Assembly: GCA_022059125.1 (NCBI GenBank)
Contig: JAEUWY010000008.1
Span: 930,001 to 994,000 of the forward strand
Direction of reading: 5' to 3'
Length of the DNA stretch: 64,000 nucleotides
From: Corynespora cassiicola
Lineage: Eukaryota; Ascomycota; Dothideomycetes; Pleosporales; Corynesporascaceae
Part shown: positions 1 to 64,000 of the stretch, piece by piece
How positions within the stretch are numbered: the stretch's first letter is position 1
Layout: each line of letters starts with the position of its first letter
Program-made: the position numbers and the translations under genes
Notes under the pieces: generated by a model
The model's database searches: none
What the model saw: the letters and a program-made list of their open reading frames with translations, nothing else
What the model was told of the DNA's origin: nothing

Positions 1-1
1 T

Positions 2-421
2 CCGACGAAGTCGTCCACCGAGGACGCAGACTCGGAGGCCTTTTGGGAGGCTGCCACGCACGACTTCTCCTTCTTCGGCGACGAGGAGTGCGGCCTGCCC
101 AACGCGGAGCCCGGACGCCCCCCGCCCCTCATGGCCATGAGCGGCCTGCAGCTCGCCCCCAAGAGGCCCGCGCCGCCCCCCAGGCCTCGCCAGCCGGAAC
201 CACAGTACCAGCCGCTTCTCGACGTCGTGGTCGAAGTGGGTGCCTTTAGGAGAGACAGGAAGGCGGCGTATGCCGCCGTGTCGCAGCTGGGCGAGGCGGA
301 GCCGTCGGTCGAGGGCCACTGGGCCGGCGACATCACCGTCGTTCGTAAGCCGGTTAATCCGGTCGGGGCCCATGTGGATTACTATGGCAATCGATACGAG
401 GCTGGATACCTGTACCGGTGA
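2..421 (+). CDS. C-terminal part of a conserved-looking fungal protein (5' end outside window)
   Basis: The frame is open from base 2 to a TGA ending at 421 and gives the last 139 residues of a protein whose start lies to the left. An acidic and aromatic patch (DFSFFGDEE, about residues 21-29 of the visible part) and a Pro-rich stretch come first. A compact end of about 70 residues follows, containing VVEVGAFRRDRKAAYAAVSQ and a terminal YYGNRYEAGYLYR. No catalytic motif, membrane segment or Cys cluster is visible. I do not recognise the family. The GC-rich third positions and ordered C-terminus argue that it is coding. The frame-shifted ORFs at 43-249 and 240-554 are shadows. Confidence 0.6.
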   Translation, partial: PTKSSTEDADSEAFWEAATHDFSFFGDEECGLPNAEPGRPPPLMAMSGLQLAPKRPAPPPRPRQPEPQYQPLLDVVVEVGAFRRDRKAAYAAVSQLGEAEPSVEGHWAGDITVVRKPVNPVGAHVDYYGNRYEAGYLYR

Positions 422-1048
422 AGGGGTGTGCGACCTGGGCGGCTTTTCCGATGTACCTGTGCGCAGCCACGTTCTTCGCTGTATATACCCCCCCTCTTGT
501 ACCATGGCCGTGGGAATCATGTCTCGAGTAGATATTAGGAACGCCAAGGCGTAAATTCAGTCATTTTCTGAACTTATGCGCCTGAGGAGGCGCTGCGTTG
601 ATGTTGTGTGATGCCTACCTAGCTCACGAGCATCACGCTCTCGGGCGTTGTTGTCAGCCAATGATATCATGCACAGGTATCGTGACCGGTTGAGCCCCGC
701 TCCAACAACGCCCTTTTCGGCTGCTACCAAGGCTCCCGTTGATCCCAATGCTGCTGCCTTTTGAGCTCGTTCCTCTCCCTCCGCAAGTAAGCGCTGATAT
801 TCCGTCCTGTTTTCATCTGTGTAACGTTGCTCTGTTGTTCCTTTCCTCCATAGTGACTTGAAGCCTTTCTGGGACCGTCGAGCTGGCCCGGCCGGGGCTG
901 TTTGTCTTATCATCTCATTTCTCGAGACTGATGCGCAGTGTCTCCTCAGGATTACGATTCTATGGTTTACGATGCTATAAAGTGCTACATCTTGGGGGAC
1001 GGGTCCCGATTCGCTTCTTTTGATATACTTATTTGAATCACGACAGCC
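422..1048. other. Intergenic, with a possible antisense ORF
   Basis: This stretch separates the end of the first gene from the RBR ligase start. It contains the stop-free minus-strand frame listed separately (557-913). I see no RNA gene, repeat or clear TATA element. Confidence 0.4.
557..913 (-). CDS. Possible small hypothetical protein, or last exon of an unseen gene
   Basis: Reading from the ATG at 913 gives 118 residues ending at a TGA (557-559). The same frame is also open upstream to about 1057, but only through a TTG there. The composition looks coding: charged helical segments such as EYQRLLAEGEERAQKAAALG are followed by a small-residue stretch, GALVAAEKGVVGAGLNRSR. A GT donor-like site (GTAGGC) follows ARELG, so the real C-terminus could differ. 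It lies head to head with the RBR gene, whose start at 1049 leaves only 135 bp. I do not recognise it. It may be a genuine small gene, a gene remnant or chance. Confidence 0.28.
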   Translation of the reverse strand: MIRQTAPAGPARRSQKGFKSLWRKGTTEQRYTDENRTEYQRLLAEGEERAQKAAALGSTGALVAAEKGVVGAGLNRSRYLCMISLADNNARERDARELGRHHTTSTQRLLRRISSEND

Positions 1049-2330
1049 ATGGGCCAATCTTTGACAAGGCTACCGGAGCCTAGACAGCACAGGTCCACAC
1101 GGAAATGGCCGTTAGATACTCAACCTCGAACTTCAAAGCGCTCATTTTTGTTAACGCCCCGGAATGATGGTGCTGAGCTGCCGTTGCGACCTCGCCGCAA
1201 ACACGATAGAGATTCTAAGCCACGGACTAGGCAGCCGAGTCCTACACTTCGAGAGGAAGAAAGAGAATCCGGCGAATTTGATACCAGAGCCCATACTAGG
1301 CAATCCAAGAGACCAGGCAAGAACTCGCGGAGACGACATAGTAGCGATACGGCCAACTTGCGATCTCGCCAGAGCCGTAAGACCGAGGCACCATCAGAAC
1401 GTAGGATGAGAGTGAGGCGGACAAGCCAGCCACATGAGCCTCGGTCGCAAACCGACAGAAATACATTGTCCAGTAAAGCGCATTCCAGGAAAGGGAAATC
1501 TGGAATCCGTGTCTCAGTCAAGGCACTCGCACCAACACAAGAGTGTCTGATTTGCGTCGAGTCCCGCCCCGTCTCACGCTTCCCCTCCCGCCCCCCGACA
1601 TTGCAATGCAGTCACCCACCCCAAGTATGCCGGCCATGCCTGCGCAAATGGATACGATCGGAATTCAAGTCGCGCGTCTGGGATCAGCTCAACTGCCCCG
1701 AATGCAGCTCCAAGATGCAACACGATGATGTCAAGGAGTTTGCGCCCTCTGAAGTATTTCGCAAATACGATGCGCTAAGTACGAAGGTGGCATTGGAGGC
1801 CCTTCCGGGATTTCGGTGGTGCATTGCAAAAGGGTGCAAAAGCGGGCAGGTGCATGAGGGGGAGCTGACACCAAAGTTCAAATGTGTGGCATGCAAGGCC
1901 AGTCATTGTGCTATTCATGGGGTGAAGTGGCACAAGGGGGAAACATGCGCAGAGTATGACTACAGGTGAGCAGAATCCTTGTCGAGCGATGATGGTGTGG
2001 GCGCTGCTTGGTGCTGACCGTACATGCACCCAGGACCGACGGGAAGCAGAAAAAGGCTGAAGATGCGGCGAGCAAAAAGCTCATCCAGGAGACGGCGAAG
2101 AAGTGTCCCGGATGCGCATGGAATATCGAGAAGAATAACGGTTGTGACCACATGACATGTAGGCGTGCCCAGACAATCTCCAGAGGTGAGCTCTACTGAC
2201 CGAGATGGTAGGCTCGAAATGCAAGCACGAGTTCTGCTGGGTGTGCCTTGCGCCATACGGGCCAATTCGAAAGCAAGGGAATCAGATGCATCGCCCAAAG
2301 TGCGAATACTATTATCCAGGGGAAGACTGA
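1049..2330 (+). CDS. RBR-type (RING1-IBR-RING2) E3 ubiquitin ligase
   Basis: RBR ligases take ubiquitin from an E2 onto a RING2 cysteine and then pass it to a substrate. I infer three exons, 1049-1965, 2034-2158 and 2212-2330, coding 386 residues. Residues 1-160 are basic, Ser/Arg-rich and probably disordered. RING1 starts near residue 165 (ECLICVES, then QCSHPPQVCRPC and LNCPEC). The IBR follows with WCIAKGC and FKCVACKASHCAIHGVKWH. RING2 lies at about 328-360. Its GCDHMTC holds the expected catalytic Cys, and intron 2 splits the second Cys codon of that motif (T|GC), joining cleanly to SKCKHEFCWVC. The N-terminus MGQSLT fits the N-myristoylation pattern MGxxx(S/T), so membrane attachment is possible. 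Without the second intron the frame leaves RING2, which supports the model. The substrate is unknown. Confidence 0.85.
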
Positions 2331-3878
2331 AAAGGGCCGGGGATGATGTACTACAGAAGGCTGGATCTCATTATGGGATGATTGATGAATGACCAAACAT
2401 GAGCTTAACTGATATCGAATGGAAAACACCAGTACTTGACGAGCTGTGTCTGGCCGTGCTGTGGCTGAAGAGGCACTTTTGCCTCGGCGCGGGTCTAAAA
2501 TGGATCGCCATCGATCGCTAACGGTGGTATCCACTCGTCGAATCTCGTGTGTCAGGAAAACTGCATGAGATCTCTTGAGCCCCTGGAGAATTGTCAGGAC
2601 GAGCGTAGGAAAAGTCCGACGAAAGACCGAAATGGCAAGAGATAAGTGATGGACCGAGAACAGAGGCGATGGCAAAGTAGGGCTAGCATCGTGGGCCATG
2701 AAGGAGATGGGGTTCCATCAGTATGGGAGGCCGATGCTAGAATGGATTTACCGAGCGGTGAGTAGGTGGGTGGCTGCGGGAAGGCTCGTAGGAAAAAATT
2801 AAGCTTTTCGTACGGCTCGTGTGGGGAAGTTGGCCCGGACGAGCAAAAGTTGGAGGGCCATGGTACGTCATCCGAGCAATGGTCTGATACGGGTATGCAC
2901 GTGGCGGAGATCTGGGGTAAGTAGATCGTGAAAATCCTCAAGTGAACTAGTTCATGGCCGTCGAAAGGACCACTGCATGTATGGCAGGCTGCGGTGTAGC
3001 TGTAGCTGTAGAGCAGGTAGTGATGATCAGGTCTTCTCCTTTGGCTGTTGGGGTGAATTGACGGCGACAGTCTCAGCCCGCTGCACCGCGGGACGGAAAC
3101 GTGGCCTGGTTGAAGCGGCTGAGGCGTGGTCGACCGAAGAACGAGCATGGTTCGAAGAGTAGACTAGTCGGAGAGGACGGGGGCATTCTCCATCAAAAGG
3201 AGAGGCCCTGGATTTCTATTCCAAGCGAGGGGGCATAGCAAAGGGTACAGTCATGGTGTGGAGACACAGGCTTGGTGTCAGTGAGAGAGATGAGAATAGC
3301 GTCGGTGCGCGAAAAGAGGGAAGGCACAAACGACGCTCCATCGCTCCTGCTGTTTCTGGCATGCGTGCGATCAAGCAAATAATCATCCCGAGCCAGGTGG
3401 ACAACGGCGACACCAGACACTCGCAAACTATAATCTGCCGACCCAGGGCAAGAAAAACAACAACTGCTGCAGGCGCGGTCCTGCCCTGGCGTAAGGTTCG
3501 ATGACAGGATCCAGAAGTGTTCGCTGGTGTTGGCGGGCGTGAATGCGTTCCCGGCCTAGTGCGCCGATCGGCACCTGCAGAGCGCTAGTGCCCGATGCAG
3601 CCTAGCCCGATATCTCCCCGTGTCTGCACCTCACTTCACAGACAGGAAGCAGGAGAGCGCGTCAGTCCATCGCCCACACCCACCCGCTGTCCATACTGGC
3701 ACCCCTCCACTCCGCGCAATCGCCCGTCCGATGAGCATCCCGCTGCCTGCTTGCCTGGAGTGCTTGCGCCTGGGTTAGCCTGCCGTGGGCCCTACTGCAC
3801 TACGGCCGGCGCGTTACTGAGCTTGCACTCAACTTTACCCTTTGTCCGCCATTTTATCTACATTCCGCCGCTTTCAAC
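2331..3878. other. Intergenic (1.5 kb), no gene recognised
   Basis: Both strands carry open frames (2193-2699, 2594-3148 and 3193-3426 on minus; 3595-4107 on plus), but none shows a domain, splice-linked continuation or protein-like composition. The last 40 bases before the NTO1 start are pyrimidine-rich, as in many fungal leaders. Confidence 0.5.
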
Positions 3879-6800
3879 ATGGCTCCAATCCCCGGCACTC
3901 CAAAGCAACGCGCGCGCGCCTCCGGACGACCGCCAAAACGCTCCGTGTCCGATTCAGCCCCGCCGCTTAAGAAACGACGATACATCCCTGGGGGACCAGG
4001 TGGCGGGGGCAGGTACGTCGACGAAGACGGCATCGAGACGCCAGTTGGCGGCACTGGGCCCGGCGGATACGCATACACTGGTCCTCGCGGTCGCATCGGT
4101 CGATTGAATGCTGAGAAGGCCGGCCTGCCACTTCCCGCGCCCTCTCCCTCAGGGCCCCACCCACGACCGCGACGCGAAAGGCCGGCTTCTGGCCCAAGGT
4201 CCAGCTCGGCCGCAGCCGTCGCCGCAGCCGTGGCGCAGAGCGATGGATATAAGCCACGAGAGGAGCGTGGGTGGGAGGAGTTTCACCCCGACCTCGACAT
4301 TGATGCCGACCTCATCGTCTACAGTGCCGACCAGGTCGATGGTATCAGTCCTGCTGAAACCATTCCCGGGACCCCTCTGACGGGGACTGGCCAGTATGCC
4401 ATCGATAGTGGCGTCTCTGCCCTCATCGATGAGCGTTTGCGCGCCCAGCAGGCGGCACAAGACGTCGCAGACATGGAGATCAATGGCGGCCCCGTCAGCA
4501 GCTCAGACCTCACACCATTAAAGCGACGCGTTGGGCGGCCTCCTCGCAAGCTAGACTCGATGCTAAACGGCTTAGGGTCGCCACCACGTCCCCGCATTGC
4601 TCCCTTGCCGACTATGAACCCAAAGGAGAAGCTGAACTTGCCCAAGCCCTCATGCCGCCAAGTCGACCCTTTCAAAGCATACGAAGAAAGCGAGGGCGTC
4701 AAGGTTAATTATGTCGATCGAACCATGGCCAATATCGGATATCAAGAAAGCGAGGTATTCAACAGGCCGGAGAAAAGCCTTATCAGAGTACCCGAAGGGT
4801 CCATCGAGGAAGATTTAGACCTCAAGACAGATGGCGAGGGCGGGTCAAGCGCCGTAGCTGTTGGTCGGGTTGAGTACGATATGGATGAGCAAGACGACCG
4901 CTGGCTAGAATACCTCAACGGCCAGAGACGAGACGAAGGTGTGGAGCCCATAAAGCCCGCTATTTTCGAAGTGACCATCACCCAAATCGAAAAGGAGTGG
5001 CACGCACTAGAAAAACGTGAGTAAACCCTGCACATACGGTCTTATAAATGCTGGAGCTAAAGCGAGTTCAGGTATACCAAAGCCCAACCCGAAGCCACCT
5101 CAGACCCACCGGCCACGATCAAGCTCTGCAGCGGCCGTAAATGGAGAGCCCACAGGGGCCGGCGATGAGCAGGACACAAAATGTGCCATTTGCGATGATG
5201 GCGACTGCGAAAATACTAACGCCATTGTGTTTTGTGATGGATGCGATCTCGCCGTTCATCAAGAATGCTACGGTGTGCCGTTCATACCAGAAGGGCAGTG
5301 GCTTTGCCGGCGATGCCAGTTAGTGGGACGCGGCATCCCTGTTAGTGAACACCCGGTATGTCTTGTCCTCCCGCCATAGTCAATCCCGTGCTAACTCTTC
5401 TAGGGCTGCATATTCTGTCCAAATATAGACGGAGCTTTTAAGCAGACCACTGCGATGAAATGGGCACATCTACTCTGTGCCATGTGGATCCCCGAGGTTT
5501 CGATAGGCAACGCAACCTTCCAAGAACCCGTGCAGGATGTAGAAAAGGTTCCCAAGACGCGCTGGAAATTGGTGAGAATCACATTGTTCCAAATGTCCCT
5601 GACGATGTCCTAACAAATGCAGACATGCTATATCTGCAAGCAGAAAATGGGTGCGTGCATCCAATGCGGGCACAAGTCATGCTTTGAGGCATTCCACGTT
5701 ACCTGTGCCCGTAGGGCCAGGCTCTGCCTACGAATGAAGTCCTCACAGTCATCGAACCCACTAGACGCGAGTGTATTGAAGGCGTTCTGCGACCGACATT
5801 CCCCCTCTGACTGGAAGCGCGAGAATGATGTCGAAGGAGCTACGGCTGACGCAAAAGCTTTCTACCGACATACTATGCGCCATGTGCGCTGGGGTGATAG
5901 CCAGGCGTATGCTTTGTCCATGGGCACAACACAAGCAGTGCCTTCTATCGAAGGAACAGATGATCTTGATGACTTTATTCCTGGTACTAAGCGTAAGCGT
6001 GGAGTCGCCACCAGGTCCTGGAGATTACCTTCGGGGGCTCCTGTAGTACCTCAGGCGGTTTACCATAATGTCGAGAACTCTCTAATCAAGTTCAATGTAC
6101 GGAAGCGCAAAGAGTTCGTCCAAGAAGCATGCAAGTATTGGACTCTCAAGCGCGAGGCTCGACGGGGTGCTGCTTTGTTGAAACGTTTGCAACTCCAGAT
6201 GGAAGCCTTCTCGTCAATGGAGATAACTCGCCGCAACTTTGCGGGAATGGGCGCAGCCGGCCGACCGAGGCTCCAGCGCCGTATTGAGTTTGCAGAGTAC
6301 CTGGAAGATGACATGGAACAGCTCCGAGTTCTCACTCAAAAGGTCAAAGAGCGCGAGGAGGAAAAACTCAAAGACGTCATGGTTCTCAAAGCTATCGTGG
6401 ACGCCATCTACTTTCCAATCCCCCCAATACTTGAGCCAATACTTGACAGAGCTCAAAGGTACGTCAAACCATCGAGTCCATCCATCTTCTATGCTAACAA
6501 TACACATAGTTATGACGGCAAAGGCGTGTTCAGCGAGGGCTTCAGTTCGATTCAGACAAAACTTGACGAGAAATACTATACATCGGTACAGACCTTCAGC
6601 GAGGACATGGCAGCGGTTTTCAGCTCAGTCATTGGCTTTACTACCATCACCAATGTCGGGGATGCAGAGCATCAGCTCAGCGGTGTTGCCCACAATTCCT
6701 TGACGGCCGAGCAAAAGGAGAAGAAGAAGCTGGCAAAGCGCATCATCAAGGCCATCCAGCCACTCTTTGAGGACGCCCTGCGCAAAGAGTCCGACCTGGC

Positions 6801-7479
6801 TGGAAGGCCATTTGAGAGAGAACTACCGGACCTCGAAACGCTTCTCGACCAAAGGCTCGGACGGCGACCAAGTGCAGCGGAAACACTACAGCGGACAATG
6901 GAAGTCGAGTCGGTTGGCACAGCGGATGCTGAGGGGGAGCCTGACGATGAGCTGCTAAATGGCGCAATGGCAGAAGAAGTTGCCAAGGACAAGGACGCCA
7001 TCCAACATGCGCCTACCCCAGATGAAAATGCTGCGGATCATAACGACGGGGCTCGTGACGATGCTGCAGACGAGGCGGCAATTGCAGCACAGCTGGGGCA
7101 GGATGCGATGCACATTGCCACTAACGGCGAGAAACACGACGGTGATGCAATGGAGGTGGACCAAGTGGGCAACGGCGACGAGAAGCGACCGGCGCCACTC
7201 ACTCCCCCAAGATCCGAGAACGATCTTCTCGCACCGCTCAAAGAGGGCGGCATTCCATGGTACATGGAGGCGTTTGACCCCAAGGGCACGACAGTTCACG
7301 AAGAGCGCTGGTCGGGGCGGGAGGTGCTCCGCGACATGAGCGAAGAGCTCAGCGAGCTTGACGATGACGAACTCAACGGGCTCGCTGACTCGGAAGCAGC
7401 GCAGCCGGCGGGCGGAGACGTTTCAGAGGATGCGACTCTTGGACACAAGGCACGGAAGCAGAGAAGGCGATATAGATGA
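3879..7479 (+). CDS. NTO1: Nto1-like PHD/extended-PHD protein of the NuA3 histone acetyltransferase complex
   Basis: Nto1/BRPF proteins hold the NuA3/MOZ acetyltransferase together and read histone H3 tails in the nucleus. Five exons are inferred: 3879-5016, 5072-5355, 5404-5571, 5623-6458 and 6510-7479, giving 1,131 residues. Residues 1-240 are basic, Pro/Arg-rich and disordered. Residues about 250-379 match the EPL1-like segment ([13 protein letters not shown] to [14 protein letters not shown]). A PHD finger spans about 416-462 ([33 protein letters not shown]). An extended PHD runs about 475-585 ([43 protein letters not shown]). A helical region near 800-870 resembles the degenerate bromodomain-like part of the family. 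The C-terminus is long and acidic. The last intron is 51 bp, a multiple of three without a stop, so unspliced RNA stays open. The first three introns have canonical borders. Confidence 0.9.
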
Positions 7480-8402
7480 GGCCTTTTTACCCTAGTGCCG
7501 TCCAGCTTTCCTTCTTTATTACTTTCATTCCTGGGCGTGCGCGGGTTTCCGCCATGCTTGTATTGTACTACTTTCGGCACTTGTAACATATCCTAGGCTC
7601 AGGGAGGAGGGGGTGCAGACGGCGTCCAGGCTGGAATTCCTTTTTGTTATTTTGCTCCTTCTGATTTCCATTTCTGGCGGGGATTGCGCGTTTGGCCTTG
7701 GTCGGGGGTGTTTCGAGTGCTAGCGTTCTCTGAGCATTCGTCTTGTGCACAGCTTTCTACTAGGGTCAGGATCGGGGTACGGGACTTCGGGAAGTATAAA
7801 TAATGGTGTATGACATTGAAAGTTGAGCCCCCAAAACAGCGGCCCCCGTGACGCGAATGCAGCCCTGCCGGCAGCAAGCAAGGCAGAGGTCAGAGGACGC
7901 AAGACGCAGGACGCAGGACGCGTTGGCTCGAGGGCGAGGGCCAAGTCGAGGCAACGCGACGTCGATGGATGCGACTGGCGGGCAGCCAGATGGCGTGCAG
8001 CAGCTGTTGGGGGTCGGTCAGACTGGCTGGGCTGGCGCGCGACGGGGCGGACGAAGGTGGCCCACGGTCGGGGCGCAGGGGGCGCCTGCCTCACTTCAGC
8101 TCGCTCGCGTAGTTGCCTTTGTTTCCTCGTCGACGCCGCCCCGTCCTTCCCATAAATACCACCCGGGCCTCTTGCTCTCACTCCCATCATCCCCCATCCC
8201 CCCCATCCCGCTCTCGCTCTCGCTCACCCGCACCCCCGTGCGCTCCGCTTGCCGCCTTCCTAGCTGCAGGCCCTCCTTGCAGCTGCTCACTAGCGCGGCT
8301 CCTATTATATAAGGCCGGCTCCGTCGATCCATCGAAAAACTTCCAGCCCCGGATCCCGAGCAAACAACACCTAACTTCACCCGACCCACTCGACTAATCA
8401 AC
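7480..8402. other. Intergenic: NTO1 3' end and leader of the RRM gene
   Basis: No gene is visible in these 923 bases. A long C/T-rich tract lies at about 8150-8260 and a TATA-like element at 8306-8312, so the right half probably holds the core promoter and 5' UTR of the RNA-binding protein gene. Confidence 0.5.
8306..8312 (+). promoter_or_regulatory. TATA-like box of the RRM gene
   Basis: TATATAA occurs 91 bases before the ATG at 8403 and downstream of a C/T-rich tract. Position and context fit a core promoter. No transcription start can be read from the sequence. Confidence 0.45.
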
Positions 8403-9538
8403 ATGGCTTCGATGGAGTACGAGTCTGAGCAGCGCGGCTACGATGGTAGGTTGCCGCAGAGCTCGCGACACGATGCCTGCCTGGCCTCGCCTCCAGCTCG
8501 GATTGCGTGCTGACGTGACGCGCAGACGAGCCCCGTGGCTACGACCGCGACCGCAGCAGGTCCCCACGCGGCGATCGTCGCGATCTCGACGATTCCCGCG
8601 CTCGCAGTGCCTCTCCCAACGGCCGCGACAGCCGGTATGTATCTATGCCAGCTCCAGCATCCCAGACGTCCCTGCTCACCCTCCTACAGTGGTCCGCCTC
8701 CCCAGCCTCGCGGCGGTGGTGGCGGCGGCGCCGGTCCCGACGACGACGAGGACGAGGGCGCCCGCAACCCAGGCTCCAACTTGTTCGTCACCGGAATCCA
8801 TCCCAGCCTGACTGAGGAAGAGATCACGCGCCTCTTCGAGAAGTACGGCGAAGTCGAGAAGTGCAACATCATGCGTGATCCTCACACCAAGGAGTCGCGT
8901 GGCTTTGGATTCGTCAAGATGGTTACCTCCGACCAGGCTGATGCCGCCAAGGAGGGCCTTCAAGGTGAAGTCCATCAGGGTAGGACGCTAAGCATCGAGA
9001 AGGCTCGTCGCGCTCGCCCTCGCACCCCTACTCCGGGCAAGTACTACGGTCCCCCTAAGCGTGGTAAGTGCGTCCCTCTTTTTTCCCGCTCCACGCTCAC
9101 TAACAAGACGCAGAATTTCGGGGCGGCCGTGGAGGTGGTCCGCGATACGGCGACCGCTACGACGACCGTCGTGGCGGCGGCGGCGGAGGTGGCTACGGCT
9201 ATGGTCGTCGTGATGACTATGGTGGCGGTTATCGGGGCTCTCGCTACGAGGACCGCGGTGGCTACCGCCGTGATCGAGACGACTACGGCCCGCCGCGCGG
9301 CGTGGACCGCTATGCCTCCCGCGATGACCGCTATGGTCGTGAGGACCGTCGCGGTGGTGGTGGTGGCGGTGGTGGTGGTGGCTACTATGACCGCCCCCCG
9401 CCGCCTGCTGCGGGCTCCGGCTCTGGCGGCTACGGCGATGCCCCCCCTCCTCGCCAGGACACCTATGGTGGCAGTGGTGGTGGCGGTGGTGGCAGGTCGT
9501 ACGAGGACCGTGGTGATTCATACCGCTACACCAGATAA
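8403..9538 (+). CDS. RRM RNA-binding protein with Arg/Ser N-terminus and RGG/Gly-rich tail (transformer-2/SR-like)
   Basis: This is a nuclear RNA-binding protein, probably acting in splicing or mRNP assembly. Four exons are inferred: 8403-8445, 8526-8634, 8690-9063 and 9114-9538, giving 316 residues. A short RS/RD-rich head (about 1-60) contains SRSPRGDRRD. A single RRM spans about 82-158, with RNP2 NLFVTGI and RNP1 RGFGFVKM intact. A linker RARPRTPTPGKYYGP follows, similar to the linker after the RRM in Tra2 proteins. Residues about 176-316 are made of RGG, GGYR, DDR and Gly runs, typical of low-complexity tails that condense with RNA. The 43-base first exon carries only the first 14 codons. 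The Tra2 resemblance rests on the RRM and linker; a generic glycine-rich RNP is the alternative. Confidence 0.85.
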
Positions 9539-11524
9539 AACTCGTCGCTGACTCAACTAGACCCCAAGCGGTACTAAGGAGCGGCACAACATCCTCTGGT
9601 TATGGCAACACTTTCTCGACATTTTCCCCTTCCTCTGTAATCCTACACTTCTTTCATTGCGAATCGGTTTAATACGGCTAAATCACAATCACGGGGATAT
9701 GGTCGACAAAAAAGTTCTTCGATATGGTTTACTGCGGCGCGGCGGCGCAGGATAGCATACTTCGATAGTTTGCCATCTTGTGGCCACGGCATCTTTCATC
9801 GTCACGGTCTTCGGCACTCGGTGGATTTTCCTTAGGAGAAACGGTAACAGCTCTTCGGTAAAGGCTTTCAGCGCCTCAAATATGCCCATGGAGCGTAATG
9901 CGTCTTCATCTGCGTCGACACCTAAATTGTACTCTATACTCTGTTCCCTTACGATGAGTCCTGGACGTCAAAAATAATCAGTCGTCACCACGTCCCGCAC
10001 CCTCAGCACTGTCTAAGCTTGCAATATCATTACTGGCACTGCGGGCTTACACCGTGCCCCCCTCTCTGAGACCGACACTGCCAGCACCAACCCCCCGACC
10101 CTGTATGCCAGTAATGGGTTTGCACTACATCGACGCCCGACTTGCCAGCATGATCGCCTCGCATGTATTCGAGCGGCAACGCCTTGAAACTCCCCTGCTT
10201 GACGCCTGCTCAGCGTAAATGCATGCCGCGGGTCCTGGTGTGATCCGTGGGCAGACAAATGAAGAAAAGCAAACAAAGAAAGATTTCGTAAGCCATGCCA
10301 GCGCCCGTGACGACGCCATGCAAGAAGCGAGTCAGTCCGTGGTGCGGTGCGCCGCCACGGGGGTCTCTTGCCTGGAATGTAGGTGCTGGCCTGCCATGGC
10401 CACAGCGAGGTGAGTGTCTTTGTCCTTGTAGAAAAGGTACTGTATGCGGCCATCGGCCGTGGAAGCCACCTTCGGCCGTGTCCATGGTTTGACGTGGACA
10501 CATGGCGGCAGACTGCATCGAAGCTGCGGTTTGATGAAACTGATCAGAGCTCAATCCAACCAAGGGCAAGCGTTTAGGCAGCCTCGCAGCTGCCAGCTGC
10601 CATGCCGACGGCAAGTAGAACAGACGGCCAACGCGCCGCGTGCGGCGATGCAGTGACTGACATGAGTCGCATGGTGTAGAGAGCGCTGTGGCAGCTCATA
10701 GCGACAGCTCTCAAGTCGAGCATTGTTGAAACGTTGCATGATGAAGGCGCTCAGCCTTTGCACCCAAGGAATGCTTACGCATGCTTAACGCGATGGGAAT
10801 CGACATTCCGCATGTAGAACTAGCGCCGGCCACATAGGATGTAGTAGACGTCTCTTGATTAGTTAAATATAGACCACGATTGACTGCCACGGCTTCCACG
10901 AGCGCTGCGACGCAGCCCCGCTGAGGGCTTTGGCCCGAGTGACGACGTTGGTTTGACAGCGGGCAGGCAGAGGCGCCGGCCGTCTCCAGGGCTGCGACTG
11001 AGACGCAGGCACGGGTTGGCGGGTTGGCAGGCTAGCAGCACCACGACTGTCCAGGCGTCTTGGTTGCGGAGAGGGGGCCGCCGGCAGGGGTCTGCCAGCC
11101 CTGGGGTTCCTGTTGGCGATCGCCTTGTGCCTCTCAGCCCCCCGATTGCTGCTGCATGGCCGTGACGGAGGCCGCGCGCGCTCCTGTGAAAGGGATACCG
11201 ACACTCCTTTCGCCGTGTTCTTGTCGCACGCCACGCCGTCGTGCTGCGCAGCCCTTTTGTTCTCTTCCATCACTCCTTTTCATTCCGTACTGTTGCCGCA
11301 CCCTCGCGCTCCGGCCTGTCCCTCTCTGGTCGCCTTACGCGCGTCTTTCCGCCGAACTCGACTCCCTGGACGTGAGCGCTATTTGCACCCCATCCCTCAG
11401 CTATGCCCGATTGACTGACACTTCCTAGCAATACGACTTTTTTCACGATTGATGACCTGAATATACGACTCTTCTTCCCCCCTCTCCCCATCGCCACCTC
11501 CTTGATCTTCAGCCCTCCGCCGCC
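9539..11524. other. Intergenic (2 kb), no gene recognised
   Basis: Open frames on both strands are short and without recognisable domains. A minus-strand stretch near 10290-10490 reads like a weak beta-propeller lectin fragment but has no start or continuation. The last 60 bases before 11525 are strongly C/T-rich, as expected for the DUF3431 gene leader. Confidence 0.45.
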
Positions 11525-12772
11525 ATGACGAAGACGAGGCTCATCCCATTTCTGGCCTTCATCGTCGTCGTCGTCCTCTTCTCCCTTTACAACAGCGCAG
11601 CCGTGCACGAAACATGGCGAGGCCTCCCGCAACGTGTCGGCCTGGGAGAGCACCTGGGCAACAGGCCACCGACGAACGGCTCCGACGACGACTTCGCAAT
11701 AGGCGATGCGACAGACCCAGACTATGCCAACTGGAACCCCACGCCCATCTTTAAGCCAGGCTCGCCCATGGAGCCTGGCCACAACTACACCTCGGTCTTG
11801 GTGATCGCGAAGACCAAGGACGAAGATACCAGCTGGATGGACAAGGAGCTTCCTGACCAGGAGAAGGCCATCTACGTCGCCGACGACCCGACTGCGCCGC
11901 TGCACCCACCAAAGAACAAGGGCCATGAGGTCATGGTCTACCTGTCCTGGATCATTGACAACTACGACAACCTGCCCGACGTCGCAATCTTCATGCACGC
12001 CCACCAGTTCACCTGGCACAACGACGATATCCTCGGCCACAATGCCGGCGAGCTGATCAAGCGGCTCAGCCGGCCAAGAGTCTGGCGGGAAGGGTTCGTC
12101 AACATGCGATGCAGCTGGTATCCCGGCTGCCCCGACTGGATGCACCCCGGCGAGACCAAGGAGAATGTTTACAAGCAGGAAGAGGTGCTTTTGGCAAAGT
12201 CTTGGAGCGAGCTCTTTCCCCTCGACGAGGTTCCTGCTGTCCTCGCCCAGCCTTGCTGTGCGCAGTTTGCCCTCTCGCGCGAGCGCATCCAGGCAAAACC
12301 CCACGCGCAATACGTCTGGTATCGCAATTGGCTCTTCTCCACCCAATTGCCCGACTTCCTTTCCGGTCGCATCTGGGAATACGTATGGCAATTTGTCTTT
12401 ACGGGCAACAATGTCCACTGTCCGAAGGAGCACATTTGCTTTTGCGACCAGTATGGCAGCTGCTTTGGCGGAGAGGACAAATTCAACGACTTTATCAAAA
12501 TCAAGCAGGAGCTGGGCGAAAGGGAGCGTGACCTTCGCGAGTGGGAGGACAAGGGCAAGGCTATCGAGGAAGCGAAGAAGGAGGGTCGCTACGAAGAAGC
12601 CGAACAGCTTGACAAGCCTGAGCCCGGAAGGGACCAGGAGCTCAAGAAAGAGATCGACCGGCTACGTCCCATTGTCGACAGCCTAAAGGCCGATGCCCTT
12701 GAGCGCGGTAAAGACCCCAAGAACCGCGCCATCGAGGTGGGGAGAGATTGGAAGGAAGGTGATGGTTTCTAA
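11525..12772 (+). CDS. DUF3431 family protein, single-pass type II membrane protein
   Basis: This is an intronless gene of 415 residues. The N-terminus has one hydrophobic segment (about residues 7-24, IPFLAFIVVVVLFSLYNSA) preceded by Lys/Arg, so it is a signal anchor with the bulk in the secretory lumen. The DUF3431 core lies at about 95-320 and keeps features I associate with the family: LVIAKTKDED, IDNYDNLPDVAIFMHAHQFTWHND, CSWYPGCPDW, CCAQFALSRERI and a terminal Cys cluster HCPKEHICFCDQYGSCFGG. The C-terminal 80 residues are a charged coiled-coil-like helix rich in Glu and Lys. DUF3431 resembles glycosyltransferase-like proteins, but no activity is established to my knowledge. The 387-residue antisense frame at 11270-12433 is a GC-rich shadow. 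Confidence 0.85.
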   Translation: MTKTRLIPFLAFIVVVVLFSLYNSAAVHETWRGLPQRVGLGEHLGNRPPTNGSDDDFAIGDATDPDYANWNPTPIFKPGSPMEPGHNYTSVLVIAKTKDEDTSWMDKELPDQEKAIYVADDPTAPLHPPKNKGHEVMVYLSWIIDNYDNLPDVAIFMHAHQFTWHNDDILGHNAGELIKRLSRPRVWREGFVNMRCSWYPGCPDWMHPGETKENVYKQEEVLLAKSWSELFPLDEVPAVLAQPCCAQFALSRERIQAKPHAQYVWYRNWLFSTQLPDFLSGRIWEYVWQFVFTGNNVHCPKEHICFCDQYGSCFGGEDKFNDFIKIKQELGERERDLREWEDKGKAIEEAKKEGRYEEAEQLDKPEPGRDQELKKEIDRLRPIVDSLKADALERGKDPKNRAIEVGRDWKEGDGF

Positions 12773-13501
12773 GCCCCTCCCGCTTTTAATCTTCTGGCAC
12801 TGCATCTAGGGACATTTACTTCTGCAATTTACTGGGATCTAGGAGTAGGGAGTGGGCTGGTGGTTTCTTTTGCATTCATGGCGCTAAATGGTCTGGAGCT
12901 ATGGGCGGATACCAATGTCGACATTTTGGATTCTATATGTAACGATAGGGCTTTTTCTTTCCATTTGGGGAAATACTTTTCTATACGGGCATAGTCTCTA
13001 AGATATCCAAAAGAATGCGCCAAAACGCAAACCATGGAACGACTTCCTTTTGGACAGGAACAGAGCTTGAGTCGGTCGGAACCATTCGGTGCCCAGCGGC
13101 GTGAGTGATGATGACATAAGCGGTTGGGAGCGAGAAGGAACCGGACTCTCCGCGCACATGGCTTGGCAGATGCAAACAACACAAACCTCAAGCTATCGCG
13201 ACCCTCCCGAGTCGACAATCGCTCGCTCGCTGTCCGCTCTGCTTGCCCTCACCAAGCAATTGGCAGAGCAATCAGCGCTCCACAGGTGCGCATTTGCTGG
13301 CTCATCCAAACCAAACATGTTGCATTCAAAAGCCCTCTGTTTCTCGTGCAAGCTTTTGGCTTCCGCACTGTTCTCCCACCAGCGCATTCCGCAGCCATCT
13401 CAGTTGATCGCATCGCTCGCTTTGATCCACACACTTACCGCGGTGAAGTAACAGGCGCCGCTGAACAGAGCCGCTTGCTCTGGCGTGTTTGATCCGCTAC
13501 C
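12773..13501. other. Intergenic, no feature recognised
   Basis: These 729 bases between two plus-strand genes hold the DUF3431 3' region and the promoter of the next gene. No TATA box, repeat or RNA gene is evident. Confidence 0.45.
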
Positions 13502-15355
13502 ATGACGACAAACGCGCCCTACTATCAGATGCGCGGCCAGTTCAACAGCGCAAACGCCCAGTTCGCGCCCGCTGACGACGACTATGACCTCTCTGCCCCC
13601 GTCACGCCCCACGATGCCTCGCTTTACTCCGACCGTCAGGGCTCGGACAACGCCGTCAATCCGTTGGAAGAGAACCATAACCTCGTCGAGCTGCTCGAGG
13701 CTGCCACTACTGCTGCCGGACAGTCTGCGCAAGCGATGAACGTCGATGCCACAGACGCAGCGATTGGCATGCTAAACAAGGGCAAGAGGAAGAGGTTCCC
13801 CACACCTTCGGCAGACGAGCATGGTTCCATCACTCATCAGCCCCAAGACGACGATGCCGCGTCCGATCCCAAGCGTAACAGGATCGAGGTGCCGACGGAT
13901 CCCCAACTCCAGAGCCCCGAACATGATGTGCGTGGCAGGTCTGAAAGCGGCAGTGTGCCGCCTTCAAGTGAGTCTTTGCTCAATGACGCTCGTGCTGCCG
14001 GTGTGCACTCTGCAGCCGCTCTCTTTAGACGTTCTTCAAAGGAGACGACGAGAAAGTACACGCGCCCGCCCATGTCGAAGCTTTTCATGTCGCTTCAGCT
14101 TACACCGGAGAACTTCCTGCACCTACAAGCCCAAGCAAAATCGTACATGTTGGATCCAGCTCATCCAGAGCGCCAACATTGCGTTGGTAATCGCGGAAAG
14201 GGCGATACGGACATGGTGAAGTTGCGCTTGTTCAATTGCGTGCGCGAGTTCTTGGAAGACGGCGTTGGTGAGCGGTTCTTTGGTGAGCATGTAGAGAAGC
14301 CGGGCGAGAAGGAGGCCGACGAAGCCGCGCAAGCTTTGGGAGAGGAGAAGGTGCCTAGCGAAGGGAAGTTGGTATGGCCGCGAGACGGAAATAAGATCAT
14401 CGGTCTCGTCACTCCTCTTTTGAGACGCATGGTTACCAATGAGCGTCAACGAATGTACGCCATCGAAACGAGGAAAGGAGGCACTAAAAAGAAGGAGAGC
14501 AGTGTCGAAGCCGTCCAGCACCACAACGATCCTGCTGGATTTGGCAACGCAAATGCTGGCCTGGAGCACCTGCAAACTCAATATACCCCGAGTAGCAGTC
14601 TTATGGAGACTTCTCAACATCAACAGCATTACCAGCCCACATCGCCCGTTTCATCGTTATCAATTCATCCTCAGCCTACAACTCCCAATCAGGCAAACTT
14701 CGCCATGTCACCCAGCATGCGCACGTCTGCAGAGATGAGCAGCTTCGAACAACTCGACCTGCCTACCCAGCATCCCGCCGAAGCGAAAATCAGCCAAATC
14801 AACATCTATCTTGCCAAGAACGGCTTCAAACTCACTGCTGAGAAAAAGATATTCGGGACACCATCCGATAATCTCTTCTTCACCACGTATCAAGAATTGC
14901 AGAATGAGATACATCTCCTTATCAAGACGGCAATGAGCGTTTACCCAGCGCTGGGTCCAAGCCCTGTTCCATACGAGATCGAACAAGCTCTTCAAGGCAT
15001 GGCCCCGGAAGCACTCCGTGGGCTTGCTGTGGCTGCCACTGAGATGCAGGCTAATTCAAGCGATGCTAATGATGAAGGGGCAGATACTATTGATTCTGCA
15101 CCCGTGTCACACAGCACATCAGCTTCAGGTGGCGCCCCGACTACACCGACATCACCATTCCATGTCAGGCGTAGCGTAGTTGCTCCATCAACGGTCTTGC
15201 CAATCTCTAAGCTGCCAAAACACATCGTCAAAGTAATGGAGACGCAAGGTCTGACGACTGTTTCCAACGTTGACGAGTGGCACCATGCGAAGCTAGACTT
15301 GGCCTATGCTGTTTGGGCAGGCAACATGGTGAATGTTGTTGTCGATTTGATTTGA
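13502..15355 (+). CDS. Conserved-looking fungal protein of unknown function, 617 aa
   Basis: This is a single open frame without introns, starting at an ATG preceded by CTACC. Residues 1-190 are acidic, Ser/Pro-rich and disordered, with a basic nuclear-localisation-like patch, NKGKRKRFP, near residue 100. A folded-looking block lies at about 180-330: FMSLQLTPENFLHLQAQAKS, then RLFNCVREFLEDGVGERFFG and IGLVTPLLRRMVTNERQRMY. A Gln/Ser/Pro-rich linker follows. A second ordered block at about 420-500 has INIYLAKNGFKLTAEKK and LQNEIHLLIKTAMSVYPALG. The C-terminus ends in a hydrophobic helix (LAYAVWAGNMVNVVVDLI). The layout suggests a nuclear regulator, but no DNA-binding motif is visible and I do not name a family. 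Confidence 0.7.
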   Translation: MTTNAPYYQMRGQFNSANAQFAPADDDYDLSAPVTPHDASLYSDRQGSDNAVNPLEENHNLVELLEAATTAAGQSAQAMNVDATDAAIGMLNKGKRKRFPTPSADEHGSITHQPQDDDAASDPKRNRIEVPTDPQLQSPEHDVRGRSESGSVPPSSESLLNDARAAGVHSAAALFRRSSKETTRKYTRPPMSKLFMSLQLTPENFLHLQAQAKSYMLDPAHPERQHCVGNRGKGDTDMVKLRLFNCVREFLEDGVGERFFGEHVEKPGEKEADEAAQALGEEKVPSEGKLVWPRDGNKIIGLVTPLLRRMVTNERQRMYAIETRKGGTKKKESSVEAVQHHNDPAGFGNANAGLEHLQTQYTPSSSLMETSQHQQHYQPTSPVSSLSIHPQPTTPNQANFAMSPSMRTSAEMSSFEQLDLPTQHPAEAKISQINIYLAKNGFKLTAEKKIFGTPSDNLFFTTYQELQNEIHLLIKTAMSVYPALGPSPVPYEIEQALQGMAPEALRGLAVAATEMQANSSDANDEGADTIDSAPVSHSTSASGGAPTTPTSPFHVRRSVVAPSTVLPISKLPKHIVKVMETQGLTTVSNVDEWHHAKLDLAYAVWAGNMVNVVVDLI

Positions 15356-15990
15356 GAGGGTATGCATCTTAATGACACGGTCACGATCTTTGCATGGCAT
15401 CATGGTTTGGGACAAGGGGGTGATATACACTGAGGACGGCGCAGAAAGCAAGATTATGGGTTGGGCATGGCCAGGTGTTTGGGCACAAGAGAATCTTTTG
15501 GGGGATTCGCATTACTCAAGGCATACTCTCTTCAGGCCTTTGGTAGCATCTGCATCCGCGGCGTTTCTTTCACCTGCTCCGTTTTCGCAATGATAGGTTC
15601 CCTTCACGCTAGTATCGTTTCGAAGAGTGACTCGTCGCAATTGTATATCCCCTTCACGCTTGTAATATTTCAAGAATGATTAAGAATGAGTCTTCTGAGC
15701 ATAAGCGGCCCTAAAGTAGAACTTGCCGGCTTCAACGCCCTCAACCCCCAAGCTGACGAGCCGGCTCCGCCATCCCACGCACAGACTCCCGCCGCCGCCC
15801 CGTGAAAGGCCACTTTAAAAGCACACCCCGTGACTCCGCGTCCAGCGCGCCCCCGCGCATAAAGGCGCGTCCCGTCCCCTCCATCTCCACCCGCATCTCA
15901 CCTTTTTTCTTCTCTGCCCTCCCATTCATCCATCCGTCTATTCAGCAATCCCGCACATTCAGCAACTATTGTCCTGCTGGAACCCAAGCC
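15356..15990. other. Intergenic, no gene recognised
   Basis: The right half (15740-15990) is GC- and C/T-rich, with TTTAAAA near 15810 and ATAAAGG near 15860 as possible core promoter elements for the alkyltransferase gene. The frame running into that gene from 15802 has no ATG before 15991. Confidence 0.4.
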
Positions 15991-16445
15991 ATGCCCAAAC
16001 CCACCCAACCCCAAGTCACAGACTTCCAAACCCGCGTCTACACCCTCCTCCAGCAGATCCCCCCAGGCCGCATCTGCTCCTACGCCGCCCTAGCGCGAGC
16101 CCTCGGCTCCAGCCCGCGAGCGGTCGGCGGGGCATTGCGGAACAATCCGTTCGCGCCCGAGGTGCCGTGTCACCGGTGCATCGCGAGTACGGGGGTAAGT
16201 CTTGCGCTGCGCTGCGTTGCGTGTGATGGTGTGGGACATGCGAGCTGATGCGCAACGCTTAGTTTATTGGCGGATTCAAGGGGGATTGGGAGAAGGTGCC
16301 GAGTGGGCAGAATCAAGAGTCGAAGTTGGAGCTGTTGAAGGGGGAGGGGGTGGAGTTTGATGAGAAGGGGATGTTGGTGGATCGGGGGTTGTGGTGGGAT
16401 GGGTTTAGGGTTGGGGAGGTGAGGTTTGGGAAGCAGCACGAGTGA
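15991..16445 (+). CDS. MGT1: O6-alkylguanine-DNA alkyltransferase, catalytic domain only
   Basis: This enzyme removes alkyl groups from O6 of guanine onto its own cysteine, a single-use repair step in the nucleus. Two exons, 15991-16194 and 16263-16445, code 128 residues. The DNA-binding half is present: SYAALARAL, and SSPRAVGGALRNNP with the Arg finger. The acceptor motif is PCHRC, so the reactive Cys is kept; alkyltransferase-like proteins have Trp at that position. KLELLKGEGVEF matches the conserved Leu-Leu-x-x-Glu-Gly region. The N-terminal ribonuclease-like domain of full-length MGMT (about 190-210 residues in total) is missing, making this closer to the size of alkyltransferase-like proteins, and a short basic tail (GLWWDGFRVGEVRFGKQHE) is added. 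The start is the first ATG in frame. Confidence 0.82.
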
Positions 16446-16704
16446 CGAGACGAACGGGTGGGTGGGGTGGAGAGACGGGAAAAAATCATTGTGAGGATGG
16501 AGTTTTGTATGATTTTATGTTTGTCATGTATAGCGCTGTTTTGATACTGGGTGGCGTTGGGGTGAGAGTGAAAATGGAGGGAGGGCAGAACCTTGTGATG
16601 AGAAATCCACACTGCGATACATAATTTTTGCGCCACGGCCTGCGCTGCTTCTTCTCACAACCTTTCCGCCAACACAACGTTGCGTCGTCTCAGCTGCCTG
16701 CAAC

Positions 16705-18508
16705 ATGCCGCCAAAGCGAAAGACGGATTTCTTGAAGCCGAAGCCCAAGGCGAAGGGGAAGGTAGGGCTGCTGGTCCCCATGTCACCGTCCCGTGCACAA
16801 CTAACGAGTATAGGCCCCGGAACCGCAATCTGAAGATGACTTTCTCGACGCTGCTGATGAGTTCGAGCGCTCGGCAGGGAAATGGCGGGCCGGAGATGCA
16901 GCAAAAGCCGTCCGCTTCTTCAACCGAGCTATCGACATGTACAATGAGGGCTTGAAGCGGTATCCCAAGTCGTTTGATCTTGCGTACAACAAGTGAGTTT
17001 GCAGGTCACGCTTCTTCGCGTCATGCCCATATCGCGCATCATCTCTGCACGCGAGCGGGAGCTAAACCGCATACAGAGCGAACCTTGAGTACAACATCAC
17101 CGAGGATGAGCGCATCGTCTCGCATTTTGGGAGCAGAATTGCTTTGTTGGAAGAGACGTTGCAGTCACATCGATTTGCTACGACATTGAACTCGGATAAC
17201 ATTGACGTCCTCTTCAACACAGCCCAAGTGCTGACTTCTCTTGCTGAAGCCATATTAGAGGCTCAGGGCCATGCCATCAGTAGGATTCCTGCAAGGGCGC
17301 TCCTTGAGGAAGCCGTAGATATCTTTACGAAATGCCTCGACAGTCAGCAAAACGAGTACGAGCAGATGCAGGCCGAAATCGCCAAAGCCCAAGCCTCGGA
17401 AGCCTACCAAGACGACTCCGAAGATGCCCAAAAGCGAGCATCACAGTCCAGTACCGTTCAGGAAGACATGGAGACGGAATCTACAGCGTCGTCTGGCGCC
17501 GGGGAATGGGCCCACGTCGTTGAGCCCGTAACTCCCGAGACCCTCCTGGAGACATGCACCGCGCAACTCGGCGCCCTCACCACCCTCCTCGGACTGTACG
17601 ATCCCTCGGAGCTCGCCAACATGGAGAAGCGCGCGCAAAACGGCCTCGAGACCGCCACCACCAAGATACCCACCCTCATCGACCTCGTCAAAGACTCGCC
17701 CTTCTCCAAGCCCGCCCCCACTGCAGGCCCTACCCTCTCCATTGCCCCATCCTCCTCCACTCCCGCAGACGAAGACTCCTCGTCTCCCAAAGCAGACGCC
17801 CTCCTCGCCGCCGCCGCGTTCCGCGCCAGCATCGCAGAAGCCACATTCCGCACCGGCCAATCCCAACCCCAAACCTACCTCTCCACCCTCGAGCAAATCT
17901 TCCAGCCCCTCACCTCGCCCCAGCCCAGCGGTGTCGCTCCCGTCGTCGAGCCATCGAACGCGCACTCCGCCTATGCGGACGCCCTCATGGAACTCGCCTC
18001 CGCAATCGCAGACACGCCCTCGTACCCCTCGCACGGCCCCTCCGCCCCGCAGGACCTGGACATCCAGTGGACGGCCCTGTCCCGCGCGCAGACCATCCTC
18101 ACGGCCCTCGCGTCGCCGCCTGCAGCGGCGTCTTTGGCGCCTGAGCGCCTTGCGGATGTGTTCCTCGCGCGGGGAGATGTGGATTTGTTCCGGTTCCGCA
18201 TTGGAGGGTTTGAGGGCGCGAAGCCGGCCTGGGCGGGTAGTAGGGCGGTGTTGGTTGCGAATGCAGGGGTGTTTTATAGGGGCGCTAGGAGTTATGCGGA
18301 GAGGGCGGGGGTGATGGGTGTGAGGGGGACGGCGGATGCGAAGGCCATTGTTGCGGAGGTTATCAAGGAGGCGTTTGCGGGGAGTGGGGAGAGGAAGGCG
18401 CATTGGAAGGGTAGGGGGGAGGATATGGCGAGGGCGGTGGAGGAGATGGTTGCGGAGGGCATTGTTGGGGTGGGGGATATGGAAAAGGTGGTTGGGTTTA
18501 CGGTTTAG
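16705..18508 (+). CDS. TPR-like fungal protein of unknown function
   Basis: Three exons, 16705-16761, 16814-16992 and 17077-18508, give 555 residues. The head is basic (MPPKRKTDFLKPKPKAKGK), likely nuclear. It is followed by helical repeats of tetratricopeptide type: residues about 30-75 (KWRAGDAAKAVRFFNRAIDM then YPKSFDLAYNKAN) and about 115-180 (IDVLFNTAQVLTSLAEAI, ALLEEAVDIFTKCLDSQQNE). The middle is Ser/Thr/Pro-rich. More helical repeats follow, such as HSAYADALMELASAIAD and QWTALSRAQTILTAL, and the C-terminus has AYAERAGVM-like helices. TPR proteins act as scaffolds for complexes; no partner can be inferred. Codon use changes sharply after about 18160, from C-ending to G-ending codons. 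The long antisense frame at 17441-18631 is a shadow of this bias. Confidence 0.75.
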
Positions 18509-19296
18509 GCGGAGGGTTGTAGAAATATGTCTGTTGGGGAAAGGTGGAATTAGCATCGTAATATGAATAAATAAAAACATTGGGTTCTTCCAAGTCGCCG
18601 GTTTCGCGCAAGCTGACAAAATATATAACATTTAACAGCTTATGAATCACGAAGCTCAAGTCTTGATCAGTATTGGTTGTTTCTGAACAACCTTACGGGG
18701 AATCGCTAACCCTAGGATTGTATATTAATAGCTTATTACTACAGCAATTAATTAATAATTTAATTTAAGCAGTATTAATTGTTAATTAATTATATGTAGA
18801 TAGGGCTATAATGATGATTAAGGAAGGGGTTGTGGGTGACCAGTGATCCCAGAAACACCCATTTTCTCCAAGCAATCTTGTCGTTGATTTGATACATCAT
18901 GTGAGTCAACGGTGGGAGGCATATGTACTAGAATAAGAAACGATACTGAATATTTGAACGAGTCAAAAGTTGTTCCTTCGACGGCACGAAGGTTACGAAG
19001 GCGACTCGGTCACTGCTCTGCTGCTGTACATCTACTTGTAAACAAGGGGGCATACACATCTAACAGATTCCAATATACACTCACTAGGCACACTTTATGC
19101 TATGGTCTGTGTTAACGCGCTGCTGCAACTTGAGTGCGTAGATCTCTTCATACCGCGATCCAAAAGTTGTATTCTCTTGTCAACGATAATTGTTCTATGG
19201 AGAGTCTTTTCTTCTTCTCGAATACTTCTCTATATCAGGAGGGGATTTACCAATAGTGAATGTATACAATTTTCTTGCAGTTTCAGACCACCCGTT
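18509..19296. other. Intergenic with an AT-rich block
   Basis: No gene is visible. A block of about 80 bases (18717-18800) is almost pure A/T with repeated TTAATTAAT words. It marks the left edge of a lower-GC pocket that contains the kinase pseudogene. Confidence 0.5.
18717..18800. repeat. AT-rich low-complexity block
   Basis: The stretch is dominated by TAATTAATTAAT-type words and contrasts with the GC-rich gene to its left. It could be a decayed, RIP-altered element or simple low complexity. No terminal repeats or target duplications are visible. Confidence 0.5.
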
Positions 19297-21816
19297 TCAT
19301 TGTGCGTTTGGGGTTTTTCTCCCTTCACTCTCCTCATTTTCAAAAGGCGGCTTTTCCATTTCCCTATAACGTTGTTCAACCACTCTTGCAATATCAAGAC
19401 TACTCTTCTGTTCTGTGTCTGAACTTTTTCTAGCTTCACCGGCAGCTGTTATCACTCTTTTGCGAGAATACTTGGGAATATGTGTCCTCGGGATTTTGAT
19501 AGGCACCTTCAGATAGGGGAATATTCTTCTGTTCCGGGTTTGGGAGTCTTCTCCGTCTGCCACCAGGAGCTATGTCTTTTTTGTTGTGAGGAATTGTACT
19601 CCGAAAATCGCGAGCAACAGGCTTTGAAGAACCGGTCTTGCTGGTAGGAGCGTTCCAGGGCCTGATATGAACGGGACCGAACCGACGTACTGTTCCTATA
19701 GCAATTTCCTCTTTACTGTCATCATTCTCCTGTTCCTGGCCACCGTCCTTCTGTAACCGATAGCTGTTTTTCATCTTAATAGCGCGACGAGTGCGAGGGA
19801 GTATATCGTTCTTCCCAGAAATATGAGCACCTAGATCAATGCCCTCATGGTCACTTTCTGCCCTGGTCAACTCGCGGCTGCCCCAGGACTTTTCTTCATG
19901 ATTTTCGTCTCCTGATCCTGGCCTTACCTCAAAGGCTCTCCGTTCTTCATGACATCTTTCTTCGTATAGATCCCAGTCAATGGGTAATACCAATTCAGCT
20001 TCGTCTTTTGCTGATTGACCTCTTTTTCATTCCATAACTAGATTGAATGCCTTTGTTATTCTTGTAACCTTTGGCATTTTTGTAACCTTTGGGGGCCTTG
20101 GAGGATCCGTTGCGTTGGATTCTATCCGTATCCTTCTAATCCTCAAAAGATCCAGATGCTTGGAATCATGGAAATGATGATTTTCCCACGAGTGTAAGTT
20201 CAGGAAATATGGAACTGGACTGCAGATTTTACAAAAATAGGTGGCGGAGTTGGCAGTCGTGAGAACTCCCACGTATGCACCACCCCGTATCCTGGAATTC
20301 AAACGAGATTTACGACTGTTCTTGGCTTCAAAGGCATTTTGCCATTCTAACTTCATTTCTGAGGCATTGACCTCGAGCTCATGGCCTTCTCCCCTCAGCG
20401 GTTTTTTAAGCTCTTCAACCCTTTGTATGTATTGACGTTGTGTATCGTCATGTTCCTTCGAGGATAGAGATGAATACGATTTGAGTCTTTCGATTTGCTC
20501 TTCTTGTCTTGCTAATCGGTTTCGTAACGTTCCAATGAGAGATTCTTGTGCTTGATCTCGCTCCTTGCTTTCTACATGTGATATCGAATTTCTGCAGCAT
20601 TTCAGGAAAAACAAAAAGCCCTGATCTGTCACATCGTTGATTTTCTGGGCTGAGGTGATGCGCCCACGCAGTTGCTTGGCTGTCGGGCGCCGTGTCGGAT
20701 CTCGTTCAAGCATCCGATCTACCTCCAAAAGTAAATGAGCCATGTGTGGGTTACTGTTAAAAATTTGTGCTCGGAGCCATTCTCGAATATTGTCCATATT
20801 GGTGTGAAACGATCTATCTTTGTGGAGACGCAAGCCTTGTAATACCTTTGTTGATCCATACAGGGCGGTGGCTGATATTTCGAGAAGGACGCAACCTAGG
20901 GAAAACATGTCGGCCGCTCTGCCATGGGGCTCGAAAGACGCAACTTCGGGTGCAAAGTATTTTGGAGTGCCCCGCTCAACGCCATCGGTGGCACTTTGAG
21001 AGAGCATAGAGAAGTCTGTTGCGCTTCCAAAATCGGTCAGCCAGACATCGTTTGGGCCCAGCAGAATGTTGGATGACTTCAAATCCTCGTGCCGTATCTT
21101 TTGTTCGTGAAGATATTCCACAGCAGTGATCAGGCATCCGACTTTTGAACACAAGTATGTTATGATTGTATTAACAAGGGTTGAACCGTCATTTGAGTAT
21201 CTGAGTCCCAGATTTTTGAGCCTGGCGTTTTGGGCCTCATCTAGTTCACCCAATTCTTGAAAACTCTCCAAGTCTTCGAACAGTGTGTGGAGATCGCATG
21301 TGGCCACGGGAAAAAGTAATAGTCCAAGATATTGACGGTGGGTATATGTTCCAATCAGTCGAGTGATATGCATGTGCGAGAGCTTTTTGAGAATTTCGAT
21401 CTCCCTCTTTTCTACCTCTCCAATCTGGCGTCGGCAAAACCTTCTCTTCAAGCAAACGCGTGCCCTTTGATCGTTGTTTCATATACCCCTCCCATCGCCC
21501 CATGACCAAGAAAGCGTCCCTCTTTCAAAGGTACGGGATCTTCAGACAAGAAGTCTACGTGTGATCCTTGGCCTGACCAATCAGACAAAATTGAATCCAG
21601 ATCAGTATTCGATTTGGAGAAAAATGTTGAAGTTCGTTTCTGACCATTGTTTGGTTCAGAGGAGCTGGGTTTGAAGTTTTCGTGTCCTTCCGAATCAGAG
21701 AAACCAGACCTGAAATCCTCTTGTCCATCTTGCGAACCAGGTTCTTTTTGTGGGATTCTAGGTAGGGATTGTAGATAGCCCTGAAACGATCGGGACATGG
21801 GGGGCTGTGGATTCAT
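19297..21816 (-). pseudogene. Decayed serine/threonine protein kinase gene
   Basis: An N-terminal frame (21816-21448) holds a disordered head and the Gly-rich loop LGHGAMGGVYET, and stops at a TGA exactly where the ATP-binding lysine should follow. The next frame (21451-20027) continues with KRRFCRRQIG, the catalytic loop RHEDLKSSNILL, DFG (LTDFGSATD), APEV and a full C-lobe. Losing one base between GCTTG and AAG explains the break; I see no splice signals that would. After a TGA at 20029-20027 the same frame stays open for about 197 codons, and near its end another frame (19563-19297) carries a protein-like tail (SLDIARVVEQRYREMEK), suggesting a second shift around 19450-19560. Kinase motifs are otherwise intact, with HED in place of HRD. 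The family looks like an expanded fungal kinase group. A sequencing error at one site would still leave the other breaks. Confidence 0.7.
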
Positions 21817-22499
21817 TCCGTTGAAATGTTCTATGTTGAACCAATTCTAAAAAGAGACCAGGCTGATGGGATGCAGAATCTGGTTTCTAAAGCCCAACTA
21901 AGACCGAAGATATCGATGATACTTTGCGCATGGTCGACTGGTGGTACAGAAGAGTGGATGCTGGTGCGTACATCCAGGAAACAACGGAGTGTTCAGGAAA
22001 TGTCGTGTCGGGGGAATGAGAGAGGCTGGCCTGGAAGCTGAGGTGAGGGGTTGCTCAAGGCTGAGTCGCTCTGCCTGATGCCCAGATCGGAAGGATCCAA
22101 GGCGACATGCATCCACGTGACATGATCAATCTCCAAGGGCCCTGACGTTGCTAGGAGTCTCTTGATCAATAAAAGTGTGGTCTGGAGCCCTTAACCGAAG
22201 AGAATAGGTTTCATATATTGTTCATTGTTCCTTTGCTACTTTTGTTCATACACGACTTGACATCCAACGCCACACTCGTGATCCAGTGGATCTTGGAGAC
22301 TGAACCTTCGAACAAAACCCTTGGTTCAGCGGGAGTTGCACCATATCCTTCTTCTATCGCCAACCTAGACGTGTCCGGATCGAACGCCAGCCGCCCGCCT
22401 TTTTATCCATAATGCTTACGATTACTTTTCCTCCAACTCGGATGTTCCCTGATGCTCTTCTATACATGCAGTCCTTTCTAGAACTGTTCGGCTGTCCAA
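21817..22499. other. Intergenic, no gene recognised
   Basis: This lies between the kinase pseudogene head and the SWP1 3' end. Short open frames only; no RNA gene or repeat seen. Confidence 0.45.
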
Positions 22500-23469
22500 T
22501 TATCTAAGACCGGCCAAACGACGTTCCTGAACCTCGGACAAGGCCCGGCTGCCGCTCAAGAAAGCCACCAGACCAGTGACGGCGGCGGCAGGCAAGGTTT
22601 GGAAGAGGTTCCAGCTGGTGTAGTACATGAAAAAGATACCCTCAATGGCAAGGATGGATCCAAAGAACAGAGCGTGTGAGATGGGTGCGTTGCTGAAAGC
22701 CTTGCTGAAGTGGTTGGCATTGGCTCCCAAAGTCACCCATGCAACCAGCAACACAGGGAGCGCACCAGCCACGGCGGCGGCGAATACCAATGTGATGATC
22801 TTTGGAGGAGAGCTTGGGTCGGCACGGAAGGTATGGTGAAGCTCCTCTTGTACGGCGTAGCGGGTTGGCTTCTCGGGGATGGCCAGAGGAACGTTGGGGT
22901 CGCGCGTCACGTCGAGCTCGAACACTTTGCTCTTGTACGGAGTAGATGAACCGAAGGAGCCGATGACAATGGATGCTGGGATGGGGCTATCTGAGGTAAG
23001 GAACTGGTGGGGAAGGTCCTTTTGAGTCTGGCGATTGTCAGCTTGGTTCGTTGCGGTTGCATTCCGTCTCGTACCAAGTCCACCTTGCCCTTGCCGCTAT
23101 CCTTGACGCTGAAGACGAAAGACTCCTCAAGGCCGGTGCTTGGGTGAGTGAGGGTAAGGAAAGCCTGGTGGGGACGCGTCGCCTTCTTTCCGTCCACAGT
23201 GGTGAGCACCAGCTTCAAGGTGTCGGTGGCGCTCAATGACACGGGTTTGGACAGCGGAGCATCAGGGCTCAATCTGCAAGGAATTGGCTCGTAAGAATTA
23301 ATATGAATAGTCAAGTGGGAGAAGCTCACTTTTCCTTTGTACCCGCACCGACGCCTGCACCTTTGGCCTGGACGGTAAGGGTGGCATCATTGAAGGCCCA
23401 TGAGGCGGCAGAGGCAATGGATGCGCCCGAAAGCAGCAGCGAAGGAATCAGGGAATTCAGGAACCTCAT
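22500..23469 (-). CDS. SWP1: Ribophorin II / Swp1 subunit of oligosaccharyltransferase
   Basis: Swp1 is a membrane subunit of the ER complex that transfers the lipid-linked glycan to Asn-X-Ser/Thr. Exons on the minus strand are 23469-23330, 23273-23075 and 23027-22500, coding 288 residues. The N-terminus is a signal peptide (MRFLNSLIPSLLLSGASIASA). A luminal beta-rich domain follows with DTLKLVLTTVDGKKATRPHQ, FLTLTHPSTGLEESFVFSVK and, across a 47-bp intron, GKVDL|TQKDLPHQFLTSDSP, which restores the family sequence. SIVIGSFGSS and VFELDVTRDPNVP precede three C-terminal membrane helices: IITLVFAAAVAGALPVLLVA, HALFFGSILAIEGIFFMYY and LPAAAVTGLVAFLSG. Length is typical for fungal Swp1. Expected to be constitutive and essential. 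Confidence 0.9.
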
Positions 23470-25085
23470 AATTGGAAAAGTACGGGCTGGTCGTCGTAGA
23501 GCTCGATCATGATGCTGGAAGAGACGTAAGCTGTCCTTCGGAACATCTGCCGGCCCGTGACAGTCACGTGAATCTAATCGATAAGAGCGAGCATCTCCGT
23601 ACCCCAACATGGGATGAATAGGATGTCAGGTCACAGCGATCTACCCTGGCAGGTGAACAGCCTGATTGAGGGAATTTTCGCGTGCAGGTCTCATTCGCCA
23701 TGTTCGGTTTCAACGGTTAATCAACGATGCAGAAAAAAAAAATCAAGAATTTCATATCCCGGCTGGGCACCAGCGTCCGCAAAACCTTGAGCGGGCGTTA
23801 ACCACGACGTCCGTGGCCAGAGAAAGTTTGCCGTTGCATGTCCCCCGAGATAGAATTTCCCTGGAACGCTTGAGCTGGCTGAAGCCTTGGCAGAAAGCGT
23901 GTCCCCGTGTCAAGCGATGGGTGTCTGGCATGTGAAAGAGGCGTCCAACACATAGCCGTGTTTTCACGGTTGATGCATCCAGAAAAAGCAGCTGGTGTCG
24001 CTCCTTGCCAGAAGCTGGCAGCAGTTTCACCACGTAAGGCCTCGTGAGCTGGCTGAGATCGAAGATGGCTGACGTATGCGGAAACGAGTCAAAGCCATGG
24101 CTCTGAGCGCTCACCCGCCCCCATTGCCTCCCCCCGGGACACAGTTTGATGGCATGACGGCCAGATGCAGCAGTGGGAGACAGGAGGCGAGGGCTACCGG
24201 CATCGTGCAGGTCGAGTCGAAGGAAGATTTTGGTGAACAAAAGATGGTGTATGCATGCAGGCCGGCTCCACAGCGAGAGGTATAGTCAGGTTAGCCGCGC
24301 ACATGTAAGCAGGAAATGGCGGCGTGGGTGTGGATGGGTGTTTGAGTCGGATGGGGCCCCAGATCGGGGGGTTGCATCATGAGCAGGGCGCCAGTGCAGT
24401 AGTGGGCCGTAGCGGCCATCTGACTGCCGGTGCGCGTGCCTGCAGCGAACGTCTCGAGAACAGAGAATAGGCTGCCGGGTCGACGCCGGGCGTGCTGGGC
24501 CGGGCGCCGCGCAGACGTGGTCGTGGGCGTGGAGGCCCGGGTCTGACCTGGCTCTCTCGCGCCTTTGTCTGCGGCTGCGTTTCGGCCACGATGACGATGG
24601 CATCGACGACTCTCGCATCCCTGCCACGTCCGCCTCTCCCGCCTCTGCCATCAGGTATTTGAGCGCCGCGAGGGCCGCCGCGCCTGCATCCGCCTTGCGC
24701 AGCCTCGAACGTGTATTTGTACCGCCTGCTCTTGGACCGGAGCCGGTTCCGCAGTGACGACTTGTTTCCGAGCCCACCGCACTTTACCACGCTACCCTGC
24801 ACTACGCGCTACGCATTCCTGGCGCATGACCACCCGTAAGGCGGCCGCTAGGTACTTTGGCTGGCTTCCCTGACGCCTCTCGAGTACGCGCTGCCCGTTC
24901 TTCCACCGCGCAGACCGCTTCTTTTTTTGCGCATGGTCACCCGCCCCCTCCGCCTCTGCCCCGATATCGTCAACCCCAGGCGCGTTCCTAAATAACCCCC
25001 TCGCTCCCCCAGACCACCCCAGACTCCCCCACACGGCCACCCCGCGGCTTACTGCCAGCCATCGTATGGCGCCCGCTCGCTCTCA
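23470..25085. other. Intergenic (1.6 kb), divergent promoter region
   Basis: This separates the divergently transcribed SWP1 and lipase genes. No gene is recognised. A short A run lies near 23733. The right end (24960-25085) is C-rich and probably the lipase leader. The minus-strand frames at 23752-24240 and 24286-24802 have no domain signal. Confidence 0.45.
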
Positions 25086-27967
25086 ATGTCCTTCCTGTCC
25101 GACACCGTGCTTCCGGGCAGCACCCGACTACATGTAGAAGGACCTGGGAAAGAGGACAGGGGCAAGCCGAGGCGCCGCCAGAGCCATGCACAACTATTCA
25201 CCCCCCTCATCCAGCTGGTCAAGGACCCCGTACGCACAATCGGTGGCGCTGTGCACAGTCTGAACCTCGAGTCCGACGGCCATGACTTCTGCGCCGGATC
25301 CGCACATCGCAAACAGATTCTGTATGCTCGCATGCGAAATGTAGGTTCTACACCTTCTTCCGCACCTTCACATGCTCACATATCCACCCAGGCCGAGACC
25401 TACGACGAATGGAAAACTGCCGCGTCCGAGCTCGACACCCTCGAAGGCAATGATGCATGGAAGTTTGAGGACGAGTCGCAAGAATACGACGCTGCCTTGG
25501 TGGCTTCCCGCCTGCAGCAGTTGGACGAGGCTCGTCTGAACTGCGACGTGAAGAGAATGCTCTTCTTGATTCGGACGTCGCTTACACGCGGTCTTGGTGG
25601 CATGGGTGACTTGCGCTTATACAAGCACTCTCACATAGGGACCAAGAGGCTGATTGAAAAGTACATTGACTCGGCCCAAAAGACCCTGACCGCCCTTCTG
25701 GATGTGTCGGCGAAGCAGGGAGACCAGTGCCCCATTGAGCCGCGAGTGCTCATGGAACAGCTACTTGCCACCCGCCAATCTTTCGGCAGGAGTGCGCTTT
25801 TACTGTCAGGAGGCGGCACCTTTGGCATGAATCACATCGGTGTCGTGAAAAGCCTGTGGCAGGCTCGTCTCCTGCCGCGCATCATCTCAGGGGCTTCCGC
25901 GGGCAGTATTGTCTGTGCAGTCCTATGTTCAAAGACCGATGCAGAGATCCCGGCTGTCTTGGATGAGTTCTGCTACGGAGACCTAGCCGTCTTCGAAAAG
26001 GAGGGAGAAGAGGACGGCCTGATCAGAAAGGCCACACGTTTTCTGAAATACGGCGCCCTCTTCGATATAACCCATCTCGTCAACGTCATGAGAAATCTCC
26101 TGGGCGACATCACCTTCCAGGAGTCGTACAATCGGACACGACGAATCTTGAACATCACTGTTTCCAGTGCAAGCCTCTACGAATTACCTAGGTTGCTCAA
26201 CTACGTCACTGCTCCCAATGTCATGATCTGGTCCGCTGTGTAAGTGCCGGAACGCTCAGAGCTCACTTGTTTCTCGCTCGCTATGGTCAATTAACTAATA
26301 TTATCAGATGCGCGTCCTGTTCCGTCCCCTTTGTTTTCTCGGCCGCCTCACTACTTGCAAAGGATCCTAAGACCGGCAAGGAAGCTCCCTGGAACCCCAC
26401 CCCTAACGCCGGCTGGATCGATGGATCCGTAGACAACGACTTGCCCATGACAAGGCTTGCCGAGATGTTCAACGTGAACCATTTCATCGTGTCTCAGGTC
26501 AATCCTCACGTGGTGCCCTTTTTGGCCAAAGAAGAGGAGAACATTGGCGCAGAAGCTCAGCACAACTCTGCTTTCTCGGCAGGTCCTGGTTGGATCAACA
26601 GTCTGGCGAGTCTTGCAAAGGGAGAGGCTTTGCATCGTCTTCAAGTGCTCTCAGAAATGGGTGTATTCCCCAACTATCTTACCAAGGCTAGGTCGGTGCT
26701 CAACCAGCGATATTCTGGCGACATTACTATTTTCCCCTCTATATCCTACGCCCACTTCCCTAAAGTACTCAGCAATCCGACAACAGAATACATGTTGCAA
26801 TGCATGCTCACAGGAGAGCGTGCGACATGGCCGAAGCTTTCTCGAATACAGAATCATGTCGCTATAGAACTCGCTCTGGACGAGACGATCCGACAACTCC
26901 GAGCCCGCGTCGTTTTCAGCCCTAGCCAGGTCGATCTTCGCCTCAGCAACTTCAGCAGGCCTTTGTCTCAAGGTAGCGATCTGGCAACTGGACGTCGTCG
27001 AGGTAGAGGGCAGCCCAAGTCCGCTCACCTTGAGCGCGAATCGGCCCCAATCACTCCGATTGTCCCTACCACTCCCACAAGATCACGGCGGCTTGACACT
27101 CCACACATCAAGCTACCCTCACAGGCAGTCCAGGCCTCAAAACCGCATCTACCGATGAACCCACTGAAGAAGCACACTATGTCTCTGGATGGAAGTCATC
27201 AGAGCAGCTCCCTCGATACATTCTCTTCGTCTACCAACCCTGATGGCTCGTCTTCGGATGGCGAGTTTTCCGGCGGGATCGACACCGACACTTCTGATAT
27301 TCTTTCTTCTCCGTCACCTCCAAATTCTCCCTCTGCGCAGATGCCAACCTTGTGGCCTTCCACTCGCCAAGTTCTATTTCCTTCATCTTCTCAGCCCGCT
27401 ACACCATCCATGCCAAACATTGCCTTTGGAAATCGACACGCTTCCTATCTTAATCTCACAATGACCTCATTCGCGGAACCTAGCTCCCCAGAGCTTCGCT
27501 ACAAGCGCTTGTTCCATCCTCCTGGACCAGTTGCCCCTGACCCGTCTTCTGTTGATCCTGATCTACAGGAAGAAATTGAGAAGACGGTTCAACCACTTGC
27601 ACAAATGTACCCATTCGTGCAGCGAACTGAATCCGTACCCGAAAACCAAAAGGTTCCTGTACCTGCAATGGGCACGACCGACTCCCTTCCAGAGGAAGGC
27701 CTGAGCGTGTTTGATCACTCTTCCCTGCCGACACCAGCGCTGAGCCCGCTCTCTACGCGCGACGATCTCAAGGCACCCGCCCCCTCTTCACAGAGGAAGC
27801 TCAGCAAACAGGAAAAGAAGGAACTCAAAGAAGCAGAACGAGACCGCAAGAAAAGCAGACGCGGAAGCGCCCAAGGCGCTGGGCTCGGCCTCATGCTCGA
27901 CATATCTGGTACCCGGGGAATGATGCTGCGGAAGCGTGGCTCAAAGGTTGGGCTACCATCAAGCTGA
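25086..27967 (+). CDS. Patatin-domain triacylglycerol lipase (Tgl3/4/5 type), lipid-droplet enzyme
   Basis: Members hydrolyse stored triacylglycerol at lipid droplets, and some also act as lysophospholipid acyltransferases. Three exons, 25086-25340, 25392-26239 and 26308-27967, give 920 residues. The domain of unknown function that precedes the patatin fold in this family is at about 75-200 (RKQILYARMRN|AETYDEWKTAA, then MLFLIRTSLTRGLGGM). The patatin domain runs from about 220: oxyanion loop SGGGTFGMNHIG, nucleophile elbow GASAG with Ser near residue 254, and the dyad Asp in GWIDGSVDNDLP near 408. The C-terminal 370 residues are Ser/Pro-rich and disordered with a basic end (KQEKKELKEAERDRKKSRRG), probably the regulatory and droplet-targeting part. 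Intron 1 is 51 bp and stop-free in frame; it is called because the family sequence is continuous across it. Confidence 0.88.
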
Positions 27968-29333
27968 ACCCACTTATTCATACTCACCTATTTTCTTTTC
28001 TTTGTCTTCGAGCTCTTTGGTTGCATTGCGATGTTTTCCTTCTACTTGCATTGGGAAGGGCACAATACCATGTTGGGCATGGGCTGGAGTTTTCTTCTTT
28101 TTCTCTTACAGGTTCGGGACTGCAAATATTTCCTGGGAGGAAAGGGAAGGATAAGCAAGACAAAGATTGATGAAAGATGATAAGATTTGGTAGATTGGAA
28201 GGATCACTGAGGACACATTCTCTTTGGCCCCTTTTATTCCGAGCCCCTAACTACCTATAAGCATTCAACCTTTTGTAATTTTTAGCTGCTAGTACCTATT
28301 TTCTGAACTTCGCTTCATGCATATGCTTTTCCAGTCTATGGGTTGCTTTCGCATAGGATGGGCAATATACACACAAGTAGAGAGCGTGGTTACAGTATGG
28401 CATTGTCTTTTGCAGCCGGAAGCGCATACAGAGGGATTTCCAACATGATCAATTGAAAAGGCCATCGGTGAATGAGTGATGCCGAGTGATTGCCTCCAAT
28501 ATTCTGGGCCTGCAGCGTTGACCAGTGTTGCGCTGGTCATTCCGCCCCCACTCTGCTCTCCAGCAAGGCAGCCAATTGCAGGGCCAACGAAACCCTAGAT
28601 GATACACTAAGCACTAAGGTGCAAGGCAGCTCTTATGCGGTGAAAAGCTCTTGTCTTTTGCAAGATACAGTATATGTGCGGTTGGCTGAATTTTATAGCC
28701 CTGCATAATCGTGCATGTCTAGAATCACGGAATCGTTAAAGTGCGCTGCCTCCACGCTTGGGAGATCGCGACCTACAGTTTACCGACCACAATCCACCTT
28801 TTTGAGACTGATTTCCAACTACTTAACATATTGCGCCGTATGTGAGCTAAATAATGGAGTTGCTGTATAATTTGTATTAGCGCTGCGATGGGAGCTAACC
28901 AATCCCTCACGTCGACGTGTTCATAGGACGTTCCACAAAGGCTTCTACACCTGAGAACAGGGACTATGGCCACCGTAACAAGGGCATAATTGATAAATAA
29001 CCATATTAGCACCGACCTTCGGGCTGATTGTTAACCTACACGAGCCATCCTTTGAGATAAATCGAGGTTAGTTATACGCCTGAGCCTATCATCCTTCTCC
29101 TAATGGTTAGTGTGCCTGATGTCAGCACTAAAAAACTCGCATAGGGCAAGCCTTTGGAGTCCAACATCCACTTTATACGATGTTAGTTTTGAGAGGCTTA
29201 ATCGTCAAGGCCATGCATTCATACGGCGTAGCTTTTCATATTCTGGCTATAACTTAAACGGGGTCACGAAAGGTAGAGCCACTTTCAAGCTGAATTCCAA
29301 TCCACTTTCCAAAAAGATTCACTTCTCTCCTCA
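27968..29333. other. Intergenic (1.4 kb), no gene recognised
   Basis: Lipase 3' region followed by the promoter of the O-methyltransferase. Lower GC than the flanking genes; only short open frames without domains. Confidence 0.45.
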
Positions 29334-30680
29334 ATGGACGACTCGGAGCTCACAAAGAATATCACCGCTTTGGCGGCATCGGGCCAGCCTCTCCCCGAGA
29401 AAGAAAGAGTCAAACTGTATAGCGCCATTACCCAACTACGAGATGCAATCGAAAGCCCATTAGAGGCAACATTTCGCTTCGCTTTTGGAGTATGATTATT
29501 GGACATATTCTAGCTTGAATGTTTGTACTTACTGCATTTCAGGCACACGATGCTGCGGCACTTGCAATTGGTATCAACATGAAGCTCTTCGACATTTCAG
29601 TTGCCACCGGGCACGCACTTACAGTTGACGATTTTGCCGGAAAGGCTTCTGCGGACGCTTTGCTGGTGGGTAAGTGCAGGAGCTTATTTCAGCGCCAGGG
29701 ACCAAGATCAAAGCTAAATTGAGTCGAGTCGAGTCTTGAACATGTTGACAGGCCTTGGCCTTTTTCGTCCGGAAGCTACCGAGAAATATATTGCGACTCC
29801 GCTTGGAAGCGTGTACGTCACGGGCTCTCCTTTGAGAGATTGCATTATTCACCTGTAAGCACATCTCCAAAACATCTCAACGTGGTATTGTACTGATGCA
29901 TCCTCCAGCCAATCCCACAATGCAGCCGCCGCCAAACTTCCCGAATATTTCAGGCTGAAGGGATACGAAAATCCCGACGATGCATACGAGAGCCCATGGC
30001 AATTCTCCGAGAAAACCGACAAGCACTACTTCGACTGGCTCGCTGAATACCCCCACCTACAAGACGCCTTCAACACCGCCCTAGGTCTCGCCCGTCTCGA
30101 GCCCTTTCACTGGTCCGAATTCTACCCCATAAAAGAAAAACTCCAAGGCACCTCGAACAAAACCCTCCTCGTTGACATTGGCGGCGGTATCGGTCACGAC
30201 GTCATCGCCTTCCGCGAAAAGAATCCAGACATCACTGGCAAACTCATCTTCGAAGACTTGCCCATAGTCATCGAATCGAGCAAGAGCAAAGAGTTGCCCC
30301 AAGGTATCGAGGGCGTGGGACACGACTTTTTCCAGCCGCAGCCTGATGCGGTCAAGGGGGCGAAGTTTTACTACCTTCGTACTGTGCTGCATGATTTCCC
30401 TGATAAGCAGGCACGTGTCATTATCAAGCATGTGCGGGATATCATGACGGAGGGCTCGGTTCTGTTGATTAATGAAAAGCTTATGCCGGAGCGGGATGTG
30501 TCGCTTTTGCAGGCTAGACTGGATTGGAATATGATGGTGTGCTTTTCCTCGTTGGACCGCACGGAGAGGCAGTTCAAGGAGTTGTTGGAGTCGGAGGGTT
30601 TTAGGATGACAGGGACGTATAGGCCTCAGGGTGATATTCCTGGTTCGCCTACTTTGCTTGAGTTTGTGCTTGCAAAGTAG
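29334..30680 (+). CDS. SAM-dependent O-methyltransferase (plant-caffeate/fungal secondary-metabolite type)
   Basis: Predicted to methylate a hydroxyl of a small aromatic or polyketide-like substrate. Four exons, 29334-29489, 29543-29669, 29752-29854 and 29909-30680, give 385 residues. The N-terminal dimerisation/winged-helix part has LEATFRFAFG|AHDAAALAIGINMKLFDI and YIATPLGSVYVTGSPLRDCI. The SAM site is LLVDIGGGIGHDVIAF near residue 218; FEDLP, YYLRTVLHDFPD (catalytic His) and SVLLINEKLMPE follow in family order. Exon 2 ends at DALLV and exon 3 begins GLGLF. In relatives about eight residues of an (R)ILR-like helix lie between, so this copy is short there or the exon 2 end is mis-set. It converges with the dehydrogenase on its right (163 bp between stops). 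Confidence 0.82.
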
Positions 30681-30843
30681 TACATATCTGTAAGGATGTT
30701 CGGTTTCAGTTCCAGAATTCTATACTCTGTGAGATGGGATCAACGAAACAATTACCAGATATCTTATTTTCATGACAGAATACATTAAATTTCAAGTAAA
30801 CTAGACTCCATGCTGTATGCAAACATCGACCTGATAAAAATGT

Positions 30844-32202
30844 CTATTCGACACTATACAAACCCAGAAGGCTCTTCAAACTCAGTTTCTTTCCTGTCTG
30901 CAATAGCACATTCAAAGCACCACTGCCGAGATAAACCGGGCACTTGATAGCTTGAGCCTCATCCACAGATTTCTTCAAGTCCTTGACGAATGTATCGAGA
31001 TTAGCTCCCGAGTCACCCTTGCCTTCCAAAATAGAAATCATCTGAGGGCCAAAATCCTTGAACATGGTGCTTCCTCCTGCAGCCTCTACGGCGAGTTCAT
31101 AGAGCTGAGGAAGCGGTAGGCCGACGTGCTTCGCGAATGCAACACTTTCTGCTGCAGCAACCAAGTGGATGCCTTCGAGAAGCTTGATGACGAGGTCGAG
31201 CCTCTCTTTTTTCGATGTATCGGATAGCGAGGACTGGATTTGTGCAACGGGAGTAGAAGTCCACAACCGGACAATGCTGGCATCATCGTTGGCACCCCAA
31301 CCACGGTCTAGGGCCGAGAAGTAAACCTGCTCTGCGATAGTGCAAAGAGTAGTCGGGAAGTCGAGGAGGCGAGCCATGGATGTTATTATACCCTTTTCAT
31401 GCGTCAGCTTCTTCTGATGATGATTGGGCTTTGCGTCTTGGGTACTTACCGTATCCTTGAGGATGATGGTCACAGCGCTTGCACCAGGGAAATAATCCTC
31501 AGCCAATGTCCGCGTACTCCTGTTCTCGAACATCCAGCTCCATCCCTTACTCGCAATCACAGCATCTCTGACATCCTTTCCAGGAAGTCCCAGCCGCGCT
31601 CCAAATCCAAAAGCCTCGCTGACGGACAGAATCTGAATCGCTGCTAGAACTTGGTGTACCATCTTCATGTTGCTGCCTGCACCAACGCCACCCTCCACAA
31701 TAAAAAGTTTTGACGGTGCGGACATTTCTTGTAGCAGCCACTGGCCCTTCTCAATGGCTTTCGGCGATGCGCCCGCCATAATTGACAATGTTCCGTCTGC
31801 AGCCCTAATCGCACCACCTGACACGGGTGCATCGATAAAGAATACATCTCCTCTGCCTCCATCTTTCAATGACTTCTCCACCTCTTGCGCATATGCGCTC
31901 GGCACTGTAGAACAAAGCAGCAACGTCGCGCCCTGGGGCAAGCCCTTGAGAATTCCGTCGGCTCCGAAGATGGCATCCTGCGCCTGCTGCGCGGTGGCTA
32001 CCATGCACACATAGAAAGCCTTTTCTTTTGCTGACTCCGAAAGAGAAGAGGATGGAATGCCGCCAGCAGCCTTGAACTTGTCGAGCGTAGGACCGTACAC
32101 ATCGAATCCGGTCACGGGATAGCCCTGCTTGACGAGATTCGTAGCCATACCGAAGCCCATGGCTCCGAGGCCGCAAAACCCGATAGCCGGTTTGGAAGAC
32201 AT
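30844..32202 (-). CDS. NAD-binding beta-hydroxyacid dehydrogenase, L-threonate dehydrogenase-like, with duplicated C-terminal domain
   Basis: The family oxidises 3-hydroxyacids with NAD; LtnD-type members act on L-threonate or D-erythronate. Two exons, 32202-31450 and 31392-30844, give 433 residues. The Rossmann motif is GFCGLGAMGFGMA (residues 8-20). Substrate-binding DAPVSGG is at 124-130 and the catalytic Lys is in GSNMKMVHQ (K180). A second copy of the helical C-terminal domain follows at about 310-420 (LLEGIHLVAAAESVAFAKHV then GGSTMFKDFGPQM), an arrangement seen in the fungal/plant LtnD-like group. The 57-bp intron (31393-31449) is a multiple of three and stop-free but has GTAAGT, a GCTGACG branch and AG. 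It is divergent from the aldolase gene, which suggests a shared sugar-acid pathway. Confidence 0.85.
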   Translation of the reverse strand: MSSKPAIGFCGLGAMGFGMATNLVKQGYPVTGFDVYGPTLDKFKAAGGIPSSSLSESAKEKAFYVCMVATAQQAQDAIFGADGILKGLPQGATLLLCSTVPSAYAQEVEKSLKDGGRGDVFFIDAPVSGGAIRAADGTLSIMAGASPKAIEKGQWLLQEMSAPSKLFIVEGGVGAGSNMKMVHQVLAAIQILSVSEAFGFGARLGLPGKDVRDAVIASKGWSWMFENRSTRTLAEDYFPGASAVTIILKDTVSTQDAKPNHHQKKLTHEKGIITSMARLLDFPTTLCTIAEQVYFSALDRGWGANDDASIVRLWTSTPVAQIQSSLSDTSKKERLDLVIKLLEGIHLVAAAESVAFAKHVGLPLPQLYELAVEAAGGSTMFKDFGPQMISILEGKGDSGANLDTFVKDLKKSVDEAQAIKCPVYLGSGALNVLLQTGKKLSLKSLLGLYSVE

Positions 32203-33060
32203 GATGCGTGTTTTTCGTTTCGCGTGACGTCGACCAGCTCAAGGGACTTCAGATGGAATGGGAGTCGAGTCAAGGGGTATCAAAGCAGTCGTTCGATCAG
32301 GAAAACGCGCAAAAGACGAAAGAGTTATGTAAACCCCGTTCAAAAGCCGGCGCTGCCGCCGACCTTGTACCCATCGGCATCTCCGCCGACTCCAGCCTTC
32401 GTAAAACCCACACTTCAAAGCGAACTGCAGCCCTATTTGCAACGAGCTACACCAGCCATCCCCCGCGCATCCCCCACACCGGAACCGCCATAGCAACACC
32501 AGCCCAACAATGCTGACACCCTCCGGACCGGAAGGCGGATGCGGCATCCCATGGGCTTTGAACTGGAAGGCGAACTTGCACCAAGGCGCTCCGGCAAAAG
32601 TCGCGTCGACGGGTGTTCTACCGCGACAAGGACCCCGCACTACGACGGAAGCGTGTAGCGGGGTAGCTTCGCGCCGGCAAATGTCGCACCGAAGCTGGGG
32701 CAGGCCGATGGGACTGCTCGATGCAGCAATCCGGGAGGCTCAATTGATGTGGAGAAGGGGGGCTCTCGAGCGCGCCATTATCTCATCGAGGGGGGCGTTT
32801 AGATCAGCCTGTTTGGCGGCCCGATGGCTTCGGGGGTGGTGGTCACGGTAACTGCGGTTTCGTCATTGCTCGTACTTGTTCGCTCCCCGCTGTTGTTTTG
32901 TAGTATTACTTTACTCGGATCCCGCCGGCGGGTCGTGTGATGCATTTTTTACGACGCCTTCTAGTCTTTATTTTGGGATAGCTTGACCTTTGGTGTGGTT
33001 GAACAGAGAATCACACATCCTGCCCTGTTGAAACTGCGGCTCTCATATACACCCATCACC
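32203..33060. promoter_or_regulatory. Divergent promoter between dehydrogenase and aldolase
   Basis: These 858 bases lie between two genes read outward, so they must hold both promoters. I see no clear TATA box; ATATAC occurs just before the aldolase start. No other gene is evident. Confidence 0.45.
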
Positions 33061-33986
33061 ATGGAGAAGAACCGCGCAATCCCCCTCCTCGACAAGGCCC
33101 AGCGCGAAGGCTATGGCATCCCAGCCATGTGCTGCTACAACACCGAGGGCATCCTCGCGACGGTGCGCGCCGCCGAAGCCAAAAACTCGCCCGCCATGGT
33201 ATGCTTGCGGCCATCCCCCCCCACTTTCCGACAATCGGACGGATAGGCTAAACCTCTCTCTTTTTGCTCTAGATATTGCTCTTCCCGTGGGCAATCCACT
33301 ACGCTAATTCGTGCCTCGTGCACCTCGCCGCCGAAGCCGCGCGCAACGCCTCCGTCCCCGTGACCGTACACCTAGACCACGCCCAAGACCCCGTCATCGT
33401 GAAGAAGGCCGCCGACATGGGCGGATTCGACAGCATCATGATCGACATGAGCCACTATGAGAAGGAAGAGAACCTGCGCTTGACCACCGAGTTGACGCAG
33501 TACTGCCACAACCTGGGCATCGCCTGCGAGGCCGAGCCCGGCAGGATTGAGGGAGGCGAGGACGGAGTCGCGGATACTGCGGATCTGCAGGGCTTGTTGA
33601 CTACCCCTGAAGAGGCGCAACTATTTGTAGACTGCGGGATCGACTGGCTGGCTCCGGCTTTTGGAAACGTGCACGGCAATTATGGACCCAGGGGGATTCA
33701 GTTGGAATACGAGAGGCTGCAGAGTATTACGGATGCAGTCGGGAACAAGGTGCGCTTGGTGCTTCACGGTGCAGATCCGTTTACGACGGAGATTTTCCAA
33801 AGGTGCATTGGGCATGGAGTGAGCAAGATCAATATTAACAAGGTTTTGAACAATCCGTGCCAGAAGGTGTGGGCAGAGAAGGCGAATAAGGCTCCATTTA
33901 CGAGTGTTATTGAAGAGGCGACGAATGAGATGCAAAAGGCTGTTGAAAGGTGCTGTGATATGCTGGGGTCGACTGGTAAGGCGTGA
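33061..33986 (+). CDS. Class II (zinc) aldolase of the fructose/tagatose-bisphosphate aldolase family
   Basis: Predicted to cleave a phosphorylated ketose or oxo-acid with a bound metal. Exons 33061-33198 and 33273-33986 give 283 residues, the usual size of bacterial KbaY/GatY-type enzymes. Visible features in order are GIPAMCCYNTEGILATVRAA, the metal site VTVHLDHAQDP near residue 80, IMIDMSHYEKEENLRLT, the Glu-rich loop EAEPGRIEGGEDGV, APAFGNVHGNYGP with a metal His, RLVLHGADPF and the phosphate-binding GVSKININ. It differs from glycolytic FbaA, which is about 360 residues. In some organisms such aldolases work with LtnD-like dehydrogenases and a four-carbon acid-sugar kinase; no kinase is present in this window. 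Confidence 0.85.
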
Positions 33987-35231
33987 GGTAGGTTAATTAT
34001 GGAAAGAAATCAAAAACAAATACTTGTGCTGGCATATCATATTAAGTCATAGACTGGCCGATTAACCTCCAAGGACTAGGATTGTGTTTCGCTGATCAAT
34101 TGGTCAAGTCTATTTAGAGACCAATCTAGATATCTTACTTTCGGTCGTCGCGGCGATATAACATATGTGAAATGAGAAGGAAACTTTTCAACCTAGTTTC
34201 CTGAGCTTTGCATATTTTTTCACACACTGCAGATTTTGATTGAGGTTTGGAACTAGTTCTACCTACTGTCTTAGAGCCTTTAAGCTTCTCCGAAGCGAAA
34301 CAGCAGGAAAAAAATGCTTATGTGAATGTCTATTCAGATGACGTACATCTATTCGCCTCGCTCTTATATCTAGCCCGTTTATGCTGGCCTCGTTAGAATA
34401 TGTACAGCCAAGGAAGTACCGTCCTAAGGTCTTGTAAACCCTTGGGATCCGCCATTTCCGCCAATGAGCCATGCTTGACCTTAAAATAAAATGCGGGGTC
34501 ATATTGGCCGAGAAGTTCGCCAAATGGGACGGAGAATTTCTATCCTCATATCAGCATCATGTGCTTTCAATGATCAAGAGGGCGAAAGCGCTACGGATGA
34601 ATGGCGACAAATACCATGCCGGATATGGCAGCTGGGTCAGCGACGGAGTGTTACCGCGACGAGATTCTTGGTCATGTTCACCAAAAGTTATGCTTAGTTC
34701 ATGTCGGCTGTGGCGCGTGGTGTACCTGAGCTAAAGCAAGTCGCATCCTCATGTAGGTTCGGTTCACTCTACTCCATGCATGCCCAGAGTCCACGAAATG
34801 TTTCATCACCATTCGCTACACGTGCCATCCCGCATCGGCAGGAGCGGTGCCGATCCCGCCGCCCTATGCCTTGTAATTCTCCGCGTATTATTTTGTGCAG
34901 CAGAGAGACGTAGTAAGACATATGCGCGCCGCGGGGAGCGTTCTATTCCGACTGGCTGATCAACCCCTAGTGACACCGCGTAACGGTATTACCACAACAC
35001 TAACCTCTTAATATGGAAAGCGGCGATGCCTAAGAGCTTTGGCATGTTTTCCACCAGTAAGGTATTCCATGACCAAAATAAGAGTGCCATATATTCCCGG
35101 GATTTTCGTTCCCATGGAAAGGGGCCCAAGCCCTGTGGAAGATCAAAAGGGCCCGGCCCGCTTCCATGATTCTCTTGGAACTTTTCATCTTTGTAGTTTG
35201 ATTGAGCTTCATTTCTAGTCCATTAGTAAAG
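33987..35231. other. Intergenic (1.2 kb), no gene recognised
   Basis: Aldolase 3' end followed by the promoter of the secreted arabinanase. Open frames are short; none has a signal peptide or domain. Confidence 0.45.
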
Positions 35232-36305
35232 ATGCGTACTTCTTTCATCTTCTCGATCCCTTTCCTTTGGTCCGCCGCTGTCAACGCGTATGCGAACCCC
35301 TTGGCTTGCAGCGGCGTATGCGTCAATGCACACGATCCCACGATCATCCGTCGTGACGACGGAAGATACTTTCGATTTTCGACGGGCGGAAGAATAGCAA
35401 TCCACAGTGCACCGTCATTGACTGGACCATGGGAATACCGCGGGGCTGCCATTCCCAGCGGATCTACAATCAACAAGCCAGGCAGGAATGACTTGTGGGC
35501 TCCCGATGTTACCAAAGTTGGAAATACATACTATATGTACTATTCGGTCTCTACCTTCGGAAGTCAGGACTCGGCCATTGGAGTCGCGACATCGACGGAC
35601 CTTGATGTGAACACTTGGACTGATCGGGGCTCGTCGGGTGTCGTCTCGTCACCAGGCAGCCCATACAATGCTATTGATGGCCAGCTGCTTATTGACGGCA
35701 GCAATCTGTATATGAACTTCGGGTCCTTCTGGAGTGACTTGTACCAAGTCCAGATGTCTAACCCGCCCACCGGTGTGGCGCGCGGCTCTACGAGCAGGCA
35801 AATTGCATTTAAGCCAGAGGGCGAGCACGCACAAGAAGCAGCTTATGTTTACAAGAACGGCAACTACTACTACTTGTTCTTCTCTGCTGGCAAGTGCTGC
35901 GGTTACGATGCCAACAGGCCTGCTCCAGGCGAGGAATATAAGATCCAGGTCTGCAGGTCGAACTCGGCCACTGGTCCATTCGTGAGTCAACTAATCCGTT
36001 GGCTGGCGCTTGCAAGCTAACTTTGTTTTAAGACCGACAGGAATGGAGTGGCTTGCACCCAGGGAGGAGGTACCACTGTTCTCGAATCGCACGGCTGGGT
36101 CTATGGTCCAGGTGGCCAAGGTGTATACAATGACCCATCTGAGGGCCCGGTTCTGTACTATCACTACGGTATGTGTTCCTCATATCATCTAGATTATAAT
36201 ATATCTAACATGACGACAGTGGATACGCGTGTTGGCTATGCTGACGGCCAGAAGCGATTTGGTGTCAACAAGATTGATTTCTCGAGTGGCTGGCCAGTAG
36301 TATAG
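35232..36305 (+). CDS. abnA: Secreted GH43 endo-1,5-alpha-L-arabinanase
   Basis: Cleaves the arabinan side chains of pectin outside the cell. Exons 35232-35981, 36033-36168 and 36220-36305 give 323 residues. The chosen start gives a signal peptide ([21 protein letters not shown]); an ATG ten codons earlier would bury it. The five-blade propeller carries the base Asp in [13 protein letters not shown] (D35), [18 protein letters not shown], the middle Asp in [12 protein letters not shown], and the acid Glu in [40 protein letters not shown] then [18 protein letters not shown] and FSSGWPVV complete the last blade, so the protein is full length and has no carbohydrate-binding module. Expression is likely induced by pectin breakdown products. 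It is the only secreted plant-wall enzyme in the window. Confidence 0.92.
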
Positions 36306-36730
36306 AGTAATAATGATCCAAGGGTCAAATTACCTGAAGGGCGCATTGTAGCTACTTGACTAGTTCGCTGTACATATATCTGGGCATTCGTTGCCCTTGT
36401 TTTTCGTCGATGCTGATATTTCAAAAAAAAAAAAAACTCAACTCTTTGCTATCTGTCCGACGTGGAAAAATAGTTTTGACAATGTTGATTTTTGGTTGAA
36501 TATTCTATATTACTCATTTCAGTAACCTTGAGATAGTTTAATATTTGTGGCGTTGGCTATTGAAAAAACATGTCGTAGATAATACGAGACGAGAGAGGAA
36601 TCACTTTAGAATAACCTAATTCAAAAGAAGTGTCATCAACAGACAATTCTCTGCGGATGAGGTTTGTAAAACTAGATAAGTGTTGATTATAGCTGTTTTT
36701 GATTCGGCAGTGTTTGTAGCTTGAGTGAAT
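36306..36730. other. Convergent 3' region with a poly-A run
   Basis: Between the convergent arabinanase and dehydrogenase genes. A run of A (about 36424-36436) is the only simple feature; the rest is AT-rich 3' sequence. Confidence 0.5.
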
Positions 36731-38064
36731 CTAGGCCACGGCCTCCAGGATTTCCTGTACCTGTTCCGCCTTGGTAAGGGGGATTGGGTTCGTCGGCGAC
36801 CAGAAATCGTCCAGTGCACGCTTCGACAATGATGGAATAACGTCACTCGATACCCCCAGTTCTTTCAGGGTCCTTGGCAAACCAAGTGACCTTATGACTG
36901 CGTCCACGACGTCTCCAAGGTCCGCTGTTTCGGGACTTCCGCCGGCAGATTTGAGAGCATCGACAACTTCCGGCTCAGACAAAAGAATCGACTTAACCTT
37001 CTCCTGGCGACGAGAAATTTCTGGGTTGGAGGCGCCATGCTTGATGTTGAACTTCATGACGGCAGGGCACATTATACAACTCGTGACACCATGTGGTACA
37101 CCAAGTGGACCCAGTTGGTGGCCGATAGCGTGACTCCCACCCATGGGTATGCCTGCACGGACGCCGTCCATGGCTAGGTTCACCGCAAGCTGCGATCGGT
37201 GCCTCGAAGGAACGTCATTGGGATCGGACTTGGACTTAAGCAGACTGGGTACTAGCAAGTGGAGACCCTTTTCAGCTTTTTCATCCGATTCGGGGGTGGC
37301 GCTAAGGCTGCACAGTGCTTCTACGCAGTGATCCATTGACCGAACTCCAGTAGAAAGCCAATGGTATTCAGGCATGGTCAAGCAGAGCTCAGCATCCAGG
37401 ATGATGAGTTTGGAACCCATTCCCGAGAACAAAAAGCCCTGTTTGTGGTGTGTTTCGTCATTAGTCCCGCCTGCCAGCGCGAAATATTCTCCACCGGAAA
37501 GACTGGTGGGGATTGTGATAAGAGGAACTGTAGGCGCTTTTACATCCGACGGTATATTGGGGCTTTCAACCGAGTAGCGGGCCAGGTCCTCTGGCGTGCT
37601 GATGCCATTCGCTAGACACTGCATGAAGGGTCAGCATCTTGTTTTAAACTATGGGACGATGCACTTACAAGCACCACAAGCTTTGCCCCATCAGTTATGC
37701 TCCCGGCCCCTAATGTGACTACGCAATCCGCCCCCGCCTCGCGGCATTCGGCAGTGATGGAGAGAATATCCGACCATAATGTATGAGGCTTCATGCCCTT
37801 GCGTACGCCGACAACGACATCTTCTCCAAGCGCATCAATTAGCTTATCGACCTTATCGGTGCTACTTGATAGAGATCCCGACGCGATAATGTAGACTTTC
37901 GATGCATGGAACGTGTCCTCGACATGTTTTGCACACGACTCATAATAGGGCCGACCGTACGAGACCCACGGCGACGGAAGCTGCAGATTGTGGATCGGTA
38001 TGCCAGCGAATACGGTACCGGGTGGTTCGGTGAATGCTGGCCTGTAGGTTTCGGAATCGCCCAT
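36731..38064 (-). CDS. Iron-containing alcohol dehydrogenase, maleylacetate reductase-like
   Basis: Group III alcohol dehydrogenases use NAD(P)H and a metal; maleylacetate reductases make 3-oxoadipate in hydroquinone and resorcinol breakdown. Exons 38064-37669 and 37618-36731 give 427 residues. The nucleotide part has YIIASGSLSS, CVVTLGAGSITDGAKL and ITIPTSLSGGEYFALAGGTND, the last like maleylacetate reductases. The helical part has the metal-site His candidates in MDHCVEALC and GGSHAIGHQLGPLGVPHGVTS. The ATG at 38064 is chosen; the frame upstream has only a TTG. It is divergent from the Baeyer-Villiger monooxygenase across 408 bp, which supports a role in aromatic catabolism. A generic metal-dependent alcohol dehydrogenase is the alternative. 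Confidence 0.82.
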
Positions 38065-38472
38065 GTTGTGACACGCAAGCAATGGATCTCAGTGGTTGAA
38101 AATGGATGGTTTCTGCAGATGCTGACGGATTAACGAAGTTTATGCCCCTCACTAAGCCCCGCTATCGAATCCATCGATTTTTCTGGGTTAAGGGCATTGC
38201 TCAGTGGCGAATTTTCTGGACCCTGGCGCGTACATGTCGTCACAGATAAGATGCCTCGGGAAGTGCGCTGCTCACGCCAGCATGTACGCGGAGTGGCGCT
38301 ACCCCTCAACCGGCCGACCTATGCCGAGGAAACGTGTGTTCCTATGTGTCTGTAGTCAGCCATGTTGTGCACCATGCACATGTATTATAATCCGTCATCA
38401 CTAGTTCCTCGTCCTTTATATCTTGGTTATCTCTCACGATATTAGAATTCGTCCTCTGGAACAAATATCACC
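38065..38472. promoter_or_regulatory. Divergent promoter between Fe-ADH and BVMO
   Basis: Only 408 bases separate the two start codons. TTTATATC lies near 38414, about 55 bases before the BVMO ATG, as a possible TATA element. A shared regulator site is plausible but none is recognised. Confidence 0.45.
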
Positions 38473-40316
38473 ATGGCTCCAAGTCGTATTATGGAAATCT
38501 CGGCAGCGCCCGACCCAGGACTTATCCCACCTTCAGATGCTCCCCACGAGAATGAATGGTATAATCAGGACTTTGATGGTTACCGAGTTTCGGAACATCC
38601 CTTGCACACGAGACGCCACCTCCGGATCATTTGCGTTGGTGCTGGCGCTGCTGGCCTACAGATCGCATATAAAGCCGAACGAGCTCTGAAAGATATTGAA
38701 CTCAAGATATACGAGAAGAATAGCGACGTCGGTGGAACTTGGTTAGAAAACAGGTACCCGGGCTGCACGTGTGATATTCCATCCCACAGCTATCAGTACA
38801 CTTGGGCGAGGAACACCCGCTGGAGCCACTTCTACTCGGGCGCAGAAGAAATCTGGCAGTACTTCAAAGACGTTGCGACGAAGTATGAACTGGAAAAATA
38901 TATCCAGTTCAACACCAAGGTAGAATGTGCCAAATGGGACGAAGAATCTGGACAATGGAAACTGCATGTCAAAGGTCCAGACGGCCAGGTGATTGAGGAC
39001 TGGTGCGACGTTCTCTTTTGCGGTACCGGAGTTCTCAATTCGTGGAAATACCCCAACATTCCAGGATTGGACACCTTCAAAGGAAAGCTGATGCATTCTG
39101 CGCAGTGGGATAGCTCCTACGACTTGAGTGGCAAAACGGTTGCTGTGATTGGTGGCGGCTCTTCTGGCGTCCAGATTATTCCCAACATACAACCGACCGT
39201 CGGAAAACTCATCGCCTTTCTAAGATCGCCAGTCTGGGTAACTACCGGCTTCGGAGCACAGCATGCAGGTCCGGGTGGAACGAATTTCCAATATTCGGAA
39301 GAGCAAATCAAAAAGTGGGAAGAAGACCCTGCCGCGTATAACCAATATGCGCGAGACGTGGAAGGCGAATTGAATAAGCGGTTTAACCTGATGCACCTCA
39401 ACAGCAACGATCAAAAGAAAGCACGAGAGCTCATTGCGAACATGATGAAGGACAAGTTGAATAACGAAAAAATCGCAAAACACATGGTTCCAGAGTTTGC
39501 CTTGGGATGCCGCCGAATGACGCCTGGGAGCGGCTACCTCGAGAGCTTGAGCAAGGAGAACGTCGAAGTCATGCCACGATCAGTGACCAAGCTGACCGAG
39601 ACGGGCATCGTAGACGAGAGTGGGCAGGAACACGAAGTCGACGTCGTAATCTGTGCGACGGGATTCGACACATCTTTTACTCCCCACTTCAAGGTGACGG
39701 GGCGGAAAGACGCGGATATAAAGACCCAGTTCGGCGAGTTTCCGATCGGATATTTAGGCATAACGGCGGAGAACTTCCCGAACCTTTTTTGTAAGCCAAG
39801 ACCACACATCTATGTACCCCGTGCTGTAGGGCGTGCTGGGCGTCCATGTAGGGCGTGTTTGGGGTAACGGGAACGCTAACGACGGCAGTGCTGATCGGAC
39901 CTAACGGACCAGCTAGCCATTCCTCCATCCTACCTATTCTGGAATGGTATACCCGCTATGCTTTCCAGGTTATCGACAAGTTCCAGACGGAGAACATCAA
40001 GGCCTTTGAGCCGAAGGGAGCCGCCATCAAAGATTTGTACAATCATACCCACGAGCTAATGAAGCGCCTGGCATGGTCGTCGGCCTGTCGCTCATGGTTC
40101 AAGAACGGGAAAACACACGGCCCAGTCACGGCCATCTATCCGGGCTCTCGACTTCATTTCTTCGAGTTGCTGAAGCACGTTCGCTGGGAAGACTACGATT
40201 TGACCTACCGCACGGGCAATCGATTCCAGTTCCTTGGAAATGGCTTCACGTACACTGAACAAAACCCAGACGGCGACCCGGTCTGGTACTTTGACGACGA
40301 GTTTACCAAGATATGA
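38473..40316 (+). CDS. Flavin-dependent Baeyer-Villiger monooxygenase
   Basis: Type I BVMOs use FAD, NADPH and oxygen to turn ketones into esters. Exons 38473-39790 and 39889-40316 give 581 residues. The FAD site is CVGAGAAGLQ (GxGxxG at 56-61), with GGTWLENRYPGCTCDIPSH after it. The BVMO fingerprint FxGxxxHxxxW(D) appears as FKGKLMHSAQWD near residue 202, and the NADPH site is VIGGGSSGVQ near 225. The late ATGF motif (VVICATGFDTSFTP) is present. The start is preceded by ATCACC, a good fungal context. Length and motifs fit substrate classes from alicyclic ketones to acetophenones and steroids; the substrate cannot be told. It converges with the permease, 75 bp between stops. Confidence 0.92.
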
Positions 40317-40391
40317 ATTAAGGAAGAAATGGTATTCGTAAAGCGCTAAAAATACAGGGCAGGTTGCTTTTTGACCTCGCCGATCATAAAA

Positions 40392-41840
40392 CTAGAATAT
40401 GCTATTATCTGCGCACGTGAACGGACCGTTCAACTCGCTATTGGGATCGTTGAAAATATCCAGCAGTGCCTTTAATGACGTGTAAAGACCACCCGCGTTC
40501 AAGAACAGGGTCAGTCCGATGATGCCGTAATTGACAACAGCCAAGCAAATCTTCTTGGGAGAGCTGAACTGGACCTTCCAGTTAAGATGGAACCAGAACA
40601 AACTGGTGAGCCCGAAAGTGAACCAAGAGATGAAAATGGCGGCACTAATGTTGAGAATGGAGCTGAAGATGGGAATGGCGTTGGAGACGACAAAGGTGAC
40701 GATCCAGAAGAGGGAGCCAATGGAGATCCAGATGGTCCACGTCTTGGCGTTGTGGGTGTTGACCTGGGTGGGCGAATACTTGCGCATGAGCGCAACGTAC
40801 ATGTACTTGATGGCAGTGATACCGATGACAAGACCAGTTCCCAATACAGAGGGTAGCAAGATGCCATAAGCGATTTTGGCGGGCAGGACAGGAGCCGAAC
40901 CAAGGGCAGGCGAAGTGACAGCATCTCCAGCCAACACATAGATGACGCAGGCCACGACAATGTAGATGACGACCTCGAAAGACTTCTGCATCATGAGCGC
41001 TGGTGGGAAGTCCTTGGAAGGGTCCCTCATTTCTGCCATGACGGAGATGAAGCTCTGGTTTCCGGCAAAAGCAAAGGCAACGTTGAGCAGCGCGTTGACA
41101 GCTTCAACGAACGTCGGGTTTCCGACAACCTTGATTTCGACATCAAACCCAGGGGGCGCATTGGGTCCTCCTACACCGAGTGCAATCATGACGATCAGGA
41201 CAGCCGCAACAATCGAAACGGTGCAGACCCAACTGAAGAGAGCCGCAAACGTAAGCTTCCTCGGGAGGCAGAGAAGCCAGCACACGAAATGCGGGAAAGC
41301 CATAAAGGCCACCGTGCACAGTGCATGACTCGAAAGCGTATTCAGAGCGATCGACATGGTGATATTTGCCGAGGAGCAGATGAGTACCAAGTTGAGAACG
41401 AAGGCGATGCCGAGGAACGTTTCAAATGGCGCACCTCCGACATACCGCGCACAGTCCACCAAGTTGGTGACCATGGGATATTTTCGGTAGAACTGAACGA
41501 GGATGTAACCGCAGTAGGTAGTGAGGGCTCCAAATCCAAGAATGGCAATGATGCCGGGTACCAAGCCTAGGGTTTGGAGGGCGGATGGCAAGCTCAAGAT
41601 TCCGATTCCGACTTCGATGGTAATGAGGATAACGCATGCTCGCCATCTTCCAAGCGTGCGGTAGTTCTCCTCTGGGGGAAATTCATCGAACGAGGCTGGG
41701 GCTTCATTTTTGATACCTGATCCCACCTCTGCATTGTGGCCATATGCATCCTCCATATCTTTCTCAAATCCAGGAAGCTGGGCAGAATGGTCAAAGGGGC
41801 CACCTTGCCAATTGTCTTCGGTACGCCCTTTGCTGACCAT
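40392..41840 (-). CDS. AAAP-family amino-acid permease (Mtr-like)
   Basis: Proton-coupled uptake of neutral or aromatic amino acids at the plasma membrane. It is a single exon of 482 residues from the ATG at 41840; the frame extends further only through a TTG at 41888. A cytosolic hydrophilic head of about 65 residues with FPPEENYRTLGRWRA precedes about 11 membrane helices, beginning ACVILITIEVGIGILSLPSA, the family's substrate-binding first helix. LLNVAFAFAGNQSFISVMAEMRDPSKDF is the conserved centre, cut here by a helix break. Head-to-tail order with the BVMO is convergent, so co-regulation is not implied by promoter sharing. No truncation is visible. Confidence 0.9.
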   Translation of the reverse strand: MVSKGRTEDNWQGGPFDHSAQLPGFEKDMEDAYGHNAEVGSGIKNEAPASFDEFPPEENYRTLGRWRACVILITIEVGIGILSLPSALQTLGLVPGIIAILGFGALTTYCGYILVQFYRKYPMVTNLVDCARYVGGAPFETFLGIAFVLNLVLICSSANITMSIALNTLSSHALCTVAFMAFPHFVCWLLCLPRKLTFAALFSWVCTVSIVAAVLIVMIALGVGGPNAPPGFDVEIKVVGNPTFVEAVNALLNVAFAFAGNQSFISVMAEMRDPSKDFPPALMMQKSFEVVIYIVVACVIYVLAGDAVTSPALGSAPVLPAKIAYGILLPSVLGTGLVIGITAIKYMYVALMRKYSPTQVNTHNAKTWTIWISIGSLFWIVTFVVSNAIPIFSSILNISAAIFISWFTFGLTSLFWFHLNWKVQFSSPKKICLAVVNYGIIGLTLFLNAGGLYTSLKALLDIFNDPNSELNGPFTCADNSIF

Positions 41841-44332
41841 GGTGGGCGATTGTGAGGTGTAAGGGGGTAGAGATGAGGGAGGGTTCAAAATGGTGGATGT
41901 TGAGAAATCGACCCGCGGTACGGGGTGGGTAGCCTTATAAAGACCCCTATGAGTCGAAGTTTGCCTTCTCGAACGTCTGACGAATTTTCCTCCACTGCAT
42001 TATTAACTAGTCTCCGACGTCGCCGTTGAACATTTTTAATTGGGTATATCTGTGCATGGACCAGATGGATCTGTAGGAGATCCAAGGCCCTCCCCGAGCC
42101 CGTCCGGTCCTGTCTCTGTCCGACATGGCCACTAGTGTGGAGTGCGGAGAAGTGGACTCATTTCGTCGCTTCGCGGTAGTAGCGCGTGAGGCAGTTAATG
42201 TCACTGCGGCTGCATGGCACCATGTCTCGCGACGGATTTTTGCAGAAGCAGAAAGTGGGACGCCATTTGTAATAGTTTGCCATTAGAAGGATATGTAACC
42301 GTAGAGCTCCACATATGATGTTAGAAAATCTTAGGCCGGGGTTGTCCCGCTCGGTCCGGCCGACCCATCGGATGCCGGTTCCTGACCGATGATGGACCTG
42401 CATTGGCAGAGGGCGATCAATTCCCTTCCAAACTACGTCGCTCATGACATAGGCCAATTTTCTACGCCCCTCGGTTATACAGATTTTCCGACGGAAAAAG
42501 TCTGCATGCGAGGGCGACCTAGTATCGAAGAGTGACATCTGGTCGAAAGGAGTCGCGCAGGGCTCATCAAAAGAGCATGGAGCTTTTCGGAGTAGAATAG
42601 TTTAGGAAAAAAGCGCCAATAAAATCTGCCTTGATTCTCATCAGCTCACGCTAGATTCTTGGGAGCATCTCCAACTCCACTCTTCCTCCTTTTGCGATGA
42701 AACTATTACACATAGTTGGAGCTTTGGGCTGGTCTGGTAGCCTCTCAACGACCCTGAATTTGATGAGAACACGTTTCCCCAGGCAGCCCACAAGTACCAC
42801 ATGTCAAAGGAACCTTGTAGAGTTGCGTCTTGGGGTGCGGAGGAAATAGGCTTTGACGGAAGCTTGGCGGGTGTTTTCAGCGCATACGTCTTCGCGGAGA
42901 CCGATCAAAAGCAACGAGACGAGAATGCAGCACGGGCTGAATAGTGTATCCCACGCCAGTCCGAAATGAGCAGCTTGAAAGAGAACGCGCCGACACCGAC
43001 CTTCCTATTCGACTTGAGCCAAGTTCTTCGCTTGACAACACATCTGACGTCGCAGCAGGTAGTGGTTGCCAGTACGGAAGACACGGCTGCTAGAAGACCG
43101 AGGTATTCTTCGTCGAATTCGGGATCTTCTTGGGATAAGACGTGAATCTCGGCATGAGCTGTATGAGTATCGCGATCATAATCAGTCAGATAGAGATCTC
43201 GCCTACACCGCGAGATCTACCAACGCCTCCACCATAGACAATATGGGGTGCAGCTGCTTCACCCCACTACGATTTTCTTGGGTCGATTAGAAGGATTTAG
43301 AGATCTGGGGAAAGGGACAGGCAGGGTACACAGGCTTGTTGCACGCAATGCCTGGTAGTAAGCACCCAAGAGACCCACATGCTGTCCCATCGGTTATCAG
43401 CGGCTGTAGAAGAACAGAACAACAGACAGACCTCCGGGGAAAAACAAACTACGGGAGTCTGCAGGAAGCACGGGGAGGCCGAAATTAGAATGATCGACTA
43501 AGTATGCAACCAAAATCGAAATAGAAACGAAGGTGGGTATGTTGAACTTGAGTACATAAAGGCGCACTCTTCGTTCGGCGGGAACGATTGGTAGGAAAAG
43601 TTCCATTCTTCTTCGATTCGTGCCTAGGTATCAAAGACCTTTACCAGCCTTCAACGCAACCATGTGATGGCTATCATTTTTTCATTTAGGCTTACTGTGT
43701 CTCCATAATCATCTATGCTCATGCTGGTGATCGCTTAAGAGAGATGTATTTGAGGTCAGAGTCCCTACGAGCGGCTCCGAGAGAGAAATGGAATATTCCT
43801 AACTTTCCAGTGTGATCCATGGAAGGAATCCAAGCACTTGGTGTAGTAGATCTGGAGAAGAGGTAAGTCCGTTGATATGGATAGTTCAGAGGGGCGAAGG
43901 CGTGTTCGCGTGGTGTTCGACGGCATCCATCTTTTGCAGATCTAACACGTCATTATCAACGAGACCGGACAATGCTTCTTGTGTGGATATCGTGCGTAAT
44001 TTTCATCTGATAGTTACTATATTTCAACATTGTAGACTCCCGTCTCCTGTTGAGGCCGGATATTGACGTTGGCGATGGCGGCTGGTGGCGGCGAACTCAG
44101 GGGAGAAAAAATCGGACGTCGGAAGTCGGCATCGCCAAGACGCCATTACCTAATTAGCCTCCAGACCCTCAACGTTCGAGAATCGACTGACTGCAAGCTT
44201 GGATTCATCTAGATAGAAAGGCACCCATGTCATGAGTGGAAATTTTTCATCTACTATATTTACACAAGGGAAAAAGAGTCTCAAATGCAAAGGTTCCCGG
44301 ATGGTTGGAAGAGACTCCATATCTTTAGCCTT
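41841..44332. other. Intergenic (2.5 kb) between permease and giant repeat gene
   Basis: The left end holds the permease promoter with a TATA-like element at 41935-41942. The rest shows only short frames: a 53-codon plus-strand ORF starting at 42967 and a 74-codon ORF at 43066-43290, neither with a domain. No repeats, RNA genes or transposon ends were recognised. Confidence 0.45.
41935..41942 (-). promoter_or_regulatory. TATA-like box of the permease gene
   Basis: On the minus strand the sequence reads CTTTATAA about 95 bases before the ATG at 41840, a suitable distance for a core promoter. Confidence 0.4.
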
Positions 44333-47300
44333 TTAGATGCCTAGGTACTCGAACAGTCCCCTGATCGGCCTCCGATTTCGCTTTGTCCACGATGGTGGCC
44401 AATTCCCTTGGACCCAATTTTCTTCATCACCAATCTGAAAAGGCGTTCCATCACCTTGATTAGGCTTCTGTTCCTCGGACAGCTGCTTGAACACCATCAT
44501 CGGACCTTCCCAATATTTTCCGCCCCAGTGATCAGACCAAGATTGGCCTGGGTTCGCAGCATCATCACCTGATAGCGCCGAATTATGCTCGTCATCAGAT
44601 TGCCCGTACAATTCAGCTGACGGAGTATACCAAGGCGAATAGATTGTGCTGGTCAATGTTTCCCGTGGACATTGATACGTTGTGGATGTCGCGAGCTGAA
44701 ATGCGCCATCCGAGAAGAACGCGTAGGCTTCATAAATCCAGTAGCCGTACCCTTGCCAGTTTTCCCCTTCCGCAGAGAAATCCCAATCACAGCTGCAGGC
44801 ATAATCGCCTTCTAGCTCTTCTTGTAGGCCTTCAGATCCAGCAAACCATTCACAAGGGCATTTATCGTCGAACAACCACTCATCCGGAACCCCTTCGTCT
44901 TCATCTTCCCAGTCCGAAGGATTGTCATAATAAGGGAAATAAGGAAGATGTGGACGGGGTAGATAAGGATAAAGAGGTTCTGGATCAGGCCAAGGTTTCC
45001 CAGTTGCCGGAGGCTTGCCCGAAGTAAGAGAATCACTTGATACAGTTGGCGACGGAATCGGATTCGAATTTGGCCATGACTGCGGTAGCTCATCTAAGTC
45101 CTCGGTACTAGTAGATACAAGTGTCTGGTCCGTGGAAATTAAACCTGGATTTGATTGCTCTGCCTCGATTGGCTGCGAACCACTGGATTGAAATGATGAA
45201 GACGTGTTAGATTCCTGGCCTGTATTTGGGCCTTTAGAAGTAGGCTCATCTATTGTCCATGAAGGAAGTATGTTCGGCATTTGTTGTTGCGCGGAGGGAG
45301 ATGCCGATGTAGTACTAGGCTGGGTGAATGAAGGTGGAATTGATATAGAGCCTGTGGTGAGGCGTGCTGGCGTACTCAGTGGTGGGCCTGGCCACATAGT
45401 TTCGCGTGGACCATCAAATCCGCTGAAAGATGAGCTCTTAATTTGGTTCAATATATTAGCGTCGGTAGATTCCAGTGAGTGGAACGATACTGATGCAGAT
45501 TCAGATGGAAACCTAGACTGAGTTCTCGAGGAAGACGCTCTCCTAAGTGGACTGTTTGTAGATGTATGTACTAGGCTTTGAGATGGAGGTGTATTTGAGT
45601 CATCTGACACGGGTTCTGGCCGATTGCATAAACCAAAACCGTTATTACATCCGTCTCCACAAGTCTCAGCATCATCGCCACAGAAGCCGTTTCTTCCGCA
45701 GCATTGCCCGAAAAAACTGCCTTGACAAGTGTAATCCCAGTCGTTTCCACACAGGCCATTCGGAGAGATGCGGAGAACAGGTGGAGATATCGAAGCGTCA
45801 TAGGTAAATGCGGTTATCGGAATTCGTGTGCTTCTTTCTGGAATAGGAGCCATGAGCGTGATTTGCGTTTCGCTTGATGTGACTGAACTCAGGAATCTCG
45901 AGGATGAAGGTTGGGAGCTAGTATCAGTCAACGAGAGCAAGTTTTTAGAACTGAGCGAACTATGGCCGTTCATTCGACCTGTTTGCGACGACAGAACTTC
46001 AGAGACAGATGAACCAAGTTTAGCGCTAGCAGGAAAGGGCTGTGTCCTGGAGTTTGACATAACTGTGTTGCTAATTCGGCTTGTGGAAAACGGAACTGCT
46101 TCAATGGTAGGTGTTTTGGATACATTACTATATGATGTCGAAATGGTAGCAGAATTTGATGCGAGGGAATGTGTGTTTATATGAAGTGAGTTGGGGTCTG
46201 GTCTGGTCGAAGATGGCTGCGTAAGGGTCTTCCTTGAGTCAAAAAATGGGTCGGTTGAAGAGAATTGAGTACTGAGCTCGAGCGTACTCTGAGTATTTGT
46301 AACGCTTCCTGTCGAGAACGACACGCCTTCAGGAACAAGAGAACTTCTAGGTGTGTAGATCTTTGGTGCTGGAGTTCCGGCTGCATTCTTTTTGATCATA
46401 GCGCAATACCCCTCAGCGGACTGTGCGGGTCCTATTGATTCTTTCAGAGTACAGACTTTGAGGTTGTTGTAAACTACCCCTGCGCAGAGGCTATTCCTAG
46501 AGCATCGCTGAATACATTGTGATAACGATAGCAAGAGGAACTGCTGTCCTGCTAAATCTCCAGAAATACGATTCACCCCGCATTCCACTTGAAATATTGT
46601 TGAAGATTGATAGTACTCTTGGCTGTCTGAAACACCGCAGCAAGATACAGCAGTCGTCTCTGGCTGATATGATAAGCCATTGGAGTTAATCCTAGTTTTC
46701 AAAATGGAGTTAGTTAATGAACTTGTTATCAGGCTTTCGGAGATGCCTAGTTCAAGAATTCTGGTGGTAGAAGAAGCTGAAGCGTAAAGAACTCCCATAG
46801 AACTCGTAGCTTCTTTCCCAATGGCATTACTCCTGCTACCACCGCTACTGATGGAGCTCCGGCTATCTATATCTGGTCCTGTATTGAGACTATTCTGTGC
46901 CCCCGTAGATCTTGATGAAATGGTGAGAATTGTTGTAGAGATTGCATTTGATAAAGAAGACAGCCTAGAAGGTGAGTTCGATATCTCAATGGTTGAATAG
47001 ACAGTCAAAAGTCGGCCTCCAGTGCTGGCTTCAGAAGAAGGGCTGACGTTTAAGCTATAACTTGACAATTTTGTCGATAAAATACTGGCTATGAAGTCTG
47101 TGCTGGATGATTTAGTGATTGGTTCGGAATAGTGTGTATTCGTCGACCTTGGGTTCTGCAAAGGTCCGGTAGGAACTGTTTTTAAAGAAAAACTGCTCCG
47201 AGTGGATTTCAAGTTGATATCCGTAACCAAAAAATTGGTAAAGTCCCCTGAAGTAGGAGTATAACTAGGTGCACTTAAACTGAGGACCGTAGACGAAGCA

Positions 47301-50300
47301 TAAGTCGATGCCGTAACTGACAAGACAGAAGGTATTGCTGGTGAGAATAATCCTGCGGTGGTTGTAGTTGGCGCGGAAGTCAATGATGAGACGAACAAAG
47401 ATGCAGATGATGAAGAGGCGTTTGGTGAAACTATAGTAGACAACGACGTAGCTTCCATTGACGAGAGACTTAACGACATTTCCGTAGGTAAGGATGACGC
47501 AATTGGCTCAGCAGAATTCTGTGATGCGGAAGATTTGACATCAGAACTTGATTGTACCGAGTCTCTTGTGGCTGCACCCATACTGGGGTTCGTGGTCGAA
47601 GCTCGTCTATTTGTACTTGGTGTGGAGCTTGTATGAACGCTGTCGCTTGCTGTATAATAAGTTGCAGGCGTAGCTGAACTTGAAGCCGTAAATCCCGAAC
47701 CGACCAATGACGAGATGGTTTCAATGAGGACTTTTGAGTCTACAATATATGTAGTTGTGCTGCCATCAATAAGGCCACCACTGCTGGCACTTTTCCCGCT
47801 GGACACAGTAGAGCCAGTACTTGATTGCTCTGTCGATGTCCAAATTGACTGATCTTGAATCATTGAAGTTATTTTAACATATGAAATTTCTTCATCACTT
47901 CTGCTTTGTCCAACGAGTATCAAAGATGAAGCAGTGCCCTGGGCTGCACCATTGGATTTCATCAAAATTGCCATTGATGAGCTGGCGGAAGTCGATATTG
48001 TAGCTGTACTTGCTAATAATTCTCCAAATGGCTCTCCAGATGATGTTCTATATGAGATTGATGACACAGAGCTCATCAACGTGGAGGCTGAGGCTCGTTG
48101 CGTCAATGACGTCATAGCTGAATATACTGAGCTCGCAGTAAATCCAGGTATACCGGACTGCGATGAGAGGAAAGAGGGTAGAATTGAATCAGGAGAAAGA
48201 CTAGTATTCGTTGGATTCGCACTAGGAGACAATGAGGAGGTGCTGAATGCGTCGACTTTGCTATTTGTAAATGAAGAAGACGGCTTTGCACTACCTCCGG
48301 GCAGATTGAGGCTCAAGCTCAATTCAACGAGCGGAGGGTATGATATTGAAGCTGAACTTGTAGTAACAGTGTATAATGTGGTTCGTGACCCTTCACTTTG
48401 TCTTGAACTTGTTCGTAAGGTGGCAGATTCCAATGAAGATCTGCTTTCTCCAGGGACATTCAAACTTAGATTGATGTCGATCAATGGTTGATTAGATACA
48501 GCATAGGTAGACGATGAGACATAGGTGATGAGAGTCGATTTTGATGATGGTGAGGATCGAATTTTGGAGTCGCTCGACCAATGTAGTCCCGAGGAACGAG
48601 ATATTTCGCTCTGGATAGTTCCAGATGGTCTTGTTGGTAATCCATTGGACGTGATATCCCACAAAGAAGAAAATCCTGAGGTTAAACTCGGTGTGTCGCT
48701 GGCTTTGGTTGAATAGCTTCCGTCTACTGCCATGTATGACGAGCAGCCCGCCTCCCCGAGGATTTCGAGGCACAGACTGAGGTCTATTAAAGATTGTTTC
48801 ACCACCGAACGACTGGCAGTAGCTGACAAAGGTAATGTGCTTTGGCCCATTGCATTGGTAGTAGACGAATAATTATCAGTAAGTAGGCTAAAGCTCAGTT
48901 CAAGGGCAATAAGCGGCGGCAGTGTAGGTTTAGATGTCCCTGAACGACCAGATTGAACACTAGATGGGCCCGAAACCATAGCAGAAGATTTCCAGTTTAG
49001 CATATCAAGGACAGTTCCAAGATTTATAAGCGAGCCTCGACTGCTGGGCTGCCCTGTTGGAGATGTCGATACGAAGGCCGGGCTTGATGATAATAATCCG
49101 GATTGCGTGGCTGTTGTGATAGATGCCGAGCTGTATGAAACCCCATCCACTACACTAAGACTCAATTCCACATAGATAGGTGACCGAACTGTACTTGATT
49201 GTCTGGAGGAAATCGGAGAAGGGGTCGATTTTATTGTAGTAGAAGATTGAGAGCTTGAAGAAACTAAATTTGATCGAATTGAGCTGGGTGGCTGAGAGGT
49301 TCCAACATTAAAGAACCCCAAGCTAAGGCTGAGGTCAACCAGCGGGGGCCGCGGTGTTGCTATACTTTGGGACGGCTTCGGAAGTGTCGCTTTTGCTAAA
49401 TCTTCAGATCTACTAGAAGCCATAGACAAAGCTAAAGTTAATGTGGAATATCTCGGTAAGCTGAAATAGTTTCTTGAACTTCGTGAAGAGGTTGCTGAAT
49501 TCCCCAGTCCAAGGCTGAGGTTTAGATCGACAAGAGATATAGCCTTAGCTGAAGTTGATACCGAACGAATTCCGTCCGAAGAGCTGAGTCCACTACTAGT
49601 AACTTGGAATCTCGTTGATGATGCCGATAGGGGGTTGGAAAATCCAAGACTCAGGTCAACGTTGATAAGGTGCGAATTAAATGTTGAGGATGATAAGCTA
49701 CGGGTACTTGTGGGCGAATAACTGACAAGTTTACTCGTGGAGAAAGGATTTGTGATGACGGAAGAAGAAGGACCTGCGGTATGTGCAACCTCGAGACTGA
49801 CACCAAGGTCAATCAATGGCTCATTTGTCGTGTGAGTAGGAACGCTCCCTTGTGGTGCAGTATTTGATCTTGATGTAGTAACTAGGCTATTGACGAGACT
49901 GATTCCTGTATGTTGCTGAGATACCAATGTTGAAGATTGAGATATCACTCCATTCAGGATACCCAGACTCAAGTCGATATCAATTAAGCCTTGGCTAATG
50001 GACGATAAAGGAGTGGAGAAAATAGTTGGAGAACTCAAGCTGCTATGAGTCGAAGAGCTATAGCTCATAGCACTAGATGTCCCGATATCAAGATTAATCT
50101 CGATAGTTGGAGGCCTACTTGTTGTAGATGTAGTCTTTCCACCGCGAAAGGGACCAAGAGGGTTTCGACCAGTTCGTACCAAAGATGTTGGATGCAGAGA
50201 CCAAGACGATGATGTCCTCGATATGCTTGTTGGAGAGGAAGACAAGATCGTTGCCTCATTCATAGGGTATGTCTTCTGTGACCTTATTGTGGACGATGTT

Positions 50301-53300
50301 GACCAGCTTGCAGAAGAACTCCGATCAGCTAGTTCAACACCAAAATCTAGGCTTACACCAATTAAGGGGTCCTTCTCTGATAAACTATTCGACTGGACAG
50401 GACTCAAGCTAACATAATCGGAAAAAGTAGAAGTCTTAGATACCTCCGTTTTTTTCGGCAAACTAGAGGTGTTGCTTTCACCCTTCGTTGCCGATGGATG
50501 AGAGACTGAGCCATCCATAATGCCAAGACTTGAGCCCAGATCGACAAGTGTTCCGATTCCAGGTCTATCGGTTCTCTGAATGGATGTAGGTGACGTAATC
50601 GTAATATGTATAGCTGTATCAGTGGAAAGGGTGAGAGCGGACTTCTTGGATGTGGAAAAAGACGGTGTCGCGACTCCGATGTCGAGTTCTAAACTGACAT
50701 CAAGAAAATTCGGGCTGCCTTGAGTCGATGTTGACGCCTGGCTACTTTTGAAAGATGAATTCTTAACTGTGGTTGAATCAAAATCATCAGATGGGATTGA
50801 AGTTGTCGGTTGCACGCTTGTGGCAGCAGACGAGGACCGCTGCCCGCCGCCTATTACAATGCTAAGCAATGGAGGCCGATTGTCTGTCCCTGTTTCCGTA
50901 GCTTCCAAACTGGAAGGGACGTCTTCCGCCGTTGACGAGTTTGAGCTGCTTAAAGAACTTCCAATGCTAATGCCAAGGTTCAAACTAGCCTGAATCAAAA
51001 GTCCTCCAGTATTTTGAGTTGGTAAGGGAGTTGTGACGATGCTATCCGAAAAACCTGACTTGATCGATCCTGGCCTGATGCCTATATTAAAGCTTGCCTC
51101 AAGGAATGGATTATTGGTTCCAGAAGGAGTAATCGAAGTAACCTCTTTACTCAAGATTGATGATGGGGATGCTTTGCCAAGATCCAAGTCCAGTCCAAAA
51201 CTGATCAGAGGTAAGTCTCTCGAATTCGTTGGCAACAGTGTGCTAAGATTTCGGCTCAGACCCAAACCATGGCCCAAGTCGACGTTTAGGATACTACTGC
51301 CAGAAGATTGCGACCAGGAACGACTGGTCTGTTGAGTTGTATGGCTCCCTCCCAGCAGCTCGACATCAAGAGAGAAAATACCGAGATCCGCCGTAGCACC
51401 GATCAATGGCTGTTTAGTCTTTGCGACAGAGGTACCTTCTCTGGAGATGGTGTTCATAGTGGCTAATGATTTTGAAGAAATGGTTTGCCCGTTCCTGCTA
51501 GTTGGGGCAACTCCAGTTTCAGCAGAGGTAGCAGTTTGAGGAGGAAGTGAATTTATCCCCAACCCGATCCCAATATCTAGACTCGCCTCCATAACGGGCT
51601 TAATATTTGTGGGCGAGGGCCAGCGGAAAGCGGAGATCGGCAATTTTCCGAAGGGTTTCGATGTAGGTAATGAGATGTCAGAGCTCAGGTTAAGTCCCAA
51701 GCTAGCATCGATTAGGTCTGGAAGTCGTGTACGCTGGGACGCTCCGGCTTGAATATCAGGCAGAAAGTTTGTCGATGACGGCTTGTTTTGAGATGCAACT
51801 GAAGTTGAATCTGATGGGGTTGAAACATCTGATAATTGTAAAGCTGTTGTCTTCACTGGAATGGTAGGGGTCGCACCCAGTCCAAGCTCGATATCCAGGC
51901 CCACACTAACTAATGGTGCTTGTATAGATGGCTTCAGCGCAGAAGTACTACTCAATGTGGACCAATCATTATCGGATGTAATGGGGGCAACCGAAGAAGT
52001 AGATCCAACACCAGCTTCGAGATCCAAGCTTGCTCCTACAAGAGATGGAGAAACGCTTACCGAAGCAGACTGCCCTTTGGTAAGGTTGTTGAATTCCTGA
52101 GTCCCAGAAGAATTGCTCAACCCCAGACTTACATTCAATTCTATGAGAGATTTGCCCGCGGTTGTTTCCGTTACGTGAACAGTACTTTCCCGATCAATCC
52201 CCGGCAGATTCAAAAGCCCACTAATAGCATCTTCACCGAGAGGTAATCCAGTGAAGTTGAGAGGCCTTGGAGTAATTTTAGTGGCTATAGTACTCTTAGT
52301 AGCTTCATTTCCAAGGCTTAATAAATCAAGTAAATCTGGATAAGAACTTCCGGTCGATATCGCAGGAGATTGTGGTACGACGCCTGCGGCAAGATCCAGG
52401 CTAGCTTCAATGATTGGCTTATCGGCTCCCTTGGAAATAAGGGTAACCAGGATTGCTGAGGGTTCGAAAACTGGTTGAGACGGTAAAATGTGTATCACGT
52501 TGCCTGTAATTCCGTCGGTGTAGCTACTCGGTGGAGAAGCGCCGAGACCTACGCCCATCTGAAAACTGGCTTGTATGAGCGGGCTACCAGTCTCTGAAAG
52601 CAAAGTCTCAGTAGAAACCATCAGTTTAGTTTCATGCGAAGTTCTCGTCAGTGTCGTGGGGAGGTTTGGCTGGTCAGTCGAATCGGAAACTAATATGGGC
52701 CGGGCATCGACACTTAAGCTAACACCCAGCAGTTTTCCATTTGTTACTGAATTCGCCTGTGATGAGACTCCAACTTCAATGTCAGCAGTAGTTGTGATGA
52801 CAGGCTTTATTGACACTGGGCGTGTTGCTTCGCTGGAAGAGTCGGATGTTGGCAACGGAATGCTCCCAAAATCGAGTCCTAAGCTTGGAAAAAAGCCATC
52901 TAAAAAGCCCTGTATGCCCCTAGAGGTCGTAGGATTAGCTTGAAAGGAGATCTTCCCAAGCTTATTGACATCTAATCCCAACACTGAAAACACATTACTC
53001 AATAAAGTGCCTAGGGAGCTGGACTGTGTTGGCCTAAGCGATGCCTCTGACTGTAAGTCTATAGTTGATACTCCTAGAGGAATACTGGTGAGGAGATTTA
53101 TATCAAAGAAAGACTGAGTTGGTACAGATAGTAATGGCGGCATCGTCGACGAGGAGCTTGTCGGTATCAGGGCAGACATTCCGAGATCGAGATCCAGATC
53201 TGAAGTTGCACTCAAAACGGCCTCGGCTGAACCCATGTCCAATGAAGTTGTAGGATTAGGCAACAAACCAAGTGAACCTGAGAGTCCTAGCCCAAGATCT

Positions 53301-54454
53301 AGGCTTGCTTGAAGTAGAGGCTTGGTTTCTCGAGTAGGTACCTCGTTTGACGAAGTGACACCATCGAGACTCACACTCAAGCTTGTGCCAATCCCTGATA
53401 CCCCAGCAGACAAAGTAGTGGTTATTTTCGGCCCAATACCTAGCCCCAGATTCATGCTTGCAGTTGAAAGTTGGGTATCCACATTATTTGTTGCTTCTTT
53501 TAATATTGTTACTTTTGGAAATAGATTGGAAGGGATAAGCAGCATAAGAGACTCTCTTGGCCAGTGTATGCCAAGGTCCACGCTGAGATATGACAGCATA
53601 AGCTCGAGCTGGCTTTCTGTTGCCAAAATGAGACCTGCAGGTGATGTAACCATTGGAGGGACTGTAGTATCCTCAGTACTGGGCGAATTTAGCCCAAGTC
53701 CGATGTCAAGGCTTGCTCCCACCAAGGACTTTTGTGCGGAAATGACAGGAGTCGAAACAGCAGCCGAATATGAAATGGTAGGCAGTCCAGAAGAAGATGG
53801 ACGACTCGACTGTCCTAATCCAAGGCCAACGTCCAAGCTTACGCTCAAAACATGTCCAGTACTGATTGATATACCCTCAGGCGATGCTAAGGTTGATGAT
53901 GCTGAAGAAGAGCTTGAGATCGTGGTGACTAGCGAGGTTCCAGCTTCGACAGGAGATGAGGAAGTATAGGCCGCGGAGGGGCTTGATGTAGTAGATGATG
54001 AAGCATTAACTGGAACTAGTCCAATGATCCCATTCGATTGTATCAGAGATCCCACAACCTCCTTCACAAGCCCATTTGCTACAGCCAGAACTCCCGGTGT
54101 CCCCTTCAGCGAACATCTTTGAGTCGCTCCGTTGTATGTTGCCCCCACACAGTAAGGACTGCCGACGCAAGCATCGATACACACACGCAGCAGAGGTGTG
54201 ATTTGGACCAAAAGTTCAGCTTGAGCGATATTTCTACCACATATGACTTGGAATTGTCGATCTCCGTCAACGTAGGTAGAGCCATTTCTGTACGTGTTGC
54301 CGGCGGCATCACCGCATGTCAGCGGTGTCAATATTCCCGGAACAGGATTGAAACCTGCAAACTGTGGTAGCGCGGCTACCAAGTTAAAAATAAAAAAGAA
54401 TATCAGAATATGTCGCAAACAGCCCGAAAGTGGACCAGAACTTGAGGTTTTCAT
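44333..54454 (-). CDS. Giant secreted Ser/Thr-rich repeat protein with PAN-like and chitin-binding modules
   Basis: One intronless frame of 10,122 bases codes 3,373 residues. The start is the ATG at 54454, which gives a clean signal peptide (LRHILIFFFIFNLVAALP); the frame also opens 13 codons earlier at a TTG. Order: PAN/apple-like Cys module at about 70-117 (VICGRNIAQAE to YCVGATYNGATQRCSL); about 35 repeats at about 200-2055 of a motif like PLIxxSLDLGLGL or PLVDLSLSLGL, 40-80 residues apart in Ser/Thr/Pro-rich linkers; a Ser/Thr stretch; a second PAN-like module at about 2620-2672 (FQVECGVNRISGD to NLKVCTLKE); a CBM18-like chitin-binding module at about 2897-2946 (GLCGNDWDYTC, GQCCGRNGFCGDD, GCNNGFGLC); and an acidic, Trp/Tyr-rich end with CPCEWF and ACSCDWDF. 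No GPI signal or membrane anchor is visible. It is probably a glycosylated cell-wall or matrix protein; an adhesin or surface-fibre role is inference. I know no named family with this architecture. Confidence 0.85.
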   Translation of the reverse strand: MKTSSSGPLSGCLRHILIFFFIFNLVAALPQFAGFNPVPGILTPLTCGDAAGNTYRNGSTYVDGDRQFQVICGRNIAQAELLVQITPLLRVCIDACVGSPYCVGATYNGATQRCSLKGTPGVLAVANGLVKEVVGSLIQSNGIIGLVPVNASSSTTSSPSAAYTSSSPVEAGTSLVTTISSSSSASSTLASPEGISISTGHVLSVSLDVGLGLGQSSRPSSSGLPTISYSAAVSTPVISAQKSLVGASLDIGLGLNSPSTEDTTVPPMVTSPAGLILATESQLELMLSYLSVDLGIHWPRESLMLLIPSNLFPKVTILKEATNNVDTQLSTASMNLGLGIGPKITTTLSAGVSGIGTSLSVSLDGVTSSNEVPTRETKPLLQASLDLGLGLSGSLGLLPNPTTSLDMGSAEAVLSATSDLDLDLGMSALIPTSSSSTMPPLLSVPTQSFFDINLLTSIPLGVSTIDLQSEASLRPTQSSSLGTLLSNVFSVLGLDVNKLGKISFQANPTTSRGIQGFLDGFFPSLGLDFGSIPLPTSDSSSEATRPVSIKPVITTTADIEVGVSSQANSVTNGKLLGVSLSVDARPILVSDSTDQPNLPTTLTRTSHETKLMVSTETLLSETGSPLIQASFQMGVGLGASPPSSYTDGITGNVIHILPSQPVFEPSAILVTLISKGADKPIIEASLDLAAGVVPQSPAISTGSSYPDLLDLLSLGNEATKSTIATKITPRPLNFTGLPLGEDAISGLLNLPGIDRESTVHVTETTAGKSLIELNVSLGLSNSSGTQEFNNLTKGQSASVSVSPSLVGASLDLEAGVGSTSSVAPITSDNDWSTLSSTSALKPSIQAPLVSVGLDIELGLGATPTIPVKTTALQLSDVSTPSDSTSVASQNKPSSTNFLPDIQAGASQRTRLPDLIDASLGLNLSSDISLPTSKPFGKLPISAFRWPSPTNIKPVMEASLDIGIGLGINSLPPQTATSAETGVAPTSRNGQTISSKSLATMNTISREGTSVAKTKQPLIGATADLGIFSLDVELLGGSHTTQQTSRSWSQSSGSSILNVDLGHGLGLSRNLSTLLPTNSRDLPLISFGLDLDLGKASPSSILSKEVTSITPSGTNNPFLEASFNIGIRPGSIKSGFSDSIVTTPLPTQNTGGLLIQASLNLGISIGSSLSSSNSSTAEDVPSSLEATETGTDNRPPLLSIVIGGGQRSSSAATSVQPTTSIPSDDFDSTTVKNSSFKSSQASTSTQGSPNFLDVSLELDIGVATPSFSTSKKSALTLSTDTAIHITITSPTSIQRTDRPGIGTLVDLGSSLGIMDGSVSHPSATKGESNTSSLPKKTEVSKTSTFSDYVSLSPVQSNSLSEKDPLIGVSLDFGVELADRSSSASWSTSSTIRSQKTYPMNEATILSSSPTSISRTSSSWSLHPTSLVRTGRNPLGPFRGGKTTSTTSRPPTIEINLDIGTSSAMSYSSSTHSSLSSPTIFSTPLSSISQGLIDIDLSLGILNGVISQSSTLVSQQHTGISLVNSLVTTSRSNTAPQGSVPTHTTNEPLIDLGVSLEVAHTAGPSSSVITNPFSTSKLVSYSPTSTRSLSSSTFNSHLINVDLSLGFSNPLSASSTRFQVTSSGLSSSDGIRSVSTSAKAISLVDLNLSLGLGNSATSSRSSRNYFSLPRYSTLTLALSMASSRSEDLAKATLPKPSQSIATPRPPLVDLSLSLGFFNVGTSQPPSSIRSNLVSSSSQSSTTIKSTPSPISSRQSSTVRSPIYVELSLSVVDGVSYSSASITTATQSGLLSSSPAFVSTSPTGQPSSRGSLINLGTVLDMLNWKSSAMVSGPSSVQSGRSGTSKPTLPPLIALELSFSLLTDNYSSTTNAMGQSTLPLSATASRSVVKQSLIDLSLCLEILGEAGCSSYMAVDGSYSTKASDTPSLTSGFSSLWDITSNGLPTRPSGTIQSEISRSSGLHWSSDSKIRSSPSSKSTLITYVSSSTYAVSNQPLIDINLSLNVPGESRSSLESATLRTSSRQSEGSRTTLYTVTTSSASISYPPLVELSLSLNLPGGSAKPSSSFTNSKVDAFSTSSLSPSANPTNTSLSPDSILPSFLSSQSGIPGFTASSVYSAMTSLTQRASASTLMSSVSSISYRTSSGEPFGELLASTATISTSASSSMAILMKSNGAAQGTASSLILVGQSRSDEEISYVKITSMIQDQSIWTSTEQSSTGSTVSSGKSASSGGLIDGSTTTYIVDSKVLIETISSLVGSGFTASSSATPATYYTASDSVHTSSTPSTNRRASTTNPSMGAATRDSVQSSSDVKSSASQNSAEPIASSLPTEMSLSLSSMEATSLSTIVSPNASSSSASLFVSSLTSAPTTTTAGLFSPAIPSVLSVTASTYASSTVLSLSAPSYTPTSGDFTNFLVTDINLKSTRSSFSLKTVPTGPLQNPRSTNTHYSEPITKSSSTDFIASILSTKLSSYSLNVSPSSEASTGGRLLTVYSTIEISNSPSRLSSLSNAISTTILTISSRSTGAQNSLNTGPDIDSRSSISSGGSRSNAIGKEATSSMGVLYASASSTTRILELGISESLITSSLTNSILKTRINSNGLSYQPETTAVSCCGVSDSQEYYQSSTIFQVECGVNRISGDLAGQQFLLLSLSQCIQRCSRNSLCAGVVYNNLKVCTLKESIGPAQSAEGYCAMIKKNAAGTPAPKIYTPRSSLVPEGVSFSTGSVTNTQSTLELSTQFSSTDPFFDSRKTLTQPSSTRPDPNSLHINTHSLASNSATISTSYSNVSKTPTIEAVPFSTSRISNTVMSNSRTQPFPASAKLGSSVSEVLSSQTGRMNGHSSLSSKNLLSLTDTSSQPSSSRFLSSVTSSETQITLMAPIPERSTRIPITAFTYDASISPPVLRISPNGLCGNDWDYTCQGSFFGQCCGRNGFCGDDAETCGDGCNNGFGLCNRPEPVSDDSNTPPSQSLVHTSTNSPLRRASSSRTQSRFPSESASVSFHSLESTDANILNQIKSSSFSGFDGPRETMWPGPPLSTPARLTTGSISIPPSFTQPSTTSASPSAQQQMPNILPSWTIDEPTSKGPNTGQESNTSSSFQSSGSQPIEAEQSNPGLISTDQTLVSTSTEDLDELPQSWPNSNPIPSPTVSSDSLTSGKPPATGKPWPDPEPLYPYLPRPHLPYFPYYDNPSDWEDEDEGVPDEWLFDDKCPCEWFAGSEGLQEELEGDYACSCDWDFSAEGENWQGYGYWIYEAYAFFSDGAFQLATSTTYQCPRETLTSTIYSPWYTPSAELYGQSDDEHNSALSGDDAANPGQSWSDHWGGKYWEGPMMVFKQLSEEQKPNQGDGTPFQIGDEENWVQGNWPPSWTKRNRRPIRGLFEYLGI
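48295..53865 (-). repeat. Array of about 35 diverged SLDLGLGL-type protein repeats
   Basis: The array lies inside the giant gene. Copies nearest the N-terminus read like GASLDIGLGL, QASLDLGLGL and EASLDIGIGLG; those towards the right end of the protein read DIDLSLGI, DLNLSLGLG, DLSLSLGFF and ELSLSLNLP. Hydrophobic residues alternate with Asp/Ser/Asn, the pattern of a beta strand. Copies differ at the codon level and spacing varies, so the array is old and not a recent tandem DNA duplication. Confidence 0.8.
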
Positions 54455-55230
54455 CTCAGCAGATATCTTGTACAAAGACGAATGAGTTACCAATCAAACG
54501 CTGTCGAAGTGACTGGTTAGATGTATTGACAAAGGCATGAACGAAAAGGGTATGAAAAGCGGTTGTGTATGGGGAGACTGAGATGGAGCGCTTCTAGGAT
54601 CTTGAGCATACTGATAACTAGGCTGCGAATGGTGGACCATATCGGGACGCGACGCGTCAGTGCCGTGTAGGCGTATCAACGTCGGAGCATTCAAGCGTGT
54701 CGGAATGCTGTTGTAACTGTCCGTAGGCGCGAACTGAGGGCAGCCGTTTGTGATTGGACTGTCAGTCCTGGAATGGAAAACAAGGTTATGGGGAATCAAA
54801 TACAGCCCACCACTGATCTCTTCGACACCCCCGGTACGTACCAAGCGGGCAGTCTCAATTAAACTGTCCCCACAATGAAACAGAAGGCTCACAAAGCAAG
54901 CTTTATCCATGATGTGATCCGTTAGATGGGTCAACGCTACCGAGGAGTAGAGCCCTCCGGAGCCGACTGCCTTGCTAAAGGGTGTATGAAATATAACATA
55001 TTTCCCGCTGTGGGAAGTGGCACCCAGCCAGCTGGTAGTTTACGGTAAAAGACTGCCCGATCCGAATGTTCTGCATCGTTGATACGCGGCCCGAGATCGA
55101 GTAGCGTAAGTAGTAGTTCGGCAAGGGAGCTTGGCTGACATTACACAGCAGAGGGACAGTCAGCGCCCCGTCAAGAACACTGATTAGAATTTGAGATGCA
55201 GGATTCTTTGGGTAAAGCCTAGTCGGTAAG
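54455..55230. other. Promoter region of the giant gene and 3' end of the SDR gene
   Basis: Both flanking genes lie on the minus strand, so this holds the SDR 3' end and the giant gene's promoter. A minus-strand frame at 54494-54934 (ATG about 24 bases in) is open but shows no domain. No TATA box is clear. Confidence 0.4.
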
Positions 55231-56212
55231 CTACATTTTTGAAGCCCGCAGCTTGGTGCTGTCGACTCTCTGCCCCTCATCTGCCTGCTCTTTGACCGTA
55301 AGATCTGGAAACTCGGCTGGCATGATCCGCCGCGGCTTGGACCCTGGCACAACATTGTACTTTTCGAAATCCGTGACACCAGTCTTGCGCAGGAAATCTT
55401 CATCTAGCTCAAGACAGCCATTTACGTCGGGAGCTGGGGCACGAAGCATAGCCAGAATCGCGTCGGAATAGATGGTCGGCTTCCTGAGGTCATTCAAGCT
55501 TTCTCGTGCTACATTGTCTGTGGCCGCTGATTGGATCGCAACCGCGGGCCAGATGCTGGTAATGGCCATGTCTTTCTTGCCCTCGCGTTCCCAGTCCATG
55601 GCTAAGCCTTTGGTGAGCACGCTCATGCCAATCTTGCCCATTGCATAGGCTGTCTTTCCTCGAAAAAAGCGCGAGTAAATCGGTGGGCTGACCACGATCA
55701 AGCGACCCTTCCATCCATTTTTTTCAAATTGGGGGAGGGCCGCCTGTACGGTGCCGTAAAGCCCTTCGACGTTGACGCGTTGCATCAACTGGAATCTCTT
55801 CATTGGTGTCTTTTCAACACTTGCCCACCATATAGCGCCGGAATTATAGACTAGGACGTCCAGGCGACCGTAAGTCGCAACAGTCTGCTCTATCATGCGT
55901 TGTATGCTGCCATAGTCTCGAGTGTCAACGACAATGGCTGTCGCGTCTCCTCCCACCTCTCGTATCTCGCGTTCGACGGTGGATATGGTCGAGTATTTCG
56001 AATTGGGATCGGGCGGGAATGGGTGTACTTTGGACGCGTCGGACGTGCTCTTTGCTGCGACAACGACTGGACAAGAGGTTAGCAGGCGCAAAACCACGCA
56101 GCGGCGCCTACTCACCGGCATACCCGTTTTTGGCCAAATCGATGGCCACTTGCCTCCCAATCCCTCTTGAAGCTCCTACGACGAGGGCAACCTGCCTCCG
56201 TGACGGCGCCAT
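55231..56212 (-). CDS. Short-chain dehydrogenase/reductase, HSDL2-like, with peroxisomal C-terminus
   Basis: NAD(P)-dependent oxidoreductase of unknown substrate. Exons 56212-56116 and 56066-55231 give 310 residues. The cofactor motif is LVVGASRGIGRQVA (TGxxxGxG type, residues 9-22). Exon 1 ends at KNGYA and joins VVVAAKSTSD. VDTRDY, LVYNSGAIWW (NSG for NNAG), VVSPPIYS with the catalytic Ser, and the YAMGK catalytic Tyr/Lys pair follow in order, then SIWPAVAIQSAAT. Long specificity loops resemble the HSDL2 group, which is peroxisomal in animals. The protein ends in SKM, which fits the PTS1 pattern (S/A/C)(K/R/H)(L/M). It is divergent from the GST kappa gene across 372 bp. Confidence 0.88.
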
Positions 56213-56584
56213 GAAGTAATCCCACTCTTGAGCTCCCGTAGGACTGCTGGAGAACGGAATGGAGAATGATGGCACTCGAAGAGCTAGACGAGCCTTCAGC
56301 CCTTGCCGCAAGGAGTTGCACTCCCTATACACGACCACGCGGCAGTCATACCAGCGTAAGTTGGTAGCTGGCTACGCTGTAAGGTATTGTCGTGATGAAT
56401 CGAGGTAAGACGGAGCACGATTACTGATAGCTTCAAGCTCCAACCGTGAACCTCGGCTGCCAAGCCGGTATCAGCAAGCTCTCCCCGCAAAACACATGCA
56501 CCCCATCAGGACGGCCGCGACTACATAAGCGGTTCTGCCAGTTTACGGGGCTTTGCATTGCACCGAAACCCACTGGATTACAAA
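56213..56584. promoter_or_regulatory. Divergent promoter between SDR and GST kappa
   Basis: Only 372 bases separate the two ATGs, so both promoters overlap or are shared. No TATA box or known operator is recognised. Confidence 0.5.
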
Positions 56585-57732
56585 ATGTCAAGCAAAATTA
56601 CGTGCTATCTGGACTGCGGTGCGTGCTCTACTGCGACGGCGACTGGTCGCTTCGCCGCGCCTCTCACCGAGATAAACTAATCATACCAGTCTCGCCATAT
56701 TCGTACTTTGCTCTCCTGTACCTGGAGAAGAATAGGAAGATCCTCGAGTCGCACGATGTAGAAATCGAGTAAGTTGCCTCTCCAGAGGGTCTGCATCTGG
56801 ATCAACCGTGTTTCAATCACCCCAATCCGTCTCCCCCCGTGTGAGACCTACCCATTCAGGTCTCCTTCAAACAAGCACCACCCAGGCCCATACCCGATTC
56901 AATAGTTCTCCAAGCCAGGATGGTTCCTGACACAGGAACAGTATAGTTCCCGTCTTCCTTGGCGGCATCAATGTCGGCAGCGGTACGTCCCTTCCCCGTC
57001 CGTTCCTCGCTAGCCCATCCACAGCGTCAAGGAACCTTAAGAATAGGCCATAGCCTGACTAGCCCTGTTCCTATCATGCAGGCAACCAGCCGCCATGGAA
57101 GCTCCCCGCAAAAGCCGCGTACAGCGTGTTTGACAGCGCCCGAGCGAAGCGATACTTTGGCGCACCCAACGTCAAGACGCCAGATTTCTTCCCCATCATG
57201 TCGCTACTTCCGCAGCGGGCCTTGGTGTTCGTCAAGGAGAAGCATGCATCCGCTTTTGTGCAGACGTTCTTAGATCTGTACAAGGAGATGTGGGAGAATG
57301 GGCTGGATGTTAGCAAACCAGATGTTCTCGTCCAGGTACTCTCCAAGCGCTATGATGAGAAAGAGGTCAAGGAGATCATGGAAAAGGCAAACGACCCAGC
57401 GTACAAGCAGAAGCTTAATGACAACACGAAGGAAGCATTGGATCGCGGCGCGTTTGGCGGTCCGTGGTTCTGGGTGAAGAACTCGAAGGGGAGTGAGGAG
57501 CCATTCTTTGGAAGTGACAGGTGAGTACTCGTTTCTTCTCGAACGTGGGGGTTCTCTGGTATGGTCTCTTAGGAGACGGAAACGGCAGCGCCAAACGCGA
57601 ATATGCGAACGATGGGCGGGATCTTTGAACCATGGCGCTGATCTTCGGTGCAGATTCCACTACATGTGGGAGTATTTAGGGCTGCCATACGTGGATCTGG
57701 AGGTGCTACCGGTAACAAAGGCAAAGATATAA
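56585..57732 (+). CDS. Kappa-class glutathione S-transferase / DsbA-like (HCCA isomerase family)
   Basis: GST kappa enzymes conjugate or isomerise with glutathione in mitochondria and peroxisomes. Five exons, 56585-56618, 56690-56768, 56942-56982, 57082-57520 and 57654-57732, give 223 residues, close to the usual 220-226. The tiny first exon encodes MSSKITCYLDC and joins VSPYSYFALLYLEKN, placing the active-site Ser in the SPYS motif at residue 13. IVPVFLGGINVGSG|NQPPWKLPAKA and ARAKRYFG follow, then the helical insert, and the C-terminal thioredoxin half ends with GAFGGPWFWV (cis-Pro region), EPFFGSDR|FHYMWEYLG. The end is AKI, a tripeptide known to act as a peroxisomal signal in Candida tropicalis trifunctional enzyme. 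All five junctions restore family sequence. Confidence 0.9.
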
Positions 57733-59778
57733 TGCGATGAGTCAGTGTGGGGGCAGTATGATCTCTCCTATTTTTGCCGTCAGCAATCCAAGGATTTCTA
57801 CAGAATCCAGGAAAGTGACATAGTGTATTAGGCTGGCAAATTTTTCCATTGATAGGCCAACCCTACGAAAGATGCAACATTGCTTGCATGGCGAAAAGAT
57901 TGCATCACTTTTTCACATCAAATCATGCAGAAGACTCGGTGGATGAAGTTTTGTCGTATCTTTAGACTCTGCATGGTGGCGGTTGTGTGACACATTCAGC
58001 GTGTGCCACTGCATATCGCTCATAGGTACGGACATTGACATCTTCACAGTAACACAGCTCCGAAACAAGGTCCTCAGGCCATTTAAGTCTTGCCAACGGC
58101 CCCTGGCTGGACTCATGCAGTAGCAGGCACAGTGCGGCATCTTGCAGGTCGGCCGGGCGCCTACGGATATCGCGGGTAGTTACGAGCCCAAGTTGCGATT
58201 TCTGGAAGGTCAATGGTCACTATATTATTCGTTTTTGCTGGGAATCTCGTGGGGTATACGGATCGGGGTGTAGTTGCGGATTGCTACATCTGAGCAGAGC
58301 CCAATCTCTCTGGAAAATCATGTTACACATGAAGCACTTTGATCGGGTGCATTTTAAAGCAAGATTTATCTGATAGGGGAGATATTAGACCAATAATCGT
58401 GAAGTGAGAACTCACTCCATGCTTGTAACCATTATCACGTGTCACCGCTGCACGATACCGGGGTGGCACATGAGGCTACCAGATCCCGGGAGCGATCATC
58501 ATCATTCGACGGCGAGAGCGGCGCAAAGAAAACGCCCGACAGGCCCTATCCGGACACGCCGTGGGTGCCTGGTCCTCACCAGGGTTTGACATGCAGCTGC
58601 CCGTTCGCATATGCACGTCAAGCCAAACACAACCATAAGTGCTCCCTGCCAGCTCAGCTAGGTCCAGAAGAGCAATCTTCGGATGGCTCAAGCTTCAGCA
58701 GCCACCGCTGATAGGCTGATGGCAAAGAAACAGAGCCAGATAGCAAGGCTGAGTGGATAAAGTCTGCCACGTTCCAGGTCAAGGTCTAACATCGCTGCTG
58801 TCGATGCAGTCCATCATCGTCCTCATATCCTGACTGTCATATCCAAGCCATTTTGCAATCCAAGGATCAATGTGCCGGCGGCACGCTCTAATTCCCGCGT
58901 CAATCCCGTAATTGATATGGCGTGAGACGTGGGAGTCTAGCAGGCCAGTGCGGAACCAAGCCAAATGCTTCCGTTGTTATGGTGGGAGGCATGGGAGGCG
59001 GTCAAACGCAGAACCGCCGCACCCAGAGAGGCACCAGCGATGTCTTAGATATAAGGGAACTTTCTCCGCCACTGATGTCCCCCGCCATGTGATCCCTTCT
59101 GAATTGTTCGGTAGCTTCGGCTTCCTTTGCGCTTTGTTCCTGCCTGTCCACCATTTGTACGTGTTCATCGCATCAAGGATCCATCCGGCCAAACCTCACG
59201 AGTCTATCTCGCTAACGTCAGATTAGTGTGTTTGTGCATGTTCATGCGGTCTCTGGATCGAAAGCCATCCGTATACTACCGGGATTTCGTGGCAAAGTGG
59301 TTAGTAGATGTCTTCACGTACCTGGTTGAATTAGCGTGCTAATCATGTAACTGATAAGTAAGGTAGGTGGGCTTCGAGTTGTGGGATTTAGATGCCCAGG
59401 CCGCCCTTCTTCATTCACTTCCTCTGCGCAAAACTGCACCAGCTGCAATAAGGCCCAGCACGACGCGTTCGGCTAAACAGCTGTCGGTGAGAGCAGCCCA
59501 CCTCCATTTCTTTACTGCATCTTGATTTGCCCTGGCCTCTTACCCTCCTGGTAAATGAGAGCAAATGGTACGGCCCCATTACGTGAATGATCAAATTTGC
59601 TGCCCAAAGGCACGGCTCCTACCATTGATTCTTCACGGGAGACCTCGTGAATCCCTTTGAAGTCTTTGAGAGCCCGTGTGAAGGGCGGTAAAGCGGGGCA
59701 GATCGGGTTCAGTCGTGACCTCGAATGTGAGAGGCTGTCAGTGGTTCTTATACAGACGCAGGCACCTCCACCGCTACC
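57733..59778. other. Intergenic (2 kb), no gene recognised
   Basis: Frames on both strands are under 105 codons and without domains. No RNA gene, repeat or transposon end is evident. The right end holds the promoter of the Myb-like gene. Confidence 0.45.
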
Positions 59779-61499
59779 ATGTCACAACTGCTCTCCCTAT
59801 ACCCCACCGCTGGAGGATTCTGCGACTCTCAACCCGACCACGGCCAGTATCCGGCTCCATACACCGACGATTTCTCCACGGCTATGGGCAGCACATTTAC
59901 TGAGGTTGCGAACGTACGGGAGCCGGCCATGGCGCGAGCACCGGTGGTAAGTCCAACGGCCGACGAGCTCTGAAGCGAAGCTAACAGAAGTTGCAGTGCC
60001 ATCAGAGCCAGCTGAAGCATCCCCAAGGCGAGAGCATGATGAGTTCAAACGCCTGGCCCTTTTACCCCACGATACCTGCAAACGCGCAGTCATACCCTCT
60101 TTCCCCCGCCAACAGCGTCGCGACGACCAAAGGAAGCGCATCGTCATACCCGGTCGATGGTGGCGTGTCGTCATATTCGGTGTGGGGAAAGGCATCGCCG
60201 CACCCCTCTGGTGTTGCACCTGCATGGAGCAGCCATCCGGTGTCTGAGCCTTTCATCATGCCTGAGCAGGACCAACAAATCAGCCCCAACGATGACATGG
60301 TTCGATATGCGACCTTCGCGAACCGACCAGCTGTAATGGGAAAATCTGGATCAGACAATGTCTTGCTGTTTCCGTGGGGTTCGTCTGGCTTCATGGGCCT
60401 GCCATCTCAGGCTCGTGTCTTCAGTCGCTCCGAGTTAGATACACATGTCTCGTCGCTGTCGCCAAAGAGCCTTCCTAGCAATTCCGACAACGAATCGTCC
60501 TTCAATATTGATGGAGAGATGCACCACCCTCCATCCAATGGAGTATGGCCAAATGTCACCACAGCACAATATCCAACCATCAAAGAGTCTTCGCCACAGC
60601 ACATGCAGCTGCCACTACTGAGTGAAAGCCATAACATGGCCAGCCAAGACTCGGCCAGTCAGCATGCCAGCCTGTCCATGTCAGTCCCAATGTACGGCAC
60701 GGGTAACGGAGCATTGGAAAACATGACCACGGGCCAAAACAACATGACCATACCAGTACCCTATTTCCGGCACCTGTCGAATGGCCACCAGGTATTCTGG
60801 CCAGTACAAGGCAATCCAAATGCGTCGCAGATGCCATCCATACTACCGTCGTCCAACCAAGGACACAACTCTTTCTCATTCAGCCAAAACGAGGCTCTGA
60901 TGCCGTACCCAGTCTCAGCTCTCCCAAGCCGCACACGAGCTTCGGGTCGACAATGGGCTGAGATAGATAACACTGATGACCAACCTCAACCGTCTCAACG
61001 GCCGTCCATCCTCCCGAAAGACATCCAGGCCCAGCGCAAAGAAGAAGACGAGGTTTTGCTCAAGGGCAAGGCCGAGGGCCTGACCTACAAAGAGATCAGG
61101 AAGAGATTGAAGACTGCAGTCGCCGAGTCAACCCTGAGGGGTCGCTTCAGGTCTCTGACCAAGGCGCGCAAGGACCGGGTCCGGAAGCCAGTCTGGACCA
61201 GCATTGATGTAAGTATCCATTTTGAATTTCCTGCTCAAGTCATCGAGTCTAGTTTCGAAGCCGAAATATTGTAGATACTTACTCGCTCCTCTTTTCTTCA
61301 GGTCAAACTCCTGCGCGAAATCGTCTTGGAAGAAATGGACAGGACCGACGACGGCACCCGTGCCCTGTCACGCAAGCAGCTAGCCAGCAAGCTTTCCTGG
61401 AAGAAGGTCGCAGACTACATTGCCGAAAATGGCGGTACCTACCACTTTGGGAACTCGACGTGCAAGAAGAAGTGGGTAGAGCTTGAGTCGCTCCGCTGA
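59779..61499 (+). CDS. Myb/SANT-like DNA-binding protein, putative fungal transcription factor
   Basis: Exons 59779-59946, 59997-61208 and 61302-61499 give 525 residues. The first 390 residues are Ser/Pro/Asn/Gln-rich and disordered, as in many transcription activators. Residues about 397-447 form a helix-turn-helix-like unit (QRKEEDEVLLKGKAEGLTYK, EIRKRLKTAVAESTLRGRFR). A second unit at about 450-525 spans the last intron (KPVWTSIDV|KLLREIVLEE, LSWKKVADYIAENGGTYHFG, CKKKWVEL), with Trp spacing like Myb repeats. The intron in the second unit is needed to keep its sequence. Target genes are unknown. The upstream gene is 2 kb away and the next gene is in the same orientation. Confidence 0.78.
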
Positions 61500-62266
61500 T
61501 AGGCTCGATCGCGTTAGCCACACTTCGACGATTTGGGTGGTACTGAAGATGTTGGCGGTATACTATCTTACACTATGGTTAGCCTTTCATGTGGCTTTTG
61601 CTTACATTCTTTCTGCTAGGGATATCATTTTCAGTTGCGAGTGTCGAACAAACAGAGTTATGCCCATCTCTCATGTATACTCTGTATGATTTTCTTTACA
61701 TCTGTCTAGGCGGGCGTCAATTGAACTCCTATTGAGTCTTGTTATTGTACTTTCGCATGGAGGCTTTGGCGATTATGGCGTGCACAAGGCCCTTTGCACG
61801 ACTGCCTGGCTGGTTGGGGACGCAGTAGGTCGGACGGAATTCAGCCTGGATCGCCATGATGAGGGCTGCCTGATCGATTTGCTCATTACCTTTGAATGGC
61901 TAGACCAAGTGTTTTTTGTTTCTATTTCAGCATGTCAGCATTGTACTACGGCTATGGCGAGCCGATCTGTTCGATTGTTCCTTTGGGTGATTCTCCAGGT
62001 GGCTTAGATGATTGCAAGACGATATTATGTTTCTTTTGAGGAGCGGTACTTTGCTGAATGAAATATGTAAGGTTCATAAAGGATTTGCTGATGAAAAACA
62101 TTCTCCTAAGACTGGGACTGATGATAAATAACGACAACTTTGACGAAAAGGACCAAGAGCAGAGAGATGAGACGATAAACCACCGATGAGGTCAGTGCAC
62201 GGAACGTTCCGAGAGCAACAACACCCCACCACCACCACGTTTCCCCACCATTAGCCGTCAACCCCC
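61500..62266. other. Intergenic, no gene recognised
   Basis: 3' region of the Myb-like gene and promoter of the Ap4A phosphorylase gene. An ACC-rich run at about 62220-62250 lies in the leader. No other feature is seen. Confidence 0.45.
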
Positions 62267-63354
62267 ATGAAAATGCTCCTAGGACTCTCGGAAGCGCTTC
62301 CCAGCCTCGTGGGAGCAAAGTTCAGCTCGGCCAAGGCGACAAAGAGCCTAATCTTCTCGCCGACCGAACTAGCCATCATCCACACCTCCACCGGAATCCC
62401 CGTACGCGCCTCCAAACCTTACATCACCACCACCGCACCACACACTCACCACCCCCACAGTTCCAACTCCGCTACTGTCCCTCCTTAGCAAAGAAACCTC
62501 AGCCCAAAAAGGAGCCCCCAAACCCAGACCATGGCGGCCCACCACCGAAGAAATTCGACCCCTTCGACAATCCCCCCGCCGACCTGCACATCGCAGACAT
62601 CCCCCAGCGCCCCGACCCACCCCCAACCCACCTCCTCGTCCTAAACAAATTCCCCATCATCCCCCAGCACTTCATCCTCGCCACAAAAGCCAACAAGCCG
62701 CAGACCCACGCCCTGGAAGCAGACGACTTGGCCGCCGCGCACGCCTGTCTGCGCGCCTGGACCGCCGCGGACCCGCAGCGCAGGTTGTTTGCGTTTTTCA
62801 ACTCGGGCGAGTGTTCGGGGGCGAGTCAGCCGCATAGGCATTTGCAGTTTTTGCCCGAGGAGAGTATGCGCGATGGCGATGGCGACGGCGGGGGGTGGTC
62901 GTTGTTGCTGGACTTGATCCTCGCGCAGCAAGGACATGGGCTTTCGCTCCCGTTTGCGCACTTTGCGGTTGCGCTTCCTGAGGAACCGTCGGCGGAGCAG
63001 CTGCAGAGTGCGTATGCGAAACTGTATACCGCTGCGGTTGCGGCGTCGGCGGCGGCGGGTGTCCTTCCTGCGTCTGCGACTCCGGCTATGGAGGGGGAGC
63101 TTCCCTTGAGCTATAACCTCGCTCTTACACTTTCTGGCATGGCGATTATCCCGCGGCGCGCTGAGGGGTGCATGTTGCGCCGTAATGATGGGACTGAAGT
63201 CGGGTTCGTGGCGCTGAACGGCACGGTGCTGGGGGGTACGTTGATGGTGAAGGGGCAGGAGGAGTGGGAGTACTTGCGTGGAGGGGAGGGGAGGTTGAAT
63301 AAGGTGTTGGCTGGGATTGGAGTGCCGTGGAAGGGGGAGGGGGCAAGTTTGTAA
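62267..63354 (+). CDS. APA2: Diadenosine tetraphosphate (Ap4A) phosphorylase / ATP adenylyltransferase
   Basis: Splits Ap4A with phosphate into ATP and ADP and so limits dinucleotide signal levels in the cytosol. Exons 62267-62401 and 62461-63354 give 342 residues, typical of yeast Apa1/Apa2. The N-terminal half has KATKSLIFSPTELAIIHTSTGIP|FQLRY and a Pro-rich linker, cut here by the intron, then NPPADLHIADIP and LLVLNKFPIIPQHFILAT. The HIT-like catalytic motif is SGASQPHRHLQFLP near residue 165-175, with the HxHxQ-type core HRHLQ. The C-terminal part has SYNLALTLSGMAIIPRR and LNGTVLGGTLMVK, the conserved ATP adenylyltransferase C-terminal domain. It is 350 bp from, and convergent with, the RS-repeat gene. 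Confidence 0.9.
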
Positions 63355-63703
63355 GGGATAAGCAAACATGGGTGAGAGCTAGTTTGAAGATGCGCTCTGC
63401 CTTTTTTTGTCCCCGTTGTAGATTACGGATGGTTGAAATCCAGACTTGTAAAGTCGAATCATCACATTCATCATCCAAATATAAATCAATGGTGTTTATC
63501 AATGGTTCTCAGTCACCCAAGTCGTTAGACTCCCCTATCGCTTATCTAGTGATGGCTACTACTCAATTTCCCATGTCCATGTCCGTTCAACCAGCGCTCA
63601 ATCACATACTAATTACAATTATGTTCCACTCATGGCGGAGCCTTTCCCCCAAATTCTCGATTGGCTCATGCACAGAACTAATTTCCCTAATACTTCTTCC
63701 CAT
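63355..63703. other. Convergent 3' region, no gene recognised
   Basis: Between the stops of the Ap4A phosphorylase and the RS-repeat gene. The frame at 63327-63707 has no protein-like features. Confidence 0.45.
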
Positions 63704-64000
63704 TTAAGGGCTCCTTTCTCCCCTTGAAGGCGATGGGGTACTTGAAACTCTTCTCCGTCTCGGTGATAGCAAATTCGACTCTTTCATACGCTTCGGTGGT
63801 GGCGAAGCAGAATCCCTAGGACGACGGGGTGGCGGTGATGCAGAATCCTTAGGACGGCGAGGGGGGGGTGATGCAGAATCCCTAGAACGACGGGGAGGTG
63901 GTGATGGAGAATCCCTAGGACGACGAGGGGGCGGTGATGGAGAATCCCTGGGTCGCTTTGGCGGGGAGTCATCATACTTGCGCCTCGGCGGGCTCCTCGA
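63704..64000 (-). CDS. C-terminal end of an RS/SPPP-repeat protein, probably a splicing-related factor (5' part outside window)
   Basis: The last 98 codons and a TAA are visible; the frame is open to the window edge. The visible part begins SRSPPRRKYDDSPPKR and contains five 11-residue units of type PRDSxSPPPRR, then a tail KRMKESNLLSPRRRRVSSTP and GERSP at the stop. Alternating Arg and Ser-Pro is the substrate pattern of SR-protein kinases and marks nuclear speckle or spliceosome proteins. Bud13/Cwc26 and other splicing factors carry similar repeats, but in those the repeats precede a folded C-terminal domain that is absent here, so I do not name it. An intron near the end cannot be excluded. 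Confidence 0.6.
   Translation of the reverse strand, partial: SRSPPRRKYDDSPPKRPRDSPSPPPRRPRDSPSPPPRRSRDSASPPPRRPKDSASPPPRRPRDSASPPPKRMKESNLLSPRRRRVSSTPSPSRGERSP
63788..63952 (-). repeat. Five tandem 33-bp units (RS-type 11-residue repeat)
   Basis: Five units of exactly 33 bases code PRDSPSPPPRR twice, then SRDSASPPPRR, PKDSASPPPRR and PRDSASPPPKR. The DNA units are nearly identical, so recent slippage or unequal crossing over is likely. Confidence 0.75.

Follow-up and report, generated by a model that had tools for sequence, protein, structure and literature searches.

A giant single-frame protein of Corynespora cassiicola carries an array of short, strand-patterned motifs alongside PAN and hevein-like modules

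A stretch of 64,000 nucleotides from Corynespora cassiicola (hereafter the window, part of a genome of 44.35 Mb in 23 contigs) contains an open reading frame long enough to raise the question of what kind of protein it encodes, and whether the short repeats within it belong to any described family. Scoring of 47 of 2,206 candidates yielded thirty-five 5S rRNA matches, dispersed over 11 contigs of the genome, and its ribosomal protein L3 reached 444-446 bits with three PDB chains, from Chaetomium and Neurospora, compared to 377-394 bits for the remaining 12 of the 15 matches listed; taken alone, these two observations suggest a filamentous ascomycete, perhaps close to the Sordariomycetes. Translation bore out the single frame of 3,373 codons that had been claimed in a preliminary description of the locus and placed it on the minus strand, no strand having been named before: the ATG lies at 54454, the stop codon ends at 44333, and the 3,373 residues are closed by a single terminal stop. 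From stop to stop the frame measures 3,386 codons. Under an independent-base estimate with its own base composition, a run of this many open codons would be expected at any one position with a probability of about 10^-73, and the openness of the frame is not due to chance. No intron is needed to keep it open; inside it, 10 stretches look like introns and have lengths that are multiples of three, but they partly overlap and were counted without a shuffled control. Its features are collected in Table 1.

Table 1. Features of the giant open reading frame, with positions in the window
Feature	Residues	Position	Strand	Basis
Whole open reading frame, 3,373 codons + TAA		44333..54454	-	translation
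Signal-peptide-like N-terminus	1-28	54371..54454	-	by eye on translation
First PAN module	47-118	54101..54316	-	Pfam PAN_1, cysteine spacing, PDB 4a5v
Repeat array, 28 motif copies in Ser/Thr-rich linkers	201-2051	48302..53854	-	weight matrix, alternation counts
Ser/Thr-rich (41%) linker without motif	2061-2600	46655..48274	-	composition, run count
Second PAN module	2605-2684	46403..46642	-	Pfam PAN_1/PAN_4, likeness to first module
Hevein/CBM18-like module, 8 cysteines	2902-2943	45626..45751	-	own-genome relatives, Cys spacing
C-terminal tail	3166-3373	44336..44959	-	composition; no confident fold

Inspection of the translation by eye revealed the basic start, the subsequent hydrophobic stretch and the Ala27-Ala28 pair of a signal peptide, as had been proposed. 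At the other end, the C-terminal tail is 24% charged, contains five cysteines and is rich in Trp and Tyr, and no hydrophobic GPI-type tail was seen by eye at the C-terminus. An AlphaFold2 model of the C-terminal 480 residues, made without relatives, reached a mean pLDDT of 37 and was too poor to use.

The array is built on an 11-residue motif with the consensus [PS]-L-[IVL]-x-[ALVI]-[SNG]-L-[DS]-[LI]-[GE]-[LIV], in which columns 2, 3, 5, 7, 9 and 11 are mainly hydrophobic and columns 4, 6, 8 and 10 are polar or small. An iterated weight matrix returned 28 copies scoring 14.4-25.0, where the threshold, 7.9, corresponds to 0.5 false matches per shuffled protein; the seed consisted of 20 stretches hand-picked by eye from the same protein, and these scores are therefore partly circular. 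Counting alternating hydrophobic runs uses no seed and thus provided an independent measure of the motif. Runs of at least four numbered 28 in the whole protein compared to 4.1 +/- 2.0 (maximum 11) in 500 shuffles, and 28 in residues 161-2060 compared to 2.9 (maximum 9) in 300 shuffles. None was present in 960 residues of the other Ser/Thr-rich linkers of this protein, and five control Ser/Thr-rich open reading frames from the same genome (407-715 residues, 2,983 in all) gave 0, 1, 0, 0 and 0 runs. With looser runs of at least three, 41 were counted against 22.6 in shuffles (maximum 36), which leaves any further copies uncertain. The repeat noticed earlier is real, but its count of about 35 comes down to 28 by the matrix and by the seed-free count alike.

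The copies start at residues 201, 243, 379, 574, 625, 680, 769, 804, 847 and 913 (copies 1-10), 953, 1016, 1082, 1116, 1152, 1249, 1302, 1363, 1449 and 1489 (copies 11-20), and 1546, 1595, 1640, 1704, 1847, 1888, 1990 and 2041 (copies 21-28), with an irregular start-to-start spacing of 34-195 residues. Together they make up 308 of the 1,851 array residues, about a sixth. Cys is absent from 27 of the 28 copies and Trp from all of them. The motif has two regional subtypes: Ala occupies position 5 ten times among the first 18 copies and never among the last 10, while at position 8 the first 18 copies have D ten times and S three times, versus D once and S eight times in the last 10 (Fisher p 0.008).

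Same-residue codons agreed among motif copies at 0.281, compared to 0.248 expected, and no tandem DNA repeats were found at 43000-56000. With synonymous codons chosen almost at random and no tandem DNA repeat left, it is the protein pattern that has been kept and not the DNA, which is what one expects if the copies are old and maintained by protein-level selection while the linkers drift freely. A recent tandem duplication, or a simple-repeat artefact, was rejected on the same two observations.

The hydrophobic moment at 180 degrees was 2.87 for motifs versus 0.79 for linkers. Judged from its residues, the motif is an amphipathic beta-strand pattern; the 180-degree value is not independent support, because it restates the alternation. 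A helical motif is unsupported, the moment at 100 degrees (the helix angle) being lower in motifs than in linkers (0.44 versus 0.79). An AlphaFold2 model of residues 1480-1720, from the single sequence, placed strands on all five motifs and two strands elsewhere, with 37 of 49 strand residues falling within motifs where 11 were expected; at a mean pLDDT of 35, this model adds little beyond the restated alternation. On AGGRESCAN values, the mean aggregation score was 0.41 in motifs versus 0.13 in linkers, and 2 of the 28 motifs scored higher than the 95th percentile for linkers. This simple scale thus gives no support to a classic amyloid core, and with such modest scores the strands seem better fitted for pairing, docking or contact with interfaces than for a strong amyloid core. 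Ser and Thr together account for 35% of linker residues versus 13% of motif residues, and from this composition only we infer that the linkers are O-glycosylated. KR/RR sites are absent from the array, the four in the protein lying elsewhere (residues 2283, 2971, 3358 and 3361); a Kex2-processed peptide precursor was rejected on the absence of any such site from the array.

The PAN-like modules mentioned in the preliminary description are two in number, and PAN_1 exceeds its Pfam cut-off (21.4 bits) in both. The first scored 22.8 bits over residues 86-118, has cysteines at positions 47, 72, 92, 96, 102 and 114, and resembles the apple-domain micronemal protein 4 (PDB 4a5v) by sequence with an E of 0.0039. 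The second, when cut out, scored 22.3 bits for PAN_1 and 25.9 for PAN_4 (cut-off 27) over about residues 2628-2674, and its best match among PDB sequences was only at E 0.31. The two modules are 34% identical over 72 residues (E 0.02), and the whole protein scored 34.9 bits for PAN_1 and 27.7 for PAN_4. With both models above their cut-offs, the giant protein is, on Pfam scores, a member of the PAN/apple group.

The CBM18/hevein scaffold consists of eight cysteines with a central CC. All eight are present in residues 2902-2943, at steps of 8, 8, 1, 6, 7, 4 and 7, so that this stretch has the scaffold. Chitin_bind_1 in Pfam gave it 15.7 bits, under the cut-off of 27.8, and nothing in the PDB matched it below E 0.99. 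Searching the genome with residues 2880-3373 gave 17 matches, one being the gene itself: nine, on four contigs, fall in the CBM18-like stretch with E from 4e-9 to 2e-4 (one has an internal stop), four more fall there with E from 0.003 to 0.03, and three match weakly in other parts of the query. The earlier claim of a chitin-binding module is supported by the eight cysteines and the own-genome relatives, but not by Pfam. Six successive CBM18-like matches, the last two overlapping, were seen on a 116-kb contig (C22:104493-105675).

Similar modules occur in other settings in this genome. One locus (L046, C5:3031500-3038500) carries, on one strand and in adjoining frames, CBM18-like, PAN_4-like and multicopper oxidase modules: a first frame holds a CBM18-like pair (recognised by eye), a PAN_4-like match of 20.6 bits (cut-off 27) and the start of the oxidase, and more oxidase domains follow in the next frame. 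To judge by this layout, it is probably one secreted oxidase gene with introns. As these parts are joined there, such modules are plausibly generic wall-targeting parts. Chitin_bind_1 was likewise not reported by Pfam for the CBM18-like pair of this locus at E 0.001; the model may therefore have low sensitivity for fungal modules of this kind, or they may not be true CBM18 modules. Another locus (L022, C19:523334-526474) has three WSC domains and a PAN_4-like module in one frame, PAN_4 scoring 23.0 bits in one scan and 29.1 in another (cut-off 27). Two overlapping loci (L032 and L033, C1:502049-506929), each with one weak PAN_4 match under the cut-off, form a near-perfect palindrome, being reverse complements at 3084 of 3105 positions; this is either a true palindrome or an assembly fold-back.

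Is the array known from elsewhere? Within the genome, residues 190-1180 and 1440-2060 were used as queries (residues 1181-1439, with three copies, lay outside them), and each returned only the gene itself at E up to 10, with three candidates scored in either case. Pfam gave no family for either of these two pieces at E up to 10, and NCBIfam gave no match for the whole protein. In the PDB, the best match by sequence to residues 1440-2060, the piece compared, had an E of 1, and the best match to the motif profile was at chance level (RbmA, E 0.94). Residues 1440-2060 found 60 stretches in prokaryote genomes and the C-terminal 494 residues found 6 pattern stretches in viral contigs, with no relative among them; these collections are non-fungal and say little. 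Among the papers listed by searches of the open-access literature, none mentions an array of this kind in its title or in the opening of its abstract, and an article that lists a PAN-domain secreted protein of Sclerotinia makes no mention of one in the part available (PMC4480369). The array thus appears, provisionally, to be undescribed so far. The statement that no described family has this arrangement holds within Pfam, NCBIfam, the PDB, the array parts in their own genome and the open-access literature only.

The above findings are consistent with a secreted protein of the wall or matrix, probably not GPI-anchored and held by chitin and glycans, whose strands act as multivalent stickers; we give this reading about even odds (roughly 0.5). 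What the sequence provides is anatomy alone, and every functional step of the working model is one that we infer. The protein would be secreted via its signal-like N-terminus and, by analogy with BAD-1, would be released and then rebound, its CBM18-like and PAN modules retaining it on wall chitin and glycans. O-mannosylated linkers would hold the chain extended, and the recurring strands, with their L-x-L-x-L faces, could serve as multivalent stickers that pair within and between chains. Such pairing may cross-link a wall layer or an extracellular glue. The interpretation offered in the preliminary description is partly supported: the Ser/Thr content of the linkers and the PAN and hevein-like modules are what a very long, Ser/Thr-rich protein secreted to the wall or matrix would show; a role as an adhesin is no more than possible. 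The modest aggregation scores and a CBM18-like module that falls short of the Pfam cut-off speak against the wall-polymer reading.

Precedents, by analogy, exist for single parts only, in BAD-1, Flo11, Rep1 and CBEL. BAD-1 of Blastomyces resembles the giant protein in its secretion signal, long repeat region and C-terminal-side chitin-binding module, and it has no GPI signal, as is probably true of the giant protein (PMC6023273, section 10; PMC3708853). Putative adhesins of filamentous ascomycetes commonly contain chitin-binding domains (PMC6023273, section 10); the secrete-and-rebind layout is therefore not new and may be widespread, and the new part is the array. The repeats of BAD-1 are tandem, Cys/Trp-rich and 24 residues long, with 41 counted (PMC3708853), whereas the giant protein lacks tandem Cys/Trp-rich units of about 24 residues and has 11-residue Cys-poor strands in long Ser/Thr linkers, together with a hevein-like and not an EGF-like module. 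The Flo11 flocculin of yeast and the Als adhesins also carry short beta-prone sequences within a glycosylated repeat stalk, and Flo11 adhesion nanodomains require a threshold number of them (PMC8457840). However, a GPI signal is present in Flo11, along with two to four amyloid cores (VVSTTV, VTTAVT) (PMC8457840), whereas the giant protein has 28 strands in which D, S or G occurs and whose aggregation scores are modest, and no GPI-type tail was seen in it by eye. Rep1 and Hum3 of Ustilago maydis likewise hold many amphipathic repeats in one secreted protein, but these are 34-55 and 31-36 residues long, respectively, and mostly separated by Kex2 sites (PMC4617103), while the array here has no KR/RR. 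CBEL of Phytophthora, a wall protein aiding adhesion to cellulose, combines PAN/apple with a carbohydrate-binding module; it is an oomycete protein with CBM1 instead of CBM18 and two units of 113-114 residues, and no strand array is described in the available part of the source (PMC4617103). Closest at hand are the CBM18-PAN-multicopper oxidase and WSC-PAN proteins of the same genome, which share PAN_4-like and CBM18-like modules but differ by their oxidase or WSC domains and have 0 and 1 alternating runs.

A more specific proposal, which we advance only tentatively, is that the protein represents a new class of matrix protein, a chitin-tethered "stickers-and-spacers" polymer of dozens of amphipathic beta-strands and O-glycosylated disordered spacers. 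The strands would then assemble into a reversible network or an interfacial film, with the CBM18-like and PAN modules as the tether. If true, this would be a giant counterpart of hydrophobins and repellents, without disulfide fold or proteolytic cutting.

Alternation of hydrophobic and polar residues is the pattern of interface-seeking strands, and the motifs have it. The protein might thus be a surface-active coat, its strands adsorbing at air-water or hydrophobic surfaces and its wall-binding modules tethering the film, which would make hyphae or spores water-repellent or attach them, in the manner of the peptides that are processed from the smut repellent Rep1. Rep1 and Hum3 are amphipathic repeat proteins, and Rep1 peptides form surface-active amyloid-like fibrils (PMC4617103), but Rep1 acts as peptides cut by Kex2, for which the array offers no site, and the motifs are only about a sixth of an array whose linkers are Ser/Thr-rich. 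We consider this coat rather doubtful.

Retention of an 11-residue unit at irregular spacing amid drifting linkers, and its two regional subtypes (position 8 D early, S late), would also be compatible with a docking array, in which a partner protein adds each motif as a strand and the scaffold concentrates a secreted partner on the wall. Pfam families were recognised in 6 of 8 neighbouring open reading frames (FMO, amino acid transporter, SDR, DsbA, Ap4A phosphorylase and alcohol dehydrogenase) and in 6 of 9 in a second scan (IBR, EPL1, PHD-like, kinase, patatin and dehydrogenase), yet those scanned gave no functional hint and suggest no partner, and we regard docking as unlikely.

GC3 of the giant gene is 0.40, versus 0.55-0.69 in 13 other open reading frames of the window, which were picked mechanically and whose frames are not all verified. 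It is lower in all 18 amino-acid families tested and stays at 0.35-0.45 along the whole gene. Weak expression or a recent arrival of the gene could possibly explain this; low expression would be unexpected for a structural wall protein and in that case counts against the wall reading. Together with the absence of an own-genome paralogue of the two array pieces, the low GC3 favours a nearly neutral Ser/Thr-rich protein whose motif is a relic of a former duplication with no role of its own. That the 11-residue pattern persists while codon choice is near-random, and that no stop interrupts the frame in 3,386 codons, make such a relic improbable. Mimicry of the plant EAR motif, with LxLxL cores acting on the co-repressor TOPLESS, is very hard to credit: the protein has 14 LxLxL matches (overlaps counted) versus 3.6 in shuffles (maximum 11 of 1000), and the EAR consensus comprises LxLxL and DLNxxP, the latter found in fungal effectors that bind TOPLESS (PMC8126959), but DLNxxP and DLNxP are both absent, I, V or F replaces L in many motifs, and 3,373 residues with chitin-binding-like modules would make a poor candidate for plant-cell entry.

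Adhesins of filamentous ascomycetes are far less studied than those of yeasts: of the articles whose title contains "adhesion", 58% concern yeasts and 10% filamentous ascomycetes (PMC6023273). A repeat that survives solely as a protein-level strand pattern is easy for alignment searches to miss. The oxidase of the same genome with its CBM18-like and PAN-like modules suggests that such parts are reused for wall targeting. If the motif works as a sticker, a class of wall polymers could be searched for by this signature, and simple peptides would provide a system for testing it.
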